DNA of 64,000 nucleotides, taken from positions 251,765-315,764 of the forward strand of contig NZ_JH725094.1 of NCBI RefSeq assembly GCF_000278155.1, given 5' to 3'. The notes under the pieces were generated by a model. The model searched no databases and was not told the DNA's origin. It saw only the letters and a program-made list of their open reading frames with translations. Position numbers and translations under genes: made by a program. Position 1 is the stretch's first letter. Every line of letters begins with the position of its first letter. The stretch comes from Bartonella doshiae NCTC 12862 = ATCC 700133. Lineage in GTDB: Bacteria; Pseudomonadota; Alphaproteobacteria; Rhizobiales; Rhizobiaceae. Below, piece after piece: positions 1 to 64,000 of this stretch.

Positions 1-2325
1 ATAATCAAAACGTAGCGGACCAAAAGGCGAATCCCACATCAAACTAACACCTGCAGACGATCGCCATGCACTTTTAATATTTGTAACCGGTGTTTCTCCT
101 TGAAATACAGGTTTATAATTATTACCAAAAAGCGTTGCAGCATCAGCAAATAAAGCACCGCGAAATCCGAATCCTTCAGGAACAATAGGTATAGGAAACT
201 GTACTTCAGCAGTTGCATTTATATACGTCGTTCCCCCTAAGAAATAAACTTCACCCTTATTAGAAATCTGACGTGGACCTATACCATTGTACTTGAAACC
301 ACGAATCATATCAGTATTGACTTTAAACATATCGAAGATACGAATACCCTCTTCGCCCATTTCGTGGATATAACCACCACCAACAGAAAACAAACCAACA
401 ATATCCATACGATCAGAAAGCGTCTTGTACATCATCGCCTTACCAGTCGTCTTCAAAAATTTTGCATTACCCCCAAGTCCAGCATACTCCTGAAGAACAC
501 GCGCATATAATCCATCATGTGGATTTTTCATATCATCAATAGTATTATAGGTTAGACCATAACTAATTGATGAACGCTTCCAAGGGCTATGGATCGCAGC
601 TTGAACGATCGCACCTGAATATTTCTCATAGAGTTCTTTTATGTCATTCTCTTTGGTTAAGTCATAATCTCCGCCAAAATCATATTCTTCTTGTACATAA
701 GAATAAGCTAAATTAGCAGACAATTGATCATTGATCGGCACCCCAAACCGAAGTGAGCCGCCCGTCTGTCGTACATCATATGCTTTATCAGCACGGTATG
801 TATTACGGAAAAGATCAATACCAGCAGATAAATGATAACCCAAGAAATAAGGATCAACAAACGACAAGTTGTAATTACGGGATTTTTCTTGCCCTGCTCC
901 TAACCCCAGACGAACATACTGTCCACGCCCTCCTAGATTGCGCTCAGTAACAGAAACCTCAAGAGACATACCAGGGCTCGTACCACCAGTTGTATATCCT
1001 CCAGAAAAAGAAAGATCTCCTGTTGGAGCCTCCACAACATCTATCACTAAGATAATTTGGTCAGACTGATCCGTCGGAACCATTGAAATATTAACGGCTT
1101 TGAAAAAACCTAAACCTTCTAAACGACGTCTCGCCCGTTGCACTAAGGTCTGATTATAAGCATCGCCTTCATTTAATTCAAGCTCACGGCGAATGATGTA
1201 ATCACGTGTCTTTTCATTGCCACGAATATCAATGCGCTTAACATAAGCACGCGGACCTTGTTCAATGTTATACAGTATCGAAATTGTATGATTTGCCAAA
1301 TTACGATTTCCACGTGGCTCAATTTTAGCAAAAGCATATCCCGAATCAGCAGCCTTATTATTAAGCATAGCAACAGATTGCTCAATATTTTGTGCATTAT
1401 AAACGTCACCTGCCCGTGTTTTAAGTATTCCCTTCATAGATTGAACATCAACACCATCGATATCGCTTTCAATCTGAACATCACTAATTTTATAACGCAC
1501 ACCTTCATCAAGAAGGAAATCAATTGTATATGAATTGTTCGCTGCATCAAAAGTTGCTTTAGAAGAAATTACACGAAAATCCGCATAACCGTGATTATAG
1601 TAAAAACGACGGAGCGCTTCTTCATCAGCAGCCAAACGTTCTTCACTGTAAACATCACCGCTCATTAATAAGGAGAATACCCCTGAAGGTTTTGTTGAAA
1701 TCACATCACGCAGACGACGGCTACCAAAAGCACTATTCCCCTTAAAGGTAATACCACTAATCTTTAGCTTCCGGCCTTCAACGATATTAAATACCACATT
1801 AACACGCCCTTTACCCAGATTAATGGTTTGTACTGTCACAGTGACATTATTACGACCAACGGTTTTATAAGCCTCACGAATCACTTTAATGTCATCTGAG
1901 AGCTTAGCAGAATTGAAAGGCTCATTCGGTTTTAAAGAAATAAACCTTTTAAGATCAGGATCTTTAAGAGATTTATTCCCTTGAAACAATATCTGATTCA
2001 CTACTTCATATTCTTTAACAAAAACAACCAATTTATCGCCTACTTGATTTATTTTAACATCATAAAATAAACCTAACCCGAAAAGACGCTTCACTGCTGC
2101 ATCGACATCACTACTAAAAAAATTCTTTCCAACTTTAATGTCTATATTGTCACGAATGGCTTGAGCTCCTACAAATTTATTCCCGTGAACTTCAATAGAG
2201 CGGACTACAGATGCCTGCACTTCTTCAACCATCGCAATGGACATAAAGGCCGTTACTGGAATAACCATCCCCATACCTAATGCCAATATAGATACTGCAC
2301 TTAAAAACTTTGAACTCGTAGTCAT
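1..2325 (-). CDS. bamA: Outer membrane protein assembly factor BamA (3' end outside window)
   Basis: BamA is the Omp85-family core of the BAM complex, which folds beta-barrel proteins into the outer membrane. The frame is open from the ATG at 2325 to the window edge (775 codons), so the last part of the barrel is missing. It begins with a basic, hydrophobic leader of about 38 residues, then about five POTRA-like repeats (roughly residues 40-435), then the barrel. The family's VRGF loop motif appears as IRGF (Arg675), and barrel text such as the PLRFDY at the edge is typical. It lies downstream of rseP, cdsA and frr, the usual proteobacterial order. The gap to rseP carries its own TATAAT and a dyad, so it may have a private promoter. 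Identity is very secure. Confidence 0.97.
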   Translation of the reverse strand, partial: MTTSSKFLSAVSILALGMGMVIPVTAFMSIAMVEEVQASVVRSIEVHGNKFVGAQAIRDNIDIKVGKNFFSSDVDAAVKRLFGLGLFYDVKINQVGDKLVVFVKEYEVVNQILFQGNKSLKDPDLKRFISLKPNEPFNSAKLSDDIKVIREAYKTVGRNNVTVTVQTINLGKGRVNVVFNIVEGRKLKISGITFKGNSAFGSRRLRDVISTKPSGVFSLLMSGDVYSEERLAADEEALRRFYYNHGYADFRVISSKATFDAANNSYTIDFLLDEGVRYKISDVQIESDIDGVDVQSMKGILKTRAGDVYNAQNIEQSVAMLNNKAADSGYAFAKIEPRGNRNLANHTISILYNIEQGPRAYVKRIDIRGNEKTRDYIIRRELELNEGDAYNQTLVQRARRRLEGLGFFKAVNISMVPTDQSDQIILVIDVVEAPTGDLSFSGGYTTGGTSPGMSLEVSVTERNLGGRGQYVRLGLGAGQEKSRNYNLSFVDPYFLGYHLSAGIDLFRNTYRADKAYDVRQTGGSLRFGVPINDQLSANLAYSYVQEEYDFGGDYDLTKENDIKELYEKYSGAIVQAAIHSPWKRSSISYGLTYNTIDDMKNPHDGLYARVLQEYAGLGGNAKFLKTTGKAMMYKTLSDRMDIVGLFSVGGGYIHEMGEEGIRIFDMFKVNTDMIRGFKYNGIGPRQISNKGEVYFLGGTTYINATAEVQFPIPIVPEGFGFRGALFADAATLFGNNYKPVFQGETPVTNIKSAWRSSAGVSLMWDSPFGPLRFDY

Positions 2326-2429
2326 TGGATCTTTACCTTAATATTATTATTTGGATACGATGCCTCAAAAAGCTAATTGTCATAACAACTCTTTTGTTCT
2401 CAACGAGACCTTCCACCTCTTAATTACTA

Positions 2430-2469
2430 ATTATAGCGTACCATGCCACAATATTTTGTGTACATGGTA
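2430..2469 (-). promoter_or_regulatory. Candidate bamA promoter with interrupted dyad
   Basis: On the minus strand a perfect TATAAT lies at 2435-2430. Directly upstream (2469-2439) is a symmetric element: TACCATG, two bases, CACAA, AATA, TTGTG, one base, CATGGTA, i.e. 12 paired positions. No T-run follows, so it is not a simple terminator of rseP. The position across the -14 to -44 region fits an operator overlapping the promoter, or a structured RNA if transcription comes from upstream. The -35 is poor (CAAAAT at 17 bp). Functional assignment is inference. Confidence 0.35.
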
Positions 2470-2533
2470 AACAGCTTTTAACCCAATATTTCCCCACTAT
2501 TACCTAATTTGTAAAATGTTTTCTATAATTTAA

Positions 2534-3652
2534 TTAGCTAAACCAACAAAAATAATCATTTAAAAAAACAAAAGCCATAAATAACAAAACAATAAAAAAA
2601 CCGAAACGAAAAATAATTTCCTGAATTTTAACTGGAACTGGTCGCCCAGTAAAAGCTTCAATGACATGCAAAAGTAAATGCCCACCATCAAGCGGCGGAA
2701 TTGGGAAAAGATTAATAAGCCCAATACCAATGGAAAGAAAAGCTGCAAAATTCAACAAAGAAAGAAAACCTGTTTCACTAATTTGCCAAGCAATTTTAAC
2801 AGTTTTAGAAGGTCCACTTAAGTGATTCATAAAAAAAACTGTTTGAATAACAATAAACGTTGCACGCTCTGACGCTTCTCTTATAGCTCCCCAAAAACCA
2901 TAGCGAATATGTTTGATATAAGCTGGATCCAAACGTGCAGGATTGTTGGGATCAACAGGAACACCTACACCTATCATTGTGCTCCGAACCAGATTGCCAA
3001 AACCATCATCCCGCTCGCTCACTGTTGGTGTAATTACTATCGTAAAGACTTTTCCCATGCGCTCTATTTTAAACTCTATAGGCTCTCCACCATGAAAAGA
3101 CACATAATTTTTTAGATCTTCAAAGCTTTCAACTCTTCGACCATTCATTTCAATAAAACGGTCACCGCGTATTAAACCAGAGTGAATAGCAGGAGAATCC
3201 TCTTCCAAAGAACCAACAACAGGTTCAATTACAAAACGACCATAAATAAAGAAAAAAAAGGTAAAAATAATAACGGTAAAAAAGATATTGAATAAAGGAC
3301 CTGCAAAAACAGTTGCTGCTTTTTTCCATGCATGAGCACTGGCAAATGATCCGTCAATAATGGAAGGTGATGGCGATGATGGCACTCCCGTTCTTTCTTC
3401 CTCCCCAATAAATTTTACATATCCTCCCAAAGGAATAAGCGCTAAACGCCAATGTGTACCATGCTTATCTATATAGCCCATTATTTGTGGTCCGAATCCA
3501 AGCGAAAAAACAGATGCCTTAATACCACACCATCGTCCAATGAGATAATGACCAGCTTCATGCACAAAAATGATAATCATAACAACGAAAAAAATACTCA
3601 AACCTCTTAAAAGCAAATCGCCTACAGCAATGATATGATTTAAAAGTTCCAA
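2534..3652 (-). CDS. rseP: RIP zinc metalloprotease RseP (site-2 protease)
   Basis: RseP is an intramembrane zinc protease that cleaves membrane-anchored anti-sigma factors and leftover signal peptides. The protein has 372 residues. The first membrane segment carries the zinc motif HEAGH (His31, Glu32, His35). A PDZ-like region follows at about residues 130-210, and a late membrane segment holds the third ligand motif in PPLDGGH near residue 320. The start is a TTG at 3652 with GGAG eight bases upstream; no ATG gives the full first membrane helix. It sits 15 bp after cdsA. The dxr gene that separates these two in many relatives is absent here. Confidence 0.95.
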   Translation of the reverse strand: MELLNHIIAVGDLLLRGLSIFFVVMIIIFVHEAGHYLIGRWCGIKASVFSLGFGPQIMGYIDKHGTHWRLALIPLGGYVKFIGEEERTGVPSSPSPSIIDGSFASAHAWKKAATVFAGPLFNIFFTVIIFTFFFFIYGRFVIEPVVGSLEEDSPAIHSGLIRGDRFIEMNGRRVESFEDLKNYVSFHGGEPIEFKIERMGKVFTIVITPTVSERDDGFGNLVRSTMIGVGVPVDPNNPARLDPAYIKHIRYGFWGAIREASERATFIVIQTVFFMNHLSGPSKTVKIAWQISETGFLSLLNFAAFLSIGIGLINLFPIPPLDGGHLLLHVIEAFTGRPVPVKIQEIIFRFGFFIVLLFMAFVFLNDYFCWFS

Positions 3653-3667
3653 GATATCTTCTCCTCA

Positions 3668-4483
3668 TTAAGCCATACCAAAAAGATTAAAAGGTGTATT
3701 CATATCAGATATACACGAACCAATTAAATAAAGAAGAAAAGCCGCCCCTATTAGCCCATCCATACGATCCATAAATCCACCATGTCCAGGCAATAAAGAG
3801 CTAGAATCCTTAACAGAAAACTGCCTTTTTAACCATGACTGCCCCAAATCACTTATTTGTGAAACAATTGATAAAACCAGAGCAAGTAATGGCACAAAAA
3901 ATTCTGCTAAACTTATGTCAAACGAATAAAAAGAAATCAATATGCCGCCAGAAACCCCAACAAATGTACCACCAATCGCTCCTGCCCATGTTTTATTAGG
4001 AGAAAATTTTGGTGCTAATTTAGGGCCACCAAATGTACGCCCACTAAAATATCCGGCAATATCTGTGCCCCACACTATCGTAAATAAAAAAACAACAACC
4101 CAGAAGCCTAGCCTCTCATCTCCCCGTAAAAAGCATAAAGCTACAACCGGAAAAGATGCATATAAAAAACCAAAAAAAACCCAAAAACTTTTCCTTATAG
4201 GTCCAATAGCCAACAGTGCCGCTAAAGTTGTCAAAACACAAAAAATCAATGAAGAAGATACATTTAATATCAACAAGGAACCAAAAAACAAATAAAATAT
4301 AGCCGCTAATATTTTTTGAGAAATACACCACTTCTCCTTGGTGATACTTATCCACTCATAAAGAATAAAACCACCAATAACCCATACAAACACAAAAAAT
4401 AAAACTCCCCCAAGCCATGTTAAAAGCAAAGTGATAATGCCAAAAATTAAAGCAGTCAGAATACGAGAAACAAGATTAGACAA
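3668..4483 (-). CDS. cdsA: Phosphatidate cytidylyltransferase
   Basis: CdsA makes CDP-diacylglycerol from phosphatidate and CTP in the inner membrane, the branch point of phospholipid synthesis. About eight hydrophobic segments are visible. The C-terminal family signature is intact: SQISDLGQSWLKRQFSVKD, then LLPGHGGFMDRMDGL. I prefer the TTG at 4483 (N-terminus MSNLVSRILTALIFG, 271 residues) because GGATG precedes it and because the family usually starts this way. A longer TTG start at 4495 is possible but has no ribosome-binding site. Upstream, uppS is decayed, so cdsA may now depend on transcription from frr or a weak promoter in the gap. Confidence 0.93.
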   Translation of the reverse strand: MSNLVSRILTALIFGIITLLLTWLGGVLFFVFVWVIGGFILYEWISITKEKWCISQKILAAIFYLFFGSLLILNVSSSLIFCVLTTLAALLAIGPIRKSFWVFFGFLYASFPVVALCFLRGDERLGFWVVVFLFTIVWGTDIAGYFSGRTFGGPKLAPKFSPNKTWAGAIGGTFVGVSGGILISFYSFDISLAEFFVPLLALVLSIVSQISDLGQSWLKRQFSVKDSSSLLPGHGGFMDRMDGLIGAAFLLYLIGSCISDMNTPFNLFGMA

Positions 4484-4599
4484 AATAACATCCAAACAAT
4501 AAAAATAGAAAATACAAACTCAAAAACTGATACAAGTAAAAAACCTATCATCCATCATTTCTACATTTGTACCTTCGGAAATTTTTTCTACAAATTAAC

Positions 4600-5235
4600 A
4601 TAAACGATTCAGTATACAATATGACACATACAAAACCAAAAACCAGTGACAACAGCTTTACAAAAGCTTGCTCATCAAAATTTATTCCCCCCAAATGCAT
4701 CTTCCAATATTATAATGATTGTAAAAATGAGAAAAATGTTATTCACTTTTTAGGTGAATCATGAAACTTAAATACGATATCCTCTTTTTATAAAATCGTT
4801 TTTCTACTAAACAATTCCGCACCTGCCAAAAAAGCTAAAAGCTGTAAAACACACATTGTATAAAACTATAATGATTTTATCTCTTCCGCTGCACCCTCAT
4901 AATGAGAAAAAATAGAAAGATTAATGCTTCACCCTTTGCATCACTTCTCCCCTCCCTAAATTTCCCTTAGAACATTGAAACAGATTATCATAATGATAAA
5001 AAAATTCTTAGCACACAGCGCAATAAGATTACATTGAACAAAAACCTTCTTTATCACTTCATCCAATAAACTACCTAAAAAGATAACCTTATAATGTGCA
5101 AACAAAATTCAAAAATCCCCTAACACTTTCAATCAATCCCGCCATATTATGCAATATGGCAACTATCGACCCCATTGCTGCACACCCTACATGAAGAGCA
5201 CGCACTCTCTCCTTCTGAACCATAATAATAGAACT
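4600..5235 (-). pseudogene. uppS: Decayed undecaprenyl diphosphate synthase (uppS remnant)
   Basis: The 799 bp between frr and cdsA have no intact gene, although uppS normally sits here and would fill the space. Reading the minus strand I see three segments in the right order, in different frames and separated by stops. Near 5197 is LHVGCAAMGSIVA (compare HVAIIMDGNGRWA). At 5045-4986 is FVQCNLIALCAKNFFIIMI (compare the family pattern F-x-x-x-DL-x-x-L-x-x-N-V-x-x-x-I-I-G). Near 4683-4650 is NFDEQAFVKLL (compare WPDFDExxFxxAL). The middle match is the best. The alignment is by eye, so the call is likely rather than certain. The catalytic Asp loop is not recognisable and no functional product is possible. 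Confidence 0.6.
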
Positions 5236-5282
5236 CTCTCCACAATACGCATATACTTTGCTTTTTTAACAATGAAAGCGTC

Positions 5283-5843
5283 TTAAACGTGCATAATTTC
5301 AGATTCTTTTACAGCTAAAATCTTATCAATGTCCACAATAGTCTCATCTGTGAGTTTTTGAACTTTTTCAGATAAGCCATGCGCCTCATCTTGACTAATT
5401 TCACCTTCTTTTTCTAATTTCTTCAAATTATCCATACCATCTCGGCGAACATGGCGGGCCGCAACTCGTGCCTGTTCTGCATATTGATGCGCAATTTTAA
5501 CAAGTTCTTTACGACGCTCTTCATTCAATTCCGGTAAAGGTATACGTAAATTCATACCATCCGTGATAGGATTTAAACCAAGACCAGAATCGCGAATAGC
5601 ACGCTCTACAGCTCCTACCATTGTTTTATCCCAGACAGACACCGAAAGCATACGCGGTTCTGGAACAGAAATATTTGCAACTTGATTTATATGTACAACA
5701 GAACCATAAGCTTCAACTGTTAATGGCTCTAATAAGCTGGAAGATGCTCGCCCAGTTCGCAAACCACCTAATTCATGCTTAAAAGCCAAAATAGCACCAT
5801 CCATACGACGTTTCAGATCATCCATAATCGATGTAACACTCAT
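5283..5843 (-). CDS. frr: Ribosome recycling factor
   Basis: RRF splits post-termination ribosomes together with EF-G, freeing mRNA and tRNA. The protein has 186 residues, the normal length, with the three-helix core visible: [19 protein letters not shown] at the N-terminus, the [10 protein letters not shown] segment near residue 32, and the charged [18 protein letters not shown] helix near residue 130. It lies 37 bp downstream of pyrH in the common rpsB-tsf-pyrH-frr order and is probably co-transcribed with it. The ATG at 5843 follows an AAAGGAG ribosome-binding site. Confidence 0.98.
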
Positions 5844-5880
5844 ATTTCTGTCTCCTTTAATTACGCCTTAAAGATTATCT

Positions 5881-6600
5881 TTATTTTGATACAATTGTAA
5901 ACCGTCCTGTCCCATTCAATACTTTGGCTAAACCACCTTTCTCATGAATAGAGTACACAATGATAGGTACATTATTTTCGCGCGCTAAAGTGACTGCTGT
6001 TGTGTCCATAATAGATAACCCCCGCTGTAAAATCTCGGCATGCGTTAATTGATCAAAACGCTGAGCCGTAGGATCTATCTTTGGATCTGCAGAATAAATA
6101 CCATCTACTTGGGTTCCTTTCAGAAGAACATCTGCACCAATTTCTGCTGCACGTAAAGTAGCAGCAGAATCCGTAGTAAAAAATGGATTACCTGTACCAC
6201 CTGCAAAAATAACGACTTTTCCTTGATTCATATAACCTATTGCTTTACGCTGTGAAAAACTCTCACAAATTTGTGGCATAGAAATCGCAGACAATACAAC
6301 TGTTTCAACTCCTAATTTAGTCAATGATGTTCGCAATGCTAAAGAATTAATAGCAGTAGCAAGCATTCCCATATGATCACCCGTTACACGATCCCCACCT
6401 CGTGAAGCAACAGCAACTCCACGAAAAATATTACCTCCACCTATAACAATAGCAATTTCTATCCCCATCGTTCGCACTTCAGCAATATCAGCCGCAATAC
6501 GATCTGCAACGGAAACATCGATTCCAAAGCTCTGCCCTCCCATCAGGGACTCACCAGAAACTTTTAAAAGAATACGCTTGTACTGAAGTGCTGATGTCAT
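5881..6600 (-). CDS. pyrH: Uridylate kinase (UMP kinase)
   Basis: PyrH phosphorylates UMP to UDP in pyrimidine nucleotide synthesis; it is the hexameric bacterial enzyme of the amino-acid kinase fold. The ATG at 6600 (MTSALQYKRILLKVSGE, 239 residues) follows GGGGAG at good spacing. An upstream extension to 6657 adds 19 unrelated residues and is rejected. Visible motifs are KVSGESLMG, the glycine-rich IVIGGGNIFRG, and FAGGTGNPFFTTDSAA near residue 140, which binds substrate. It sits between tsf and frr as in most proteobacteria. Confidence 0.97.
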   Translation of the reverse strand: MTSALQYKRILLKVSGESLMGGQSFGIDVSVADRIAADIAEVRTMGIEIAIVIGGGNIFRGVAVASRGGDRVTGDHMGMLATAINSLALRTSLTKLGVETVVLSAISMPQICESFSQRKAIGYMNQGKVVIFAGGTGNPFFTTDSAATLRAAEIGADVLLKGTQVDGIYSADPKIDPTAQRFDQLTHAEILQRGLSIMDTTAVTLARENNVPIIVYSIHEKGGLAKVLNGTGRFTIVSK

Positions 6601-6754
6601 TGATAATCTCCCCAAAAGCACATTTACTTTCGCTTTCGATACCACTAAGGGCACCACTTTATACGTGACGCCCTCTCAATAATTACAAGTTTTTTCCTCA
6701 TTAGATTTCATAATCAATGAGAAATTTTAAATTTCTGATCAATAGTTTTAATAA

Positions 6755-7678
6755 CTACCCCTTTGCAGCAGCCGCAACTTCTGCTGCAAAATCAGATTCT
6801 TCCTTTTCCACACCCTCACCCAATGTAAAACGAACAAAACCGGTGATCTTTGCTGGTGCACCAATCGATTTTTCTGCATCCTTTAAAGCTGCTTCAACAG
6901 TAATATCAGGATTCATAACAAAAGCCTGAGATAACAAAACAACTTCTTCATAAAATTTACGCATACGTCCTTCTACCATTTTCTCAATGATATTTTCAGG
7001 CTTTCCAGACTGACGTGCTTGATCAGAAAAAATTGCTCTCTCACGCTCAACCACACTGGCCTCAACATCTTCTGCCGTTAGTGCCAATGGATTGGTTGCT
7101 GCAACATGCATTGCAACCTGCCGACCAAAAGCAACAGCAGCCTCTTTATTTCCGACCGTTTCAATAGCAACCAAAACACCAAGTTTTCCAAGCCCCTCAG
7201 AAACAGCATTGTGTATATAAGTAGCAACAATACCATCCTCAACAGAGAGCTTAACAGAACGACGAAATGTCATATTTTCGCCAATTGTAGCAATCGCATC
7301 TTTGATTGTTTCCTCTACAGTCTTTTCCGAATTAGGATAATAAGATGCTGAAACAGATTCAACATCTCCTTGTGTCCCTAAAGCAGCTTTCGCCACATTA
7401 CGTACAATATCTTGGAATGCGTCATTGCGGGCAACAAAATCTGTTTCAGAGTTAATCTCAACTAAAACTGCGCTTAAATCTTTTGATCCAACACCAATTA
7501 ATCCTTCAGCTGCTATGCGACCAGCCTTTTTATCTGCCTTGGCTATTCCCTTTTTACGAAGCCAATCAATTGCAGCTTTCATATCACCATTGGTTTCAGA
7601 CAAAGCAGCCTTGCAGTCCATCATACCAGCGCCTGATAATTCTCGAAGTTCTTTTACTTGTGCAGCAGTGATGCTCAT
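6755..7678 (-). CDS. tsf: Elongation factor Ts
   Basis: EF-Ts is the nucleotide exchange factor that reloads EF-Tu with GTP. The protein has 307 residues, normal for alphaproteobacteria. The N-terminal UBA-like domain reads [19 protein letters not shown]. The core contains the TDFVARND motif near residue 80, which contacts EF-Tu, and the later [11 protein letters not shown] segment. The ATG at 7678 is preceded by AGAGGC. It lies 102 bp from rpsB behind a hairpin with a T-run, so its level may be set partly by read-through from rpsB. Confidence 0.98.
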
Positions 7679-7744
7679 ATTTGCCTCTTTGTTTCATAAC
7701 GGTGAAAGCGTGCAAAAAACACGCACGCCCATAACTTCTTCTTT

Positions 7745-7774
7745 AAAAAACAAATGCCCTAACAAGGCACTTTA
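7745..7774 (-). terminator. Hairpin plus T-run after rpsB (terminator or attenuator)
   Basis: On the minus strand the sequence AAAGTGCC, a 7-base loop, then GGCATTT (with one G-T pair) forms an approximately 8 bp stem. It is followed by GTTTTTT. It begins only a few bases after the rpsB stop and lies before tsf. This is a textbook intrinsic terminator shape and would reduce tsf expression relative to rpsB. A second small hairpin (GCGTG/CACGC near 7706-7723) lies closer to tsf. Confidence 0.6.
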
Positions 7775-7780
7775 AAATTA

Positions 7781-8554
7781 TTATTCAGAAGCTGGAACTG
7801 CATTTTCTAAAACAAGCTCCACAGGAGCATCAGCTTGTGCTCCTAAATCAATACCCATTGCACCCTGCTGACGAGCAATACCATCAAGAGCTGCACGGGC
7901 AACAAGATCACAATAAAGAGAAATTGCACGCGAAGCATCATCATTACCTGGTATAGGATGATCGATGTTATCAGGATCACAATTGGTATCAATAACAGCA
8001 ATAACCGGAATACCTAAACGCTTCGCTTCTTGGATTGCAATATTTTCTTTATTTGTATCGATAATAAATATAAGATCTGGAACAGATCCCATATCTTTAA
8101 TACCACCAAGCGCACGATTGAGTTTTTCGCGATCACGCTCGAGGTTTAAACGTTCTTTTTTAGTAAAGCCCTGAGCTTCAGCTGCAAGAATTTTATCAAG
8201 CTTACGCAAACGGTGTATTGAATGGGAAATCGTTTTCCAGTTCGTCAGCATACCTCCGAGCCAACGCGCATTGACATAATATTGTGCTGAACGATTCGCA
8301 GCATCAGCAATAATATCAGATGCCTGCCGTTTAGTACCCACAAAGAGAATACGACCACCACGTGCAACCGTATCTGAAACAAGCTTAAGTGCCTGATGCA
8401 AAAGTGGAACAGTCTGCGCAAGATCAATAATATGAATATTATTACGCTGGCCATAAATATAAGGAGTCATCTTTGGATTCCAGCGATGAGTCTGGTGACC
8501 AAAATGCACACCTGCTTCTAAAAGCTGGTGCATAGTGAAATCTGGTAGTGCCAT
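7781..8554 (-). CDS. rpsB: 30S ribosomal protein S2
   Basis: S2 joins the small subunit late and is needed for S1 binding. The protein has 257 residues. The N-terminus contains the family signature ([19 protein letters not shown]) and the KRQASDII segment near residue 75. The central [13 protein letters not shown] and the [12 protein letters not shown] stretch are strongly conserved. The C-terminus has the short acidic extension common in alphaproteobacteria. It leads the rpsB-tsf-pyrH-frr cluster; a promoter candidate lies about 120 bp upstream. Confidence 0.98.
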
Positions 8555-8589
8555 AGTCTATTATCCTTTCCGGTTCAACCTCCGCGGAA

Positions 8590-8697
8590 AAAGTAGAAAA
8601 ACCTACTACCGGCGGACGTCTGCTAAGGTTTTCTTGCAAACACCCAAACTCCGCGTGTGGAATAATACAAACATACTAATATTTGATTCATTTTCAA
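8590..8697 (-). promoter_or_regulatory. rpsB promoter candidate and leader
   Basis: The minus strand shows TTGAAA (8697-8692), a 16 bp spacer and TATGTT (8675-8670), an acceptable sigma-70 pair. The leader between it and rpsB holds a small GTAG/CTAC hairpin flanked by GC-rich CCGCCGG and CCGCGG blocks (about 8621-8580), unusual in this AT-rich sequence. A leader that binds free S2 is known in other bacteria; whether this one does so is only a guess. Confidence 0.35.
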
Positions 8698-8715
8698 GTT
8701 ATTTTATACAATCAT

Positions 8716-9540
8716 TTAATGTTTACATTGATCATGATGCTTTTCAAGCTCAAAGAGGTCAAGACTCTTTAGTTTTGCTCGCAATGAAAAATTTCCATAA
8801 TCCACATGGAGGTTACGCATAACACCATTTTCATGTAAGAGAAAGTTTGTACGATAAATAGGCAAACCATCTTTCTTCTCTATATCATCAAAATAAGAAA
8901 TTGTAATAGGCCAATATTCATCTTCACCCAATTTTCCCATTATTTTCGTTTCATCATCAGATATTTTTGTTTTTTTCTCTCCAATGACAATACTTTCTTT
9001 TGTAACTCTGTCTGCTTTACCTGTTCCATCAAATACAGTCATGTAGTAAAAATGATGCCCTGTTTTTGCATGCCGGATAATATTCTTCAGTTGCATAACT
9101 GGAAAATCAGCCATTGTAAGCTTATATTTTCTCTCCTTTGGCTTTTTCAGTTTTACTATAATCCCATCTTGAGTACGTTCCGCCATCCCTTCAGAACTAC
9201 GTGCAACTTCTTGCCCAACCTGATCCGTAACACTAAAATGAAATGTACGACTATCGCCTGTTTCATAACTTGTCGTCTGTTGATCCGTTAAGCGCTCCGG
9301 CATATCTTCAAAATGAGCACGAGTGATAAAACGGAAACGTGTAGTATAACCCCGACATACTGAACCACTAAGCTCATAAACCATTCGCCCAGTCATTCCT
9401 AAAATTGCCATTTCATTAGAAGAACTATCAAGCTGAAAATCATAAACTGCTCGATGAGGCGCAAGAAAAATAGATTCCTCAGCTTTTGCATTCCATAAAG
9501 AAAAAACATATAAAACTATGACAAATAACGATCTCAACAT
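8716..9540 (-). CDS. eipB: Periplasmic cell-envelope integrity protein, EipB family (DUF1849)
   Basis: EipB-type proteins are secreted to the periplasm of Rhizobiales and support envelope integrity; the Brucella protein is a beta-spiral monomer with one disulfide. I start at the ATG at 9540 (274 residues), which follows GGAAG; a TTG six bases earlier is less well placed. Residues 1-20 form a signal peptide ending in NAKA. The mature part opens with the family's LAPHRAVYDFQLD. Two cysteines remain in the mature protein (Cys62 and Cys272), matching the known disulfide pair. It is transcribed toward rpsB on the same strand, probably as its own unit. Confidence 0.85.
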   Translation of the reverse strand: MLRSLFVIVLYVFSLWNAKAEESIFLAPHRAVYDFQLDSSSNEMAILGMTGRMVYELSGSVCRGYTTRFRFITRAHFEDMPERLTDQQTTSYETGDSRTFHFSVTDQVGQEVARSSEGMAERTQDGIIVKLKKPKERKYKLTMADFPVMQLKNIIRHAKTGHHFYYMTVFDGTGKADRVTKESIVIGEKKTKISDDETKIMGKLGEDEYWPITISYFDDIEKKDGLPIYRTNFLLHENGVMRNLHVDYGNFSLRAKLKSLDLFELEKHHDQCKH

Positions 9541-9685
9541 TCTCAACTTCCAACTCTATTCCAACTGCATATCATCATATAACAAAGTAAAAAAGGCGAG
9601 CCTCTCAATTAACCACACATTTCCTTAAATAGAAAAATAGTTTATGCAAGATGTATGTATTATGGAACAGCTAAGGAATTAAATT

Positions 9686-10147
9686 ATGACCAATTCAATT
9701 GAAAACAACCTAAAAAATCTCGGAATTACTCTTCCTGAAGCAACCCAGCCCATCGCTAATTACGTAACAGCTTCACAAAGTGGAAACCAACTTTTTATTT
9801 CTGGACAGCTCCCTCTTTACGATGGAAAACCAATAGCAACGGGTAAAGTTGGTGCAACAGTTAGCGCTGAAGAAGCAAAAAAAGCAGCTGAAGTCTGTGC
9901 TCTCAATATCCTTGCACAAATCAAAGCATTTCTCGGTGATTTAAAGGACATAAAACGTGTGGTAAAAATGACTGTCTTTGTCGCTGTAGATCCTCATTTT
10001 ACCGATATCCCTCTTGTCGCCAATGGAGCATCTGATCTACTTACCCATATCCTTGGAGACGCTGGAAAACACGCCCGTTCTGCTGTTGGAGTCACTTCTC
10101 TTCCTATGAATGTTCCAGTAGAAATTGAAGCCATCATAGAAATTTAA
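9686..10147 (+). CDS. RidA family protein (YjgF/YER057c/UK114)
   Basis: RidA-family enzymes deaminate reactive enamine/imine intermediates such as 2-aminoacrylate, protecting PLP enzymes. The protein has 153 residues. The family core is visible: NQLFISGQLPL near residue 34, the VVKMTVFVA strand near 92, and the C-terminal HARSAVGVTSLPMNVPVEIEA with Arg131 in the substrate-carboxylate position. The subfamily has an N-terminal extension relative to E. coli RidA, so the exact substrate is uncertain. An L-serine dehydratase lies 5.5 kb away, but no operon link exists. A HIT gene follows 51 bp downstream on the same strand. Confidence 0.9.
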   Translation: MTNSIENNLKNLGITLPEATQPIANYVTASQSGNQLFISGQLPLYDGKPIATGKVGATVSAEEAKKAAEVCALNILAQIKAFLGDLKDIKRVVKMTVFVAVDPHFTDIPLVANGASDLLTHILGDAGKHARSAVGVTSLPMNVPVEIEAIIEI

Positions 10148-10198
10148 ATCCTTCAGAAAAAACAGCAAAAAGCAAAATGCATGAAAGGAAATATCTGT

Positions 10199-10621
10199 AT
10201 GAAACCAACTTATGACACCAACAATATTTTTGCTCAATTGATTCGTAATGAAATTCCTTCTGTTCGTGTCTACGAAGACAATGATGTCATTGCATTTATG
10301 GATATTATGCCCCAAGCACTAGGACATACATTGGTTATTCCTCGAAAAGGTTCCCGAAACCTCCTCGACGCTGATACTGAAACATTGTTTCCACTTATTA
10401 AAGCCGTCCAAAAAATTGCTAATGCAGTCAAAAAAGCCTTTCAGGCAGATGGTGTAACAATCATGCAGTTTAATGAAGCTGCAAGTCAGCAAAGCGTTTA
10501 CCATCTCCATTTTCACGTAATACCACGTATGGAAGGTGTAGAGCTTTCTCCTCATAATAACACTATAACACCTCCAGAAATACTGGAAGAGCATGCAAAA
10601 AAAATCCGAGCAGCTCTTTAA
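10199..10621 (+). CDS. HIT family protein (histidine triad nucleotide-binding)
   Basis: HIT proteins hydrolyse nucleotide monophosphate derivatives such as adenosine phosphoramidate. The ATG at 10199 (140 residues) has AAAGGA nine bases upstream; an earlier ATG at 10181 would place that site inside the gene and is less likely. The fold begins with IFAQLIRNEIPSVRVYED, followed by AFMDIMPQALGHTLVIPRK. The catalytic triad motif is YHLHFHVIPR (His102, His104, His106). It follows the RidA gene closely, so the two may form one transcript, and it converges with clpA, leaving only 7 bp between the two stops. Confidence 0.93.
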   Translation: MKPTYDTNNIFAQLIRNEIPSVRVYEDNDVIAFMDIMPQALGHTLVIPRKGSRNLLDADTETLFPLIKAVQKIANAVKKAFQADGVTIMQFNEAASQQSVYHLHFHVIPRMEGVELSPHNNTITPPEILEEHAKKIRAAL

Positions 10622-10628
10622 AACATCC

Positions 10629-12980
10629 TTAAGTAGCTGAGCTTTTTTTCCTTACACGCCTTTTTGCAAAAGGTGTTGTTGTGTTACCCTTGGAATAAGC
10701 AGAAACATCAGAAGATGAAAATTTTAACTGCAAACCCTCTTTTCCCTCGTGGGGTTTGTATGTCAAGACCCGAACAATACCACCTCTACGCAACTTTCCG
10801 AATAAAATTTCATCAGCTAATGGCTTCTTAATATGCTCTTGTATAACACGACTCAATGGGCGGGCACCCATTTGAGCGTCGTATCCTTTTCTGGAAAGCC
10901 AGACCATAGCAGAAGGACTTAATTCAAAACAAATTCCCCGATCTGCCAATTGTGCTTCAAGCTGAAAAATAAACTTTTGTACAATTTGACTGATGATTAA
11001 CTGAGATAAAGGAGCAAATGGAATAATTGCATCTAACCGATTACGAAATTCCGGCGTAAAAAGCCGATTAATCGCCTCTATGTCATCGCCATCACGACGT
11101 ACTTTACCAAACCCGATAGCTGACTTCGCCATATCTGAAGCACCAGCATTGGTTGTCATAATTAAAATGATATTGCGGAAATCAATTTTTTTGCCATTAT
11201 GGTCTGTGAGCTTACCATAATCCATCACCTGCAATAAAATATTAAACAACTCTGGATGTGCCTTCTCGATCTCATCCAGCAATAAAACTGCATGAGGCTT
11301 CTGATCCACAGCATCCGTAAGGAGACCACCTTGATCAAACCCTACATAACCCGGAGGAGCCCCTATTAAGCGTGCTACTGTATGCCGCTCCATATATTCT
11401 GACATATCAAAACGTAATAGCTCAACACCTAAAAAAGAAGCCAATTGTTTTACAACTTCCGTTTTTCCTACACCTGTCGGCCCTGAAAATAAATAACTTC
11501 CTATTGGTTTATCTGATTCGCGAAGCCCTGCGCGCGCTAATTTAATGGATGAAACTAACGCTGAAATTGCTTGATCTTGCCCGTAAATAACACGTTTGAG
11601 CTCTTTTTCAAGATTATTCAAAACTTTTTGATCATCTACAGAAACTGTCTTTTGTGGAATCCTTGCCATAGTAGCAATAGTTGCCTCAATTTCTTTGATA
11701 CCTATACTCTTTTTTCGCTGTTTTTTTGGCAAAATTTTCTGCGCCGCACCACTTTCATCAACAACATCAATTGCTTTATCAGGTAATCGACGATCAACCA
11801 TATACCGTGAAGATAATTCTACAGATGCCATCATCGCCTCATCAGTATATTTAATCTGATGAAAATCTTCAAAATAAGGCTTCAGCCCCTGTAAAATCTT
11901 AATCGTATCATCAATAGAAGGCTCATTCACATCAACCTTCTGGAAGCGGCGCTCCAAAGCACGATCTTGTTCAAAAATTTTGCGATATTCTCTGTAAGTA
12001 GTCGATCCAATGCATCGAATAATTCTAGAAGATAATGCAGGTTTTAAAAGATTTGCCGCATCCATATTTCCACCCAACGTAGCCCCTGCTCCAATCAAAG
12101 TATGAATTTCATCAATAAATAAAATAGCACTTGGATACTGCTCAAATTCTTTAATAATTTGCTTTAACCGTTCTTCAAAATCACCGCGATAGCGTGTACC
12201 AGCAACAAGCCCTCCCATATCAAGGGACAATATCGTTGCATTTGACAACACTTCAGGCACCTGCCCATCCACAATACGTTTTGCCAACCCTTCAACAATC
12301 GCTGTCTTCCCAACTCCAGGATCACCAATCAAAAGCGGATTGTTTTTTGATCTTCTACATAAAATCTGAATCATACGTGAAATTTCCATTTCACGACCAA
12401 TTAATAAATCAATTTTTCCATTGCGTGCTTTGCAATTAAGATCAACACAATAAGCAGTCAGTGCACTCGTTACTTTTTCACCATTATCTGAAATCTGCTG
12501 ATCCAGTTGCTCTTCAAGATCCTCAAGTAACATGGATAATCCATCATCACATGTAATACCATGTGAAATAAAACGCACAGCATCATAGCGTGTCATTCCC
12601 ATCTCTTGGAGAAAATATGCCGCATGACTTTCTCGTTCAGAAAAAATTGCAATGAGAACATTTGCTCCTGACACTTCGTTTTTCCCAGCTGATTGTGCAT
12701 GAATGACTGCACGCTGAATAACACGTTGGAAAAAAGCTGTCGGTTTTGTATCTTCATCAACTCTAAGCTGTGTATCCAATTCCGATTGGATATAGTTGGT
12801 TAAGCGTTCTCGTAATTTTTCTACATCCACCTGACAAGCCTGAATGACTGAATTTGCATCAATATCATCTAACAAAGCAAGAAGAAGATGCTCTAATGTT
12901 GCATATTCATTCCGTGCTTGAGTAGCAATTGTCAATGCGCGATGCAAAACTTCTTCAAGACTAGGTGTAAAAGACGGCAT
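10629..12980 (-). CDS. clpA: ATP-dependent Clp protease ATP-binding subunit ClpA
   Basis: ClpA is the hexameric unfoldase that feeds proteins, notably ClpS-delivered N-degron substrates, into ClpP. The protein has 783 residues. An N-terminal double-repeat domain (about residues 1-145) is followed by two AAA+ modules: the first with [13 protein letters not shown] and [14 protein letters not shown], the second with [14 protein letters not shown] and [14 protein letters not shown]. The first-module insertion is short, as in ClpA rather than ClpB. The tail is basic ([12 protein letters not shown]). It follows clpS by 6 bp, so the two are co-translated from one message. ClpP and ClpX are 33 kb away. 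Confidence 0.97.
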
Positions 12981-12986
12981 AATCCC

Positions 12987-13358
12987 TCACTTCCATTCCA
13001 TGACACATTGTAATGGATGTTCATTTTTACGTGCACATTTTCTAACTTCTATAACTTTCATTTCAGCAATTTCATAATTGTAAACTCCACATTCACCTAC
13101 CCCATTGTGATGAACATTTAACATGATATGTGTTGCTTCTTCGAAACTTTTTTTGAAAATTTTTTTCAAAACAAAAACAACAAAATCCATAGGTGTATAA
13201 TCATCATTCAGTAAAAATACCCGATATAGCCTAGGTTTTTTCAGTTTTGATCTTACCTTGGGCATTATAATGGCATCATACTGATTATTGTCCCAATTCT
13301 TGCCTTTTTTATCATGCAGAGTATAGAATGTAGAGTTTTTTAGGAGCTTTTGTACCAT
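12987..13358 (-). CDS. clpS: ATP-dependent Clp protease adaptor ClpS
   Basis: ClpS binds N-terminal destabilising residues and hands the proteins to ClpA. The protein has 123 residues with a variable N-terminal arm of about 40 residues. The core begins at [20 protein letters not shown], whose Asp-Asp and Met line the N-degron pocket. A second conserved part is [19 protein letters not shown] near residue 85. The ATG at 13358 has AGGA seven bases upstream. The arm is divergent and asparagine/lysine rich; a shorter start at an internal ATG (13265) lacks a ribosome-binding site. Confidence 0.95.
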
Positions 13359-13600
13359 TTTTATTTCCTATGCAGTCCATTTTTCATTAATCTTAAGTTT
13401 TTCCATAACTATTGCAATGCATGTTTGTGTAAAAAAGAAAACTCTTTCTTAAGATGAAATCAAATATGGCAATGCACAAAATAATTTCTGTAAACAAATT
13501 GGTAATATCATTTGTCTAAACTGTATCAACAAGCTGCGAAAAAAAGACCTTTACAAAAAGTTTTTTCAGGTAAATTAAATGGAGAAATAGGATACCACAA

Positions 13601-14950
13601 GTGTATATTAACTGCCAAAAAATTGTATGTTGCTACAAAAAATTAGCAATAGCTCTTGTTATTTTTGCTCTTTCTTACTCTTGGGCATTAGCTACTCCTC
13701 AAGGGGCCTATCCTGATAAGTACGCAGCTATCGTTATAGATGCTAATACAGGAAAGACCTTATTTCAAGCCAACGCAACTCTAAAACGTTACCCTGCTTC
13801 TTTGACGAAAATGATGACGTTGTACATACTTTTTGACGCTATGCATATGCGTCGTGTAACACCAAACACGCCGATCCCTATCTCAAATTATGCCGCATCA
13901 CGCCCACCAACAAAAATCGGGCTTAAGGCAGGACAAACAATTTCTGCAGAGGCAGCAGCTAAAGCACTTATTACAAAATCAGCAAATGATGTTGCTACTG
14001 CTATTGCTGAGTATCTTGGAGGTAATGAAAAAAAATTCGCTCAAATGATGACAGCAAAAGCTCGAAAGCTTGGCATGAGAAATACACATTTTGCAAATGC
14101 TTCAGGTCTACCAGATGTACGCAATTATTCCACAGCACAAGATATGGCAACTTTATCATTGGCCCTACGTAAACATTTCCCACAACAATATAAGCTATTC
14201 AAAACAACAAGTTTTACTTTTCGTGGACAAATAATCAATAGCCATAATAAATTAGTTAAAACTATGAAGGGTGTTGATGGAATTAAAACGGGTTACACAC
14301 AAATGTCAGGTTCTAATTTAGCAACTTCGATGCGTGTTGAAGGCCGTTCTATTGTTGCTGTTGTTATGGGGGGAAAATCACCTACTGCACGCGATGAACA
14401 TATGGCCAGCTTATTAAACCAATATTTACCAAAAGCAAGCCATATGAAAAGTGGTGAACGTCTCATAGCTGCTGCACACTACAACTTACCTACAGGCGCC
14501 AATACTCCTATACCGATCGTTAAAGCTAATACAACCAACTCAGATGACGAAGTTTCCGCTATATTGACGGCATTTGCAGAACAACCTAAAAATTCTAATA
14601 TAGCAATAGCTGCTGTCAACCAAGCGATTATACCAATCCCTAATCCTCAGAAAGCTATACCCGTTAAAATTGATAAAATCATTTCAGCATCTTTGTCCAC
14701 AAATGCGGGATGGGCTATTCAAATTGGTTCTCTTCCTGATAAAGAAAAAGCAAAAACTCTGCTTTTAAAAGCAAAAAATTCTGCCTATTCAGCTTTGAAA
14801 CAAGCATCTTCACGTATGCAACTTTTTGAAAAAAATGGACGTCACTACTATCGTGCGCGATTTATAGGTTTTCAATCAAAAAAAGCTGCATTCAATGCTT
14901 GTTCAACGTTAAAGAAAGCAAATTTTAACTGCTATACTGTAGCCTATTAG
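13601..14950 (+). CDS. D-alanyl-D-alanine carboxypeptidase with C-terminal SPOR domain
   Basis: This is a periplasmic low-molecular-weight penicillin-binding protein (S11 family) that trims the terminal D-Ala from peptidoglycan pentapeptides. The protein has 449 residues and starts at GTG 13601. Residues 1-31 are a signal peptide. The three active-site motifs are present: SLTK (67-70), SAN (127-129) and KTG (229-231). A low-complexity linker (about 280-365) leads to a SPOR domain (about 370-449, beginning AGWAIQIGSLPD), which binds denuded glycan at the division site. This domain pair is common in Rhizobiales. Specific dac naming is not possible from sequence alone. Confidence 0.93.
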   Translation: MYINCQKIVCCYKKLAIALVIFALSYSWALATPQGAYPDKYAAIVIDANTGKTLFQANATLKRYPASLTKMMTLYILFDAMHMRRVTPNTPIPISNYAASRPPTKIGLKAGQTISAEAAAKALITKSANDVATAIAEYLGGNEKKFAQMMTAKARKLGMRNTHFANASGLPDVRNYSTAQDMATLSLALRKHFPQQYKLFKTTSFTFRGQIINSHNKLVKTMKGVDGIKTGYTQMSGSNLATSMRVEGRSIVAVVMGGKSPTARDEHMASLLNQYLPKASHMKSGERLIAAAHYNLPTGANTPIPIVKANTTNSDDEVSAILTAFAEQPKNSNIAIAAVNQAIIPIPNPQKAIPVKIDKIISASLSTNAGWAIQIGSLPDKEKAKTLLLKAKNSAYSALKQASSRMQLFEKNGRHYYRARFIGFQSKKAAFNACSTLKKANFNCYTVAY

Positions 14951-14982
14951 AAGTTTTTGAATTCTGCGTTAAGGATAGTATC

Positions 14983-15261
14983 ATGTTACATAATGTTCTT
15001 GCTTCATCTCCTGAAAAAGAAAAACTCTTGAAGCAATCATCTCTTCTTTCATTGCGTTCTCTTCACAATGCTGTAACAAAACTCTCTGGCTTAAAACATA
15101 CACCTGTTACACTAGACACACAGTCTCTCGTTAATCTTCTTATTTGCCAAACAATTCGCAATCGTCGTTTAGCAACACCTCCTGTACGCATTCACTTACG
15201 CGTTGCAAGCCAAACGGGTAATGTACCTATTAAAATCCGTCTTGGTGCAACAAATGTTTAA
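14983..15261 (+). CDS. Conserved-looking small protein of unknown function
   Basis: I do not recognise this 92-residue protein. It starts at an ATG with AAGGATAG nine bases upstream and follows the carboxypeptidase by 32 bp on the same strand, so the two may be one operon. The sequence is basic and mixed: a helical first half (SLLSLRSLHNAVTKLSG), a leucine-rich middle (SLVNLLICQTI) and a basic, strand-like end (PPVRIHLRVASQTGNVPIKIRLG). There is no signal peptide and no membrane segment. Coding is supported by the start signal, the clean frame and the ordinary codon use. No function is proposed. Confidence 0.65.
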   Translation: MLHNVLASSPEKEKLLKQSSLLSLRSLHNAVTKLSGLKHTPVTLDTQSLVNLLICQTIRNRRLATPPVRIHLRVASQTGNVPIKIRLGATNV

Positions 15262-15594
15262 TTTTATAAGGCATCTTTGCAAGAATTGTTTTCTTTACAA
15301 AAGCATTTACACTTTGCTACAATCTTAAAAAAATAAACATCCCAACTGAACACAAATCTTCTACATTAGATATTATCGTGAATATTTTTATGAAGAAAAT
15401 CCTGTTTCCCTATACCTAATCCTCTTGGGGAACTTACGCATTGTATAAAATTGCTAGTGTGTTGTTTTCTAAATTTGTGTTTTTGCAAAATATAAAGCAA
15501 TTTTAAAATACAATTGTCTAGAGATTGCTTTAAAGGCTTTTAAAAATCATAAATCTGAACCAAAGAGTGATGATAAAATAATATCTATTTTACC
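15262..15594. other. 333 bp convergent gap without a recognisable gene
   Basis: This AT-rich gap lies between the converging small unknown gene and sdaA. All frames are stop-rich, and I see no strong hairpin with a T-run, no tRNA and no convincing gene fragment. It is most simply decayed spacer. Confidence 0.6.
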
Positions 15595-16992
15595 TTAACA
15601 AGATATCGCATTGACCGCGAGCCCAGCTTTACTTGTTTCTTTATAGCGATCACTCATATCATGACCAGTCTGGCGCATTGTTTCTATACAAGCATCAAGA
15701 GAAACAAAATGATCACCATTTCCATGCAAGGCAAGAGAAGAAGCTGTTACTGCTTTAACAGCTCCCATTGCATTGCGCTCAATACAAGGAACCTGCACGA
15801 GACCAGCAACTGGATCACACGTCATTCCTAAATGATGCTCAAGCGCAATCTCTGCTGCATTTTCAATCTGACTTGGCGTACCACCCAATGCTGCTGTTAA
15901 CCCTGCAGCTGCCATCGAAGATGCTGTTCCAACTTCTCCCTGACAACCAACTTCTGCACCAGAGATCGAAGCATTGTATTTTATGACACCACCAATAGCT
16001 GCCGCTGTCAATAAAAAATTATGTATTCCCTCTCGATCCGAAGAATCATTAAACTGAAGATAATAACGCAAAACCGCAGGAACAACACCAGCAGCACCAT
16101 TCGTTGGCGCTGTAACAACACGGCCACCAGCAGCATTTTCCTCATTCACCGCTATGGCATACACAGAAAGCCAATCATTTGCTAAGAGTGGGTAATTATG
16201 ATTTTTCTTTCGATTTTCTAAAAGCTTTTCGTGCAACTTTTTAGCACGCCTTGGAATACGCAATCCACCTGGTAATTCACCTTCTTGTGAAAGTCCTCTA
16301 TCAATACAATTTGTCATAGCAGCAAAAATTTCATCAAGCCCCCTATTAAGAGAAGAACGCTCCATCTTTGTTTCTTCATTTATACGCTTCATTTCAGCAA
16401 TTGAAAGCCCTGATTTTTCCGCCATTGATAACATTTTATGTGCAGAATCAAAGGGGTACGGCACATCATATGTTTCTGATTGTATATCATTACTCATACA
16501 ATTTAATTCATCCTCAGTCACAACAAAACCACCACCGATAGAATAATAAATCCGTCGCAAAAGAACATTGCCACTCGCATCAAGTCCTTCAAATGCAAGC
16601 CCATTTGCATGTCCAGGCAGGATTGTATTTCGTTCAAAAATAAGGTCACTTTGCCAATCAAAATGATAAGCTGGATGACCTTCTGGCTGCACTTTTTTTT
16701 CACGTGCAACCTTTTCTAATAAAATGCCCATGCAATCAGGATTAATAGTAGAGGCTTTTTCTCCCAAAAGCCCTAAGACAACAGCTCTATCTGTAGCATG
16801 ACCAATACCTGTAAAAGCTAAAGAACCATGAAGATAAACACGTATATGAGAAATTTCAGTATGAAACGACAGAGAAAATTTGTGTGCAATAATCTCTTGT
16901 AAAAACATATTCGCAGCCGTCATCGGGCCCATAGTGTGTGAGCTAGAAGGGCCAATACCAATTTTAAAAAGTTCAAAAACAGATAAAAACAC
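15595..16992 (-). CDS. sdaA: L-serine dehydratase (L-serine ammonia-lyase), iron-sulfur type
   Basis: The enzyme converts L-serine to pyruvate and ammonia using an oxygen-labile [4Fe-4S] cluster. The protein has 465 residues in the single-chain form, beta domain then alpha domain. The N-terminus has [12 protein letters not shown]. The alpha domain holds the serine-binding NGAAGVVPA segment and the cluster cysteines in [12 protein letters not shown] and, later, [16 protein letters not shown]. The start is GTG 16992 with AGGTG just upstream. It would feed serine carbon into the pyruvate dehydrogenase encoded at 58.5-62.3 kb. It appears monocistronic. Confidence 0.96.
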
Positions 16993-17056
16993 ACATCACC
17001 TCAAAACTAAAATAGTTTGAGTATACGTCTTTTTACTGCTCTTGTCTCATTTAAAA

Positions 17057-17152
17057 TCAAATTGCAAGATAAGCTAAAAAAATGATAGCAATAAAAACGA
17101 ACGTTGCTCGCCGTGCCACCACCCAGCACTTTCTTTCTATAGCGCTTTCCAT
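17057..17152 (-). CDS. Candidate 31-residue single-pass membrane peptide
   Basis: An ATG at 17152 with AAAGG eight bases upstream opens a 31-residue frame: a basic N-terminus (MESAIERKCWVVARR) then one hydrophobic helix (ATFVFIAIIFLAYLAI) to the stop. This basic-then-hydrophobic layout is typical of small inner-membrane proteins. The frame stays open further upstream (to 17287), but that part lacks a good start signal and reads like non-coding sequence. It lies between sdaA and a nitroreductase gene on the same strand. Function is unknown and coding status unproven. Confidence 0.4.
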   Translation of the reverse strand: MESAIERKCWVVARRATFVFIAIIFLAYLAI

Positions 17153-17289
17153 AGACAACCTTTGAAAAATTGATAGTGACCCACAAATAATCACTCTACT
17201 TAATGTCCCAAACGTAGTAAAATAAGTGTTAATATGCAATATAAAAATATCATAAGAATAAGAAGATCCCACCGAAATATTTTTCATAC

Positions 17290-17967
17290 TTATACAAAAC
17301 GTACAAAATTTTCTATTGGTTCGCGCTCTGTTTCAAAATTGTTTTCTGGAGCATTCACATCACGATAACCAAGCGCCATACCACAAATAATGCACCTATC
17401 AGAAGGCACTGATAAAAGTGTACGAATTTGTTTATGATAATCAGCAAAAGCTGCTTGAGGACAGGTATCTAATCCAAATCCGCGCGCTGCCAACATAATG
17501 GTCTGCATAAACATGCCTAAATCAAGCCAGCTCCCTATTTCCATGTCATGATCCATTGTGAATAAAAGTCCTACAGGTGCCCCAAAAAATAAAAAATTCC
17601 GTGCCTTTTGGTAAAGTATTTTTTCCTGTTCACCTTTTTGAATTCCAAGACTCTTATAAAGATCTAAACCAACTTTTCGACGCCTTGAAAGATAAGGCTC
17701 ACGCCACTGACGTGGATAATAATGATATTCACGCTCTCCTTTTACACCTGAAAGAGCAAGTTGTGAGAGCTCTTCTCCTATTTGCTGCAATATTTTTCCT
17801 GTGAGAACAATCACTTGCCACGGCTGAAGATTTGTTCCTGATGGTGCGCGCGCTGCAAACTTTAAAATTTCCTTGATTGTTTCCTGTGGAACAGGCTGAT
17901 CAGAAAAAGCACGAACTGATTTTCGTGATAGAATAGATTGGAAGATATCAAGAGAAGAATTCGTCAT
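17290..17967 (-). CDS. Nitroreductase family FMN-dependent oxidoreductase
   Basis: Nitroreductases are flavin enzymes that use NAD(P)H to reduce nitro groups, quinones or related acceptors. The protein has 225 residues. The FMN-binding start is clear: SRKSVRAFSDQPVPQE and then FAARAPSGTNLQPWQVIVL (residues 30-55). The C-terminal flavin contact region is CGMALGYRDVNAPEN. A cofactor-proximal LDLGMFMQTIMLAARGFGL helix is also typical. The substrate cannot be deduced. There is no evident operon beyond the small peptide downstream. Confidence 0.9.
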   Translation of the reverse strand: MTNSSLDIFQSILSRKSVRAFSDQPVPQETIKEILKFAARAPSGTNLQPWQVIVLTGKILQQIGEELSQLALSGVKGEREYHYYPRQWREPYLSRRRKVGLDLYKSLGIQKGEQEKILYQKARNFLFFGAPVGLLFTMDHDMEIGSWLDLGMFMQTIMLAARGFGLDTCPQAAFADYHKQIRTLLSVPSDRCIICGMALGYRDVNAPENNFETEREPIENFVRFV

Positions 17968-18196
17968 TATTTTTACTTTCTCTTTATAGAAAAATGGATT
18001 TTATCACCGTTTTTTGCGCATTCAAAGCCAGTCTATTGTTACAAAAGCCACCATCCTTTTTTTATTGACTCTTCCTCTGCTGAAACGTTTCCACATTCTA
18101 TTGCCTTTCAATAATTGTTCATTAAAAACTAACATAATCTCCTCTGTTAAGAGAAAGACCATTATCAACAATGATTAAATGAAATAAACTGTAGAA

Positions 18197-18583
18197 TTAA
18201 CGATTAACGCCTAATTCAGCTAAACTTTCAAAAAAATTCTCCTCAATACATTCTAAATCATGCAAAAGATCATCAATATCGCGCTGCATTTGTTTTAAAT
18301 CAGCACGCTTTTTATTAATACCTGCAATTAATTCTTTAAGTTTTTTTTCATCATCAGGTGGATTTCTAGCCATAGTCAACATATCAGATATTTCAGATAA
18401 GGAGAATTTGACTCTTTTGGCACGTAGTATTTGTTTTAATTTATGACGATCCATTTGCGTATAAAGTCGTACGCCCCCACGTCGGATAGGTACAAGAAGT
18501 CCCTCTTCTTCATAATATCGCAGAGTCCGAGAAGTTATTGAAAATTCCCGTGTTAATTCGCCAATTGAATAATATCCGTACAT
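18197..18583 (-). CDS. MerR family transcriptional regulator
   Basis: This is a 128-residue MerR-type DNA-binding protein. The winged helix is at the N-terminus: YYSIGELTREFSITSRTLRYYEEEGLLVP, then RLYTQMDRHKLKQILRAKRV. A coiled-coil dimer helix fills the rest (about residues 75-120). The single late cysteine does not form a metal site, so metal sensing of the MerR/CueR type is unlikely. It resembles the LiuR-like group that controls branched-chain amino acid breakdown in alphaproteobacteria, but no liu or acyl-CoA dehydrogenase gene is nearby, so the target is unknown. Confidence 0.88.
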   Translation of the reverse strand: MYGYYSIGELTREFSITSRTLRYYEEEGLLVPIRRGGVRLYTQMDRHKLKQILRAKRVKFSLSEISDMLTMARNPPDDEKKLKELIAGINKKRADLKQMQRDIDDLLHDLECIEENFFESLAELGVNR

Positions 18584-19078
18584 TCTATCATTCTGTTTTC
18601 ATTAATCAGCACATTATCAGAAATATATCTATCTTTTTAAAATTTTAGTTAGTATTTTACCTTATGCCTCTCTATATTTTTTATTATAGAGCAAGATAAA
18701 TTTTTTAGTCATACAAACACTGCAAAATAAAAAATCTATAATGGCTTATTATGATGAATGCTCGAGGATTTATAGAAGATATCAATAAACATAAAAAACA
18801 CAAATTTTTCCAAAAACATCATAACCATCTCTTTTGCAGACAATTTCTACCTTATTACATATCAGCAAAGCACACTTTTCTCATGCATCTTTCTATTTAA
18901 ATGCACATTTTCTTCTCTGTACAGGTAAAAAACTTTATAATAATTTAATAAGAAAGGTTTGCGGCATAATAGCACAAAACGTAAATACAATGAACTACCA
19001 CCGATACCCACATAATAATAGCTTTATAATTCTCATAGCTATATTTTTCAAAAAATATACTATTTCTGAATACTAAAA
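18584..19078. other. Approximately 495 bp gap without a recognisable gene
   Basis: This spacer lies between the MerR gene and the rpoC terminator. Related genomes often carry rpsL, rpsG and fusA after rpoC, but nothing resembling them is visible here, so this is probably a rearrangement junction filled with decayed AT-rich DNA. Short open frames exist on both strands but have no start signals or protein-like composition. Confidence 0.55.
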
Positions 19079-19118
19079 TAAAAAACGCCCAGACTTCTTT
19101 CAGTTAGGCGTTTTTATA
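19079..19118 (-). terminator. Intrinsic terminator of the rpoBC operon
   Basis: On the minus strand AAAAACGCC, a loop of about 16 bases, then GGCGTTTTTT forms a stem ending in a T-run, starting 23 bp after the rpoC stop. Stem, loop and T-run sit exactly where the long ribosomal/RNA polymerase transcript should end. Confidence 0.85.
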
Positions 19119-19140
19119 TCATTGTCGACACGTATGTAAA

Positions 19141-22100
19141 TTATTCAATAGTTGCGCTAACTGCCATATTTGTCAACATAGCTTTAGCCATCTCATTATC
19201 GCTAGATTTGCGCCGCTCATCCACAATCAAATCATCTCGCACTGTAGCAATACGCCGGATTTGAGCAATTGTACCACCTGTACCTGCAGGAATAAGACGA
19301 CCAACAATAACATTCTCCTTAAGACCTTGCAAAGTATCAATTTTTCCAGAAACTGCTGCCTCAGTAAGCACCCGAGTTGTTTCCTGAAATGATGCTGCAG
19401 AAATAAAGGAAGGTGTCTGAAGAGATGCTTTTGTAATTCCAAGAAGGATAGGATTACCAGATGCTGGTCTCTTTCCTTCTGCAATCAAATTATCATTGAT
19501 TTCATCCAATTCAATACGGTCAACATTATCACCTGGAATATAACCAGAATCACCAGATTCTGTAATTTCAACTTTTTGCAACATCTGACGAACAATCACT
19601 TCAATGTGCTTGTCATTAATCACAACACCTTGCAAACGATAAACTTCTTGAATTTCATTAACAAGATAAGATGCCAAAGCCTCAACACCCTTAATTGCCA
19701 AGATATCATGAGGTGCTGGATTACCATCAAGGATATAATCCCCTTTTTCAATCTGATCGCCTTCCTGAAAGTGAAATAACTTACCCTTTGGAATCAAATA
19801 TTCTACTGGCTCCAGCGCTTCATCATTGGGTTCAATGACAATACGACGTTTATTCTTATAACCACGACCAAACCGAATTGTACCACTAACTTCAGCGATG
19901 ATAGCATGATCCTTTGGACGCCGCGCCTCAAAAAGTTCAGCAACACGTGGCAAACCACCCGTAATATCTTTTGTCTTAGCACTTTCCATTGGCAAACGAG
20001 CGATAACATCACCCGCTTTTACATGAGAACCAGGCTCAACAGAAAGAATAGTTTCCACAGACATCATATAACGGGCTTCACCCCCCTTATACAATTTTGC
20101 AATGGTTTCACCTTTTTTATCTGTATGAATAATAATAGCCGGTTTTAACTCAGCACCACGTGGATTAGCACGCCAATCAATCACCAAACGTTTCGTAATT
20201 CCTGTAGATTCATCAGCTGTTTCAGTTACTGATAAACCATCCACCATATCTTCAAAGCCTACATAACCATCAACTTCAGTTATAATCGGACGTGTATAAG
20301 GATCCCATTCCGCTATACGCTGGCCACATTTAACAACATCACCATCATCAACAAAAATATGCGCACCATAACTAATGCGATGCACGACACGCTCTTTCCC
20401 AGACTCATCTTTGATAATAATAGCCATATTGCGTCCCATAACCACTAAATGGCCTTCAGAATTGCGAACCACATTGCGATTACGAATCTCTACTGTGCCC
20501 TCATATGATGCTTCTAAATGGGATGAATCAACAACCTGCGCTGTTCCTCCTAAATGGAAGGTCCGCATAGTAAGCTGTGTTCCTGGTTCGCCAATCGATT
20601 GCGCAGCAATAACACCAACTGCCTCACCCTGATTAACCGGTGTACCACGCGCCAAATCACGACCATAGCATTTAGCGCAAACACCAAGACGCGTTTCACA
20701 TGTCAAAGCAGAGCGAATTTGAACAGACTGAATTCCAGCCTCTTCAACTTTCGCAACATCTGCCTCCTCAATCATCGCACCACCTTCAAGAATCACTTCA
20801 CCAGAGATGGGATGCAGAATATCAACAAGCGCTGTACGACCAAGAATTCTTTGCCCAAGAGAAGCAACTATTTGCCCCGCATCAACTATCGGCTGCATAG
20901 TGAGACCCTTTGTAGTCCCACAATCAACTGCTGAAATAATAGCATCCTGTGCAACATCAACAAGACGTCGCGTAAGATAACCAGAGTTAGCAGTTTTTAA
21001 CGCAGTATCAGCAAGCCCTTTCCGCGCACCGTGTGTTGAGTTGAAGTACTCGTTAACGGTGAGACCTTCCTTAAAGTTTGAAATAATCGGTGTCTCAATA
21101 ATTTCACCAGATGGCTTTGCCATTAACCCACGCATACCAGCCAACTGCTTCATCTGATTAGCTGAACCACGCGCACCAGAATGTGACATCATATAGATCG
21201 AATTCATTTGCCGTTGGCGACCTGTCTTAGGATCAAATTCAACAGCCTGAATACGTTTCATCATTTCATCTGCAACACGGTCTGTGCATTTACCCCAAGC
21301 ATCTACAACCTTATTATACTTTTCACCTTGCGTAATTAGACCATCATTATATTGCTGTTCATATTCTTTAGCCAAAGCTTCTGTTTCTGCAACCAAACGG
21401 GATTTGCTATCGGGGATAACCATATCGTCCTTACCGAATGAAATTCCCGCTCTACAAGCATGAGAAAATCCAAGTTGCATAATACGGTCACAGAAAATAA
21501 CTGTCTCTTTTTGTCCACAATGCCGATAAACTTGATCAATCATTTTAGAAATGTTCTTCTTTGTCATTTCCTGATTAACAATATCAAATGAGATATTTGG
21601 ATTTTTAGGTAATAGCTCCCCAATGATCAAACGACCAGGCGTTGTATCATAAAGTTTAGCAACTTTTTTCCCATCCTTATCCGTATTGTAAAAACGACCT
21701 TTAATCTTTGTATGAAGAGTTATCACCTTATTTTCCAAGGCGTGATGCAACTCACCTATATCAGCAAAAGCCATACCTTCTCCTGGTTCTTTTTCAGAAA
21801 CAATTGAAAGATAGTAAAGACCAAGAACCATATCCTGTGACGGAACAATAATCGGTGTACCATTGGCCGGATGAAGAATATTATTGGTCGACATCATCAA
21901 AACACGGGCTTCAAGCTGTGCCTCAAGAGAAAGCGGAACGTGAACAGCCATCTGATCACCATCAAAATCTGCATTAAAAGCAGTACATACCAATGGATGA
22001 AGCTGTATAGCTTTCCCTTCAATCAAAACAGGCTCAAAAGCCTGAATCCCCAAACGGTGTAATGTCGGTGCACGATTCAATAAAACAGGATGTTCACGAA

Positions 22101-23352
22101 TAACTTCATCCAAGATATCCCAAACCTCTGGATGCTCTTTTTCAACAAGCTTCTTTGCCTGCTTTACAGTTGATGAATACCCCTTCGCATCAAGTCGAGC
22201 ATAAATAAATGGCTTAAATAATTCGAGAGCCATTTTTTTAGGAAGACCACATTGATGCAATTTTAATTCAGGACCTGTCACAATAACAGAACGGCCTGAG
22301 TAATCAACACGTTTCCCAAGTAAGTTTTGACGAAAACGCCCCTGCTTTCCCTTCAGCATATCTGACAGAGATTTTAATGGACGCTTATTCGCTCCAGTAA
22401 TCACACGCCCACGGCGCCCATTGTCAAATAATGCATCAACAGCTTCTTGTACCATACGCTTTTCATTGCGTACAATAATTCCAGGAGCACGTAACTCAAT
22501 CAGTCTCTTCAAGCGGTTATTACGGTTTATAACACGCCGATAAAGATCATTGAGATCCGACGTCGCAAAACGCCCTCCATCAAGTGGAACCAATGGACGT
22601 AAATCCGGTGGAATAACCGGAATCGTCTTCATAATCATCCATTCTGGTTTGTTGCCAGATTCAAGAAAATTTTCAACAATCTTAAGACGCTTAATCAGCT
22701 TTTTCTGTTTTAACTCAGAAGTTGTTTCAGATAATTCAAGACGCAAATCATTTGCGATTTTTTCTAACTCTAAACCAGCAAGAAGCTCGTATATAGCCTC
22801 TGCTCCAATCATGGCTGTAAAATGATCTTCTCCAAACTCATCAATAGCAAGCATATATTCTTCTTCAGAAAGAAGCTGATGGAGCTTAAGAGATGTTAAT
22901 CCTGGTTCTGTAACAATATAATTCTCAAAATAGAGAACTCGCTCAATATCCTTTAAAGTCAAATCTAAAAGTGTAGAAATCCGACCTGGCAATGACTTCA
23001 GAAACCAAATATGTGCAACAGGTGCCGCAAGCTCAATATGCCCCATACGCTCACGACGTACGCGCGAAAGAGTAACTTCTACACCACATTTTTCACAAAT
23101 AATTCCCTTATATTTCATACGCTTATATTTGCCGCAAAGACATTCATAGTCTTTAATGGGACCAAATATACGTGCGCAAAAAAGACCATCACGCTCTGGC
23201 TTAAAAGTCCTGTAATTAATAGTCTCAGGCTTCTTGATCTCACCATACGACCAAGACAAAATCTTCTCAGGACTCGCAATTGAAATACGAATAGAGTCAA
23301 ATGTTTGTGCTGGCGCCTGAGGATTGAAAAGATTCATGACCTCGTGGTTCAT
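19141..23352 (-). CDS. rpoC: DNA-directed RNA polymerase subunit beta'
   Basis: RpoC is the clamp and catalytic subunit of RNA polymerase. I start at the ATG at 23352 (1403 residues, AAGGAG six bases upstream); a TTG at 23367 would overlap that site. The N-terminal zinc ribbon reads [20 protein letters not shown]. The catalytic magnesium loop [12 protein letters not shown] is intact near residue 460. The second zinc site begins at [19 protein letters not shown] in the last third. Trigger-loop text ([13 protein letters not shown]) follows. The length is normal for Rhizobiales. It follows rpoB after 177 bp that contain a hairpin. Confidence 0.99.
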
Positions 23353-23496
23353 GCCGTTCTCCTTCAAAGATTCTTAGAACCTGTTACAATAGCTCTTTAA
23401 TTTTATCACAGATCTTATTTAAAATCAGTTTCCATTTTTTAAACTGTCTGTGCTACCCTAATAGAAATTTCTTTATTTCGTCTCTTGGAACAACCA

Positions 23497-23520
23497 GAGC
23501 GCACGAGAAGAAGTGCGCTC
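23497..23520 (-). repeat. Perfect 8 bp inverted repeat in the rpoB-rpoC spacer
   Basis: GAGCGCAC and GTGCGCTC flank an 8-base loop just after the rpoB stop codon. The stem is GC-rich in an AT-rich neighbourhood. No T-run follows on the minus strand, so full termination is unlikely; RNA processing or protection between rpoB and rpoC is a possibility. The repeat itself is directly visible; the role is inference. Confidence 0.6.
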
Positions 23521-23529
23521 CTTAAAATA

Positions 23530-26500
23530 TTATTGCTCTGCTGTATCAGATAACGCGCGTTGTGCAATAAGTTCACGTGCATCATCAAGCTCTACATTAA
23601 GAGCAAGCGAACGCATTTCTTTTACTAACACGTTAAAGCTTTCGGGTATACCCGCTTCAAATGTATCATCACCACGCACAATCGCTTCATAAACTTTTGT
23701 TCGTCCAGCCACATCATCTGATTTCACTGTCAACATTTCCTGCAAAGTATACGCAGCACCGTAAGCTTCAAGTGCCCAAACCTCCATTTCACCAAAGCGC
23801 TGACCACCAAATTGTGCCTTACCTCCTAATGGCTGCTGCGTAACAAGCGAATATGGACCAATCGAACGTGCATGAATTTTATCATCAACAAGGTGATGCA
23901 ATTTCAACATATAAATATAGCCCACTGTCACCGGACGATCAAAAGGCTCTCCAGTACGACCATCATAAAGCGTAACCTGACCTGAACTATCCAAACCTGC
24001 ATCCTCTAACATCATGTTAATATCAGCTTCATGTGCCCCATCAAAAACAGGCGTTGCAATCGAAACACCTTTTTTCATCTGCAGCGCTAATTTATAAAGA
24101 CTTTCATTATCATATTGACGCACTTTCTCATTACGATCATTATCAGGCATGAGATTTTCAATACGCTGACGTAAAGGGAGTATATCTCCCGTCTCTTGGT
24201 ATAACTCTATCAAATCGCCAATCTTTTTACCCATCCCTGCACATGCCCAACCAAGATGTGTTTCAAGAATCTGACCAACATTCATACGACTAGGTACACC
24301 AAGTGGATTCAATACGATATCAGCATGGGTTCCATCTTCAAGAAATGGCATATCTTCTACTGGAAGAATACGTGATACAACACCCTTATTACCATGACGC
24401 CCAGCCATTTTATCACCTGGTTGGATTTTGCGCTTCACAGCCACAAAAACCTTTACCATTTTCATAACACCAGGAGGCATTTCATCGCCTCTTTGGACCT
24501 TTTCAACCTTATCCATAAAGCGACGTTGTAATGCTTCTTTTGACTCATCATACTGTTTTCGCAAAGCCTCGATTTCATTTTGAAGTTTTTCATCTTCAAC
24601 AACAAATTGCCACCACTGTGACCGTGGATAGTGCTCCATTACTGCACTATCAAGCTTCTTGCTTTTTGAAAAGCCTTTTGGCCCCTCCACAGCAACTTTA
24701 CCTGTCAACATATCGATAAGACGCGCATAAACATTGCGATCAAGAATTGACTGTTCATCATCACGATCTTTCGCTAAACGCTCAATTTCCTCACGTTCAA
24801 TTGCCATTGCACGTTCATCTTTTTCCACACCATGGCGGTTAAAAACACGAACTTCAACAACAGTTCCAAAAGTCCCTGGAGGCATCCGCATGGAAGTATC
24901 ACGAACATCCGAAGCTTTTTCCCCAAAAATTGCACGCAAAAGTTTTTCTTCCGGTGTCATCGGGCTTTCACCCTTTGGTGTAATCTTGCCAACCAAAATA
25001 TCACCAGGCTGAACTTCAGCACCAATATAGATAATACCAGCCTCGTCGAGATTCCTTAACGCCTCTTCCGCAACATTAGGAATATCACGTGTAATTTCTT
25101 CAGGACCAAGCTTTGTATCACGTGCTGCAACTTCAAATTCTTCAATATGAATTGAAGTAAAAACATCATCAGCAACAATCCGCTCGGAAAGCAAAATGGA
25201 ATCCTCATAATTGTATCCATTCCAAGGCATAAATGCTACAAGAACATTCCGACCAAGAGCCAAATCACCAAGATCTGTAGACGGACCATCCGCAATAATA
25301 TCTCCCTTTTCAATCCGATCCCCAACATGCACAAGAGGACGCTGATTAATACAGGTAGACTGATTGGAACGCTGGAACTTCTGCAAACGATAAATATCAA
25401 CACCAGATTTTGATGGATCTAGATCTTCCGTCGCACGAATAACAATACGCGTTGCATCAACCTGATCAACAATACCACCACGTTTTGCACCAATAGCAGC
25501 TCCTGAATCGCGTGCAACTATTGCCTCCATTCCAGTACCAACAAACGGTGCCTCAGCACGTACAAGTGGAACCGCCTGACGTTGCATATTTGATCCCATC
25601 AATGCACGATTTGCATCATCATTTTCCAAAAATGGAATAAGCGCAGCAGCTACTGAAACGAGCTGTTTTGGCGAAACATCCATCAAATCAACATGATCCC
25701 GTGGTGCCATCAAAACTTCACCAGCATGACGGCAAACAACAAATTCTTCTGTAAAACGCCCTTCAGAATCTAATGAAGAATTAGCTTGAGCCACATAGTG
25801 CTTTGATTCTTCCATAGCAGAAAGATAAATGACTTCTGTTGTAACTTTTCCATCAATAATTTTGCGGTATGGACTTTCAATAAAGCCATACTTATTAACT
25901 CGCGCAAATGTCGCCAACGAGTTAATAAGACCAATATTAGGACCTTCAGGCGTTTCAATTGGACAAATACGACCATAATGCGTGGGATGCACATCACGTA
26001 CCTCAAAACCTGCACGTTCACGGGTCAAACCACCTGGACCAAGAGCAGAAAGACGACGTTTATGGGTAATTTCCGATAAAGGATTAGTTTGATCCATAAA
26101 CTGCGATAATTGTGAAGATCCAAAAAACTCTCGAACCGCAGCTGCTGCTGGTTTCGCATTGATCAAGTCTTGAGGCATAACTGTATCAATTTCAACCGAT
26201 GACATACGTTCTTTTATCGCACGCTCCATACGGAGTAACCCAATACGATATTGATTTTCCATCAACTCCCCAACAGAACGAACACGACGATTACCAAGAT
26301 TATCAATATCATCAATCTCGCCACGACCATCGCGCAACTCAACCAACATCTTTACAACACCAAGAATATCTTCTTGACGCAAAATACGAACCGTATCTGG
26401 ACAATCAAAATCCATGCGTAAATTCATCTTAACACGCCCAACAGCCGAAAGATCATAACGCTCTGGATCAAAAAATAACGAATGGAACATCGCTTCTGCT

Positions 26501-27681
26501 GTATCCATTGTTGGTGGCTCACCTGGACGCATTACGCGATAAATATCAAACAATGCATCCTGCCGACTTTCATTTTTATCCACTTTTAAAGTATTGCGGA
26601 TATAAGCTCCAACATTCATGTGATCGATATCAAGAATATCGATCTGATCTGCATTAACATCAAACAAAATTTTTAATGTTTTTTCGTCAATCTCATCACC
26701 GGCTTCAAGATAAATCTCCCCTGTTTGATAATTGACTATATCTTCCGCTAGATAGCACCCTAATAAATCATCCTCACTGACTTTAACCGCCTTTAAACCT
26801 TTTTCTGCCAAAGATTTGGCAATGCGAACTGTGAGCTTTTTCCCAGCTTCAGCAAGAATTTCACCACTATCCGCATCAACAAGATCAGAAATGAGCTTTA
26901 TTCCTTTAAAACGATCAACAGAATAAGGAATACGCCATCCATCCCCATCTCGCTCATAGGTAACCTTATTATAAAACGTTGACAAAATATCTGATGCATC
27001 CATACCTAACGCCATCAGAAGACTTGTAACTGGAATCTTACGCCGCCGATCAATACGGGCATAGATGATATCCTTTGCATCAAATTCAATATCAAGCCAA
27101 GAGCCACGATATGGAATAATACGAGCAGCAAAGAGAAGTTTTCCTGATGAATGCGATTTACCTTTATCGTGATCAAAAAAGACACCTGGAGAACGATGCA
27201 TCTGCGAAACGATAACACGCTCAGTACCATTAATGATAAAGGTACCATTTGTTGTCATCAAAGGCATATCGCCCATATAAACACCCTGCTCTTTAATATC
27301 CTTGATATCCTTCGAGCCTGTATCCTCATCACTATCAAAGACGATTAAACGCAATATCACCTTTAATGGTGCCGCATAAGTTAAATCACGCTGACGACAT
27401 TCTTCAACATCAAATTTTGGTAAATCAAATTCATAACCAACAAATTCGAGCATGGCTGTACCGGAAAAATCGGAAATAGGAAATACCGATTTAAAAACAG
27501 CCTGCAAGCCTTCATCGGGACGCCCACCTTTCGGTTCCTCTATCATGAGAAACTGATCGTATGACGCTTTTTGAACCTCAATAAGATTCGGCATCTCTGC
27601 TACTTCAGGAATCTTACCAAAAAACTTGCGTACGCGCTTACGACCATTGAATTGAGACATCATCGCTTGGGTCTGAGCCAT
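23530..27681 (-). CDS. rpoB: DNA-directed RNA polymerase subunit beta
   Basis: RpoB forms the other half of the polymerase active-site cleft. The ATG at 27681 follows GAGGAG and gives 1383 residues; an in-frame extension to 27708 is rejected. The rifampicin-binding region is of the susceptible type: [17 protein letters not shown], then [13 protein letters not shown], with the key Asp, His and Ser all in place. Later conserved blocks include the [12 protein letters not shown] and [19 protein letters not shown] segments. It is preceded by rplL and an attenuator-like hairpin, and followed by rpoC. Confidence 0.99.
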
Positions 27682-27934
27682 CGTCGCTCCTCGATCTTTA
27701 CTCTTCAAGGTAGACTAAACCTTGAAAGCTTTACGTCATTAACCTGCACATGCAGATCAGTTCATTTAATACTCAATAACGAGTATCCTCAACATATCCT
27801 TCTCATACAAACCGTTCACTTACTTGGCTCTCCAATGAGGAGGACTGAGAGTAAAACCCCATACCCGTTACAGCTTGTAAACTGTTGAGAAAAAGGTTTC
27901 ACCAATCACCTTCCCTTTTTTCAAAAGAAAGGAA

Positions 27935-27960
27935 ATCGGCGAACATAAACGCTCGCCGAT
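27935..27960 (-). terminator. Attenuator-like hairpin between rplL and rpoB
   Basis: ATCGGCGA and TCGCCGAT form a perfect 8 bp stem around a 10-base loop, 10 bp after the rplL stop. On the minus strand it is followed by a pyrimidine-rich, T-biased run (TTTCCTTTCTTTTG). Partial termination between rplL and rpoB is well known in other bacteria, where it lowers polymerase output relative to L7/L12. That fits this position. Confidence 0.6.
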
Positions 27961-27970
27961 AAAACTTACT

Positions 27971-28342
27971 TTATTTAAGTTCAACTTTAGCACCAGCAGC
28001 TTCAAACTGAGCTTTAATTTTTTCTGCTTCATCTTTAGAAATACCCTCTTTAACTGGTTTAGGTGCTCCCTCAACCAGATCTTTGGCTTCTTTAAGACCA
28101 AGCCCTGTAAGAGCACGAACTTCCTTGATGACATTGATTTTTTGTGCACCGCATTCAACAAGAATAACATCAAATTCTGTTTTTTCTTCAACAGCTGGAG
28201 CAGCAGCTCCAGCAACAGCAGCAACAGCTACAGGAGCAGCAGCTGAAACTCCCCATTTTTCTTCAAGCAACTTGGAAAGCTCAGCAGCTTCCAAAAGAGT
28301 TAGATTAGAAAGGTCTTCTACGATCTTCGCTAGATCAGCCAT
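27971..28342 (-). CDS. rplL: 50S ribosomal protein L7/L12
   Basis: L7/L12 forms the flexible stalk that recruits translation GTPases. The protein has 123 residues: an N-terminal dimer helix ([19 protein letters not shown]), an alanine-rich hinge (about residues 35-52), and the globular C-terminal domain with [20 protein letters not shown] and the final AGAKVELK. It lies about 100 bp after rplJ in the standard L10-L12 pair. Confidence 0.98.
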
Positions 28343-28444
28343 TTTAAAATTCCTTCAATTAAAAGATTTAAACCATTATTTAGACTTATCCAAAAAAATA
28401 GAAAAGCATTAAAGCCCTTCCATCAATGTGAATACAAAACAGCC

Positions 28445-28963
28445 TTAAGCTGCTTCACCCTCTCGAGCATATGCACCAATGACACGAGCAACCTGACCAG
28501 CAGGCGCATTAACAACCTGTGCGATACGAGTTGCAGGAGTAGAAATTATACCTACAAGCCTTGCTCGCAACTCATTCAATGAAGGCAATGAAGCCAAAGA
28601 CTTCACAGCATCTACACTCAAATTCGTTGCACCCATTGAACCGCCGAGGATAACAAATCGGTCATTGGTTTTCGCAAAATCCACAGCAACTTTCGGTGCT
28701 GTAATTGGATCATCTGAATAAGCAATAAGTGTCTGTCCAGTAAACAAATCCACCATCGCTTCAGATTCCGTGCCCTGAAGAGCGATTTTAGCAAGACGGT
28801 TTTTTGCGACTTTAACGGCTCCGCCAGCTTCACCCATTTTCGAACGAAGATCGTTCATTTGTGCAACTGTCAAACCGGAATAATGTGCGACAACAACAGA
28901 ACCAGACTTTTTAAAAGCCCCATTAAGCCATGTAACAAATTCGCGTTTTTCCGCTCTATTCAC
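28445..28963 (-). CDS. rplJ: 50S ribosomal protein L10
   Basis: L10 anchors the L7/L12 dimers on the ribosome and, with them, autoregulates its own message in many bacteria. The protein has 172 residues and starts at GTG 28963 behind GGAGAGAG. Family text includes [20 protein letters not shown] and [12 protein letters not shown]; the C-terminal helix that binds L12 ends in [11 protein letters not shown] long leader of 367 bp separates it from rplA. Confidence 0.98.
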
Positions 28964-28984
28964 TGTCTCTCTCCATTTAACAAA

Positions 28985-29300
28985 TTTGTTTAAACAAATC
29001 TGTTGGTTACCTTTGATAGCACAAATTTCTTTATGCTACCGATGAGGATCCTGTCCCCTTTTTTTCACGTACAGCGATCAAAGGCAACCCTGGTTCAAAC
29101 CCTTTAAGTCTTTTAACTCTACAGTTCTTACCCCAGTCTCATGTAGGCTTTCTTTGATTAAGATACCCAAAGAGTATCACCCACAATCTCGGACAGGATA
29201 TTCCGGAATTGCTTCCGGCATAACCCAAGCTTATAAAGCTCAGATAGCTTAATGCCGATAAAAATCGACACTTTAAAACAGAATCTTGATATTCACATAT
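28985..29300 (-). promoter_or_regulatory. Probable L10 leader and rplJ control region
   Basis: The 367 bp between rplA and rplJ are too long for simple spacing and carry non-coding, structured-looking sequence. On the minus strand the CTACATGAGACTGGGG and CTGTAG elements near 29145-29110 can pair around a bulge, resembling the kink-turn of L10 leaders. A perfect 16 bp palindrome (28984-28999) sits next to the rplJ ribosome-binding site. Assignment as an L10 leader rests mainly on position. Confidence 0.4.
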
Positions 29301-29330
29301 CCCAAAATAAAACTATAAATTTATTCACAT

Positions 29331-30029
29331 CTACTCTGAACGAACGGTCGAAGGATCAACTTTAATTCCAACTCCCATTGTCGAAGAAACTGCAACACGC
29401 TTAATATATTCACCTTTTGCACCTTGAGGCTTAGCTTTCATAACCGCATTTGCAAAAGCCTTAATATTTTCCACAATCTTCTCGACCCCAAAAGAAGCCT
29501 TACCAATACCTGCATGTACAATACCAGCCTTTTCAACACGGAACTCAACGGCACCACCTTTAGAAGCTTTAACAGCACCAGTAACATCAAGTGTCACAGT
29601 TCCAACTTTTGGATTTGGCATCAAACTCCGCGGACCAAGAACCTTACCAAGACGACCAACAAGAGGCATCATATCTGGCGTTGCAATACAGCGATCAAAA
29701 TCTATTGTTCCACCATTAATGCGCTCAAACAAATCTTCAGCTCCCACAACATCTGCACCAGCAACTTTCGCTTCCTCAGCTTTGTCTCCACGTGCAAAAA
29801 CGGCAACACGAATATTTCGTCCAGTTCCATTAGGTAAATGAGCAACACCTCGCACCATTTGATCAGCGTGACGAGGATCTACACCCAAATTCATTGAAAT
29901 TTCAATTGTTTCATCAAATTTAGCAACCGCACGCTCTTTAACCATAGAAACAGCATCTTTCAAGGTGTAAAGTCCATTAAAATCAATATCTTTGCGAATG
30001 TTTTTTATTCTTTTTGCTACTTTTCCCAT
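29331..30029 (-). CDS. rplA: 50S ribosomal protein L1
   Basis: L1 forms the mobile stalk that helps release deacylated tRNA and represses its own operon. The protein has 232 residues. Conserved blocks are [34 protein letters not shown] and the signature [17 protein letters not shown] with TVTLDV after it. It starts 4 bp after the rplK stop, so translation of the two is coupled. Confidence 0.98.
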
Positions 30030-30033
30030 AATA

Positions 30034-30462
30034 TTAGCCTACCACTTCCAAGCCCATAGAGCGTGCGGAACCTTCAACCATACGCATCGCTGCTTCAATA
30101 TCATTTGCATTAAGATCTTTCATTTTTGCCTCTGCAATTGAACGAATCTTATCACGAGAAATACTTCCTGCGAACACCTTACCAGGCTCTTTTGAGCCAG
30201 ATTTTAAATTTGCTTCCTTTTTCAAGAAAAAGGATACAGGAGGCGTCTTTAGAGAAAATGTAAAAGACTTATCTTGATAATAAGTAATAACCACTGGAAT
30301 TGGCGCACCCTTTTCCATTTCCTGTGTAGCTGCATTAAACGCCTTACAGAATTCCATAATATTAATACCACGCTGACCCAGAGCGGGACCAATCGGTGGA
30401 GATGGAGTGGCCGATCCTGCAGGAACCTGCAATTTTAGCTGACCTATACTTTTTTTTGCCAT
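30034..30462 (-). CDS. rplK: 50S ribosomal protein L11
   Basis: L11 forms the GTPase-associated centre and is needed for RelA activation. The protein has 142 residues, the usual length. The proline-rich N-terminal domain ([19 protein letters not shown]) and the RNA-binding C-terminal domain ([20 protein letters not shown]) are intact. It lies in the order secE-nusG-rplK-rplA. The 151 bp before it, after nusG, contain GC-richer sequence but no recognisable gene. Confidence 0.98.
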
Positions 30463-30613
30463 ATTAATCTGCCTTCAATTTAACTGGTAAGCTGACAGCT
30501 TTTCTTGTCTGCTACCCGCCGCAGTTTGGTGGTTTGGGTCATCAAGCCGACAAAAGCCATAAATCACCTCCCACCGGTTATTTAAAGTGATAAAAAACCA
30601 CACTTAAGCTCAA

Positions 30614-31144
30614 TCAAAGCTTCTCAACCTGATCAAACTCCAAATCAACAGGCGTAGGACGCCCAAAAATCAACACCTCAACCTTAAGACGAGAACGCTC
30701 TTCTTCAACCTCTTGAACAATACCATTAAACGAAACAAAAGGACCATCAGCAACGCGAACTTGCTCACCAACCTCAAACAATACTGAAGATTTTGGTGCC
30801 TCAACCCCTTCTTGAACTTGTTTAAGAATTTGCTCAGCCTCTCGATCAGAAATGGGAACCGGACGCGAATCAGAGCCTAAAAAGCCTGTTACTTTAGGTG
30901 TATTTTTAATGAGATGATAAACCTCATCTGTCAAATCAGCACAAACAAGAACATACCCTGGAAAAAATTTGCGCTCAGCATCAACTTTACGCCCACGACG
31001 AATTTCAACAATACGTTCCGTCGGAACAAAAATCTTTTCAAACAGATGATCAAGCCCTTTTTGCTTCGCCTCTTTGTCAATAGCTTCCGCCACCTTCTTT
31101 TCAAAATTCGAATATGCTTGAACAATATACCAACGAGCAGCCAC
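30614..31144 (-). CDS. nusG: Transcription termination/antitermination protein NusG
   Basis: NusG binds RNA polymerase, reduces pausing and couples to Rho or the ribosome. I prefer the second GTG (31144, 176 residues, N-terminus MAARWYIVQAYSNFEKKVAE), which lies nine bases from AAGGA; the GTG at 31150 is too close to that site. The NGN domain runs to about residue 120 with the FFPGYVLV motif. The KOW domain follows, containing GEQVRVADGPFVSFNG. It follows secE by about 20 bp. Confidence 0.96.
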   Translation of the reverse strand: MAARWYIVQAYSNFEKKVAEAIDKEAKQKGLDHLFEKIFVPTERIVEIRRGRKVDAERKFFPGYVLVCADLTDEVYHLIKNTPKVTGFLGSDSRPVPISDREAEQILKQVQEGVEAPKSSVLFEVGEQVRVADGPFVSFNGIVQEVEEERSRLKVEVLIFGRPTPVDLEFDQVEKL

Positions 31145-31164
31145 AGTCACACTTCCTTACACTA

Positions 31165-31377
31165 TCAACCAAAAAGATATTTCAAAAAGCCAATACCCTG
31201 CCACACACTAAAATGCATAACCTGATCCACAATAAAAAAGAAAACTGAAGCCAATGCTGTCACGAATAATACCATACAGGTAGAGATCACTGTCTCACGA
31301 CGTGTAGGCCACTTCACTTTAACTGTCTCTGCATAAACCTGTTTCAAAAAAGTAATTGGATTGGTTTTAGATGCCAT
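31165..31377 (-). CDS. secE: Preprotein translocase subunit SecE
   Basis: SecE clamps the SecY channel of the general secretion pathway. The ATG at 31377 gives a 70-residue single-span form, standard outside enterobacteria. The amphipathic helix with VYAETVKVKWPTRRET precedes one membrane segment (about residues 35-58). An upstream GTG (31386) adds three residues and cannot be excluded. It lies between tRNA-Trp and nusG in the typical order. Confidence 0.95.
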   Translation of the reverse strand: MASKTNPITFLKQVYAETVKVKWPTRRETVISTCMVLFVTALASVFFFIVDQVMHFSVWQGIGFLKYLFG

Positions 31378-31585
31378 CAGCCACACATACTCTTTCTAAA
31401 TATTATTACGATTTATACAACAAAATAAACATGACAAAAAATGCGAAAAGACAACCTTCAGCCTTATGCAGCTTCCTCACTTTCTATTCAATACCGATTC
31501 ACGCACAAAAAAACAAGCCCCATACAAAAAAAAGCAATGAAGGCAGTTAATCTGCCTCCCTACTCTTTAAAATTCTTTTTACATC

Positions 31586-31661
<76 letters not shown>

Positions 31662-31711
31662 AACTCTTAAGAGTAAAATATCTTAAAATACACTTTCAAC
31701 AATTACTCTGG

Positions 31712-32887
31712 CTACTCAATAATCTTAGAAACGATACCTGCCCCAACAGTACGACCACCTTCACGAATAGCAAAACGAAGTTTTTCTTCCATTGCAATTG
31801 GAACAATCAAAGAAACATCCATAGCAACATTGTCACCTGGCATAACCATCTCTGTTCCTTCAGGAAGAGTAACAATCCCTGTCACATCTGTCGTACGGAA
31901 ATAAAATTGAGGTCGATAATTCGTAAAAAATGGAGTATGGCGACCTCCTTCATCTTTCGTGAGTATGTAAGCCTCTGCTCTAAATTTTGTATGAGGTGTA
32001 ACAGAACCAGGCTTTGCCAAAACTTGACCACGCTCAATCCCTTCTCTATCAACTCCACGAAGCAGTGCTCCAATATTATCCCCAGCCTGACCTTGATCTA
32101 AAAGCTTACGGAACATTTCAACGCCTGTAACTGTTGTCTTAGAAGTAGGACGAATACCTATAATCTCTATTTCTTCACCAACTTTAATCACACCACGCTC
32201 AACACGACCGGTAACAACTGTACCACGACCCGAAATCGAAAAAACATCTTCTATCGGCATCAAAAAAGGTTGATCAATTGGACGATCAGGAGTTGGTATA
32301 TAATTATCAACTTCACTCATTAAAAGACGAACAGCATCTTCACCAATACTTTTATCTTTATCTTCAAGCGCAGCTAACGCTGAACCCTTAACAATCGGAA
32401 TTTCAGAACCTGGGAAATCATATTGCAACAAAAGATCACGAACCTCTTCTTCAACAAGTTCCAAAATGTCAGAATCATCAACCTGATCAACTTTATTAAG
32501 AAAAACAACTATCGCCGGAACACCAACTTGGCGCGCAAGGAGAATATGCTCACGCGTCTGAGGCATTGGACCGTCAGCCGCGGAAACTACCAAAATCGCA
32601 CCATCCATCTGCGCTGCCCCTGTGATCATGTTCTTAACATAATCTGCGTGACCAGGACAATCAACATGCGCATAGTGACGCTTCTCTGTCTCATACTCAA
32701 CATGCGCTGTAGAAATAGTAATTCCGCGTGCACGCTCCTCTGGGGCTGCATCAATTTGGTCATACGCTTTAAATTCACCAAAATATTTCGTAATAGCTGC
32801 CGTCAATGAGGTCTTCCCATGGTCAACGTGACCAATCGTACCGATATTAACATGCGGCTTCGTACGTTCAAATTTGCTCTTTGCCAT
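31712..32887 (-). CDS. tuf: Elongation factor Tu
   Basis: EF-Tu delivers aminoacyl-tRNA to the ribosome. The ATG at 32887 gives 391 residues; a TTG three codons earlier is rejected. GTP-binding motifs are [17 protein letters not shown] and NKVD, and the switch I region holds the family's [13 protein letters not shown]. The protein ends with the domain III text [15 protein letters not shown]. It is the first protein gene of an operon headed by tRNA-Tyr and tRNA-Gly. Confidence 0.99.
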
Positions 32888-33075
32888 CGCTGTCAATCTC
32901 TTATTTTGTTAGCACCTGGAAAACAGGCCTGCAGAATTGAATTAAATCGGCCTGACACATCAGCCCGAACCATCACAAATTTTAGACGGGAAAACCGCCT
33001 CATTTATGATGGAAGTATTCTCCCACCATAACCACTTGCCTAATCATCAACAACTCTTTGGCATCAACAACTGTC

Positions 33076-33149
33076 TGGAGCGGGTAGCGGGAATCGAACC
33101 CGCATATTCAGCTTGGAAGGCTGCTGCTCTACCATTGAGCTATACCCGC
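33076..33149 (-). tRNA. tRNA-Gly (TCC anticodon)
   Basis: The 74-nt minus-strand tRNA pairs GCGGGTA with TACCCGC in the acceptor stem and has an encoded CCA. The anticodon loop is CTTCCAA (anticodon TCC), read between the GCAGC and GCTGA stem arms. The T arm has GGTTCGATTCC. It lies between tRNA-Tyr and tuf on the same transcript. Confidence 0.97.
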
Positions 33150-33178
33150 ATACCACGTATCAACTCTCTTCCGATGAA

Positions 33179-33262
33179 TGGTGGAGGGGGTTGGATTCGA
33201 ACCAACGTAGCATACGCAACGGATTTACAGTCCGCCCCCTTTAACCACTCGGGCACCCCTCC
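33179..33262 (-). tRNA. tRNA-Tyr (GTA anticodon)
   Basis: The 84-nt minus-strand tRNA has GGAGGGG pairing with CCCCTCC, an encoded CCA, a long variable arm as expected for Tyr, and the anticodon loop CTGTAAA (GTA). It is the first gene after the promoter at 33370-33342. Confidence 0.97.
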
Positions 33263-33341
33263 ATTCTATCGGCAAAGCTGCGCGATGAGGCATCACGACA
33301 ACCACCTGATCACCTATTCAATTCAGAATGGCTGCGGGGCG

Positions 33342-33370
33342 GTTATGACGATTACTAACGTATCTGTCAA
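33342..33370 (-). promoter_or_regulatory. Sigma-70 promoter of the tRNA-Tyr/tRNA-Gly/tuf operon
   Basis: The minus strand shows a perfect TTGACA (33370-33365), a 17 bp spacer, and CATAAC (33347-33342). The predicted start is followed by a GC-rich discriminator (GCCCCGC), as expected for a growth-rate- and stringently-controlled stable-RNA promoter. It lies 80 bp upstream of tRNA-Tyr and points away from rlmB. Confidence 0.65.
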
Positions 33371-33477
33371 CAGAATAAATACAATTCTATACAAATTTTA
33401 TGATAATATCTGATAATAATTGTAAGCTATTAGCTTTTTTTTATCTATTTATGTCATGAATACGCTATAAAGAAACC

Positions 33478-34308
33478 ATGAAAGAGAAAACATTTAAAAA
33501 TTTTCACCATCCCCGTCTACATCGCCGATCTCACAACACAAAAAGCTTTCTTTCTTCATCTGTAATCCGCTTGAAACAGAAAGCCGCCCCCCTGAAGCAA
33601 GGAGTAATTCGTCTGTATGGTATACATTCAGTTTATGCCGCTTTAAAAAATCCAAAAAGAGTTTTTGGATGTCTCTATGTCACACAGAATGCCTTAAAAA
33701 GATTAAATATACCCGAATCAGATTTACCCTGTCCTGTCACATTATGCTCACCCAAACAACTTGATGCACTCGTTGGAAGTGATGCAGTACATCAAGGGGC
33801 TGTTGTGGAAACGGAACCTCTCAAGTCATGCGAATTATCTGAATTAACAAATACTGATCTTGTCATTGTCATGGACCAAATTACCGATCCACATAATGTC
33901 GGGGCTATTATGCGTTCTGCCGTTGCCTTTAAAGCTGGTGCGCTTATCACCACCTATCGCCATTCCCCCCAAGAAAGCGGCGTTCTGGCTAAAGCTGCAT
34001 CTGGAGCTTTGGAAATGATTCATTATATCACTGTACGAAATCTTGCCGAAGCACTTCAAGAACTTCATCAAGCAGGTTTTATCAGTTTTGGACTGGACTC
34101 AGAAGGCGATCACCCTCTAGAGACAGTATTAACAGGGAAGAAAATCGCTCTTACTTTAGGAGCAGAAGGTAAAGGTTTACGCAAAAAAACACGTGAAACA
34201 GTTTGCGCATTAACACGTCTTGATATGCCTGGAAACATTAAATCACTTAATGTTTCAAACGCAGCAACGATAGCGCTCTACGCGGCTCATAAATATCTTA
34301 GGCTATAG
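33478..34308 (+). CDS. rlmB: 23S rRNA (guanosine-2'-O-)-methyltransferase RlmB (SpoU/TrmH family)
   Basis: RlmB methylates the ribose of a guanosine in 23S rRNA domain V using S-adenosylmethionine. The protein has 276 residues, with an unstructured basic N-terminus (about 1-40) and then the substrate-binding domain (YGIHSVYAALKNPKR). SpoU catalytic-domain motifs are MDQITDPHNVGAIMRSA near residue 135, LGAEGKGLRKKTRE, and LNVSNAATIALY, which form the trefoil knot. Other TrmH-family targets are possible, but the two-domain layout favours RlmB. It converges on the rhomboid gene with 4 bp between the stops. Confidence 0.9.
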   Translation: MKEKTFKNFHHPRLHRRSHNTKSFLSSSVIRLKQKAAPLKQGVIRLYGIHSVYAALKNPKRVFGCLYVTQNALKRLNIPESDLPCPVTLCSPKQLDALVGSDAVHQGAVVETEPLKSCELSELTNTDLVIVMDQITDPHNVGAIMRSAVAFKAGALITTYRHSPQESGVLAKAASGALEMIHYITVRNLAEALQELHQAGFISFGLDSEGDHPLETVLTGKKIALTLGAEGKGLRKKTRETVCALTRLDMPGNIKSLNVSNAATIALYAAHKYLRL

Positions 34309-34312
34309 TTTT

Positions 34313-35038
34313 TTATTTCGCACGTAAAATATCAAAAAAACCAACAAACAAAAATCCCGAAACAAAACCACTAATATGTGCTTCCCATGCTATTGCAATA
34401 CTATCCCCTTCAAACAAAAAAGAGGAAACACCTATAATAAAATCAACAATCAGCCATATGCTTATATAAATAATTACAATTTTTGAGCTTAGAGCTTGTT
34501 TGACAGATAATAAAGGACCAAAAAACCTTCCATTTTGCATATTTTCATCAAAATGCCTCGGGGAAAAACTGTAGCGTACAATAGCACCCATCATTCCAGA
34601 AATTGCACCAGAGGCACCAACAAGCGGTACCATACTCTCTTGATGAAAGACAAAATAAATCAATACAGAAATAGCCGCCATTAGCATCCAAAAAACTAAA
34701 AAACGTAAACTGCCCAAATGTCTCACCAAAGGAGATCCAAAAACCAAAAGCCAAGCCATGTTAATAGCAACATGTTGAAAGCTTCCATGCATCAATGAAT
34801 AACTAAAAATGGTATGACAAAAGGCTAAAGGATCAGCCTTGAATAACACTGGTATAAATGAAAAAAGTTCTAAACTTTCCATATAAAGCTGATCAGAAAA
34901 AAAATACTGAGGAATGAAATAAATACAAAAACAAAGTGTTATCAAAAAAACTATAATAAATGGGACATTCAATAACGGCCCTTTAGGCTGTTTTGGTAAC
35001 AACCTCACATTGTTATATTTGTGATCAGCATCTGTCAT
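34313..35038 (-). CDS. Rhomboid family intramembrane serine protease
   Basis: Rhomboids cleave membrane proteins within the lipid bilayer. The frame has six or more hydrophobic segments. The catalytic serine lies in GASGAISGMMGA and the histidine in the last helix (AWEAHISGFVSGF). The HGSFQHVAINMAWLLVFG segment is the typical first conserved helix with its backup His and Asn. I choose the ATG at 35038 (N-terminus MTDADHKYNN, 241 residues) because relatives begin this way; ATGs at 35053 and 35074 are also possible, and all three have weak start signals. The substrate is unknown. Confidence 0.9.
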   Translation of the reverse strand: MTDADHKYNNVRLLPKQPKGPLLNVPFIIVFLITLCFCIYFIPQYFFSDQLYMESLELFSFIPVLFKADPLAFCHTIFSYSLMHGSFQHVAINMAWLLVFGSPLVRHLGSLRFLVFWMLMAAISVLIYFVFHQESMVPLVGASGAISGMMGAIVRYSFSPRHFDENMQNGRFFGPLLSVKQALSSKIVIIYISIWLIVDFIIGVSSFLFEGDSIAIAWEAHISGFVSGFLFVGFFDILRAK

Positions 35039-35295
35039 TGTATAAAATCTCATATTCTTCGTGAAATAGATCATTCTTTATATAGAACAGATATATCAGT
35101 TTTATTAATGAAGAATATTTAAACTTAATGTTCCTTCGAATCCAACTCTTAAACTTTAAATATTTTTTCGCAAAACATATTTATTTTAATAAATTGAAAA
35201 TTGTCATCAATCCATTTATATTCTCTCAAATAGTGAGGTATAGCCTAACATCCCTCTGACAAAATTAATGCAACATCTTATCTAATCATCGAGCA

Positions 35296-35316
35296 ATAAG
35301 ACTTTGAGAGTCTTAT
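35296..35316 (-). terminator. Weak hairpin over the DUF2155 gene stop codon
   Basis: ATAAGACT and AGTCTTAT pair across a 5-base loop, with the stem overlapping the TAA of the DUF2155 gene. Only a short T-poor tail follows, so it is a weak terminator at best. Confidence 0.35.
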
Positions 35317-35711
35317 CTGCAGTCTTTTAACCACACATCATAAATAGGGTGTTCTACAGCATTCAAACCAGGACTATCTGCAAACATCCATCCTGTAAAA
35401 ATACGCCGTACCTTTTTATCTAATGTGACTTCATTAACTTCAATAAAACCAGTGGTACGCGTTGGCTCATCCTTAGAATTCGTATAACATGCGCGCGGCG
35501 TCACCTGTAAAACACCGTATTGATAAACCTCACCAAGAGAAACTTCAAAACGCGTAGTACGTCCTGTAATTTTGTCAAGACCTGCAAAAATGGCAATTCC
35601 ATTGCTTATACGTTTTGCGTGCAATCCATCAACTAAGGACAAGATTACGGCAATTCCCATAAAACAAGCACAACAAAAATGCTTTAACCTTAACAGTAAA
35701 AAAGCTCTCAT
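35313..35711 (-). CDS. Secreted DUF2155 domain protein
   Basis: This 132-residue protein belongs to the DUF2155 family, whose function is unknown. Residues 1-32 form a signal peptide ending in GLHA. The mature protein carries the family pattern: AIFAGLDKITGRTTRFEV, then ACYTNSKDEPTRTTGFIEV, then IFTGWMFADSPGLNAVEHP and YDVWLKDC at the end. Two cysteines in the mature region may form a disulfide. It follows the NDUFA12 gene, an arrangement shared with other Rhizobiales. Confidence 0.9.
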   Translation of the reverse strand: MRAFLLLRLKHFCCACFMGIAVILSLVDGLHAKRISNGIAIFAGLDKITGRTTRFEVSLGEVYQYGVLQVTPRACYTNSKDEPTRTTGFIEVNEVTLDKKVRRIFTGWMFADSPGLNAVEHPIYDVWLKDCR

Positions 35712-35802
35712 TTAACGTCAACCAATTCACATCTAAAAAACAATTTTAGCTCTTAAATAGAGCACAATAAGGAAAAATATACGCACTCATCAAAATATTT
35801 CA

Positions 35803-36198
35803 TTATTTAGGAGACCATGCATCATAATCTTCAACCACATAGGAACGCTCTCCATTGTAAGTTATAGCTCCCTTTGCTCGATAAGCTTCGCTTGTCCCTG
35901 TCATATTTGCAACATGAGGTTTTTCCCATTCATATGGCTGATAATTCTCCTGCGTTGGCGGACTATCACAGCGATGATGAATCCACCCATGCCAACCTGG
36001 TGGAATAGTAGAAGCTTCAGAATAATCTTTATAAATCACCCAACGACGCGGATAACCATCTTTATGAGTGCCTCCCTCATAATAAATATTCCCAAACTGA
36101 TCTTCGCCTATACGCTTACCTTTGCGCCAAGTAAAAAAACGTGTATTGATGGTATTACCACTCCACCACGTGAAGACTTGCTTTAAAAATCCAACCAT
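35803..36198 (-). CDS. NADH:ubiquinone oxidoreductase accessory subunit NDUFA12
   Basis: This is the bacterial homologue of the complex I accessory subunit B17.2 (NDUFA12), found in alphaproteobacteria and mitochondria. The ATG at 36198 has AGGAG ten bases upstream and gives 131 residues; a GTG at 36210 abuts that site and is rejected. Family text: FFTWRKGKRIGEDQFGNIYYE, then RRWVIYKDYSEASTIPPGWH, then WEKPHVANMTGTSEAYR. It would sit on the matrix-arm side of the membrane complex. The core nuo genes are not in this window. Confidence 0.93.
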   Translation of the reverse strand: MVGFLKQVFTWWSGNTINTRFFTWRKGKRIGEDQFGNIYYEGGTHKDGYPRRWVIYKDYSEASTIPPGWHGWIHHRCDSPPTQENYQPYEWEKPHVANMTGTSEAYRAKGAITYNGERSYVVEDYDAWSPK

Positions 36199-36375
36199 CT
36201 TCTCTTCCACTCCTTTAGCATAGCTACAAAATCAATTGTTGGAATAAATTTATACGATGCTTGAAATTACAAAAAAATCTACCTGTAAATTCAACCGTGT
36301 TCTTATTAAGCGCACCCGTATTTCTCAATTATAAAAGAATAGCATCTTTATGGATTTTCCTCTACCCCATAAATC

Positions 36376-37875
36376 TTAATCTAAGTCAAGCTTCATTTTA
36401 ACCAATTCATTAACAGTTTGAGGATTTGCTTTCCCACTCATTACTTTCATAACCTGTCCAACAAACCAACCCACCAAAGCAGGTTTTTGTTTTGCTTGAG
36501 CAACTTTATCAGCATTATTGGCAACAATCTCATCAACAGCCATCTCAATAGCCTTTGTATCTGTTACCTGTTTCATATTGCGCTTTTCGACAATTTGACG
36601 CGGATCCCCTCCTTCATTCCAAATAATCTCAAACAAATCTTTGGCAATTTTCCCAGAAATAGTGCCCTCTTTGATAAGATCAATAATGTTTCCCAATTGA
36701 TCCGGTGTCACTGGTGTCTCTTCAATTACACGATGATCTTTATTTAAAGCGCCTAAAAGATCATTAATTACCCAATTGGCAACTATTTTACCATCGCGCC
36801 CACGTGCAACTTCTTCAAAATAATCAGCAATAGCCTTTTCTGTCACTAAAATGGAAGCATCATATGCTGTCAATCCCATTTCCTTAATAAAACGCGCTTT
36901 TATATCATCAGGTAATTCCGGTAATTCTGCTGCCAAAGAATCCACAAATGCCTGATCAAACTCCAACGGCAAAAGATCGGGATCAGGAAAATAACGGTAG
37001 TCATGTGCTTCTTCCTTTGAACGCATAGACCGTGTCTCTCCTTTGATAGCGTCAAAAAGCCGAGTTTCTTGATCTATGACACCACCATCTTCTAAAATTG
37101 CAATCTGACGACGCGCTTCATACTCAATCGCTTGACCAATGAAACGAATAGAATTAACATTTTTTATCTCACAGCGGGTCCCAAAACCTTGACCAGGACG
37201 ACGAACAGATACATTAACATCCGCACGCATGGAGCCTTCATCCATATTACCATCACAGGTACCTAAATAACGAACAATCATACGTAGCTTCGTCATATAA
37301 GCTTTAGCTTCATCCGATGAGCGCATATCCGGTTTGGAAACAATTTCCATGAGAGCTACACCAGAACGGTTAAGATCTACAAAAGACATTGTAGGATGCT
37401 GATCATGCATCGATTTTCCAGCATCTTGTTCAAGATGCAATCTCTCAATTCCAATCTCAATATCTTCAAATTGACCATTGGAATCCGGACCAACAGATAT
37501 GATAACTTTTCCTTCACCTACAATTGGATATCGAAATTGAGAAATTTGATACCCCTGCGGTAAATCTGGATAAAAATAATTCTTACGATCAAAAATGGAT
37601 TTCAGATTAATGCTAGCTTTTAATCCCAAACCGGTCCGAACCGCTTGACGAATACATTCCCGATTAATAACAGGCAACATACCAGGCATAGCTGCATCAA
37701 TAAGCGAGACATTATTGTTTGGCTCAGCACCAAATTTCGTTGAAGCACCCGAAAAAAGTTTCGAATTCGATATGATCTGTGCATGGACCTCCATGCCAAT
37801 AATGACTTCCCAATCACCTGTAGCTCCAGAAATAAAACGCTTAGGATCAGGAGCACGCGTATCAATGATTCCCAT
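36376..37875 (-). CDS. gatB: Aspartyl/glutamyl-tRNA amidotransferase subunit B
   Basis: GatB activates misacylated Glu-tRNA-Gln (and Asp-tRNA-Asn) for amidation within GatCAB. The ATG at 37875 follows GGA and gives 499 residues; a TTG two codons upstream is rejected. The kinase-like domain starts with [20 protein letters not shown] and includes [14 protein letters not shown]. The middle has [20 protein letters not shown]. The C-terminal YqeY-like tail that grips tRNA ends in the [14 protein letters not shown] block. gatA and gatC are not nearby. Confidence 0.97.
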
Positions 37876-37959
37876 TGCCAATCCACTATCAATATAAAAA
37901 AATATGTCTGATGGCTAATCTAAAACCATTGTAAATACAAGCCTAGAATATCAATCAAG

Positions 37960-37981
37960 AAAAAAAATCGATTCCATCGAC
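37960..37981 (-). terminator. Short intrinsic terminator after tig
   Basis: The minus strand reads TCGAT, GGA, ATCGA and then eight T, about 20 bp after the tig stop. The stem is only 5 bp with a 3-base loop, but the T-run is strong. Confidence 0.5.
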
Positions 37982-38001
37982 ATATTCTGTCAGTGCAAAT
38001 A

Positions 38002-39429
38002 CTACCCTTTTTTAGGCGCTTTCTTTTTAGCTGAAACCTTCTCTGCACTTTTAGCGTTTACTGTAGTTTTTGTCTTTGCTGGGTTTTTCTCGGTTAAATC
38101 TATTTCGTCATATTCCTTCATCAATTCTTCAACTGTTACTTCTTTATCGGTGACCTTTATCCGTGCCAACAAATGATCAATGACTTTTTCTTCAAAAATT
38201 GGAGCACGGAGATTTGCAACAGCTTCCGGTGTATTACGGAAAAAATCCATAATCTGTTTCTCTTGTCCAGGATACTGGCGAACTTGGTCAAAAACAGCTG
38301 CCTTTAACTCATCTTCGCTTACTTTTATACCAACTTTCATCCCAATTTCAGAAAGCACCAAACCAAGACGAACACGACGCCGTGCAAGCACACGATATTC
38401 TTCCCGTGCCTGTTCCTCTGTAACCCCCTCATCTTCAAAAGTTTTTCCGGCTTTTTTCAAATCGTCATTAACTTGCGCCCATATGTTATTAAATTCAATT
38501 TCTAAAAGTCCTTCAGGAATCTCAAAACTATAATCAGCATCTAAAGCATCAAGAATTTGGCGTTTAATTTTTTGGCGTGTCATTGAACCATATTGGCTTT
38601 CAATCTGACCACGAACAACCTCACGCAAGCGTTCCAGAGACTCTAAACCAAGCTTCTTCGCTGCTTCATCATCAATTTTCAATGAATCTGGTTTAGAAAT
38701 AGCCTTAATAGTGATATCGAATTCTGCATCCTTACCAGCCAAGTGTGCTGCACTATAATCTTCAGGGAATTTAACAGAAATTGTTTTCTTATCACCCGCC
38801 TTTACACCAACTAACTGCTCCTCAAAACCAGGAATAAATTGCTTTGATCCAAGAATCAGTTGCGCATCATTATCTGTTCCACCCTCAAATGGAACTCCCT
38901 CAAGCTTACCTAGATAATCTATTGTAACACGATCACCCGATTCAGAAGGACCATCTTTCAATGTATAACTCCGTGTAGAAGAAAGAAGTCGCTCTACTTG
39001 CTGATCAATTTCTGGATCCGGAACAGATGCAATTTCACGAACAATTTCAATATGTTCAAAATCTTTAATTTCAAACTTTGGTAAAATCTCATATTTTAAA
39101 CTGAAAACAAAATCAGTTTTACCATCCAGAATTTTTTCATCTTCATCTATATCAATTTGTGGCTGCATTGCCGAACGCTCATTACGTTCAGCTAAAATAG
39201 AATGAGGAGCATCACTGATAATCTCATTGAGAATTTCAGCCATAAAAGATTTTCCGTACATTTTTCGTAGGTATCCAGCAGGTACCTTTCCAGGACGGAA
39301 ACCATTCAGTTTGATTTTACCCTTGGTATCATCCAACCGTTCATTCAATTTTTCTTCTAAATCTTTCGCCGGAACCACGATCTTAATTTCGCGCTTCAGT
39401 CCTTCATTAAGCGTCTCGGTAACCTGCAT
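38002..39429 (-). CDS. tig: Trigger factor
   Basis: Trigger factor is the ribosome-bound chaperone and prolyl isomerase that meets nascent chains at the exit tunnel. The ATG at 39429 gives 475 residues. The ribosome-binding domain has the signature [11 protein letters not shown] near residue 43. The FKBP-like domain (about 150-240) includes [14 protein letters not shown]. The rest is the long helical cradle. The lysine/alanine-rich tail (KKKAPKKG) is typical of alphaproteobacteria. Downstream is a small terminator, upstream a tRNA-Leu. Confidence 0.97.
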
Positions 39430-39562
39430 CAAATAACCTTCATTCTTCTAAGGAGAGGGATAAACCCACTCTGATAATCATTACATTCTAACACTTGAGT
39501 GTTAAATCACGATGAAGCGAATTCTAAACACACAGAAACCCATAGTGTCCATAAAATTCTTT

Positions 39563-39645
39563 TGGTGCGGATGGAGGGACTCGAACCCCCACGGTCTCCC
39601 GCCAGAACCTAAATCTGGTGCGTCTACCAATTTCGCCACATCCGC
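39563..39645 (-). tRNA. tRNA-Leu (TAG anticodon)
   Basis: The 83-nt minus-strand tRNA pairs GCGGATG with CATCCGC, has an encoded CCA and a long variable arm as expected for Leu. The anticodon loop is TTTAGGT between CCAGA and TCTGG, giving TAG. The T arm has GGTTCGAGTCC. It lies upstream of tig on the same strand. Confidence 0.96.
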
Positions 39646-39810
39646 TTCACTTATAAGTCAATAACCTTATATAAGCGGCGTTTCTATACCATTAATTAAA
39701 GAAAAAAAGCAAACAAATATATTAAAAAATCCAAATACACATCTTTCTTACAAATTACAGAAATAAAATCTATACTTTTCAAAAAGCAACACTTCCGCTA
39801 AAAATAAATT

Positions 39811-41217
39811 ATGTTCAATAAATTTACTCCTCCAGTTCATATCATAGGCGGCGGTCTTGCAGGCAGTGAAGCAAGCTGGCAAATCGCTCAATCCGGAATT
39901 CCTGTTGTTTTGCATGAAATGCGGCCTCAAAAAAAATCTGACGCCCATAAAACAGATCTGTTTGCAGAACTGGTCTGTTCAAATTCTTTTCGTTCTGATG
40001 ATTCATCAACAAATGCCGTGGGACTTTTACATACTGAAATGCGATTAGCAAAATCCTTAATCATGAAGGCTGCAGATACTAATAAAGTCCCAGCTGGAAG
40101 TGCTCTTGCTGTTGATAGGCAGGGATTTTCTCAAACTGTTACGACAGCACTCAAAAATCATCCTCTCATCACCATAGAACGTGGCGAGATTCGCGCACTC
40201 CCTGAGAAGTGGCATCACATTATTATTGCAACTGGCCCCCTTACCTCGCCAGCCCTCGCTCAAATAATACAGGCAACAACCGGAATAAAAGCTCTTTCTT
40301 TTTTTGATGCTATTGCACCTATTATCTATACCGATAGTATTAATATGAACATTTGTTGGCATCAATCCCGCTATGACAAAATCGGCCCAGAGGGAACAGG
40401 AAAGGATTACCTTAATTGTCCTCTTGACAAAGAACAATACGAAGCATTCGTACAAGCCCTAAAAAGTGGAGAAAAAATAGAATTCCGCGACTTTGAAAAA
40501 AATTCTTATTTTGATGGATGCTTACCAATTGAAATTATGGCTGAACGCGGACTTGAAACTCTTAGACACGGTCCTATGAAACCTATGGGATTGACCAATG
40601 CCCATAATCCCAAAGTTAAAGCTTACGCTGTTGTTCAACTCCGCCAAGACAACAAGCTTGGGACTCTTTACAATATGGTTGGTTTTCAAACAAAACTAAA
40701 ATATGGCGAACAAGTTCGCATTTTTAGAATGATCCCCGGTCTTGAAAAAGCAGAATTCGCACGTCTCGGGGGTCTTCACCGCAATACTTATCTCAACTCA
40801 CCTGTCATTCTTGATAAAACCCTTCGTTTGAAAAAAAGACCTCAACTGCGTTTTGCTGGACAAATTACCGGATGTGAAGGTTATGTAGAATCATCAGCAA
40901 TAGGGCTTCTTGCTGGCCGTTTTGCTGCTGCTGAGTACAATTATCAATGTCCTTCTTTACCACCGCCAACCACGGCATTGGGGGCACTGTTAAATCATAT
41001 TACTGGTGGTCACATTGTCGATGAAAAAACTGAAAGACAATCTTTCCAGCCAATGAATATCAATTTTGGACTTTTCCCACCTCTTGACTCTGTTCATCAT
41101 TCCCGAAAATGCTTTTCAAGCAAAGAAAAAAAGTTTGCAAAAAAACAAGCTATAACCGCCAGAGCACTGGATCATTGTATGCAGTGGTTAAACGATGGAG
41201 AAAAAAACACGCCTTAA
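39811..41217 (+). CDS. trmFO: Methylenetetrahydrofolate--tRNA-(uracil-5-)-methyltransferase TrmFO
   Basis: TrmFO makes ribothymidine at position 54 of tRNA using methylene-tetrahydrofolate and reduced FAD, an alternative to SAM-dependent TrmA. The protein has 468 residues. The FAD-binding start is [17 protein letters not shown], followed by CSNSFRSDD near residue 55. The conserved [27 protein letters not shown] and [14 protein letters not shown] segments, the latter two with key cysteine and flavin contacts, are intact. It appears monocistronic, divergent from the tRNA-Leu/tig unit. Confidence 0.97.
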
Positions 41218-41768
41218 ACCAATTATTGTCTTTCATTCTATGAAAAATCTGTTACAAGGCTCTACCTTATTAGACAAATCTCAATGTTCGACCTGCAGAA
41301 AAAGATCACAAATTTTCTTATAACATGAACTGCCAAGATTTATGATGCCAAGTCTATTATAAATGGTATGAGAATGTAAAAAACTTTCCCATTAAAAGAG
41401 CTTTTACTCTCACAAAAAAGAATCTTCAGCGCATTTTCAATGATCAAAAGATCTCATTACCAGAAGATGGATAATTGGTATAAAATTAATAAGAATTACC
41501 AAACATACATGCGATATCCATACAATGCCAACATTCCAATCATTGTACTCACACCGTTCGACCAAACGCAGCATAACTCAGCAGCTAAACACAAGAACAA
41601 ACCATTGAGCCTTATCATTTTTCTCTGTTGGTTTCATTTAAATGCTGTTAAAAGCACACGCTGCGCATTAAGCACCCTCTGTAAAACCTAAAAGCATTTT
41701 CAATAGGATAACACTTAAAGCACACACATAACACAAAAATTTATCTGAAAGCATACGCGAAAAAACTT
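41218..41768. other. Approximately 550 bp convergent gap, no confident gene
   Basis: The gap lies between the converging trmFO and hupB genes. The only frame with protein-like character is on the minus strand at 41618-41496: 40 residues, ATG start, hydrophobic and cysteine-containing (MIRLNGLFLCLAAELCCVW, then GMLALYGYRMYVW). It has no clear ribosome-binding site and may be a leftover of a membrane gene or chance. No RNA gene is visible. Confidence 0.45.
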
Positions 41769-41808
41769 AAAAAAAACCCGCTTATAAGTAAACCGGGTTT
41801 TTTTTAAT
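41769..41808 (-). terminator. Intrinsic terminator of hupB
   Basis: On the minus strand AAAAAAACCCGG and the mirrored CGGGTTTTTT flank a loop of about 12 bases, ending in a long T-run ten bases after the hupB stop. It is A-rich on the 5' side, so it may also stop transcripts arriving from trmFO on the plus strand. Confidence 0.85.
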
Positions 41809-41817
41809 GCAGATCAA

Positions 41818-42096
41818 CTATTTTTTATTAACAGCTTCTTTAAGGCTTTTGCCTGCGGAAAATTTAGGTACAGAACGCGCTGGAATATTGATTTCAGCAC
41901 CAGTTGAGGGATTACGTCCCTTTGTCGCTGCACGGTGAGACACTTCAAAAGAACCAAAACCTGGAAGACGAACATCTCCGCCTGAAGCTAGGGCTTCTGT
42001 TACAGAAGCGATAAAAGCATCTACAACAGAACCAGCTTGCGCTTTCGAAACACCTGCCTTTTCAGCAATGGAGCTAACCAATTCACTTTTATTCAT
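41818..42096 (-). CDS. hupB: DNA-binding protein HU
   Basis: HU is a small histone-like protein that bends and compacts DNA. I start at the ATG at 42096 (92 residues), seven bases from AAAGGA; the ATG at 42102 is too close to that site. The sequence follows the family: [17 protein letters not shown], then [25 protein letters not shown], the DNA-contacting arm, and the [18 protein letters not shown] end. It lies downstream of lon on the same strand. A 7 bp inverted repeat (ATAACAC/GTGTTAT, 42124-42145) lies in its leader. Confidence 0.97.
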
Positions 42097-42323
42097 TGAC
42101 ATTTCCTTTCCCTATATTACCGGATAACACAACTTAACGTGTTATGATCAGTTTATTGAAAAGTACAGCAAACAGAAGTCTTATTTTTATTCAAAACATT
42201 GTTTTTTAGCAATAATCACAGTTATTCACGGAATTTTTTACTTTTTCTCAAAATAAACAGAACAAAATTCATAAAAATAGTCTCTGCTGCTTCTAAAAAT
42301 GCCGTTATAAATGTGATTATGAA

Positions 42324-44744
42324 TCAGTGTGCAATTATCCCTTCACCATCACTTTCTGCTCTGATAGAAACAGGAACCGTAGAAGGTTCTGCCCACTCAA
42401 TAGGATCAGGGAAACGAACCAAAGCATGATTTAAAACTTCACTCACATGATTTACTGGAATAATTTCCATATTATTTTTGACGTCGTCAGGAATATCAAT
42501 CAAATCTTTTGCATTTTCTTCAGGAATAAGAACTTTCTTTATACCTCCTCGAAGAGCCGCAAGGAGCTTTTCTTTCAATCCACCAATTGGTAAAACACGC
42601 CCACGTAACGTGATTTCACCAGTCATAGCAATGTCTTTATGTACAGCTATCCCTGTTAATACAGAAACAATTGCGGTGACCATGGCAATTCCTGCTGATG
42701 GACCATCTTTTGGCGTAGCACCCTCTGGAACATGAACATGGATATCGCGCTTATCAAAAAGCGGAGGCTCTATGCCAAAATCAACAGCACGAAAACGCAC
42801 ATAAGACGCTGCCGCTGAAATTGATTCCTTCATAATATCCCGCAGATTCCCAGTTACAGTCATCTTGCCTTTACCGGACATCATAACACCTTCAATGGTT
42901 AATAACTCTCCACCAACCTCAGTCCATGCCAGCCCAGTAACAACACCAATTTGATTTTCCCCTTCAATCTGACCATAGCGGTAACGCTTCACACCTAAAA
43001 AATCACTCATATTATCTTCTGTAATTTTTACAGATTTTTGCTGTGTTTTCAGAATCTTTGTAACCGATTTACGCGCTATCTTCATTAATTCACGCTCAAG
43101 ACCACGAACACCTGCTTCACGTGTATAAAATTGAATAATCGATCTTATAACACCATCAGAAATGTTGAATTCTTTTTTAGATAAACAGTGGTCTTTTAAT
43201 GCTTTTGGTAAAAGATGCTGCTTAACAATCTCCATTTTCTCACATTCAGTATAGCCAGCAATACGAATAATTTCCATCCGATCCATTAACGGTCCTGGAA
43301 TATTAAGAGTATTAGCAGTTGTAATAAACATGACATCGGAAAGGTCATATTCAACCTCCAAATAGTGATCAATAAATGTACCGTTTTGTTCAGGATCAAG
43401 TACTTCTAATAAAGCTGACGAAGGATCTCCGCGGAAATCCTGTCCCATTTTGTCAATTTCATCAAGCAAAAAAAGCGGATTAGACTTTTTAGCCTTTTTC
43501 ATAGACTGAATAATTTTTCCGGGCATAGAACCAATATATGTCCTGCGATGTCCACGAATCTCTGCCTCATCCCGCACTCCTCCTAAGGAAATACGAACAT
43601 ATTCACGCCCTGTTGCTTTTGCAATCGAACGCGCAAGTGAGGTTTTTCCAACCCCAGGAGGACCAAGCAGACAAATAATCGGACCTTTTATTTTTGATGC
43701 TCTACTTTGTACGGCTAAATATTCAATAATTCGCTCTTTGACTTTTTCAAGCCCAAAATGCTCATTATTCATCACCTTTTCAGCAAAGTCTAAATTGTTT
43801 TTAATCTTCGACTTTTTTCCCCAAGGCATCGCTAATAACCAATCAAGATAGTTACGTACAACCGTCGCCTCCGCAGACATTGGAGACATACTCCGTAGTT
43901 TCCTGAATTCTGCCTCAGCTTTTTCGCGTGCCTCTTTTGAAAACTTGGTCTTTGTAATGCGTTCTTCTAACTCAGAAAGCTCATCACGACTATCATCACC
44001 GGCTCCCAACTCTTTCTGAATGGCTTTCATCTGCTCATTCAGATAATATTCTCGTTGGTTTTTTTCCATTTGCCGTTTAACGTGCGAACGAATACGTTTC
44101 TCAACCTGCAAGACAGAAATTTCTCCTTCCATGAAAGAAAGGACTCGTTCAAGACGATCACGTACAGGCAATAACGCTAATATTTCTTGCTTTTCTGCAA
44201 GCTTAATCATCAAATGAGAAGCAATAGTATCAGCAAGCTTAGAAGGGTTATCAATCTGACTAATCGCATTAACAACTTCAGGTGAAATTTTTTTATTCAG
44301 TTTTACATAATTTTCAAAATAAGCTATTACCGATCGAGAAAGAGCTTCAATCTCAACATCATTTTCTCTAAACTCTTCCGTAATAATTGCACAAGCTTGG
44401 TGATAATCTTCACTTGTAATAAATTCACTAATCCTCGCACGTGCAATCCCCTCAACCAAAACCTTCACAGTCCCATCGGGAAGCTTTAAAAGTTGAAGAA
44501 TATTAGCGAATGTACCAATATCATAAATGTCTTCCACTTTCGGATCATCATCAGAGGCGTTTTTTTGCGTCACCAATAATATCTGTTTATCAACTGCCAT
44601 TGTCTCTTCGAGAGCGCGAATCGATTTCTCTCGACCCACAAAAAGTGGAACAATCATATGTGGGAAGACAACGATATCACGAAGAGGTAAAACAGCGTAA
44701 AATTCCCCCTTTATTCCATTTGTCTTTTCATCAATATATTGCAT
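42324..44744 (-). CDS. lon: ATP-dependent protease La (Lon)
   Basis: Lon degrades damaged and selected regulatory proteins. The protein has 806 residues: the N-terminal substrate domain (VLPLRDIVVFPHMIVPLFVG), a coiled-coil linker, the AAA+ module with GPPGVGKTS (about residue 356) and the FLLDEIDKM Walker B, then the protease domain with the catalytic serine in TPKDGPSAGIAM and the lysine further on. The ATG at 44744 has GAAAGGAGAA upstream. In the usual alphaproteobacterial order clpP-clpX-lon-hupB all point the same way, as here. Confidence 0.98.
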   Translation of the reverse strand: MQYIDEKTNGIKGEFYAVLPLRDIVVFPHMIVPLFVGREKSIRALEETMAVDKQILLVTQKNASDDDPKVEDIYDIGTFANILQLLKLPDGTVKVLVEGIARARISEFITSEDYHQACAIITEEFRENDVEIEALSRSVIAYFENYVKLNKKISPEVVNAISQIDNPSKLADTIASHLMIKLAEKQEILALLPVRDRLERVLSFMEGEISVLQVEKRIRSHVKRQMEKNQREYYLNEQMKAIQKELGAGDDSRDELSELEERITKTKFSKEAREKAEAEFRKLRSMSPMSAEATVVRNYLDWLLAMPWGKKSKIKNNLDFAEKVMNNEHFGLEKVKERIIEYLAVQSRASKIKGPIICLLGPPGVGKTSLARSIAKATGREYVRISLGGVRDEAEIRGHRRTYIGSMPGKIIQSMKKAKKSNPLFLLDEIDKMGQDFRGDPSSALLEVLDPEQNGTFIDHYLEVEYDLSDVMFITTANTLNIPGPLMDRMEIIRIAGYTECEKMEIVKQHLLPKALKDHCLSKKEFNISDGVIRSIIQFYTREAGVRGLERELMKIARKSVTKILKTQQKSVKITEDNMSDFLGVKRYRYGQIEGENQIGVVTGLAWTEVGGELLTIEGVMMSGKGKMTVTGNLRDIMKESISAAASYVRFRAVDFGIEPPLFDKRDIHVHVPEGATPKDGPSAGIAMVTAIVSVLTGIAVHKDIAMTGEITLRGRVLPIGGLKEKLLAALRGGIKKVLIPEENAKDLIDIPDDVKNNMEIIPVNHVSEVLNHALVRFPDPIEWAEPSTVPVSIRAESDGEGIIAH

Positions 44745-44932
44745 AATTCTCCTTTCTGGAGCCTATGATCTATCCGCCACCAAGCTTACCCTTAAAAAAG
44801 CTCCAGCTCTCCACAATGCATGAAGTGGTAACTGCAAACATATAAATCAAGCATTATGTCGATAATATTCAGAAAGATCTACCTTCAAATGGTGTCTATT
44901 GTTACTTTTTACATTATATTTTTCTTTTAATG

Positions 44933-46207
44933 TCATGCTGATACATTTTCTTTATCTTCTGCACGTTCTGAGTAAATATAAAGAGGACGTGATTTTCCAT
45001 CAACCACATCGCTCGAAATTACAACTTTCTGAACGCCTTCAAGAGCTGGTAGCTCAAACATAGTCTCAAGAAGTATTTTCTCCATAATAGAGCGTAGACC
45101 ACGTGCACCGGTTTTACGCTCAATCGCTTTCTTAGCAATAACCCGTAAAGCGTCTTCATGAAACGCTAATTCAACATTTTCCATCTCAAAAAGACGCTGA
45201 TATTGCTTGACTAATGCATTTTTCGGTTGCGATAAAATTTGAACAAGCGCATTCACATCCAAATCTTCTAAAGTTGCTACAATAGGAAGACGACCAATAA
45301 ATTCTGGTATTAAACCAAATTTTATAAGATCTTCAGGCTCTAAATCTCGGAAAATCTCACCCACACAACGCTCATCAGGCGCTTTAACGGTAGCAGAGAA
45401 ACCTATAGAAGTTTTTTCACCACGCCCTGAAATAATCCGCTCCAAACCAGCAAAAGCGCCTCCACAAATAAATAAAATATTCGTTGTATCAACCTGAAGA
45501 AACTCTTGCTGCGGATGCTTACGCCCACCTTGAGGGGGAACAGAAGCAATTGTTCCTTCCATAATTTTTAATAACGCTTGCTGAACACCTTCTCCCGAAA
45601 CATCTCTCGTAATAGAAGGATTATCAGCTTTACGAGAAATCTTATCGACCTCATCAATGTAAACAATGCCACGCTGCGCACGCTCAACATTATAATCAGC
45701 AGCTTGAAGAAGCTTTAGAATAATATTTTCAACATCCTCCCCGACATATCCTGCCTCTGTCAAAGTAGTCGCATCAGCCATCGTAAAAGGTACATCAATA
45801 ATACGCGCCAATGTTTGTGCGAGATAAGTTTTACCGCACCCTGTTGGACCAACAAGAAGAATATTCGATTTTGCTAACTCAATATCATTGCTTTTAGATT
45901 GATGCGCAAGCCGTTTATAATGGTTATGGACAGCAACAGAAAGAACCCGCTTTGCATGCTGTTGACCAATAACATAATCATCAAGAACTGTTATGATTTG
46001 CTGTGGAGTAGGAACACCATCACGCGCCTTAATACCAGAAGATTTATTTTCTTCACGAATAATGTCCATGCACAACTCTACGCATTCATCGCAAATGAAT
46101 ACAGTAGGCCCTGCGATGAGCTTACGAACCTCATGCTGACTTTTGCCGCAGAAGGAGCAATAGAGAGTATTTTTTGATTCGCTCCCGCTATTGCCAATTT
46201 TGCTCAT
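44933..46207 (-). CDS. clpX: ATP-dependent Clp protease ATP-binding subunit ClpX
   Basis: ClpX is the single-ring unfoldase partner of ClpP. The protein has 424 residues. The N-terminal zinc domain has Cys17, Cys20, Cys39 and Cys42 (CSFCGK and CDECVELC). The AAA+ module has [15 protein letters not shown] and [13 protein letters not shown]. The pore loop is the usual GYVGED, and the ClpP-binding loop lies in the FIGRLP region. It lies about 170 bp after clpP and 190 bp before lon. Confidence 0.98.
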
Positions 46208-46379
46208 TTTATTTCCCTTTCACCATGTTCTATGAATAGCTTACCTTTCAAAGGAAGTTTTTCACAACGACAACTACAAAAACATACCTGTCACAATATC
46301 TTTAGGTGCTTCATCTATTATTTCGCGATACTTTTACAAAACTCTCTTTTTAAAGTAGTTCTTTTTTCTATAAAAACTC

Positions 46380-47012
46380 TTAATCTTTTTCTTCTTTTTC
46401 AATTTCAGCGCGATATTGTATAACATCATCAACTAAACCAAACTGTTTCGCTTCTTCTGCTGTCATAAAGTGATCACGATCGAGAGTTTTCTCAATAATA
46501 TCATAATCCTGTCCTGTATGTTGAACATAAATTTCATTTAAACGCCGTTTCATTTTTATAATATCTTGTGCATGCCGTTCAATATCTGAAGCCTGGCCTT
46601 GAAACCCCCCAGATGGCTGATGGACCATAATCCGTGCATTTGGTAATGTAAAACGGTGACCTTTCGCACCAGCCGTTAAAAGTAATGATCCCATAGAAGC
46701 TGCTTGCCCCATGCAAAGTGTAGAAACAGGAGAGCGAATAAACTGCATAGTATCATAAATTGCCATACCAGATGTTACTACACCACCTGGCGAATTAATA
46801 TAAAGGCTAATTTCTTTCTTAGGATTTTCCGCTTCTAAAAAGAGTAATTGCGCACAAACAAGCATTGCCATACCATCTTCAACAGGACCATTAATAAAAA
46901 TGATCCGCTCTTTTAAAAGACGAGAAAAAATATCATAGGCTCGCTCGCCACGATTAGTCTGTTCAATCACCATAGGAACAAGACTTAATGCTGTTTTCGT
47001 TAAATTACTCAT
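46380..47012 (-). CDS. clpP: ATP-dependent Clp protease proteolytic subunit ClpP
   Basis: ClpP is the tetradecameric serine protease that works with ClpX and ClpA. I start at the ATG at 47012 (210 residues, N-terminus [18 protein letters not shown]), nine bases from GGAA; an ATG six codons upstream lacks a good site. The catalytic triad is intact: Ser106 in GQAASMGS, His131 in IMVHQPSGG, and Asp180 in DRDHF. The order clpP-clpX-lon-hupB is conserved. Confidence 0.97.
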
Positions 47013-47081
47013 GTTTTTATTTCCGTTCATATACTAAGAATCGTTCTTCACATATTTAATGCTTTTGTCCATAAAATAGCA

Positions 47082-47340
47082 TTACCCTCTTCCACAAGCT
47101 ACAATTAACGATTCTTCGAATAGGATTAAAATCCCAATGGTTAAAATAGCAATAACGCTCATTGAACAAATTATAGACATCAAAAATGCAAAAAACTGCC
47201 CAATGGTAAAAGCGTCCTTCCTAATTTTTTGAGTGATCCTTGCCTTTTTGTAAACATGCAATCCTATGAAAAATAGTTCTGTAATTAGCTCAAGGCCAAA
47301 ATATAAGAAAAATGTCTCCAGTTTTTTTCAGTCCCATCAT
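47082..47340 (-). pseudogene. Small membrane-protein gene interrupted at a 7-A run
   Basis: An ATG at 47340 overlaps the TGA of an upstream reading frame (ATGA) and opens as MMGLKK, then stops 11 codons later. If one A of the A7 run (47328-47322) is removed, the frame continues for 78 codons: LETFFLYFGLELITELFFIG, a basic loop with VYKKARITQKIRKD, then two more hydrophobic segments to a TAA at 47082. The product would be a three-helix membrane protein of about 85 residues. I do not recognise the family. It could be a pseudogene, a slippery expressed gene or a sequencing error. Confidence 0.5.
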
Positions 47341-47492
47341 AAGAAACTCTCTTGCTTTGCTTCATGTAAAAAAACATACGGTGTAGTCAATCGTGAAATA
47401 TTATCATTCATCGGTAAATACCTTAATTTCAAAATTTCCCGATAAAGCCAGTATTCTTTCCCTTTAATCAAAACAAGGCCTAAATGTGACAC
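47337..47492 (-). pseudogene. 51-codon remnant coupled to the broken membrane gene
   Basis: A GTG at 47492, just after an in-frame TAA, opens 51 codons reading VSHLGLVLIKGKEYWLYREI and on through TTPYVFLHEAKQESFL to a TGA that overlaps the next ATG (ATGA). The ATGA overlap and the protein-like composition suggest the tail of a real gene that was translationally coupled to the membrane gene. The N-terminus is probably lost. The family is not recognised. Confidence 0.4.
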
Positions 47493-47958
47493 TTAAACCT
47501 AAGCCAATTAAGGACACTCTCTGGATTTCTCCAATAACCCTAAAACGCTTTTATAATAGGATTATTGAGCGGAAAATGAAGTGCAAAATTTTCTGTTTCT
47601 ACATCATTTTTTCTTGCACATCAAACTTTATTTGTATCTTGATGAAACTCTTTGTGAAAAAATCTGCATTCAAGCAAATACTGCTCTACTGATACTTCAT
47701 CCCCACAACAAAAAAATCCGAAGATGAAACCACTGTACAACGTTATCTGCCATCAGAAAACTTAAATCAAAGCATAAATTGCTAAATGTCGTAGAATTAA
47801 TTCGCCCTTGTACAATTCAAAAACAACAGATATTTTTTACTTTTGCCCTAATTGTAAAATTCAATGTACCACTCAATTTCCATCATCGAGAACAATGATC
47901 ACTTAAGTTATCTTCTTTGTCCACTATATAAAAGCATAAATATTTTACAAACACCGAA
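47493..47958. other. Decayed spacer with a possible zinc-ribbon fragment
   Basis: This stretch before trkA has no intact gene. On the plus strand 47778-47906 is open for 42 codons and includes FYFCPNCKIQCTTQF, a CxxC-containing segment with spacing loosely like phage-type zinc fingers, but there is no start codon and the cysteine pattern does not fully match a known family. The rest is stop-rich. The region looks like a rearrangement junction, because clpP and trkA are not neighbours in related genomes. Confidence 0.45.
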
Positions 47959-49335
47959 TTAAAAATATTCCAAACTTACGCGAAATAATTGCTCCACATC
48001 ACGAACACTTTCAGCAAGAGCAAAAATAACTATCCTATCACCTGATAAAATGCGTGTATCTGCCGAAAGCTGTATTATTGTCTTATTGCGATAAATCGCT
48101 CCAATTCTCAAACCATCTGATAAATTGAGCTCCGACAATGGCTTCCCCACTAAGGAAGATGTTTGCATTACTTCAGCCTCAATAATTTCTGCCTTGCCAT
48201 TAAAAACCGAATGAACAGCACGAATACGTCCACGCCGCATTTGTTGCAAGATTTTTGATATTGTAACACCATGAGGATTAAGATAAGCATCCACACCAAC
48301 TGCGCGACTAAAATCCTGGTAAGCAACATTATTGATCAATACCATATTGGCTTTACATCCCAGTCTTTTAGCAATAATAGCACTTAAGAGATTAACCTGA
48401 TCCTGATTGGTCAATGTAATCATTAAATCAGCCTGATCAATTCCAGCATCCTGAAGAATCACTGGATCTAGCACGTTACCATATAAAACGGTTGTTTTTT
48501 CAAGTTGATCAGCAATTGCTAAAGCTCTTTCTCTCTGTGATTCTATAATTTTCAGTCTTAATTTATGGAAACGTTGTTCAATAGCCTGTGCAACATAAAG
48601 ACCAATGTGGCCACCTCCTGCAATAATCATGCGATGAGCATCCTGTTCTTTATGACCGAAAAGTCCAACTGCACGACGCATCTGATCACGAGCGGCAACA
48701 AGATAAGTCACATCACCAACGCGTAATTGTGTCTCTGAGTGCGCTACAAATACTTCTGAACCGCGTTTAATAGCAGTAACCGTCGTACGAAGATCTGGAA
48801 AAAGCTCTGTCAACTGACGCAAAGGTGTATTAATAATTGGACAATCTTCCATACATTCCAAAGCCAATGCAACGATATCATCATCACAAAAATAAAGTAC
48901 ATCTATTGCGCCAGGCAAAGCAATCCGACGCAAAACCATTTCTCCAACTTCAACTTCCGGAGAAATAACAACATCAATGGGAATATTCTCTCTAGCAAAA
49001 AGTGTTTTGTAACGCGGTTCCAAATAGGATTGTGAACGAATGCGAGCGATTTTTGTTGGAACATTGAACAGTGAGTGTGCGACTTGGCAAGCTACCATAT
49101 TGACTTCATCAAATAAAGTCACAGCAATCAACATATCAGCCTTGTCTGCACCTGCAGCCAAGAGTACCTCAGGCTGCGAACCATGACCAACAAAACCTCT
49201 TACATCCAGCGTATCACGAATCTTTGCAATTAATATCTCTTCAATATCAATAACGGTAACATCATGATTTTCGGCAGCAAGACGCTCTGCTATCCCATAA
49301 CCAACTTGTCCTGCTCCGCAAATAATAACTCGCAT
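47959..49335 (-). CDS. trkA: Trk system potassium uptake protein TrkA
   Basis: TrkA is the cytosolic NAD(H)-binding regulator of the TrkH/TrkG potassium channel. The ATG at 49335 gives 458 residues with two RCK modules. The first Rossmann motif is IICGAGQVGYGIAERL, the second MIIAGGGHIGLYVAQAI near residue 230, and each is followed by a TrkA-C domain. The start lies 4 bp beyond the ntrX stop, so the two are probably translated from one message (ntrY-ntrX-trkA), as in other Rhizobiales. The channel subunit is not in this window. Confidence 0.96.
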   Translation of the reverse strand: MRVIICGAGQVGYGIAERLAAENHDVTVIDIEEILIAKIRDTLDVRGFVGHGSQPEVLLAAGADKADMLIAVTLFDEVNMVACQVAHSLFNVPTKIARIRSQSYLEPRYKTLFARENIPIDVVISPEVEVGEMVLRRIALPGAIDVLYFCDDDIVALALECMEDCPIINTPLRQLTELFPDLRTTVTAIKRGSEVFVAHSETQLRVGDVTYLVAARDQMRRAVGLFGHKEQDAHRMIIAGGGHIGLYVAQAIEQRFHKLRLKIIESQRERALAIADQLEKTTVLYGNVLDPVILQDAGIDQADLMITLTNQDQVNLLSAIIAKRLGCKANMVLINNVAYQDFSRAVGVDAYLNPHGVTISKILQQMRRGRIRAVHSVFNGKAEIIEAEVMQTSSLVGKPLSELNLSDGLRIGAIYRNKTIIQLSADTRILSGDRIVIFALAESVRDVEQLFRVSLEYF

Positions 49336-49339
49336 AATT

Positions 49340-50698
49340 TTACGAAACTCCAAGCGCCTTAAGCTTACGATGCAAAGCTGAACGCTCCATACCTATAAAT
49401 TCAGCTGTACGTGATATATTTCCACCCAAACGCCCAATCTGCGCCTCTAAATACCTCTTTTCAAACAATTCCCGTGCTTCACGCAACGGTAATTCCATTA
49501 TACTTTCATCCGAATCCATTTGGAATCCTGGTAAAGAATCACTCACTTCAGTCGGGAGAAACTCCGTTGTTATTGGATCATCGCCATCCCGCACAAGAAT
49601 GAGAAGACGCTCAATATTGTTCCGTAACTGCCGTACATTGCCCGGCCAAGCATGCGCTTTTAAAATAGCAATAACATCATCACTAATTTCACGTGGCTTA
49701 ATACCAACTTGTTGCGATATTGTTTTTACAAAATGGCGTACAAGTTCTGGAATATCTTCACGACGCTCTGAAAGTGGTGGAACAGCAATAGGAACAACCG
49801 AAAGTCGATGAAAAAGATCTTCTCTAAAACGCCCATCAGAAATGAGGCTTTCCAAATTTTGTGCTGTTGAGGAAATAATACGAACATCTACCTTGACACG
49901 TTTTGTACCACCAACTCTCTCAAATGTCTGCCCCGTCAACACCCGAAGAATCTTACCTTGAGTCTCGCGTGGCATATCAGCAATTTCATCAAGATATAAT
50001 ATCCCCCCGTGTGCTTCCTCTAAAGCGCCAATCTTGCGCTCTCCCCCCTCCATTTCATTGCCAAATAATTCTATTTCCATTCTTTCCGGCGTGATCGTTG
50101 CTGCATTTATTGTAACAAATGGTCCATGCGAACGCGTTGAAAGCGCATGAATCGCACGAGCCACCATCTCTTTTCCCGCACCCGAAGGACCTGTAATCAT
50201 GATGCGGCTATTAGTCGGTGCTACTTTTTCGATAATTTGACGTAAATGTTTCATAGCAGTTGATGTTCCGAGCAATTCTGATGTCTCGCTCGAACGTTTT
50301 CGCAATTCTAAAAGCTCGCGTTTTAAATTTGAATTTTCAAGAGTCCGTTCTGCTACTAAAACAAGCCGATCAGCCTTAAAAGGCTTTTCAATAAAATCGT
50401 ACGCACCTCGTTTTATAGCAGAAACAGCCGTTTCAATATTACCATGACCAGAGATCATAACTACAGGAAGAGTAGGATATCGTGTTTTAATTTCATCAAG
50501 CAACGCTAAACCGTCAAGACGACTTCCTTGTAACCAAATATCCAAAAAAATAAGCTTTGGAATACGTTCACTAATTTGTGCTAATGCTTCATCAGAATTG
50601 CACGCAACACGCGTTTCATAGCCTTCATCATCCAAAATACCAGCAACAAGCTCGCGAATATCCGCCTCATCATCAACAATTAAGATATCTGATACCAT
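49340..50698 (-). CDS. ntrX: Response regulator NtrX (NtrC family, lacking GAFTGA)
   Basis: NtrX is the response regulator partner of NtrY, linked in alphaproteobacteria to nitrogen, redox and envelope control. The protein has 452 residues: receiver domain with Asp53 (LIFLDIW), AAA+ module with GPSGAGKEMVARA and a Walker B at ILYLDEIAD, and a Fis-type helix-turn-helix at the end (GGNISRTAEFIGMERSALHR). At the place where sigma-54 activators have GAFTGA, the sequence reads GNEMEGGERKIGALEEA. It therefore should not contact sigma-54 in the standard way. It lies 14 bp after ntrY. Confidence 0.95.
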   Translation of the reverse strand: MVSDILIVDDEADIRELVAGILDDEGYETRVACNSDEALAQISERIPKLIFLDIWLQGSRLDGLALLDEIKTRYPTLPVVMISGHGNIETAVSAIKRGAYDFIEKPFKADRLVLVAERTLENSNLKRELLELRKRSSETSELLGTSTAMKHLRQIIEKVAPTNSRIMITGPSGAGKEMVARAIHALSTRSHGPFVTINAATITPERMEIELFGNEMEGGERKIGALEEAHGGILYLDEIADMPRETQGKILRVLTGQTFERVGGTKRVKVDVRIISSTAQNLESLISDGRFREDLFHRLSVVPIAVPPLSERREDIPELVRHFVKTISQQVGIKPREISDDVIAILKAHAWPGNVRQLRNNIERLLILVRDGDDPITTEFLPTEVSDSLPGFQMDSDESIMELPLREARELFEKRYLEAQIGRLGGNISRTAEFIGMERSALHRKLKALGVS

Positions 50699-50712
50699 TC
50701 TATTCCCCTATC

Positions 50713-52971
50713 TTATGATTTATGATTCGCGGCTTGCACAATACTATCCTGCTTAATCCCATCCGCAGGAAATATCAAACGGATCATCGCGCCACGACCT
50801 TCATAAAAAACCTTCGGTGCGTCATGCAATTCCATATAACCACCATGATCTTCAATAACTTTTCGTACAATGGCCAATCCAAGCCCTGTCCCTTTTTCTC
50901 GTGTTGTTATGTAAGGCTCTAATAATTTGTGCCTTTGTTCTTTAGGAAGCCCTTTACCGTTATCAATAACATCCACAACCACATACCCTTCTTGACGATA
51001 AGAACGAACAAGAATATGGCCGTGAATACCTTCCTCTCGTACAACTGAATCAATAGACTCACTCGCATTTTTTATGACATTACACAAAGCCTGTACAATG
51101 AGACGATTATCAAATGCACCCATAAGTGGTACATTCCCTAAATCTTGCTCAAAATGAATATCATGTCGTGTAACTTCTATCAAGAAACATGCTTCTCGTA
51201 GCAATCCGCGTATATCTAAAATATCCATTTGCGGTTTAGGCATACGCGCAAAAGAAGAAAACTCATCAACCATACGCCCAATATCCCCAACTTGGCGAAT
51301 AATCGTATCAATACACCGCTCAAAAACTTCCCTATCCTGTGTAATCACTTTGTTGTAACGTTTACGAATACGTTCAGCTGATAACTGAATAGGTGTAAGT
51401 GGATTTTTAATTTCGTGTGCTATACGACGTGCAATATCGGCCCATGCCGATGAACGTTGTGCTTCAACAAGATCTGTAATATCGTCAATGGTTAAGACCC
51501 AAGATTGTCCCTGCCCATCATCCTCCTCCATCGTAATCTGCACATTACAAACACGTTCTTGTCCTGCAACCCTTAGGGTTACCTGCTCACGATGATTTTT
51601 GCGACCTGAGGAACATGCGAGCTGAAAAACCTGTCCAATTTCAGTACTCAACGATAAGAGACTCTGCCCAATAACTTCTTCAGAACGAATATCAAACATC
51701 GTCTCAATAGACCGATTGATAATTGTAATCTCGCCATTATCATTAATTCCAGCCACACCTGCTGTTACACCAGACAAAACGGCTTCAGAAAAACGCCGCC
51801 TCTCATCAATTTGATCACGAACCGCAATTAATTCATTACGTCGACTTTTTAATTCACTCACCATATAATTAAAAGTTTTTGATAATTGCCCAATATCTCC
51901 GTCCCTCGCGCGTACAGGTACAAAAACTTCCATATTTCCAGAAGCAACATTATCAGCTGCACCAATAAGAAGACGAATAGGACGCACCAACCGATCAGCA
52001 ACAGCAATACCAGCCCAAATGGCTGATAAGAATAAACTAAAAAAAAGGCATAGATAAAGCATACCAAATGCGATTTGCGTCAACAGACGATTTTCATTTA
52101 AATCACGATAACGGTCTGTATTGACTTCTGTCAAACGCAAAGCAGATAAAACATCTTTATCAACATCACGCACTAAATATAAAAATGTGTTGGGAATATT
52201 GGTAAATTTTAAAATAATACCAAAATAATCGTGAACTCCTGGTTGAAAAGAAAATGGTCTTGCACTGGTTGCACGCTCGATAAGATTGGATGGGGGGATA
52301 GGCAATGTCTCTTCATCACCAAAATCACTCGAGATAAAAACAGTTCCACTCGAACCTAACAAAAATGCACCACGCAGATTCCGTCCTACAGCGTGACGCG
52401 TCAACTGCATACGATATTCAGCTGGATTACGCTCTAAAAGCTTTTTGTTATCGAGTGCAAATGCCATAGCATAGGATAAATTCTTCATGTTTTGAAGCAT
52501 TTCATCTGCATAGGCATTGGCTAAATCAATAGAAGAACCTACAATTTGCCGTGTTGTCGTATCAAACCATCTATCAAGACCCAAATTAAGCGCAGGACCT
52601 GATACAAGAGCAACAGCAACAGCTGGCACTGTTGCAACAAGTGCAAAGAGCGAAATAAGACGCACATGAAGACGGGAACCAGCACGCCTTGATCGCCATG
52701 CATGAATGATGGGGATCATCTCATAAAAAACAATGATTACAAGACCTAATACCCAAACACTATTAATTCCTATAAGAATAAGAGTGACAGTTCTATTAGG
52801 AACAACAGGGGTTAACCCAATAAGAACAATAAATGAGACAGACGCTGTGAGTAGAGCCAATACAATGATTGTGATACCTAAAAAGATATACACCTTACTT
52901 AAGCGATACAAATCATCATTATAAGTATCTTGATCACTGTCTTGGTGGTTTATCACAGATGTTGTATTCAT
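50713..52971 (-). CDS. ntrY: Sensor histidine kinase NtrY
   Basis: NtrY is a membrane sensor kinase that phosphorylates NtrX. The protein has 752 residues. Three N-terminal hydrophobic segments lie in about residues 25-130. A periplasmic sensor region follows (about 135-300), then a further membrane segment, a HAMP linker, a PAS domain (about 395-500), the dimer domain with His519 in RRIAHEIKNPLTPIQL, and the ATPase domain with NVIKNASESI and GTGLGLAIVRKVIEDHGG. Brucella NtrY is reported as a redox sensor. The usual upstream ntrB-ntrC pair is absent here. Confidence 0.96.
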   Translation of the reverse strand: MNTTSVINHQDSDQDTYNDDLYRLSKVYIFLGITIIVLALLTASVSFIVLIGLTPVVPNRTVTLILIGINSVWVLGLVIIVFYEMIPIIHAWRSRRAGSRLHVRLISLFALVATVPAVAVALVSGPALNLGLDRWFDTTTRQIVGSSIDLANAYADEMLQNMKNLSYAMAFALDNKKLLERNPAEYRMQLTRHAVGRNLRGAFLLGSSGTVFISSDFGDEETLPIPPSNLIERATSARPFSFQPGVHDYFGIILKFTNIPNTFLYLVRDVDKDVLSALRLTEVNTDRYRDLNENRLLTQIAFGMLYLCLFFSLFLSAIWAGIAVADRLVRPIRLLIGAADNVASGNMEVFVPVRARDGDIGQLSKTFNYMVSELKSRRNELIAVRDQIDERRRFSEAVLSGVTAGVAGINDNGEITIINRSIETMFDIRSEEVIGQSLLSLSTEIGQVFQLACSSGRKNHREQVTLRVAGQERVCNVQITMEEDDGQGQSWVLTIDDITDLVEAQRSSAWADIARRIAHEIKNPLTPIQLSAERIRKRYNKVITQDREVFERCIDTIIRQVGDIGRMVDEFSSFARMPKPQMDILDIRGLLREACFLIEVTRHDIHFEQDLGNVPLMGAFDNRLIVQALCNVIKNASESIDSVVREEGIHGHILVRSYRQEGYVVVDVIDNGKGLPKEQRHKLLEPYITTREKGTGLGLAIVRKVIEDHGGYMELHDAPKVFYEGRGAMIRLIFPADGIKQDSIVQAANHKS

Positions 52972-53026
52972 GATTAACTTACATTACCTTATTCCGTTAT
53001 CTCCATATAACCTCTTGTGACAAAAA

Positions 53027-53138
53027 TTGACAATACCAATACCACGTTTAAAATGTAGCCAATCTAACAAAACATGAAGAAAGAACTTCTATATCTTTCA
53101 GAATACCTTTAACATTAAAGTACGTTCAGTAATACTTT
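53027..53138 (+). promoter_or_regulatory. rirA promoter and possible autoregulatory site
   Basis: TTGACA (53027-53032), a 16 bp spacer and TAAAAT (53049-53054) form a good sigma-70 promoter about 100 bp before rirA. Between it and the gene an inverted repeat (AAAGTA, 10 bp, TACTTT; 53117-53138) lies just before the ribosome-binding site GAGGAGG. An iron-responsive operator for RirA itself would be expected here, but the repeat is not a clear match to a published iro box. Confidence 0.4.
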
Positions 53139-53153
53139 TACAGAGGAGGAGAG

Positions 53154-53609
53154 ATGCGATTAACCAAACAAACAAATTATGCCCTCCGGATGCTCATGTA
53201 CTGTGCAGAAAATCAAGGATCTCTTAGTCGTATTCCAGAAATTGCCAAAGCATATGCCGTTTCCGAGTTTTTTTTATTTAAAATCCTTCAGCCGCTGGTT
53301 GAAGCAGGTTTTATACAAACAGTACGAGGACGCAATGGAGGAGTTAAATTAGCTAAACCCGCAGCAGAAATTTCAGTAGCTGACGTTGTGAAAGTAACGG
53401 AAGATAACTTTTCCATCGCAGAATGTTTTGATACGACAGAATCTAACTGCCCATTGGTTGGTTTTTGTAGCTTGAATATTACATTAAAAAAAGCATTAAA
53501 TGCTTTTTTTGATGTTTTATCCATGACATCTCTTGCTGATTTGCAGCAATCATCCTTTCAAAATCAATCAAAGATTGATAGCGATGAAATAATTAAGACA
53601 ATCAATTAA
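53154..53609 (+). CDS. rirA: Rhizobial iron regulator RirA (Rrf2 family)
   Basis: RirA is an iron-sulfur-cluster Rrf2 regulator that represses iron-uptake genes in Rhizobiales when iron is plentiful. The 151-residue protein begins MRLTKQTNYALRMLMYCAEN, followed by the winged-helix text SRIPEIAKAYAVSEFFLFK and VRGRNGGVKLAKPA. The three cluster cysteines are at positions 91, 99 and 105 (AECF, SNCPLVGFC), the same positions reported for rhizobial RirA. It starts at an ATG seven bases from GAGGAGG. It occupies the slot where dusB-ntrB-ntrC sit in relatives and precedes ispDF by 18 bp. Confidence 0.95.
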   Translation: MRLTKQTNYALRMLMYCAENQGSLSRIPEIAKAYAVSEFFLFKILQPLVEAGFIQTVRGRNGGVKLAKPAAEISVADVVKVTEDNFSIAECFDTTESNCPLVGFCSLNITLKKALNAFFDVLSMTSLADLQQSSFQNQSKIDSDEIIKTIN

Positions 53610-53627
53610 AATGAAAGGAAATGAAAC

Positions 53628-54821
53628 ATTTCTATTGCAGCAATAATATTAGCCGCTGGACGTGGTAAAAGAGCAAAATCTCCACAAAAAACTCCAAAAC
53701 AATACCGACTTTTAGGACAAGAGCCGGTCATTTGCCATACTGTGCGTTGTTTTTTGCAACATCCAGACATTACAAGAATCATCTTAGTTATTCATCCAGA
53801 TGACGATCAAATCTGTCAACAAGCCATTGCCGACTTTAAAAAACATCTTATCATTGTTGAAGGAGGCAACACACGTCAAATTTCCACCTTACATGGACTT
53901 CGTGCTTTGGAAAAATATAAACCAAAATATGTACATATCCATGATGGTGCACGCCCTTTTATCAAAAACGAACTCCTTGAACAAATCCATACCACTGTCA
54001 ACCATCAAGAAGGAGTTCTCCCCGTTCTCGCCATCTCTGATACCCTCAAACGTGTAAATGATACTCATCATGTTTTAGAAACAATTCCACGCACACATCT
54101 TTATAGTGCACAAACTCCACAATGTTTTCCCTTTGAATCCATCCTCAAAGCTCATGAAAAAGCAAAGCAAGCTTGCAAACAAGAATTTACCGACGATTCA
54201 GCAATTGCCGAATGGTTTGGGCTTCCTATGCGGACCATCCCTGGAGATCCTAACAATATAAAAATTACATGGCATGAAGATTTTTACACAGCACATCTCT
54301 ATCTCCAGAAAAAAATGCAAATGTTCCCTGATATTCGTACCGGCAATGGTTATGATGTTCATTCTTTCGAAGAAGGAACTTCTCTTACATTATGTGGAAT
54401 AAAAATTCCTTTTCATAAAAAATTAAACGGACACTCCGATGCTGATGTTGCTCTTCATGCACTCACAGATGCCCTTCTTGCTACGCGAGGTGCAGGAGAT
54501 ATTGGTACACATTTTCCTCCCTCTGATCCTAAATGGAAAAATATATCATCAGAAATTTTTCTCCGTCACGCCATTGATATTATTAAACAAGCAAATGGAC
54601 GTATTGCCAATGTTGATATTACACTAATCGCTGAAAACCCTAAAATCAGCCCCTACCGTCATATAATGACAGAAAATCTTATGAAGATACTCACAATTTC
54701 ATCAGATCGTATCTCACTTAAAGCGACAACAAATGAAAAACTTGGATTTATTGGTCGTGAAGAAGGTATTGCAGCTCTTGCAACTGCTACAGTTCTTTAT
54801 CCAGGAGAAATTCCCAAATGA
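53628..54821 (+). CDS. ispDF: Bifunctional IspD/IspF enzyme of the MEP isoprenoid pathway
   Basis: The fused enzyme carries 2-C-methylerythritol 4-phosphate cytidylyltransferase (IspD) and 2,4-cyclodiphosphate synthase (IspF). The IspD half (about 1-230) has the CTP loop ILAAGRGKRAKSPQKTPK at its very N-terminus, then HDGARPF and TDDSAIAEWFG. The IspF half (about 235-397) has GNGYDVHSF, GHSDADVALHAL and ENPKISPYR. In this frame no ATG, GTG or TTG precedes the CTP loop; a TGA lies just upstream and the first usable codon is ATT 53628, eight bases from AAAGGA. One extra A relative to an ATGAAC start would also explain this. Confidence 0.88.
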   Translation: MSIAAIILAAGRGKRAKSPQKTPKQYRLLGQEPVICHTVRCFLQHPDITRIILVIHPDDDQICQQAIADFKKHLIIVEGGNTRQISTLHGLRALEKYKPKYVHIHDGARPFIKNELLEQIHTTVNHQEGVLPVLAISDTLKRVNDTHHVLETIPRTHLYSAQTPQCFPFESILKAHEKAKQACKQEFTDDSAIAEWFGLPMRTIPGDPNNIKITWHEDFYTAHLYLQKKMQMFPDIRTGNGYDVHSFEEGTSLTLCGIKIPFHKKLNGHSDADVALHALTDALLATRGAGDIGTHFPPSDPKWKNISSEIFLRHAIDIIKQANGRIANVDITLIAENPKISPYRHIMTENLMKILTISSDRISLKATTNEKLGFIGREEGIAALATATVLYPGEIPK

Positions 54822-55306
54822 TATATTCTTGTGAAGAAAAAGCATATGCAGTTCTTAACGCTTGCCGCCAAAAAGGTGTCCTCTTAACAACTGTCGAATC
54901 TTGTACAGGGGGCCTTATTGCTGCAAATCTCACAAATATTGCAGGCTCGTCAGATGTGCTCGATTGTGGATTCATTGTTTATTCAAACGAATCTAAAACA
55001 CGTCTTGTTGGCGTATGCGCTGAACTTATAAAATCGTATGGTGCTGTTTCAAAAGAAGTTGCCCTTGCCATGGCTGAGGGTGGTTTAAAACACTCACGTG
55101 CTGACATTGCAGTGTCTGTAACAGGAATTGCAGGACCAGGAGGTGCGTGTCCTCATAAGCCTGTGGGACTTGTACATTTCGTAATTGCTTACAAAAACCA
55201 TCAACCCCTCCATACAGAAATGCATTTCGGGAATATTGATCGAAATGCTATTCGCTATGCAACCGTCGAAAATGCTTTGCAAATGATTTTGAATTCTCTC
55301 AAGTAA
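54818..55306 (+). CDS. pncC: Nicotinamide-nucleotide amidase PncC (CinA C-terminal family)
   Basis: PncC deamidates NMN to nicotinate mononucleotide in pyridine nucleotide salvage. The protein has 162 residues and is the stand-alone amidase without the CinA N-terminal domain. Conserved text: TVESCTGGLIAANLTNIAGSS near residue 25, then GFIVYSNESKTRLVGV, and SVTGIAGPGG near residue 98, which forms the active site. Its ATG overlaps the ispDF stop (ATGA), so translation is coupled. ispDF-pncC order is conserved in Rhizobiales. Sometimes this family is named cinA or ygaD. Confidence 0.9.
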   Translation: MIYSCEEKAYAVLNACRQKGVLLTTVESCTGGLIAANLTNIAGSSDVLDCGFIVYSNESKTRLVGVCAELIKSYGAVSKEVALAMAEGGLKHSRADIAVSVTGIAGPGGACPHKPVGLVHFVIAYKNHQPLHTEMHFGNIDRNAIRYATVENALQMILNSLK

Positions 55307-55380
55307 CATTTTCCACATATAATTGATCAAACACAGTCCAAAATACACAAAACTACTTATGTAAAAAACAATAGAAAGAA

Positions 55381-55842
55381 TTATGCTACTGGGAAACCAT
55401 AAACTTGATGGGCACGCATCTCAAAAGCATTGGTAAACTTATGAAAAGCAACATCAAACATTGAACCCATCACTAGCCCAAGCATTTTACTTTTAAATTC
55501 ATAATCAATAAAAAACTCTATGTTACATTTATTTGTATTTTCAATGTGACTAAATTTCCAGCGATTTTCAAGATATTTAAATGGACCATCAATATATGTA
55601 ACCTCTATAAGGTTTTCCTTCGGATGAAGAAATACTTGAGTTGTAAAAGTTTCCCGGATCACTTTATAACCAACGGTCATGTCAGCGAGAAGCAATGTCT
55701 TTGCCTCATACTCCTTCCGAGAACGCACAATTAAAGCTTCACACATTGGTAAAAATTCGGGATAGCGTTCAATATCCGCGACAAGATCAAACATCTCACG
55801 AACACTATGAGAAATCTGCCGCTGTGTTGTAAAAGTTGGCAT
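55381..55842 (-). CDS. Coenzyme Q-binding protein Coq10 / RatA-like START-fold protein
   Basis: The 153-residue protein belongs to the Coq10/RatA family, a START-like fold that binds ubiquinone and supports respiration in alphaproteobacteria. Typical text: VREMFDLVADIERYPEFLPMC at the N-terminus, then FTTQVFLHPKENLIEVTYIDGPF and the LENRWKF segment. E. coli RatA was described as a ribosome toxin, but in this group a quinone-chaperone role is the more likely one. It starts 2 bp after the lipA stop and is probably co-transcribed with it. Confidence 0.88.
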   Translation of the reverse strand: MPTFTTQRQISHSVREMFDLVADIERYPEFLPMCEALIVRSRKEYEAKTLLLADMTVGYKVIRETFTTQVFLHPKENLIEVTYIDGPFKYLENRWKFSHIENTNKCNIEFFIDYEFKSKMLGLVMGSMFDVAFHKFTNAFEMRAHQVYGFPVA

Positions 55843-55844
55843 AG

Positions 55845-56807
55845 CTATCTCTGTAAAGCAAATTTTTCATCACGTGCCTTTTGCAAAATTGCAAAATCAT
55901 CCCCTGCATGATGAGAAGAACGAGTCAGAGGATTGGAAGCCATATGCAAAAAACCCTTCACTTTACCAATTTTAGCAAAAGACTCAAATTCCTCAGGGGA
56001 AACAAAACGAATAACCGGATGATGCTTTCGTGTAGGCTGTAAATATTGCCCAATTGTCATAAAATCAACATCAGCAGAGCGTAAATCATCCATCAATTGA
56101 AGAATTTCATTTCGCTCCTCCCCAAACCCAACCATAATACCTGATTTTGTAAAGATTGTTGGGTCAAGTTCTTTAACGCGTTGTAACAACCGAACTGAAT
56201 GAAAATAGCGGGCTCCTGGACGAACCTTTAAATATTTAGAGGGAACTGTTTCCAAATTATGGTTAAAAACATCAGGCTTAGCAGCGACAACGATTTCTAA
56301 CGCGCCATCCTTATGACGAAAATCAGGTGTAAGAACTTCAATTGTCGTTTTAGGCGCTTTTCGACGAATAGCATAAATAACCTTTGCAAAATGCTGTGCG
56401 CCACCATCTGCAAGATCATCGCGATCAACAGATGTAATCACAACATGTTTTAATTCCATCTGTGCAACAGCATCTGCTACACGTTCTGGCTCATTCTCAT
56501 CAACTGCAAGCGGAATACCTGTTGCCACGTTGCAAAAAGCACAAGCCCGTGTACATATCTCACCTAAAATCATGAAACTAGCATGCTTCTGGCTCCAACA
56601 TTCACCAACATTTGGGCACCCAGCTTCTTCACAAACAGTTACCAATTTATTGGCACGCACAATTCCATGCGTTTCTTTATATATTTGTGATGTTGGCGCT
56701 TTTACACGAATCCAATCCGGTTTTTTCTGAATGCTTGTATCTGGACGATGCGCCTTCTCAGGATGACGCAGACGTCTGTTCGTAACTTTATCAACAACCG
56801 TAACCAT
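55845..56807 (-). CDS. lipA: Lipoyl synthase
   Basis: LipA inserts two sulfur atoms into octanoyl groups on lipoyl domains, using two [4Fe-4S] clusters and SAM. The protein has 320 residues. The auxiliary cluster ligands are Cys59, Cys64 and Cys70 ([12 protein letters not shown]); the radical-SAM ligands are Cys85, Cys89 and Cys92 (CTRACAFC). The C-terminal RSSHHAGD holds the serine ligand. It follows lpdA and the pdh genes, whose E2, E1-beta and other lipoyl domains are its substrates. Confidence 0.98.
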
Positions 56808-56883
56808 TTAAGCCTCTGCCTTTTTAATAATGGAACGCCGATGAAAAATCACAAAATACAAGATTTTTCATACAATCCAGCTA

Positions 56884-58344
56884 TCAAGCATTTAGAACTT
56901 GACCATAAGCATCCAATACACTTTCTTTCATCATTTCCGACAATGTTGGATGTGGAAAGACGGTATGCATCAATTCTTCCTCAGTTGTTTCAAGATTCAT
57001 AGCAATAACAAAACCTTGAATCAGTTCTGTTACTTCTACTCCTACCATATGTGCACCAAGAAGCTGTCCTGTTTTTTTATCAAAAATCGTTTTCACTAAT
57101 CCTTGATCTTCCCCTAAAGCAATTGCTTTACCATTAGCGGAAAAGGAATAACGACCAATACGTATATCATAGCCAGCTTCTTTCGCTGCTGCTTCTGAAA
57201 GTCCTACAGAGGCAACCTGTGGTGTACAATATATACACCCTGGAATTTTTCTTTTATCAAGCGGATGGGCACTCTTTAAACCTGCAAGATGCTCAATACA
57301 TATCACACCTTCTTCTTCTGCTTTATGTGCTAACATAGGAGGACCTGCTACATCACCAATAGCATAAATGCCTTCCACCCCCGTACAACTCCATTCATCA
57401 GTTACAATACACCCGCGATCGGTTTTTATACCTAATGCTTCCAATCCAAGATTTTCAATATTACCCTGAACCCCAACGGCTGAAATAAGCCTATTAGCTG
57501 TGATTGTTTCTGTCTTACCATTCACATCAATATGCGCGGTGAGAGAATCAGAAGCTTTTTCAACCTTTGTTACTTTTGCTTGCGTGAGAATTCGTATACC
57601 TCTTTTCTCTAACTGCTTACGAGCAAATGTTGAAATTTCAACATCTTCAGCTGGCATAATATGAGGCATCATTTCAACAACAGTTACCGTCGCCCCCATA
57701 TCATGATAAAAAGAGGCAAATTCAATACCAATTGCCCCTGATCCTATTACCAAAAGCGATTTCGGTATTGTGTGAGGAATCATCGCTTCAAAATAAGTCC
57801 AAATAAGCTCTCCATCTGGCTCAATACCAGAAAGAGCACGAGGACGTGCACCCGTTGCAATAATGACATGCTTTGCTTGATAGCTCCCCTCTCCTAATGT
57901 TCCTTTGGGGACTGGATTTTGTGGTTGCATAATTGGTTTAGATGATGCAGAAACCATAATTTCTGCAAGCAGATCTCCCTTCGCTTGCTTAGTGAGTTTT
58001 GCTTCGCCCCAAATTATATCAATCTTGTTTTTTTTCATCAAAAAACCAACACCAGCATTTAAACGTGCTGAAACTCCACGCGAACGTGCCACAACATCTT
58101 TGATATTTGCTTCAATTGAACCGTTAAGCTTTAGACCATAATCTTTCGCATGTTCAGCAAAATGCTTCATTTCTGCTGAACGTAAAAGTGCCTTTGTGGG
58201 GATGCAACCCCAATTTAAGCAAATTCCACCTAAATGCTCACGTTCAACAATCGCAGTCTTGAAACCGCACTGCGCCGCCCGAATCGCAGTTACATATCCG
58301 CCAGGACCAGAGCCAATTACAATTACATCATAACGATTTGCCAC
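56884..58344 (-). CDS. lpdA: Dihydrolipoyl dehydrogenase (E3)
   Basis: LpdA reoxidises dihydrolipoamide and passes electrons to NAD. I prefer the GTG at 58344 (486 residues), which lies seven bases from GGAGG; the ATG at 58350 is directly against that site. FAD motif: DVIVIGSGPGGYVTAIRAA. The redox-active disulfide is in GGICLNWGCIPTKAL. The NAD motif is LLVIGSGAIGIEFA near residue 190, and the C-terminal active His is in HTVFPHPTLSEMM. It lies 3' of pdhC with a 224 bp gap, so it may have its own promoter. Confidence 0.97.
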   Translation of the reverse strand: MANRYDVIVIGSGPGGYVTAIRAAQCGFKTAIVEREHLGGICLNWGCIPTKALLRSAEMKHFAEHAKDYGLKLNGSIEANIKDVVARSRGVSARLNAGVGFLMKKNKIDIIWGEAKLTKQAKGDLLAEIMVSASSKPIMQPQNPVPKGTLGEGSYQAKHVIIATGARPRALSGIEPDGELIWTYFEAMIPHTIPKSLLVIGSGAIGIEFASFYHDMGATVTVVEMMPHIMPAEDVEISTFARKQLEKRGIRILTQAKVTKVEKASDSLTAHIDVNGKTETITANRLISAVGVQGNIENLGLEALGIKTDRGCIVTDEWSCTGVEGIYAIGDVAGPPMLAHKAEEEGVICIEHLAGLKSAHPLDKRKIPGCIYCTPQVASVGLSEAAAKEAGYDIRIGRYSFSANGKAIALGEDQGLVKTIFDKKTGQLLGAHMVGVEVTELIQGFVIAMNLETTEEELMHTVFPHPTLSEMMKESVLDAYGQVLNA

Positions 58345-58568
58345 ACTCATTCCTCCATGGATACATACAAAACAAATATACACTTTTTAAACTAAAAATT
58401 AAAAACCAACACGATAGAATTTTCTTGCGTTTTTCATTCCAAATTCTCTCTATAGCTTGGATCAAACTAGGAAAAACGGCAAAACCACCATTTAAACTTT
58501 CCTAATCTGTTTTTATCCTTTAACATACCACATTCGCACATAATTTATGTGAAGCACATTTAAACAAC

Positions 58569-59903
58569 TCAAATGAGCATTGCCAGTGGATTTTCAATCA
58601 TCTTTTTAAAGGTTCGCGCAAGCTCTGCTGCTAACGCACCATCAACAGCACGGTGATCAGCAGAAAGTGTGACCGACATCACTGTCGCAATCCCTAATGC
58701 ACCATTTTTAACAACTGCACGCTGTTCACCTGCACCAATCGCAAAAATCGTCGCATGCGGTGGATTAAGAATAGCAGAAAAACTTTTCACACCATACATT
58801 CCCATATTTGATACAGCTGTTGTCCCCCCCTGATATTCTTCCATTTTTAATTTGCGTTCACGTGCACGCTTTGCAAAATCTTTCATTTCATTGGAGATCA
58901 TTGACAAAGATTTTTCCTCCGCATGGCGAATAATTGGTGTAATTAATCCATTCGCAACAGAGACAGCAACACCAACATCACAGTGTTTGTGACGGAGTAT
59001 TCCACCTTTAAGCCAAGATACATTGGCATCGGGAACAGCCTTTAAGGAAAGTGCTACAGCTTTAATAACCATATCATTAACGGAAATCTTATAAGTAGGC
59101 TTCGATCCTTCTTGCATCTTAACCATTGGAGCAGCAGCATTCAATTGTGTACGCAGCTCTAATAACGCGTCGAGTTCACACTCCACTGTCACATAGAAAT
59201 GTGGTACTGTTTGCTTTGATTCTACCAAACGTTTGGCAATTGTTTTACGCATATTATCATGGGGTGCAAATGTGTATTCATCCTCTTTGAAGAGTTTTAG
59301 TATCTGTTCGTCAGAAATACCTAAGGCTACCGGCTGTATATTTTGTGATGAATATGAATCCTCAAAAACACCGCCACTCATGACTTTTTCTACATCACGC
59401 TTGATAATACGCCCCTGTGGACCACTGCCCGAAACAAGTGATAAATCGATCCCCGCCTGAGCTGCTAACCGCCGCGCCAAAGGAGAAGCAAAAAGACGTA
59501 TATTCTTTTTATCTTGCTGTATTGATTGCTGAACTGGCGATAAATGAGATATTTGCATCATTTTTGTGTCTGTCTGTTTGACACTCTGTAATTCTTTTTC
59601 TTTGATTGCAAAAGAGGAAGAACCTTCTTCTGCAACCTTTGCAGCTTCAGCTAAATCTTCACCTTCTTCTGCTAAAACAACGATTAAAGAATTCACTTTA
59701 ACACCCTGCGTTCCAGCAGGAATAACAATTTTAGCGACTGTTCCTTCATCAACAGCCTCGACTTCCATTGTTGCCTTATCCGTCTCAATTTCAGCAATAA
59801 TATCACCAGAGGAAACCTTATCCCCTTCCTTGATATTCCATTTGGATAAATTTCCTTCTTCCATTGTAGGAGAAAGCGCAGGCATTGTAATCTTAATAGG
59901 CAT
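58569..59903 (-). CDS. pdhC: Dihydrolipoamide acetyltransferase E2 of pyruvate dehydrogenase
   Basis: E2 moves the acetyl group from the lipoyl arm to CoA and forms the core of the pyruvate dehydrogenase complex. The protein has 444 residues: one lipoyl domain (lysine in [17 protein letters not shown]), a linker, a peripheral-subunit-binding domain (FASPLARRLAAQAGIDLS, near residue 137), and the catalytic domain ending with SADHRAVDGALAAEL, which holds the active His. It starts 13 bp after pdhB, so E1-alpha, E1-beta and E2 form one operon. Confidence 0.97.
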   Translation of the reverse strand: MPIKITMPALSPTMEEGNLSKWNIKEGDKVSSGDIIAEIETDKATMEVEAVDEGTVAKIVIPAGTQGVKVNSLIVVLAEEGEDLAEAAKVAEEGSSSFAIKEKELQSVKQTDTKMMQISHLSPVQQSIQQDKKNIRLFASPLARRLAAQAGIDLSLVSGSGPQGRIIKRDVEKVMSGGVFEDSYSSQNIQPVALGISDEQILKLFKEDEYTFAPHDNMRKTIAKRLVESKQTVPHFYVTVECELDALLELRTQLNAAAPMVKMQEGSKPTYKISVNDMVIKAVALSLKAVPDANVSWLKGGILRHKHCDVGVAVSVANGLITPIIRHAEEKSLSMISNEMKDFAKRARERKLKMEEYQGGTTAVSNMGMYGVKSFSAILNPPHATIFAIGAGEQRAVVKNGALGIATVMSVTLSADHRAVDGALAAELARTFKKMIENPLAMLI

Positions 59904-59916
59904 AGTGATTCCTCCG

Positions 59917-61290
59917 TTATGCTCTGTAAGTCACAGCCTTAACAGCTTCGACAATTTCAGCAATGTTGGGCAAAGCCAACTTTTCAAGATTGGCAGCATA
60001 AGGCATCGGAACGTCTTTACCAGAAATCGTGGCAACTGGAGCATCAAGATAGTCAAAAGCCTGCTGCATAACACGTGTTGCTATTTCAGTTCCCACTGAC
60101 GACTGAGGATATCCCTCTTCAATTGTTACCAAACGACCTGTTTTTTTAACTGAAGAAACAATTGTTGGAAGATCCATCGGACGAATAGTCCGCAAATCAA
60201 TCAACTCAACATCAATACCAAATTTTTCAATTTCTGGCAGCGCTTGAACCGCATAATGCATCCCAATGCCACACGCAACAATTGTAACGTCTTGCCCAGA
60301 TTTATGAATCCGTGCTTTCCCAATAGGTAAAACAAAATCATCTATTTGAGGAACATCAAATTGATGGCCATACAAAATCTCGTTTTCAAGAAAAATAACA
60401 GGATTATCATCACGAATAGCAGCTTTTAGCAAACCTTTTGCATCTGCAGCACTATACGGCATAACAACTTTAAGCCCTGGCACATGACCATACCAAGCAG
60501 CATAACACTGAGAGTGCTGAGCACCAACACGCGCAGCCGCACCATTGGGACCACGAAAAACCATAGGAGCAGTCATTTGTCCACCAGACATATAACGCGT
60601 TTTCGCTGCAGAGTTGATAATCTGATCAATTGCCTGCATAGCAAAATTAAATGTCATAAACTCGACAATAGGACGTAACCCTCCAAAAGCAGCACCAACA
60701 GCTAATCCTGCAAAACCATGTTCTGTAATTGGTGTATCAATAACTCGGCGTGCACCAAATTCTTCCAATAAACCTTGGCTAATCTTATAAGCCCCTTGAT
60801 ATTGCGCAACTTCTTCCCCCAATAAAAATACCATTTCATCACGCCGCATCTCTTCAGCCATTGCCTGATTAAGTGCTTCACGTACCGTTATCGTAACCAT
60901 TTGAGCCCCCGCTGGAATATCGAAATCAGGAGCACTATCAAAAAGAGGAGATGCTGGCACTGAAGGAGAAAAAGAAGAAGATCCGCTTCCAGTTTTTTGA
61001 TGTACATTCAAAGAATCGACAGTCTGTGAAATATCCTCAACAGTTTCACCTTCTTCCAATAACACCCCAATCACAGTGTTAACCTTCACTCCTTCAGAAC
61101 CTTCAGACACATAAATTTTACCAAGAGTACCTTCATCGACAGCCTCTACTTCCATCATTGCTTTATCAGTTTCAATCTCAGCAATTACATCACCAGAGCT
61201 AACTTTATCGCCTTCTTTCTTGAGCCATTTAGACAATTTGCCTTCTTCCATCGTTGGTGAAAGCGCCGGCATCAAAATATCAATAGACAT
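59917..61290 (-). CDS. pdhB: Pyruvate dehydrogenase E1 component subunit beta, with lipoyl domain
   Basis: This is the beta chain of heterotetrameric E1. It has an N-terminal lipoyl domain (about residues 1-78, [17 protein letters not shown]), a linker of about 60 residues, and then the E1-beta body ([32 protein letters not shown]). The extra lipoyl domain on E1-beta is typical of Rhizobiales and some other alphaproteobacteria, giving the complex two lipoylated subunit types. It lies between pdhA and pdhC with 16 and 13 bp gaps. Confidence 0.97.
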
Positions 61291-61306
61291 ACTTGCTCCC
61301 TTCGCA

Positions 61307-62347
61307 TCAAACTAAAACATCAGTATAGAGCTCAGAAGCATCTGGCTCTTGATCACTTTGCGCAAAGTCTGCCGCATCTGCGACAATCGCACGCACTTCT
61401 TTATCAATAGACTTTAAATCATCTTCGCTCGCAAAGCCTTGCTTAAGAAGCCGGTCTTTTACTTGATCAATAGGATCATGCTCTTCTTTTATCTTCTGGA
61501 CCTCTTCCTTTGAGCGATACTTTGCTGGATCAGACATAGAGTGACCACGATAGCGATAAGTCTGCATATCAAGAATGATAGGACCTTTGCCCGAACGCGC
61601 CCAAGAAATTGCTTCATCAGCAGCTCCTTTTACTTCTCGAACATCCATGCCATTAACAATTATACCTGGAATTTCAAAAGAAAGGCCACGACGAGAAAAA
61701 TCTGTCTCTGCTGATGCACGTACAACTGAGGTTCCCATAGCATATTGATTATTTTCAATAATATAAACAACAGGTAGCTTCCAAAGTGAAGCCATATTAA
61801 AACTTTCGTAAACCTGCCCCTGATTTGCAGCACCATCACCAAAATAAACCAACGTCACATTATCTTTACCAAGATACTGATTCGAAAATGCCAAGCCTGA
61901 ACCAATCGGAACTTGAGCACCAACAATACCATGTCCCCCATAAAAATTTTTTTCTTTAGAAAACATGTGCATCGATCCACCCTTCCCCTTAGAAAAGCCA
62001 CCTCGACGCCCTGTTAATTCTGCCATAACACCACGTGGACTCATTCCAACCGCCAACATATGGCCATGATCACGATAAGACGTGATAACTTGATCCCCTT
62101 CTTTTGATGCCTTCAGCGTTCCAATAACAACAGCTTCTTGACCAATATAAAGATGGCAAAAACCACCAATAAGCCCCATCCCATAAAGCTGACCTGCTTT
62201 TTCTTCAAAACGACGAATTAAAAGCATCTCGCGATAAACACCAATCTCTTCTTCTTTCGTGAAACTAGCTCTTTGTGCTCTCTTTGTGGTATTTGATAAT
62301 GCTGTATGCACTACCGACGCAGAATTTTTTTTAGACCGTTCTGCCAT
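61307..62347 (-). CDS. pdhA: Pyruvate dehydrogenase E1 component subunit alpha
   Basis: E1-alpha binds thiamine diphosphate and carries out decarboxylation of pyruvate with E1-beta. The protein has 346 residues. The N-terminal [20 protein letters not shown] and the TDP motif beginning [17 protein letters not shown] and ending in the IENNQYAMG turn are intact, as is the phosphorylation-loop-like [13 protein letters not shown]. It heads pdhA-pdhB-pdhC. The gap to ftsB (128 bp) contains an AT-rich stretch that could hold the operon promoter. Confidence 0.97.
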
Positions 62348-62475
62348 AATAAACTCCCTGTTATGATTATTTAGAAATAACCTTTACGAACAAAAGTTAC
62401 AAGCATTATCAATCAGCGCAAATAATATCATAGGCAATTGTTTTAAAATATTTTTTTTAATTACGTGACTTATAA

Positions 62476-62805
62476 TTAATTTTTAATATCGCTGAAAGGA
62501 GTTAAAATTGTCAATTCATTTGGCTTGGAAACGTTTAAATTTTTCCGAGCATATTCATCCAACATATCCTTTTCAATATGCCCATTACGTAAAAGAGAAA
62601 TACGTTTTTCAATAGATATCCGCTCAGCTTCTACGTTATGAAGTTCCTCTTCTAATTCTATAATATGTTGATTAACTTCACTGCGTGAATACAACCCATA
62701 TGAACCATGATAAATATGATAACTGAAATAGCTTAGAACTCCCACAGTCATAAGTGGGAGTACAAAACGTATTTTAATTGATCTGCGTTTCTGTTTTGTC
62801 CACAT
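62476..62805 (-). CDS. ftsB: FtsB-like septum formation protein
   Basis: FtsB/DivIC-type proteins are bitopic components of the divisome that bridge to FtsL and FtsQ. The 109-residue protein has a short basic cytoplasmic head, one membrane span (about residues 14-32), then a coiled coil (QHIIELEEELHNVEAERIS). It ends in the DEYARKNLNVSKPNE region typical of this family. It is the usual neighbour of pdhA and eno in Rhizobiales. Start ATG 62805. Confidence 0.87.
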   Translation of the reverse strand: MWTKQKRRSIKIRFVLPLMTVGVLSYFSYHIYHGSYGLYSRSEVNQHIIELEEELHNVEAERISIEKRISLLRNGHIEKDMLDEYARKNLNVSKPNELTILTPFSDIKN

Positions 62806-62984
62806 AAAATCGCACAGTTTTCATAGCATATTTTTTTTAATGTCTGCCCCAACTATGCATAATTTTTATTAATACCTTATTACTAAATCCATATACACAA
62901 AAAATTTGTTGTTACACGCTGGATACTCCTGCCACAACAAAGACATGCGACATTGCCTATTTATATCACAATATTTAGTATTTC

Positions 62985-63389
62985 CTAATTTGTAACTTTA
63001 TGCCCATCTTTGTCAGTAAAATTCCCTGTTAAAATGAGTATAAAATCAATAATGGACCAAATCCCTGTAATAAATAATCCAAATAATGATATAGATAAAA
63101 TAAGCATTAAAGCACCAGTCCAAACTTTACCAACCATAAAGCGATGAACTCCAAATATACCAGCAAACCAACAAATGAATGCAATCATTACTTTTTTGTG
63201 CCCTGAATCCTGTTTTAACAGCGGAAAAACCGAATTTATAACACCATCTTCACACACAAAATCAACATGATCACCCACTTTTGGTGGTTTTTTTCCTAAC
63301 CAGTCCCAAGTCGCAAATTGGTAACGCTTACAATCATCACCTGAAACAAGATAAGTCCCTTGATCCTGACTAATAATCACACCTCTCAT
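62985..63389 (-). CDS. TM2 domain membrane protein
   Basis: The ATG at 63389 (134 residues) follows AGGTGG; a GTG three codons upstream lies within that site. The N-terminal half (about 1-65) is a soluble beta-rich domain with KPPKVGDHVDFVCEDG. The C-terminal half is a TM2 domain: two membrane helices joined by a short turn, with GIFGVHRFMVGKVWTGALM and GIWSIIDFILILTGNF. TM2 proteins are widespread and mostly uncharacterised. It sits between eno and ftsB, a position where relatives often have no gene, so it may be a lineage-specific insertion. Confidence 0.85.
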   Translation of the reverse strand: MRGVIISQDQGTYLVSGDDCKRYQFATWDWLGKKPPKVGDHVDFVCEDGVINSVFPLLKQDSGHKKVMIAFICWFAGIFGVHRFMVGKVWTGALMLILSISLFGLFITGIWSIIDFILILTGNFTDKDGHKVTN

Positions 63390-63506
63390 CTTTACCACCT
63401 ATAAAACTGCTGCTTACATGCCATTGATAAAACAGTTGAATCTAACAATCACATTCAAATGGCACCAGAATCTTAAAGAAAAACTGATATCCTATGCCTA
63501 TAAAAA

Positions 63507-64000
<494 letters not shown>

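Follow-up and report, generated by a model that had tools for sequence, protein, structure and literature searches.

A conserved AUU codon as the very likely translation start of ispDF in Bartonella and related genera

The ispDF locus and its start region

The window, a stretch of 64,000 nucleotides of the Bartonella doshiae NCTC 12862 genome, carries an ispDF coding sequence of 397 codons plus stop at 53628..54821 (+ strand). The fused IspD and IspF domains were confirmed in a single frame. Pfam IspD (PF01128) matched residues 3-227 of the ispDF frame over profile positions 1-220 of 221, and Pfam YgbB (IspF, PF02542) matched residues 236-389. The translation was also recognised as bifunctional IspDF by NCBIfam NF006899, scoring 503.8 bits against a cut-off of 417. 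The MEP pathway, including IspDF, is essential and has been studied as an antibacterial target. Upstream lies a rirA-like Rrf2 regulator gene (53154..53609, + strand; Pfam Rrf2), which matched the NCBIfam RirA equivalog at 253.1 bits against a cut-off of 193. It ends 18 bases 5' of the AUU codon (53628..53630, + strand) with which the ispDF coding sequence opens and which is conserved across Bartonella.

The IspD nucleotide-binding loop LAAGRGKRA, which we take to be CTP-binding, is encoded at 53649..53675 (+ strand), 5' of all canonical in-frame starts in the window. The codons leading into the loop are TGA (53622-53624), AAC (53625-53627), ATT (53628-53630), TCT, ATT, GCA, GCA, ATA and ATA, with no ATG, GTG or TTG in the ispDF frame between this TGA and the loop. 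A preliminary description of this DNA had noted the missing canonical codon and had placed ATT 53628 eight bases after AAAGGA. Direct reading of the window found the former exact and verified the latter, with AAAGGA, the putative Shine-Dalgarno sequence, at 53614..53619 (+ strand). An upstream start via rirA read-through was considered and rejected, being blocked by the rirA stop TAA at 53607-53609 and by the in-frame TGA. The 80-base RNA fold predicted over the ispDF start was no stronger than shuffled sequences (z -0.60; 49 of 200 as good).

The earliest canonical codon of the ispDF frame is GTG 53742, after 38 codons and past the loop. When 50 window ORFs (at least 110 codons, mutual overlap below 30%) were compared, ispDF had the latest first ATG, GTG or TTG, 39 codons past its stop. 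The runner-up, at 27 codons, was an ORF of 118 codons that had no Pfam match. Going by these 50 ORFs, the late first canonical codon of ispDF exceeds chance expectation. A truncated protein starting at GTG 53742 is what an ORF list restricted to canonical starts reports, as this is the first such codon of the frame. However, that protein would lose 38 N-terminal residues, and with them the loop and the beginning of the Pfam IspD domain. In core Bartonella, moreover, the first canonical codon from the loop onwards lies 7 to 101 codons past ATT, at seven different distances. A start at GTG 53742 is thus extremely improbable.

Elsewhere in the window, a cdsA-like gene (Pfam CTP_transf_1; 3668-4519, - strand) was seen to have 249 codons of its frame without ATG. 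Its earliest canonical codon is TTG, where no Shine-Dalgarno pairing is predicted (+0.8 kcal/mol).

Conservation of the codon within Bartonella

IspDF was located in 70 of 71 Bartonella genomes, the miss being G062 (85% complete). In core Bartonella the homologous codon was ATT in all 57 genomes, a set that includes the window and one genome with a split gene (G026). In the divergent Bartonella (n = 13; approximately 61-64% protein identity), presumably bee symbionts, it was ATA in nine genomes and ATT in four. ATT was also found in all 18 named Bartonella contigs, a set that overlaps the 70 genomes and includes B. callosciuri, taylorii, koehlerae, vinsonii, clarridgeiae, bacilliformis, grahamii, elizabethae and tribocorum. 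The split ispDF of G026 (L089; contig 1, 433285-434474), in which residues 1-233 and 225-397 were matched in different frames, is either a broken gene or an assembly error.

The preliminary description had left two readings side by side, a start at AUU and one extra A in ATGAAAC, with the gene then starting at that ATG. The second, whether as a sequencing error or as a true frameshift, draws on the ATGA at 53621-53624, and L029, L033 and L089 are arranged similarly. However, between 15 bases 5' of ATT and the loop, an ATG in any frame was present in just 5 of the 57 core genomes. The remaining 52 keep ATT yet have no ATG to shift from, so the extra-A frameshift fails. Sequencing error is excluded by the homologous codon itself, which is identical (ATT) in other Bartonella genomes and is ATT or ATA throughout the Bartonella relatives. 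We therefore give the extra A next to no credence. By contrast, the AUU reading was strongly supported by this comparison of start regions, with ATT or ATA in 70 of 70 Bartonella genomes that have the gene and further support from the Shine-Dalgarno region and from related genera.

A Shine-Dalgarno-like 4-mer was present in all 57 core genomes, its first GG lying 8-10 bases 5' of ATT. Over the 70 Bartonella genomes, predicted pairing with the anti-Shine-Dalgarno sequence averaged -7.7 kcal/mol, compared with -1.5 kcal/mol at in-gene control positions; 1.6% of these controls reached the strength of the Bartonella mean.

Canonical codons before the loop were found in 6 of the 57 core genomes. 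Five have a TTG two codons 5' of ATT, where it crowds the Shine-Dalgarno sequence, and one has a GTG 3' of ATT. Such codons were also found in 6 of the 13 divergent genomes, as TTG or GTG five codons 5' in five of them, directly in front of AAGGGG, and as ATG four codons 5' in the sixth. An ATT or ATC codon also stands directly 5' of the proposed start in 12 of the 13 divergent genomes, in 8 of 32 genomes of the related genus g17 and in 2 of 57 core genomes. The exact start codon is thus less sure in divergent Bartonella and g17 than in the core.

At internal positions of a gene, AUU can replace AUC and vice versa. Across 56 core genes (the count leaves out L089, whose gene is split), 14 columns consist entirely of isoleucine and column 1 alone has a single invariant codon. 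Codons 2 and 4 are invariant as well, which makes the column-1 test weak in the core; g17, in which neighbouring codons vary widely, provides a better one. In 30 g17 genes, whose isoleucine usage favours ATC (509 ATC, 321 ATT, 56 ATA), the codon varied in all 16 all-isoleucine columns inside the gene, whilst the start was ATT in all 32 readable genomes of the genus. Related genomes are non-independent draws and the codon-column comparison carries no probability.

As a positive control we read infC, the textbook case of an AUU start, which was located in each of the 71 Bartonella genomes. It had an ATT start in all 31 loci read (L235-L265), the window's genome included, in many of them behind AAGGAG.

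The homologous codon in other genera

ATT, ATA or ATC (together AUH) was found at the homologous codon in 49 of 50 genomes of five further genera (g17, g51, g96, g6 and g7), the remaining one having ATG. Together with core and divergent Bartonella, this gives AUH in 119 of 120 genomes from seven groups. The codon was ATT in all 32 readable genomes of g17, which we assume to be Brucella/Ochrobactrum-like (35 were searched; three gave fragmented matches), in seven of seven g96 genomes and in the single g6 genome (L222). The six g51 genomes had ATA (four), ATT (one) and ATC (one). Three of the four g7 genomes had ATT, whilst the fourth, L300, had ATG. ATG was also found in L094, the sole genome of g73, which reads ATG TCT GTT GCA where g6 reads ATT TCT GTT GCA, and L099 (g79) had TTG. 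The ATG codons of L300 and L094 indicate that this is a start position. Judged by its sequence, the alternation of ATG and ATT at one codon looks like a start codon in flux.

These genomes also bear on a longer protein, in which AUU would be an ordinary isoleucine codon and translation would begin further 5', at ATG, GTG or TTG, in g17 if not elsewhere. An in-frame canonical codon precedes the loop in 30 of 32 g17 genomes, several of which share ATG AAT CTT TTG, as well as in 3 of 7 g96 genomes, in 1 of 6 g51 genomes and, as GTG, in L301. Yet in 72 of the 119 AUH genomes the frame offers no such codon from the upstream stop to the loop, so the longer protein is impossible there, as it is in the window. 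The g17 codons also shift or disappear between species (L179 and L185 have none), while ATT is invariant and other isoleucine codons vary. Predicted pairing in g17 averaged -5.2 kcal/mol before ATT (-3.4 to -10.1), with in-gene controls at a mean of -2.4 kcal/mol that were taken from a position one codon off, g17 having one extra residue before the loop. Before the upstream canonical codons of g17 it was mostly poor, at +2 to -3.5 kcal/mol, with -4.2 to -6.3 kcal/mol at four. A longer protein as the general explanation is thus very improbable, although individual genomes with a canonical codon before the loop could conceivably make a longer form.

A genuine upstream start, in line with the longer protein, may exist in g64. 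In 14 of the 15 loci read there (L102, L285-L298; L285 has TTG) a GTG stands 15 codons ahead of the loop and looks like a start. By its sequence, g64 ispDF seems to begin at that GTG, which would give it an N-terminal extension that is absent from core Bartonella. L102 had been considered as a case of change to ATG at the AUU position and was dropped, as g64 has the GTG farther 5'.

From the rest of the family we took 81 different start regions, mostly from a 151-genome sample. One belonged to the g6 genome again and another was truncated at the end of its contig; in every one of the 79 usable regions the loop was preceded by an in-frame canonical codon, which was ATG in 76. The presence of a canonical codon alone does not separate g17 from these genomes, but its non-conservation and poor pairing do. 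In other families of the order a canonical codon was found in 11 of 11 readable start regions (17 were taken, of which six were unreadable by pattern).

In a tree of IspDF proteins with 74 rows (a quick search with SH-aLRT support only, L105 left out, and L222, L223 and L087 as long branches), all AUH groups fell within one set of 51 rows with a support of 96. This set also holds the canonical-start groups g73, g27 and g79 and one g64 row. Five state changes are needed on the tree, which gives no direction for them; the outgroup did not lie on one side of a branch. By eye, a RirA-like gene lies 5' of ispDF in the examples from Bartonella, g6, g7, g27 and g73, and one Bartonella locus (L075) has no upstream ORF in its short flank. 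As nearest upstream ORF it was absent from the examples scanned in g17 (four), g51 (two) and g96 (one), indicating that the AUH start is independent of the RirA neighbour.

A weak start and its known counterparts

Taken together, the sequence comparisons leave little doubt that AUU 53628 is the ispDF start codon. The upstream AAAGGA would place the 30S subunit at this codon, and initiator tRNA would read it as formyl-methionine, giving a protein with the N-terminus M-S-I-A-A-I-I-L-A-A-G. Pairing between initiator tRNA and AUU is poor, and since IF3 discriminates against such complexes, initiation would be inefficient, with the good Shine-Dalgarno sequence rescuing part of it. By analogy with known AUU starts, lowered ispDF expression is the most likely effect, and the retained AUU (or AUA or AUC) most likely holds IspDF synthesis low.

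That relatives keep an unusual, weak start suggests that selection limits the amount of IspDF, and we consider it probable, from these sequences, that AUU is kept as a weak start that limits IspDF synthesis. Alternatively, AUU could be a real start that became fixed in an ancestor as a frozen accident, compensated by the Shine-Dalgarno sequence and without regulatory role. The strong predicted pairing in Bartonella fits such compensation. The canonical codons at the same position in L300, L094 and L099, which are also in keeping with an accident, show that change is possible. However, a single point change would yield AUG, and AUH was nevertheless kept in all but one of the 120 genomes, over seven groups. 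Genera g51 and g96 retain it despite weaker predicted pairing (-4.7 and -4.1 kcal/mol, respectively), which 20% of in-gene controls equalled. The results of a published reconstruction also count against an accident, with 1 of 61,358 ancestral AUG starts switched to AUU and switches to AUG far commoner among GUG (202 of 5,080) and UUG starts (43 of 2,468) (PMC5622118). A frozen accident is thus rather unlikely.

Control of the infC type, at which the preliminary description hints, is plausible. AUU may tie IspDF synthesis to IF3 activity in such a manner, with IF3 as a possible sensor, although we regard IF3-linked regulation of ispDF as tentative. It is conceivable, if doubtful, that isoprenoid synthesis is coupled to the translation machinery in Bartonella and the related genera. 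As Bartonella ispDF and infC both have AUU behind a Shine-Dalgarno sequence, the level or activity of IF3 would in that case set IspDF supply. Such coupling would match membrane and cell-wall carrier lipids to the translation state of the cell, and the weak start would be retained across several genera regardless of the upstream gene.

Retention of an AUU or AUA start is known for few bacterial genes, and the conserved cases that we came across in the literature encode regulators, IF3, an RNA-modifying enzyme and a small protein. That an essential metabolic enzyme has an AUH start in seven groups within a single family points to initiation being selected to be weak or sensitive to IF3. There is also a consequence for annotation, as gene finders restricted to ATG, GTG and TTG would truncate IspDF or wrongly extend it. 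No earlier report of a non-canonical ispDF start was found among the matches listed in a search of open-licence full-text literature, which has most subscription papers outside it, and the term 'start codon' is absent from PMC12583986, a paper that mentions both ispDF and Bartonella.

The phenomenon is of a kind already known from infC and pcnB and, later, from sigR, cvfC1 and ccpN, to which ispDF is an added case. Like ispDF, infC has an AUU start behind a Shine-Dalgarno sequence, and its autogenous control is known. The infC product is itself the factor that reads start codons, whereas IspDF is a metabolic enzyme, for which a direct feedback loop is not obvious. PMC9410913 names infC and pcnB as the two E. 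coli AUU genes. As for ispDF, pcnB is a gene for something other than IF3, and its translation is limited by AUU according to the title of Binns and Masters (2002); it is called nonessential in PMC9410913, unlike IspDF of the MEP pathway.

Streptomyces sigR has a GTC start through which IF3 represses it, as was shown by experiment (PMC5472188). The paper also describes a non-canonical start kept across a genus, as in ispDF, a very extensive ribosome-binding site and annotations that misplace the start. The sigR gene differs from ispDF in its GTC codon, in encoding a sigma factor and in the experimental proof of IF3 dependence.

AUU and AUA starts are described in PMC13009471, namely those of S. 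aureus cvfC1 (AUU), ccpN (AUA; also in B. subtilis) and citZ (AUA). The starts of cvfC1 and ccpN are conserved, with an extended Shine-Dalgarno sequence. S. aureus reporters in poor medium gave approximately 10% of AUG expression from AUU and AUA starts, and expression from the ccpN AUA rose to 30% in rich medium, making it medium-dependent. As with IspDF, citZ encodes a metabolic enzyme, although its AUA occurs in NCTC 8325-lineage strains only. These genes differ from ispDF in belonging to Firmicutes and in having had initiation mapped by ribosome profiling (PMC13009471).
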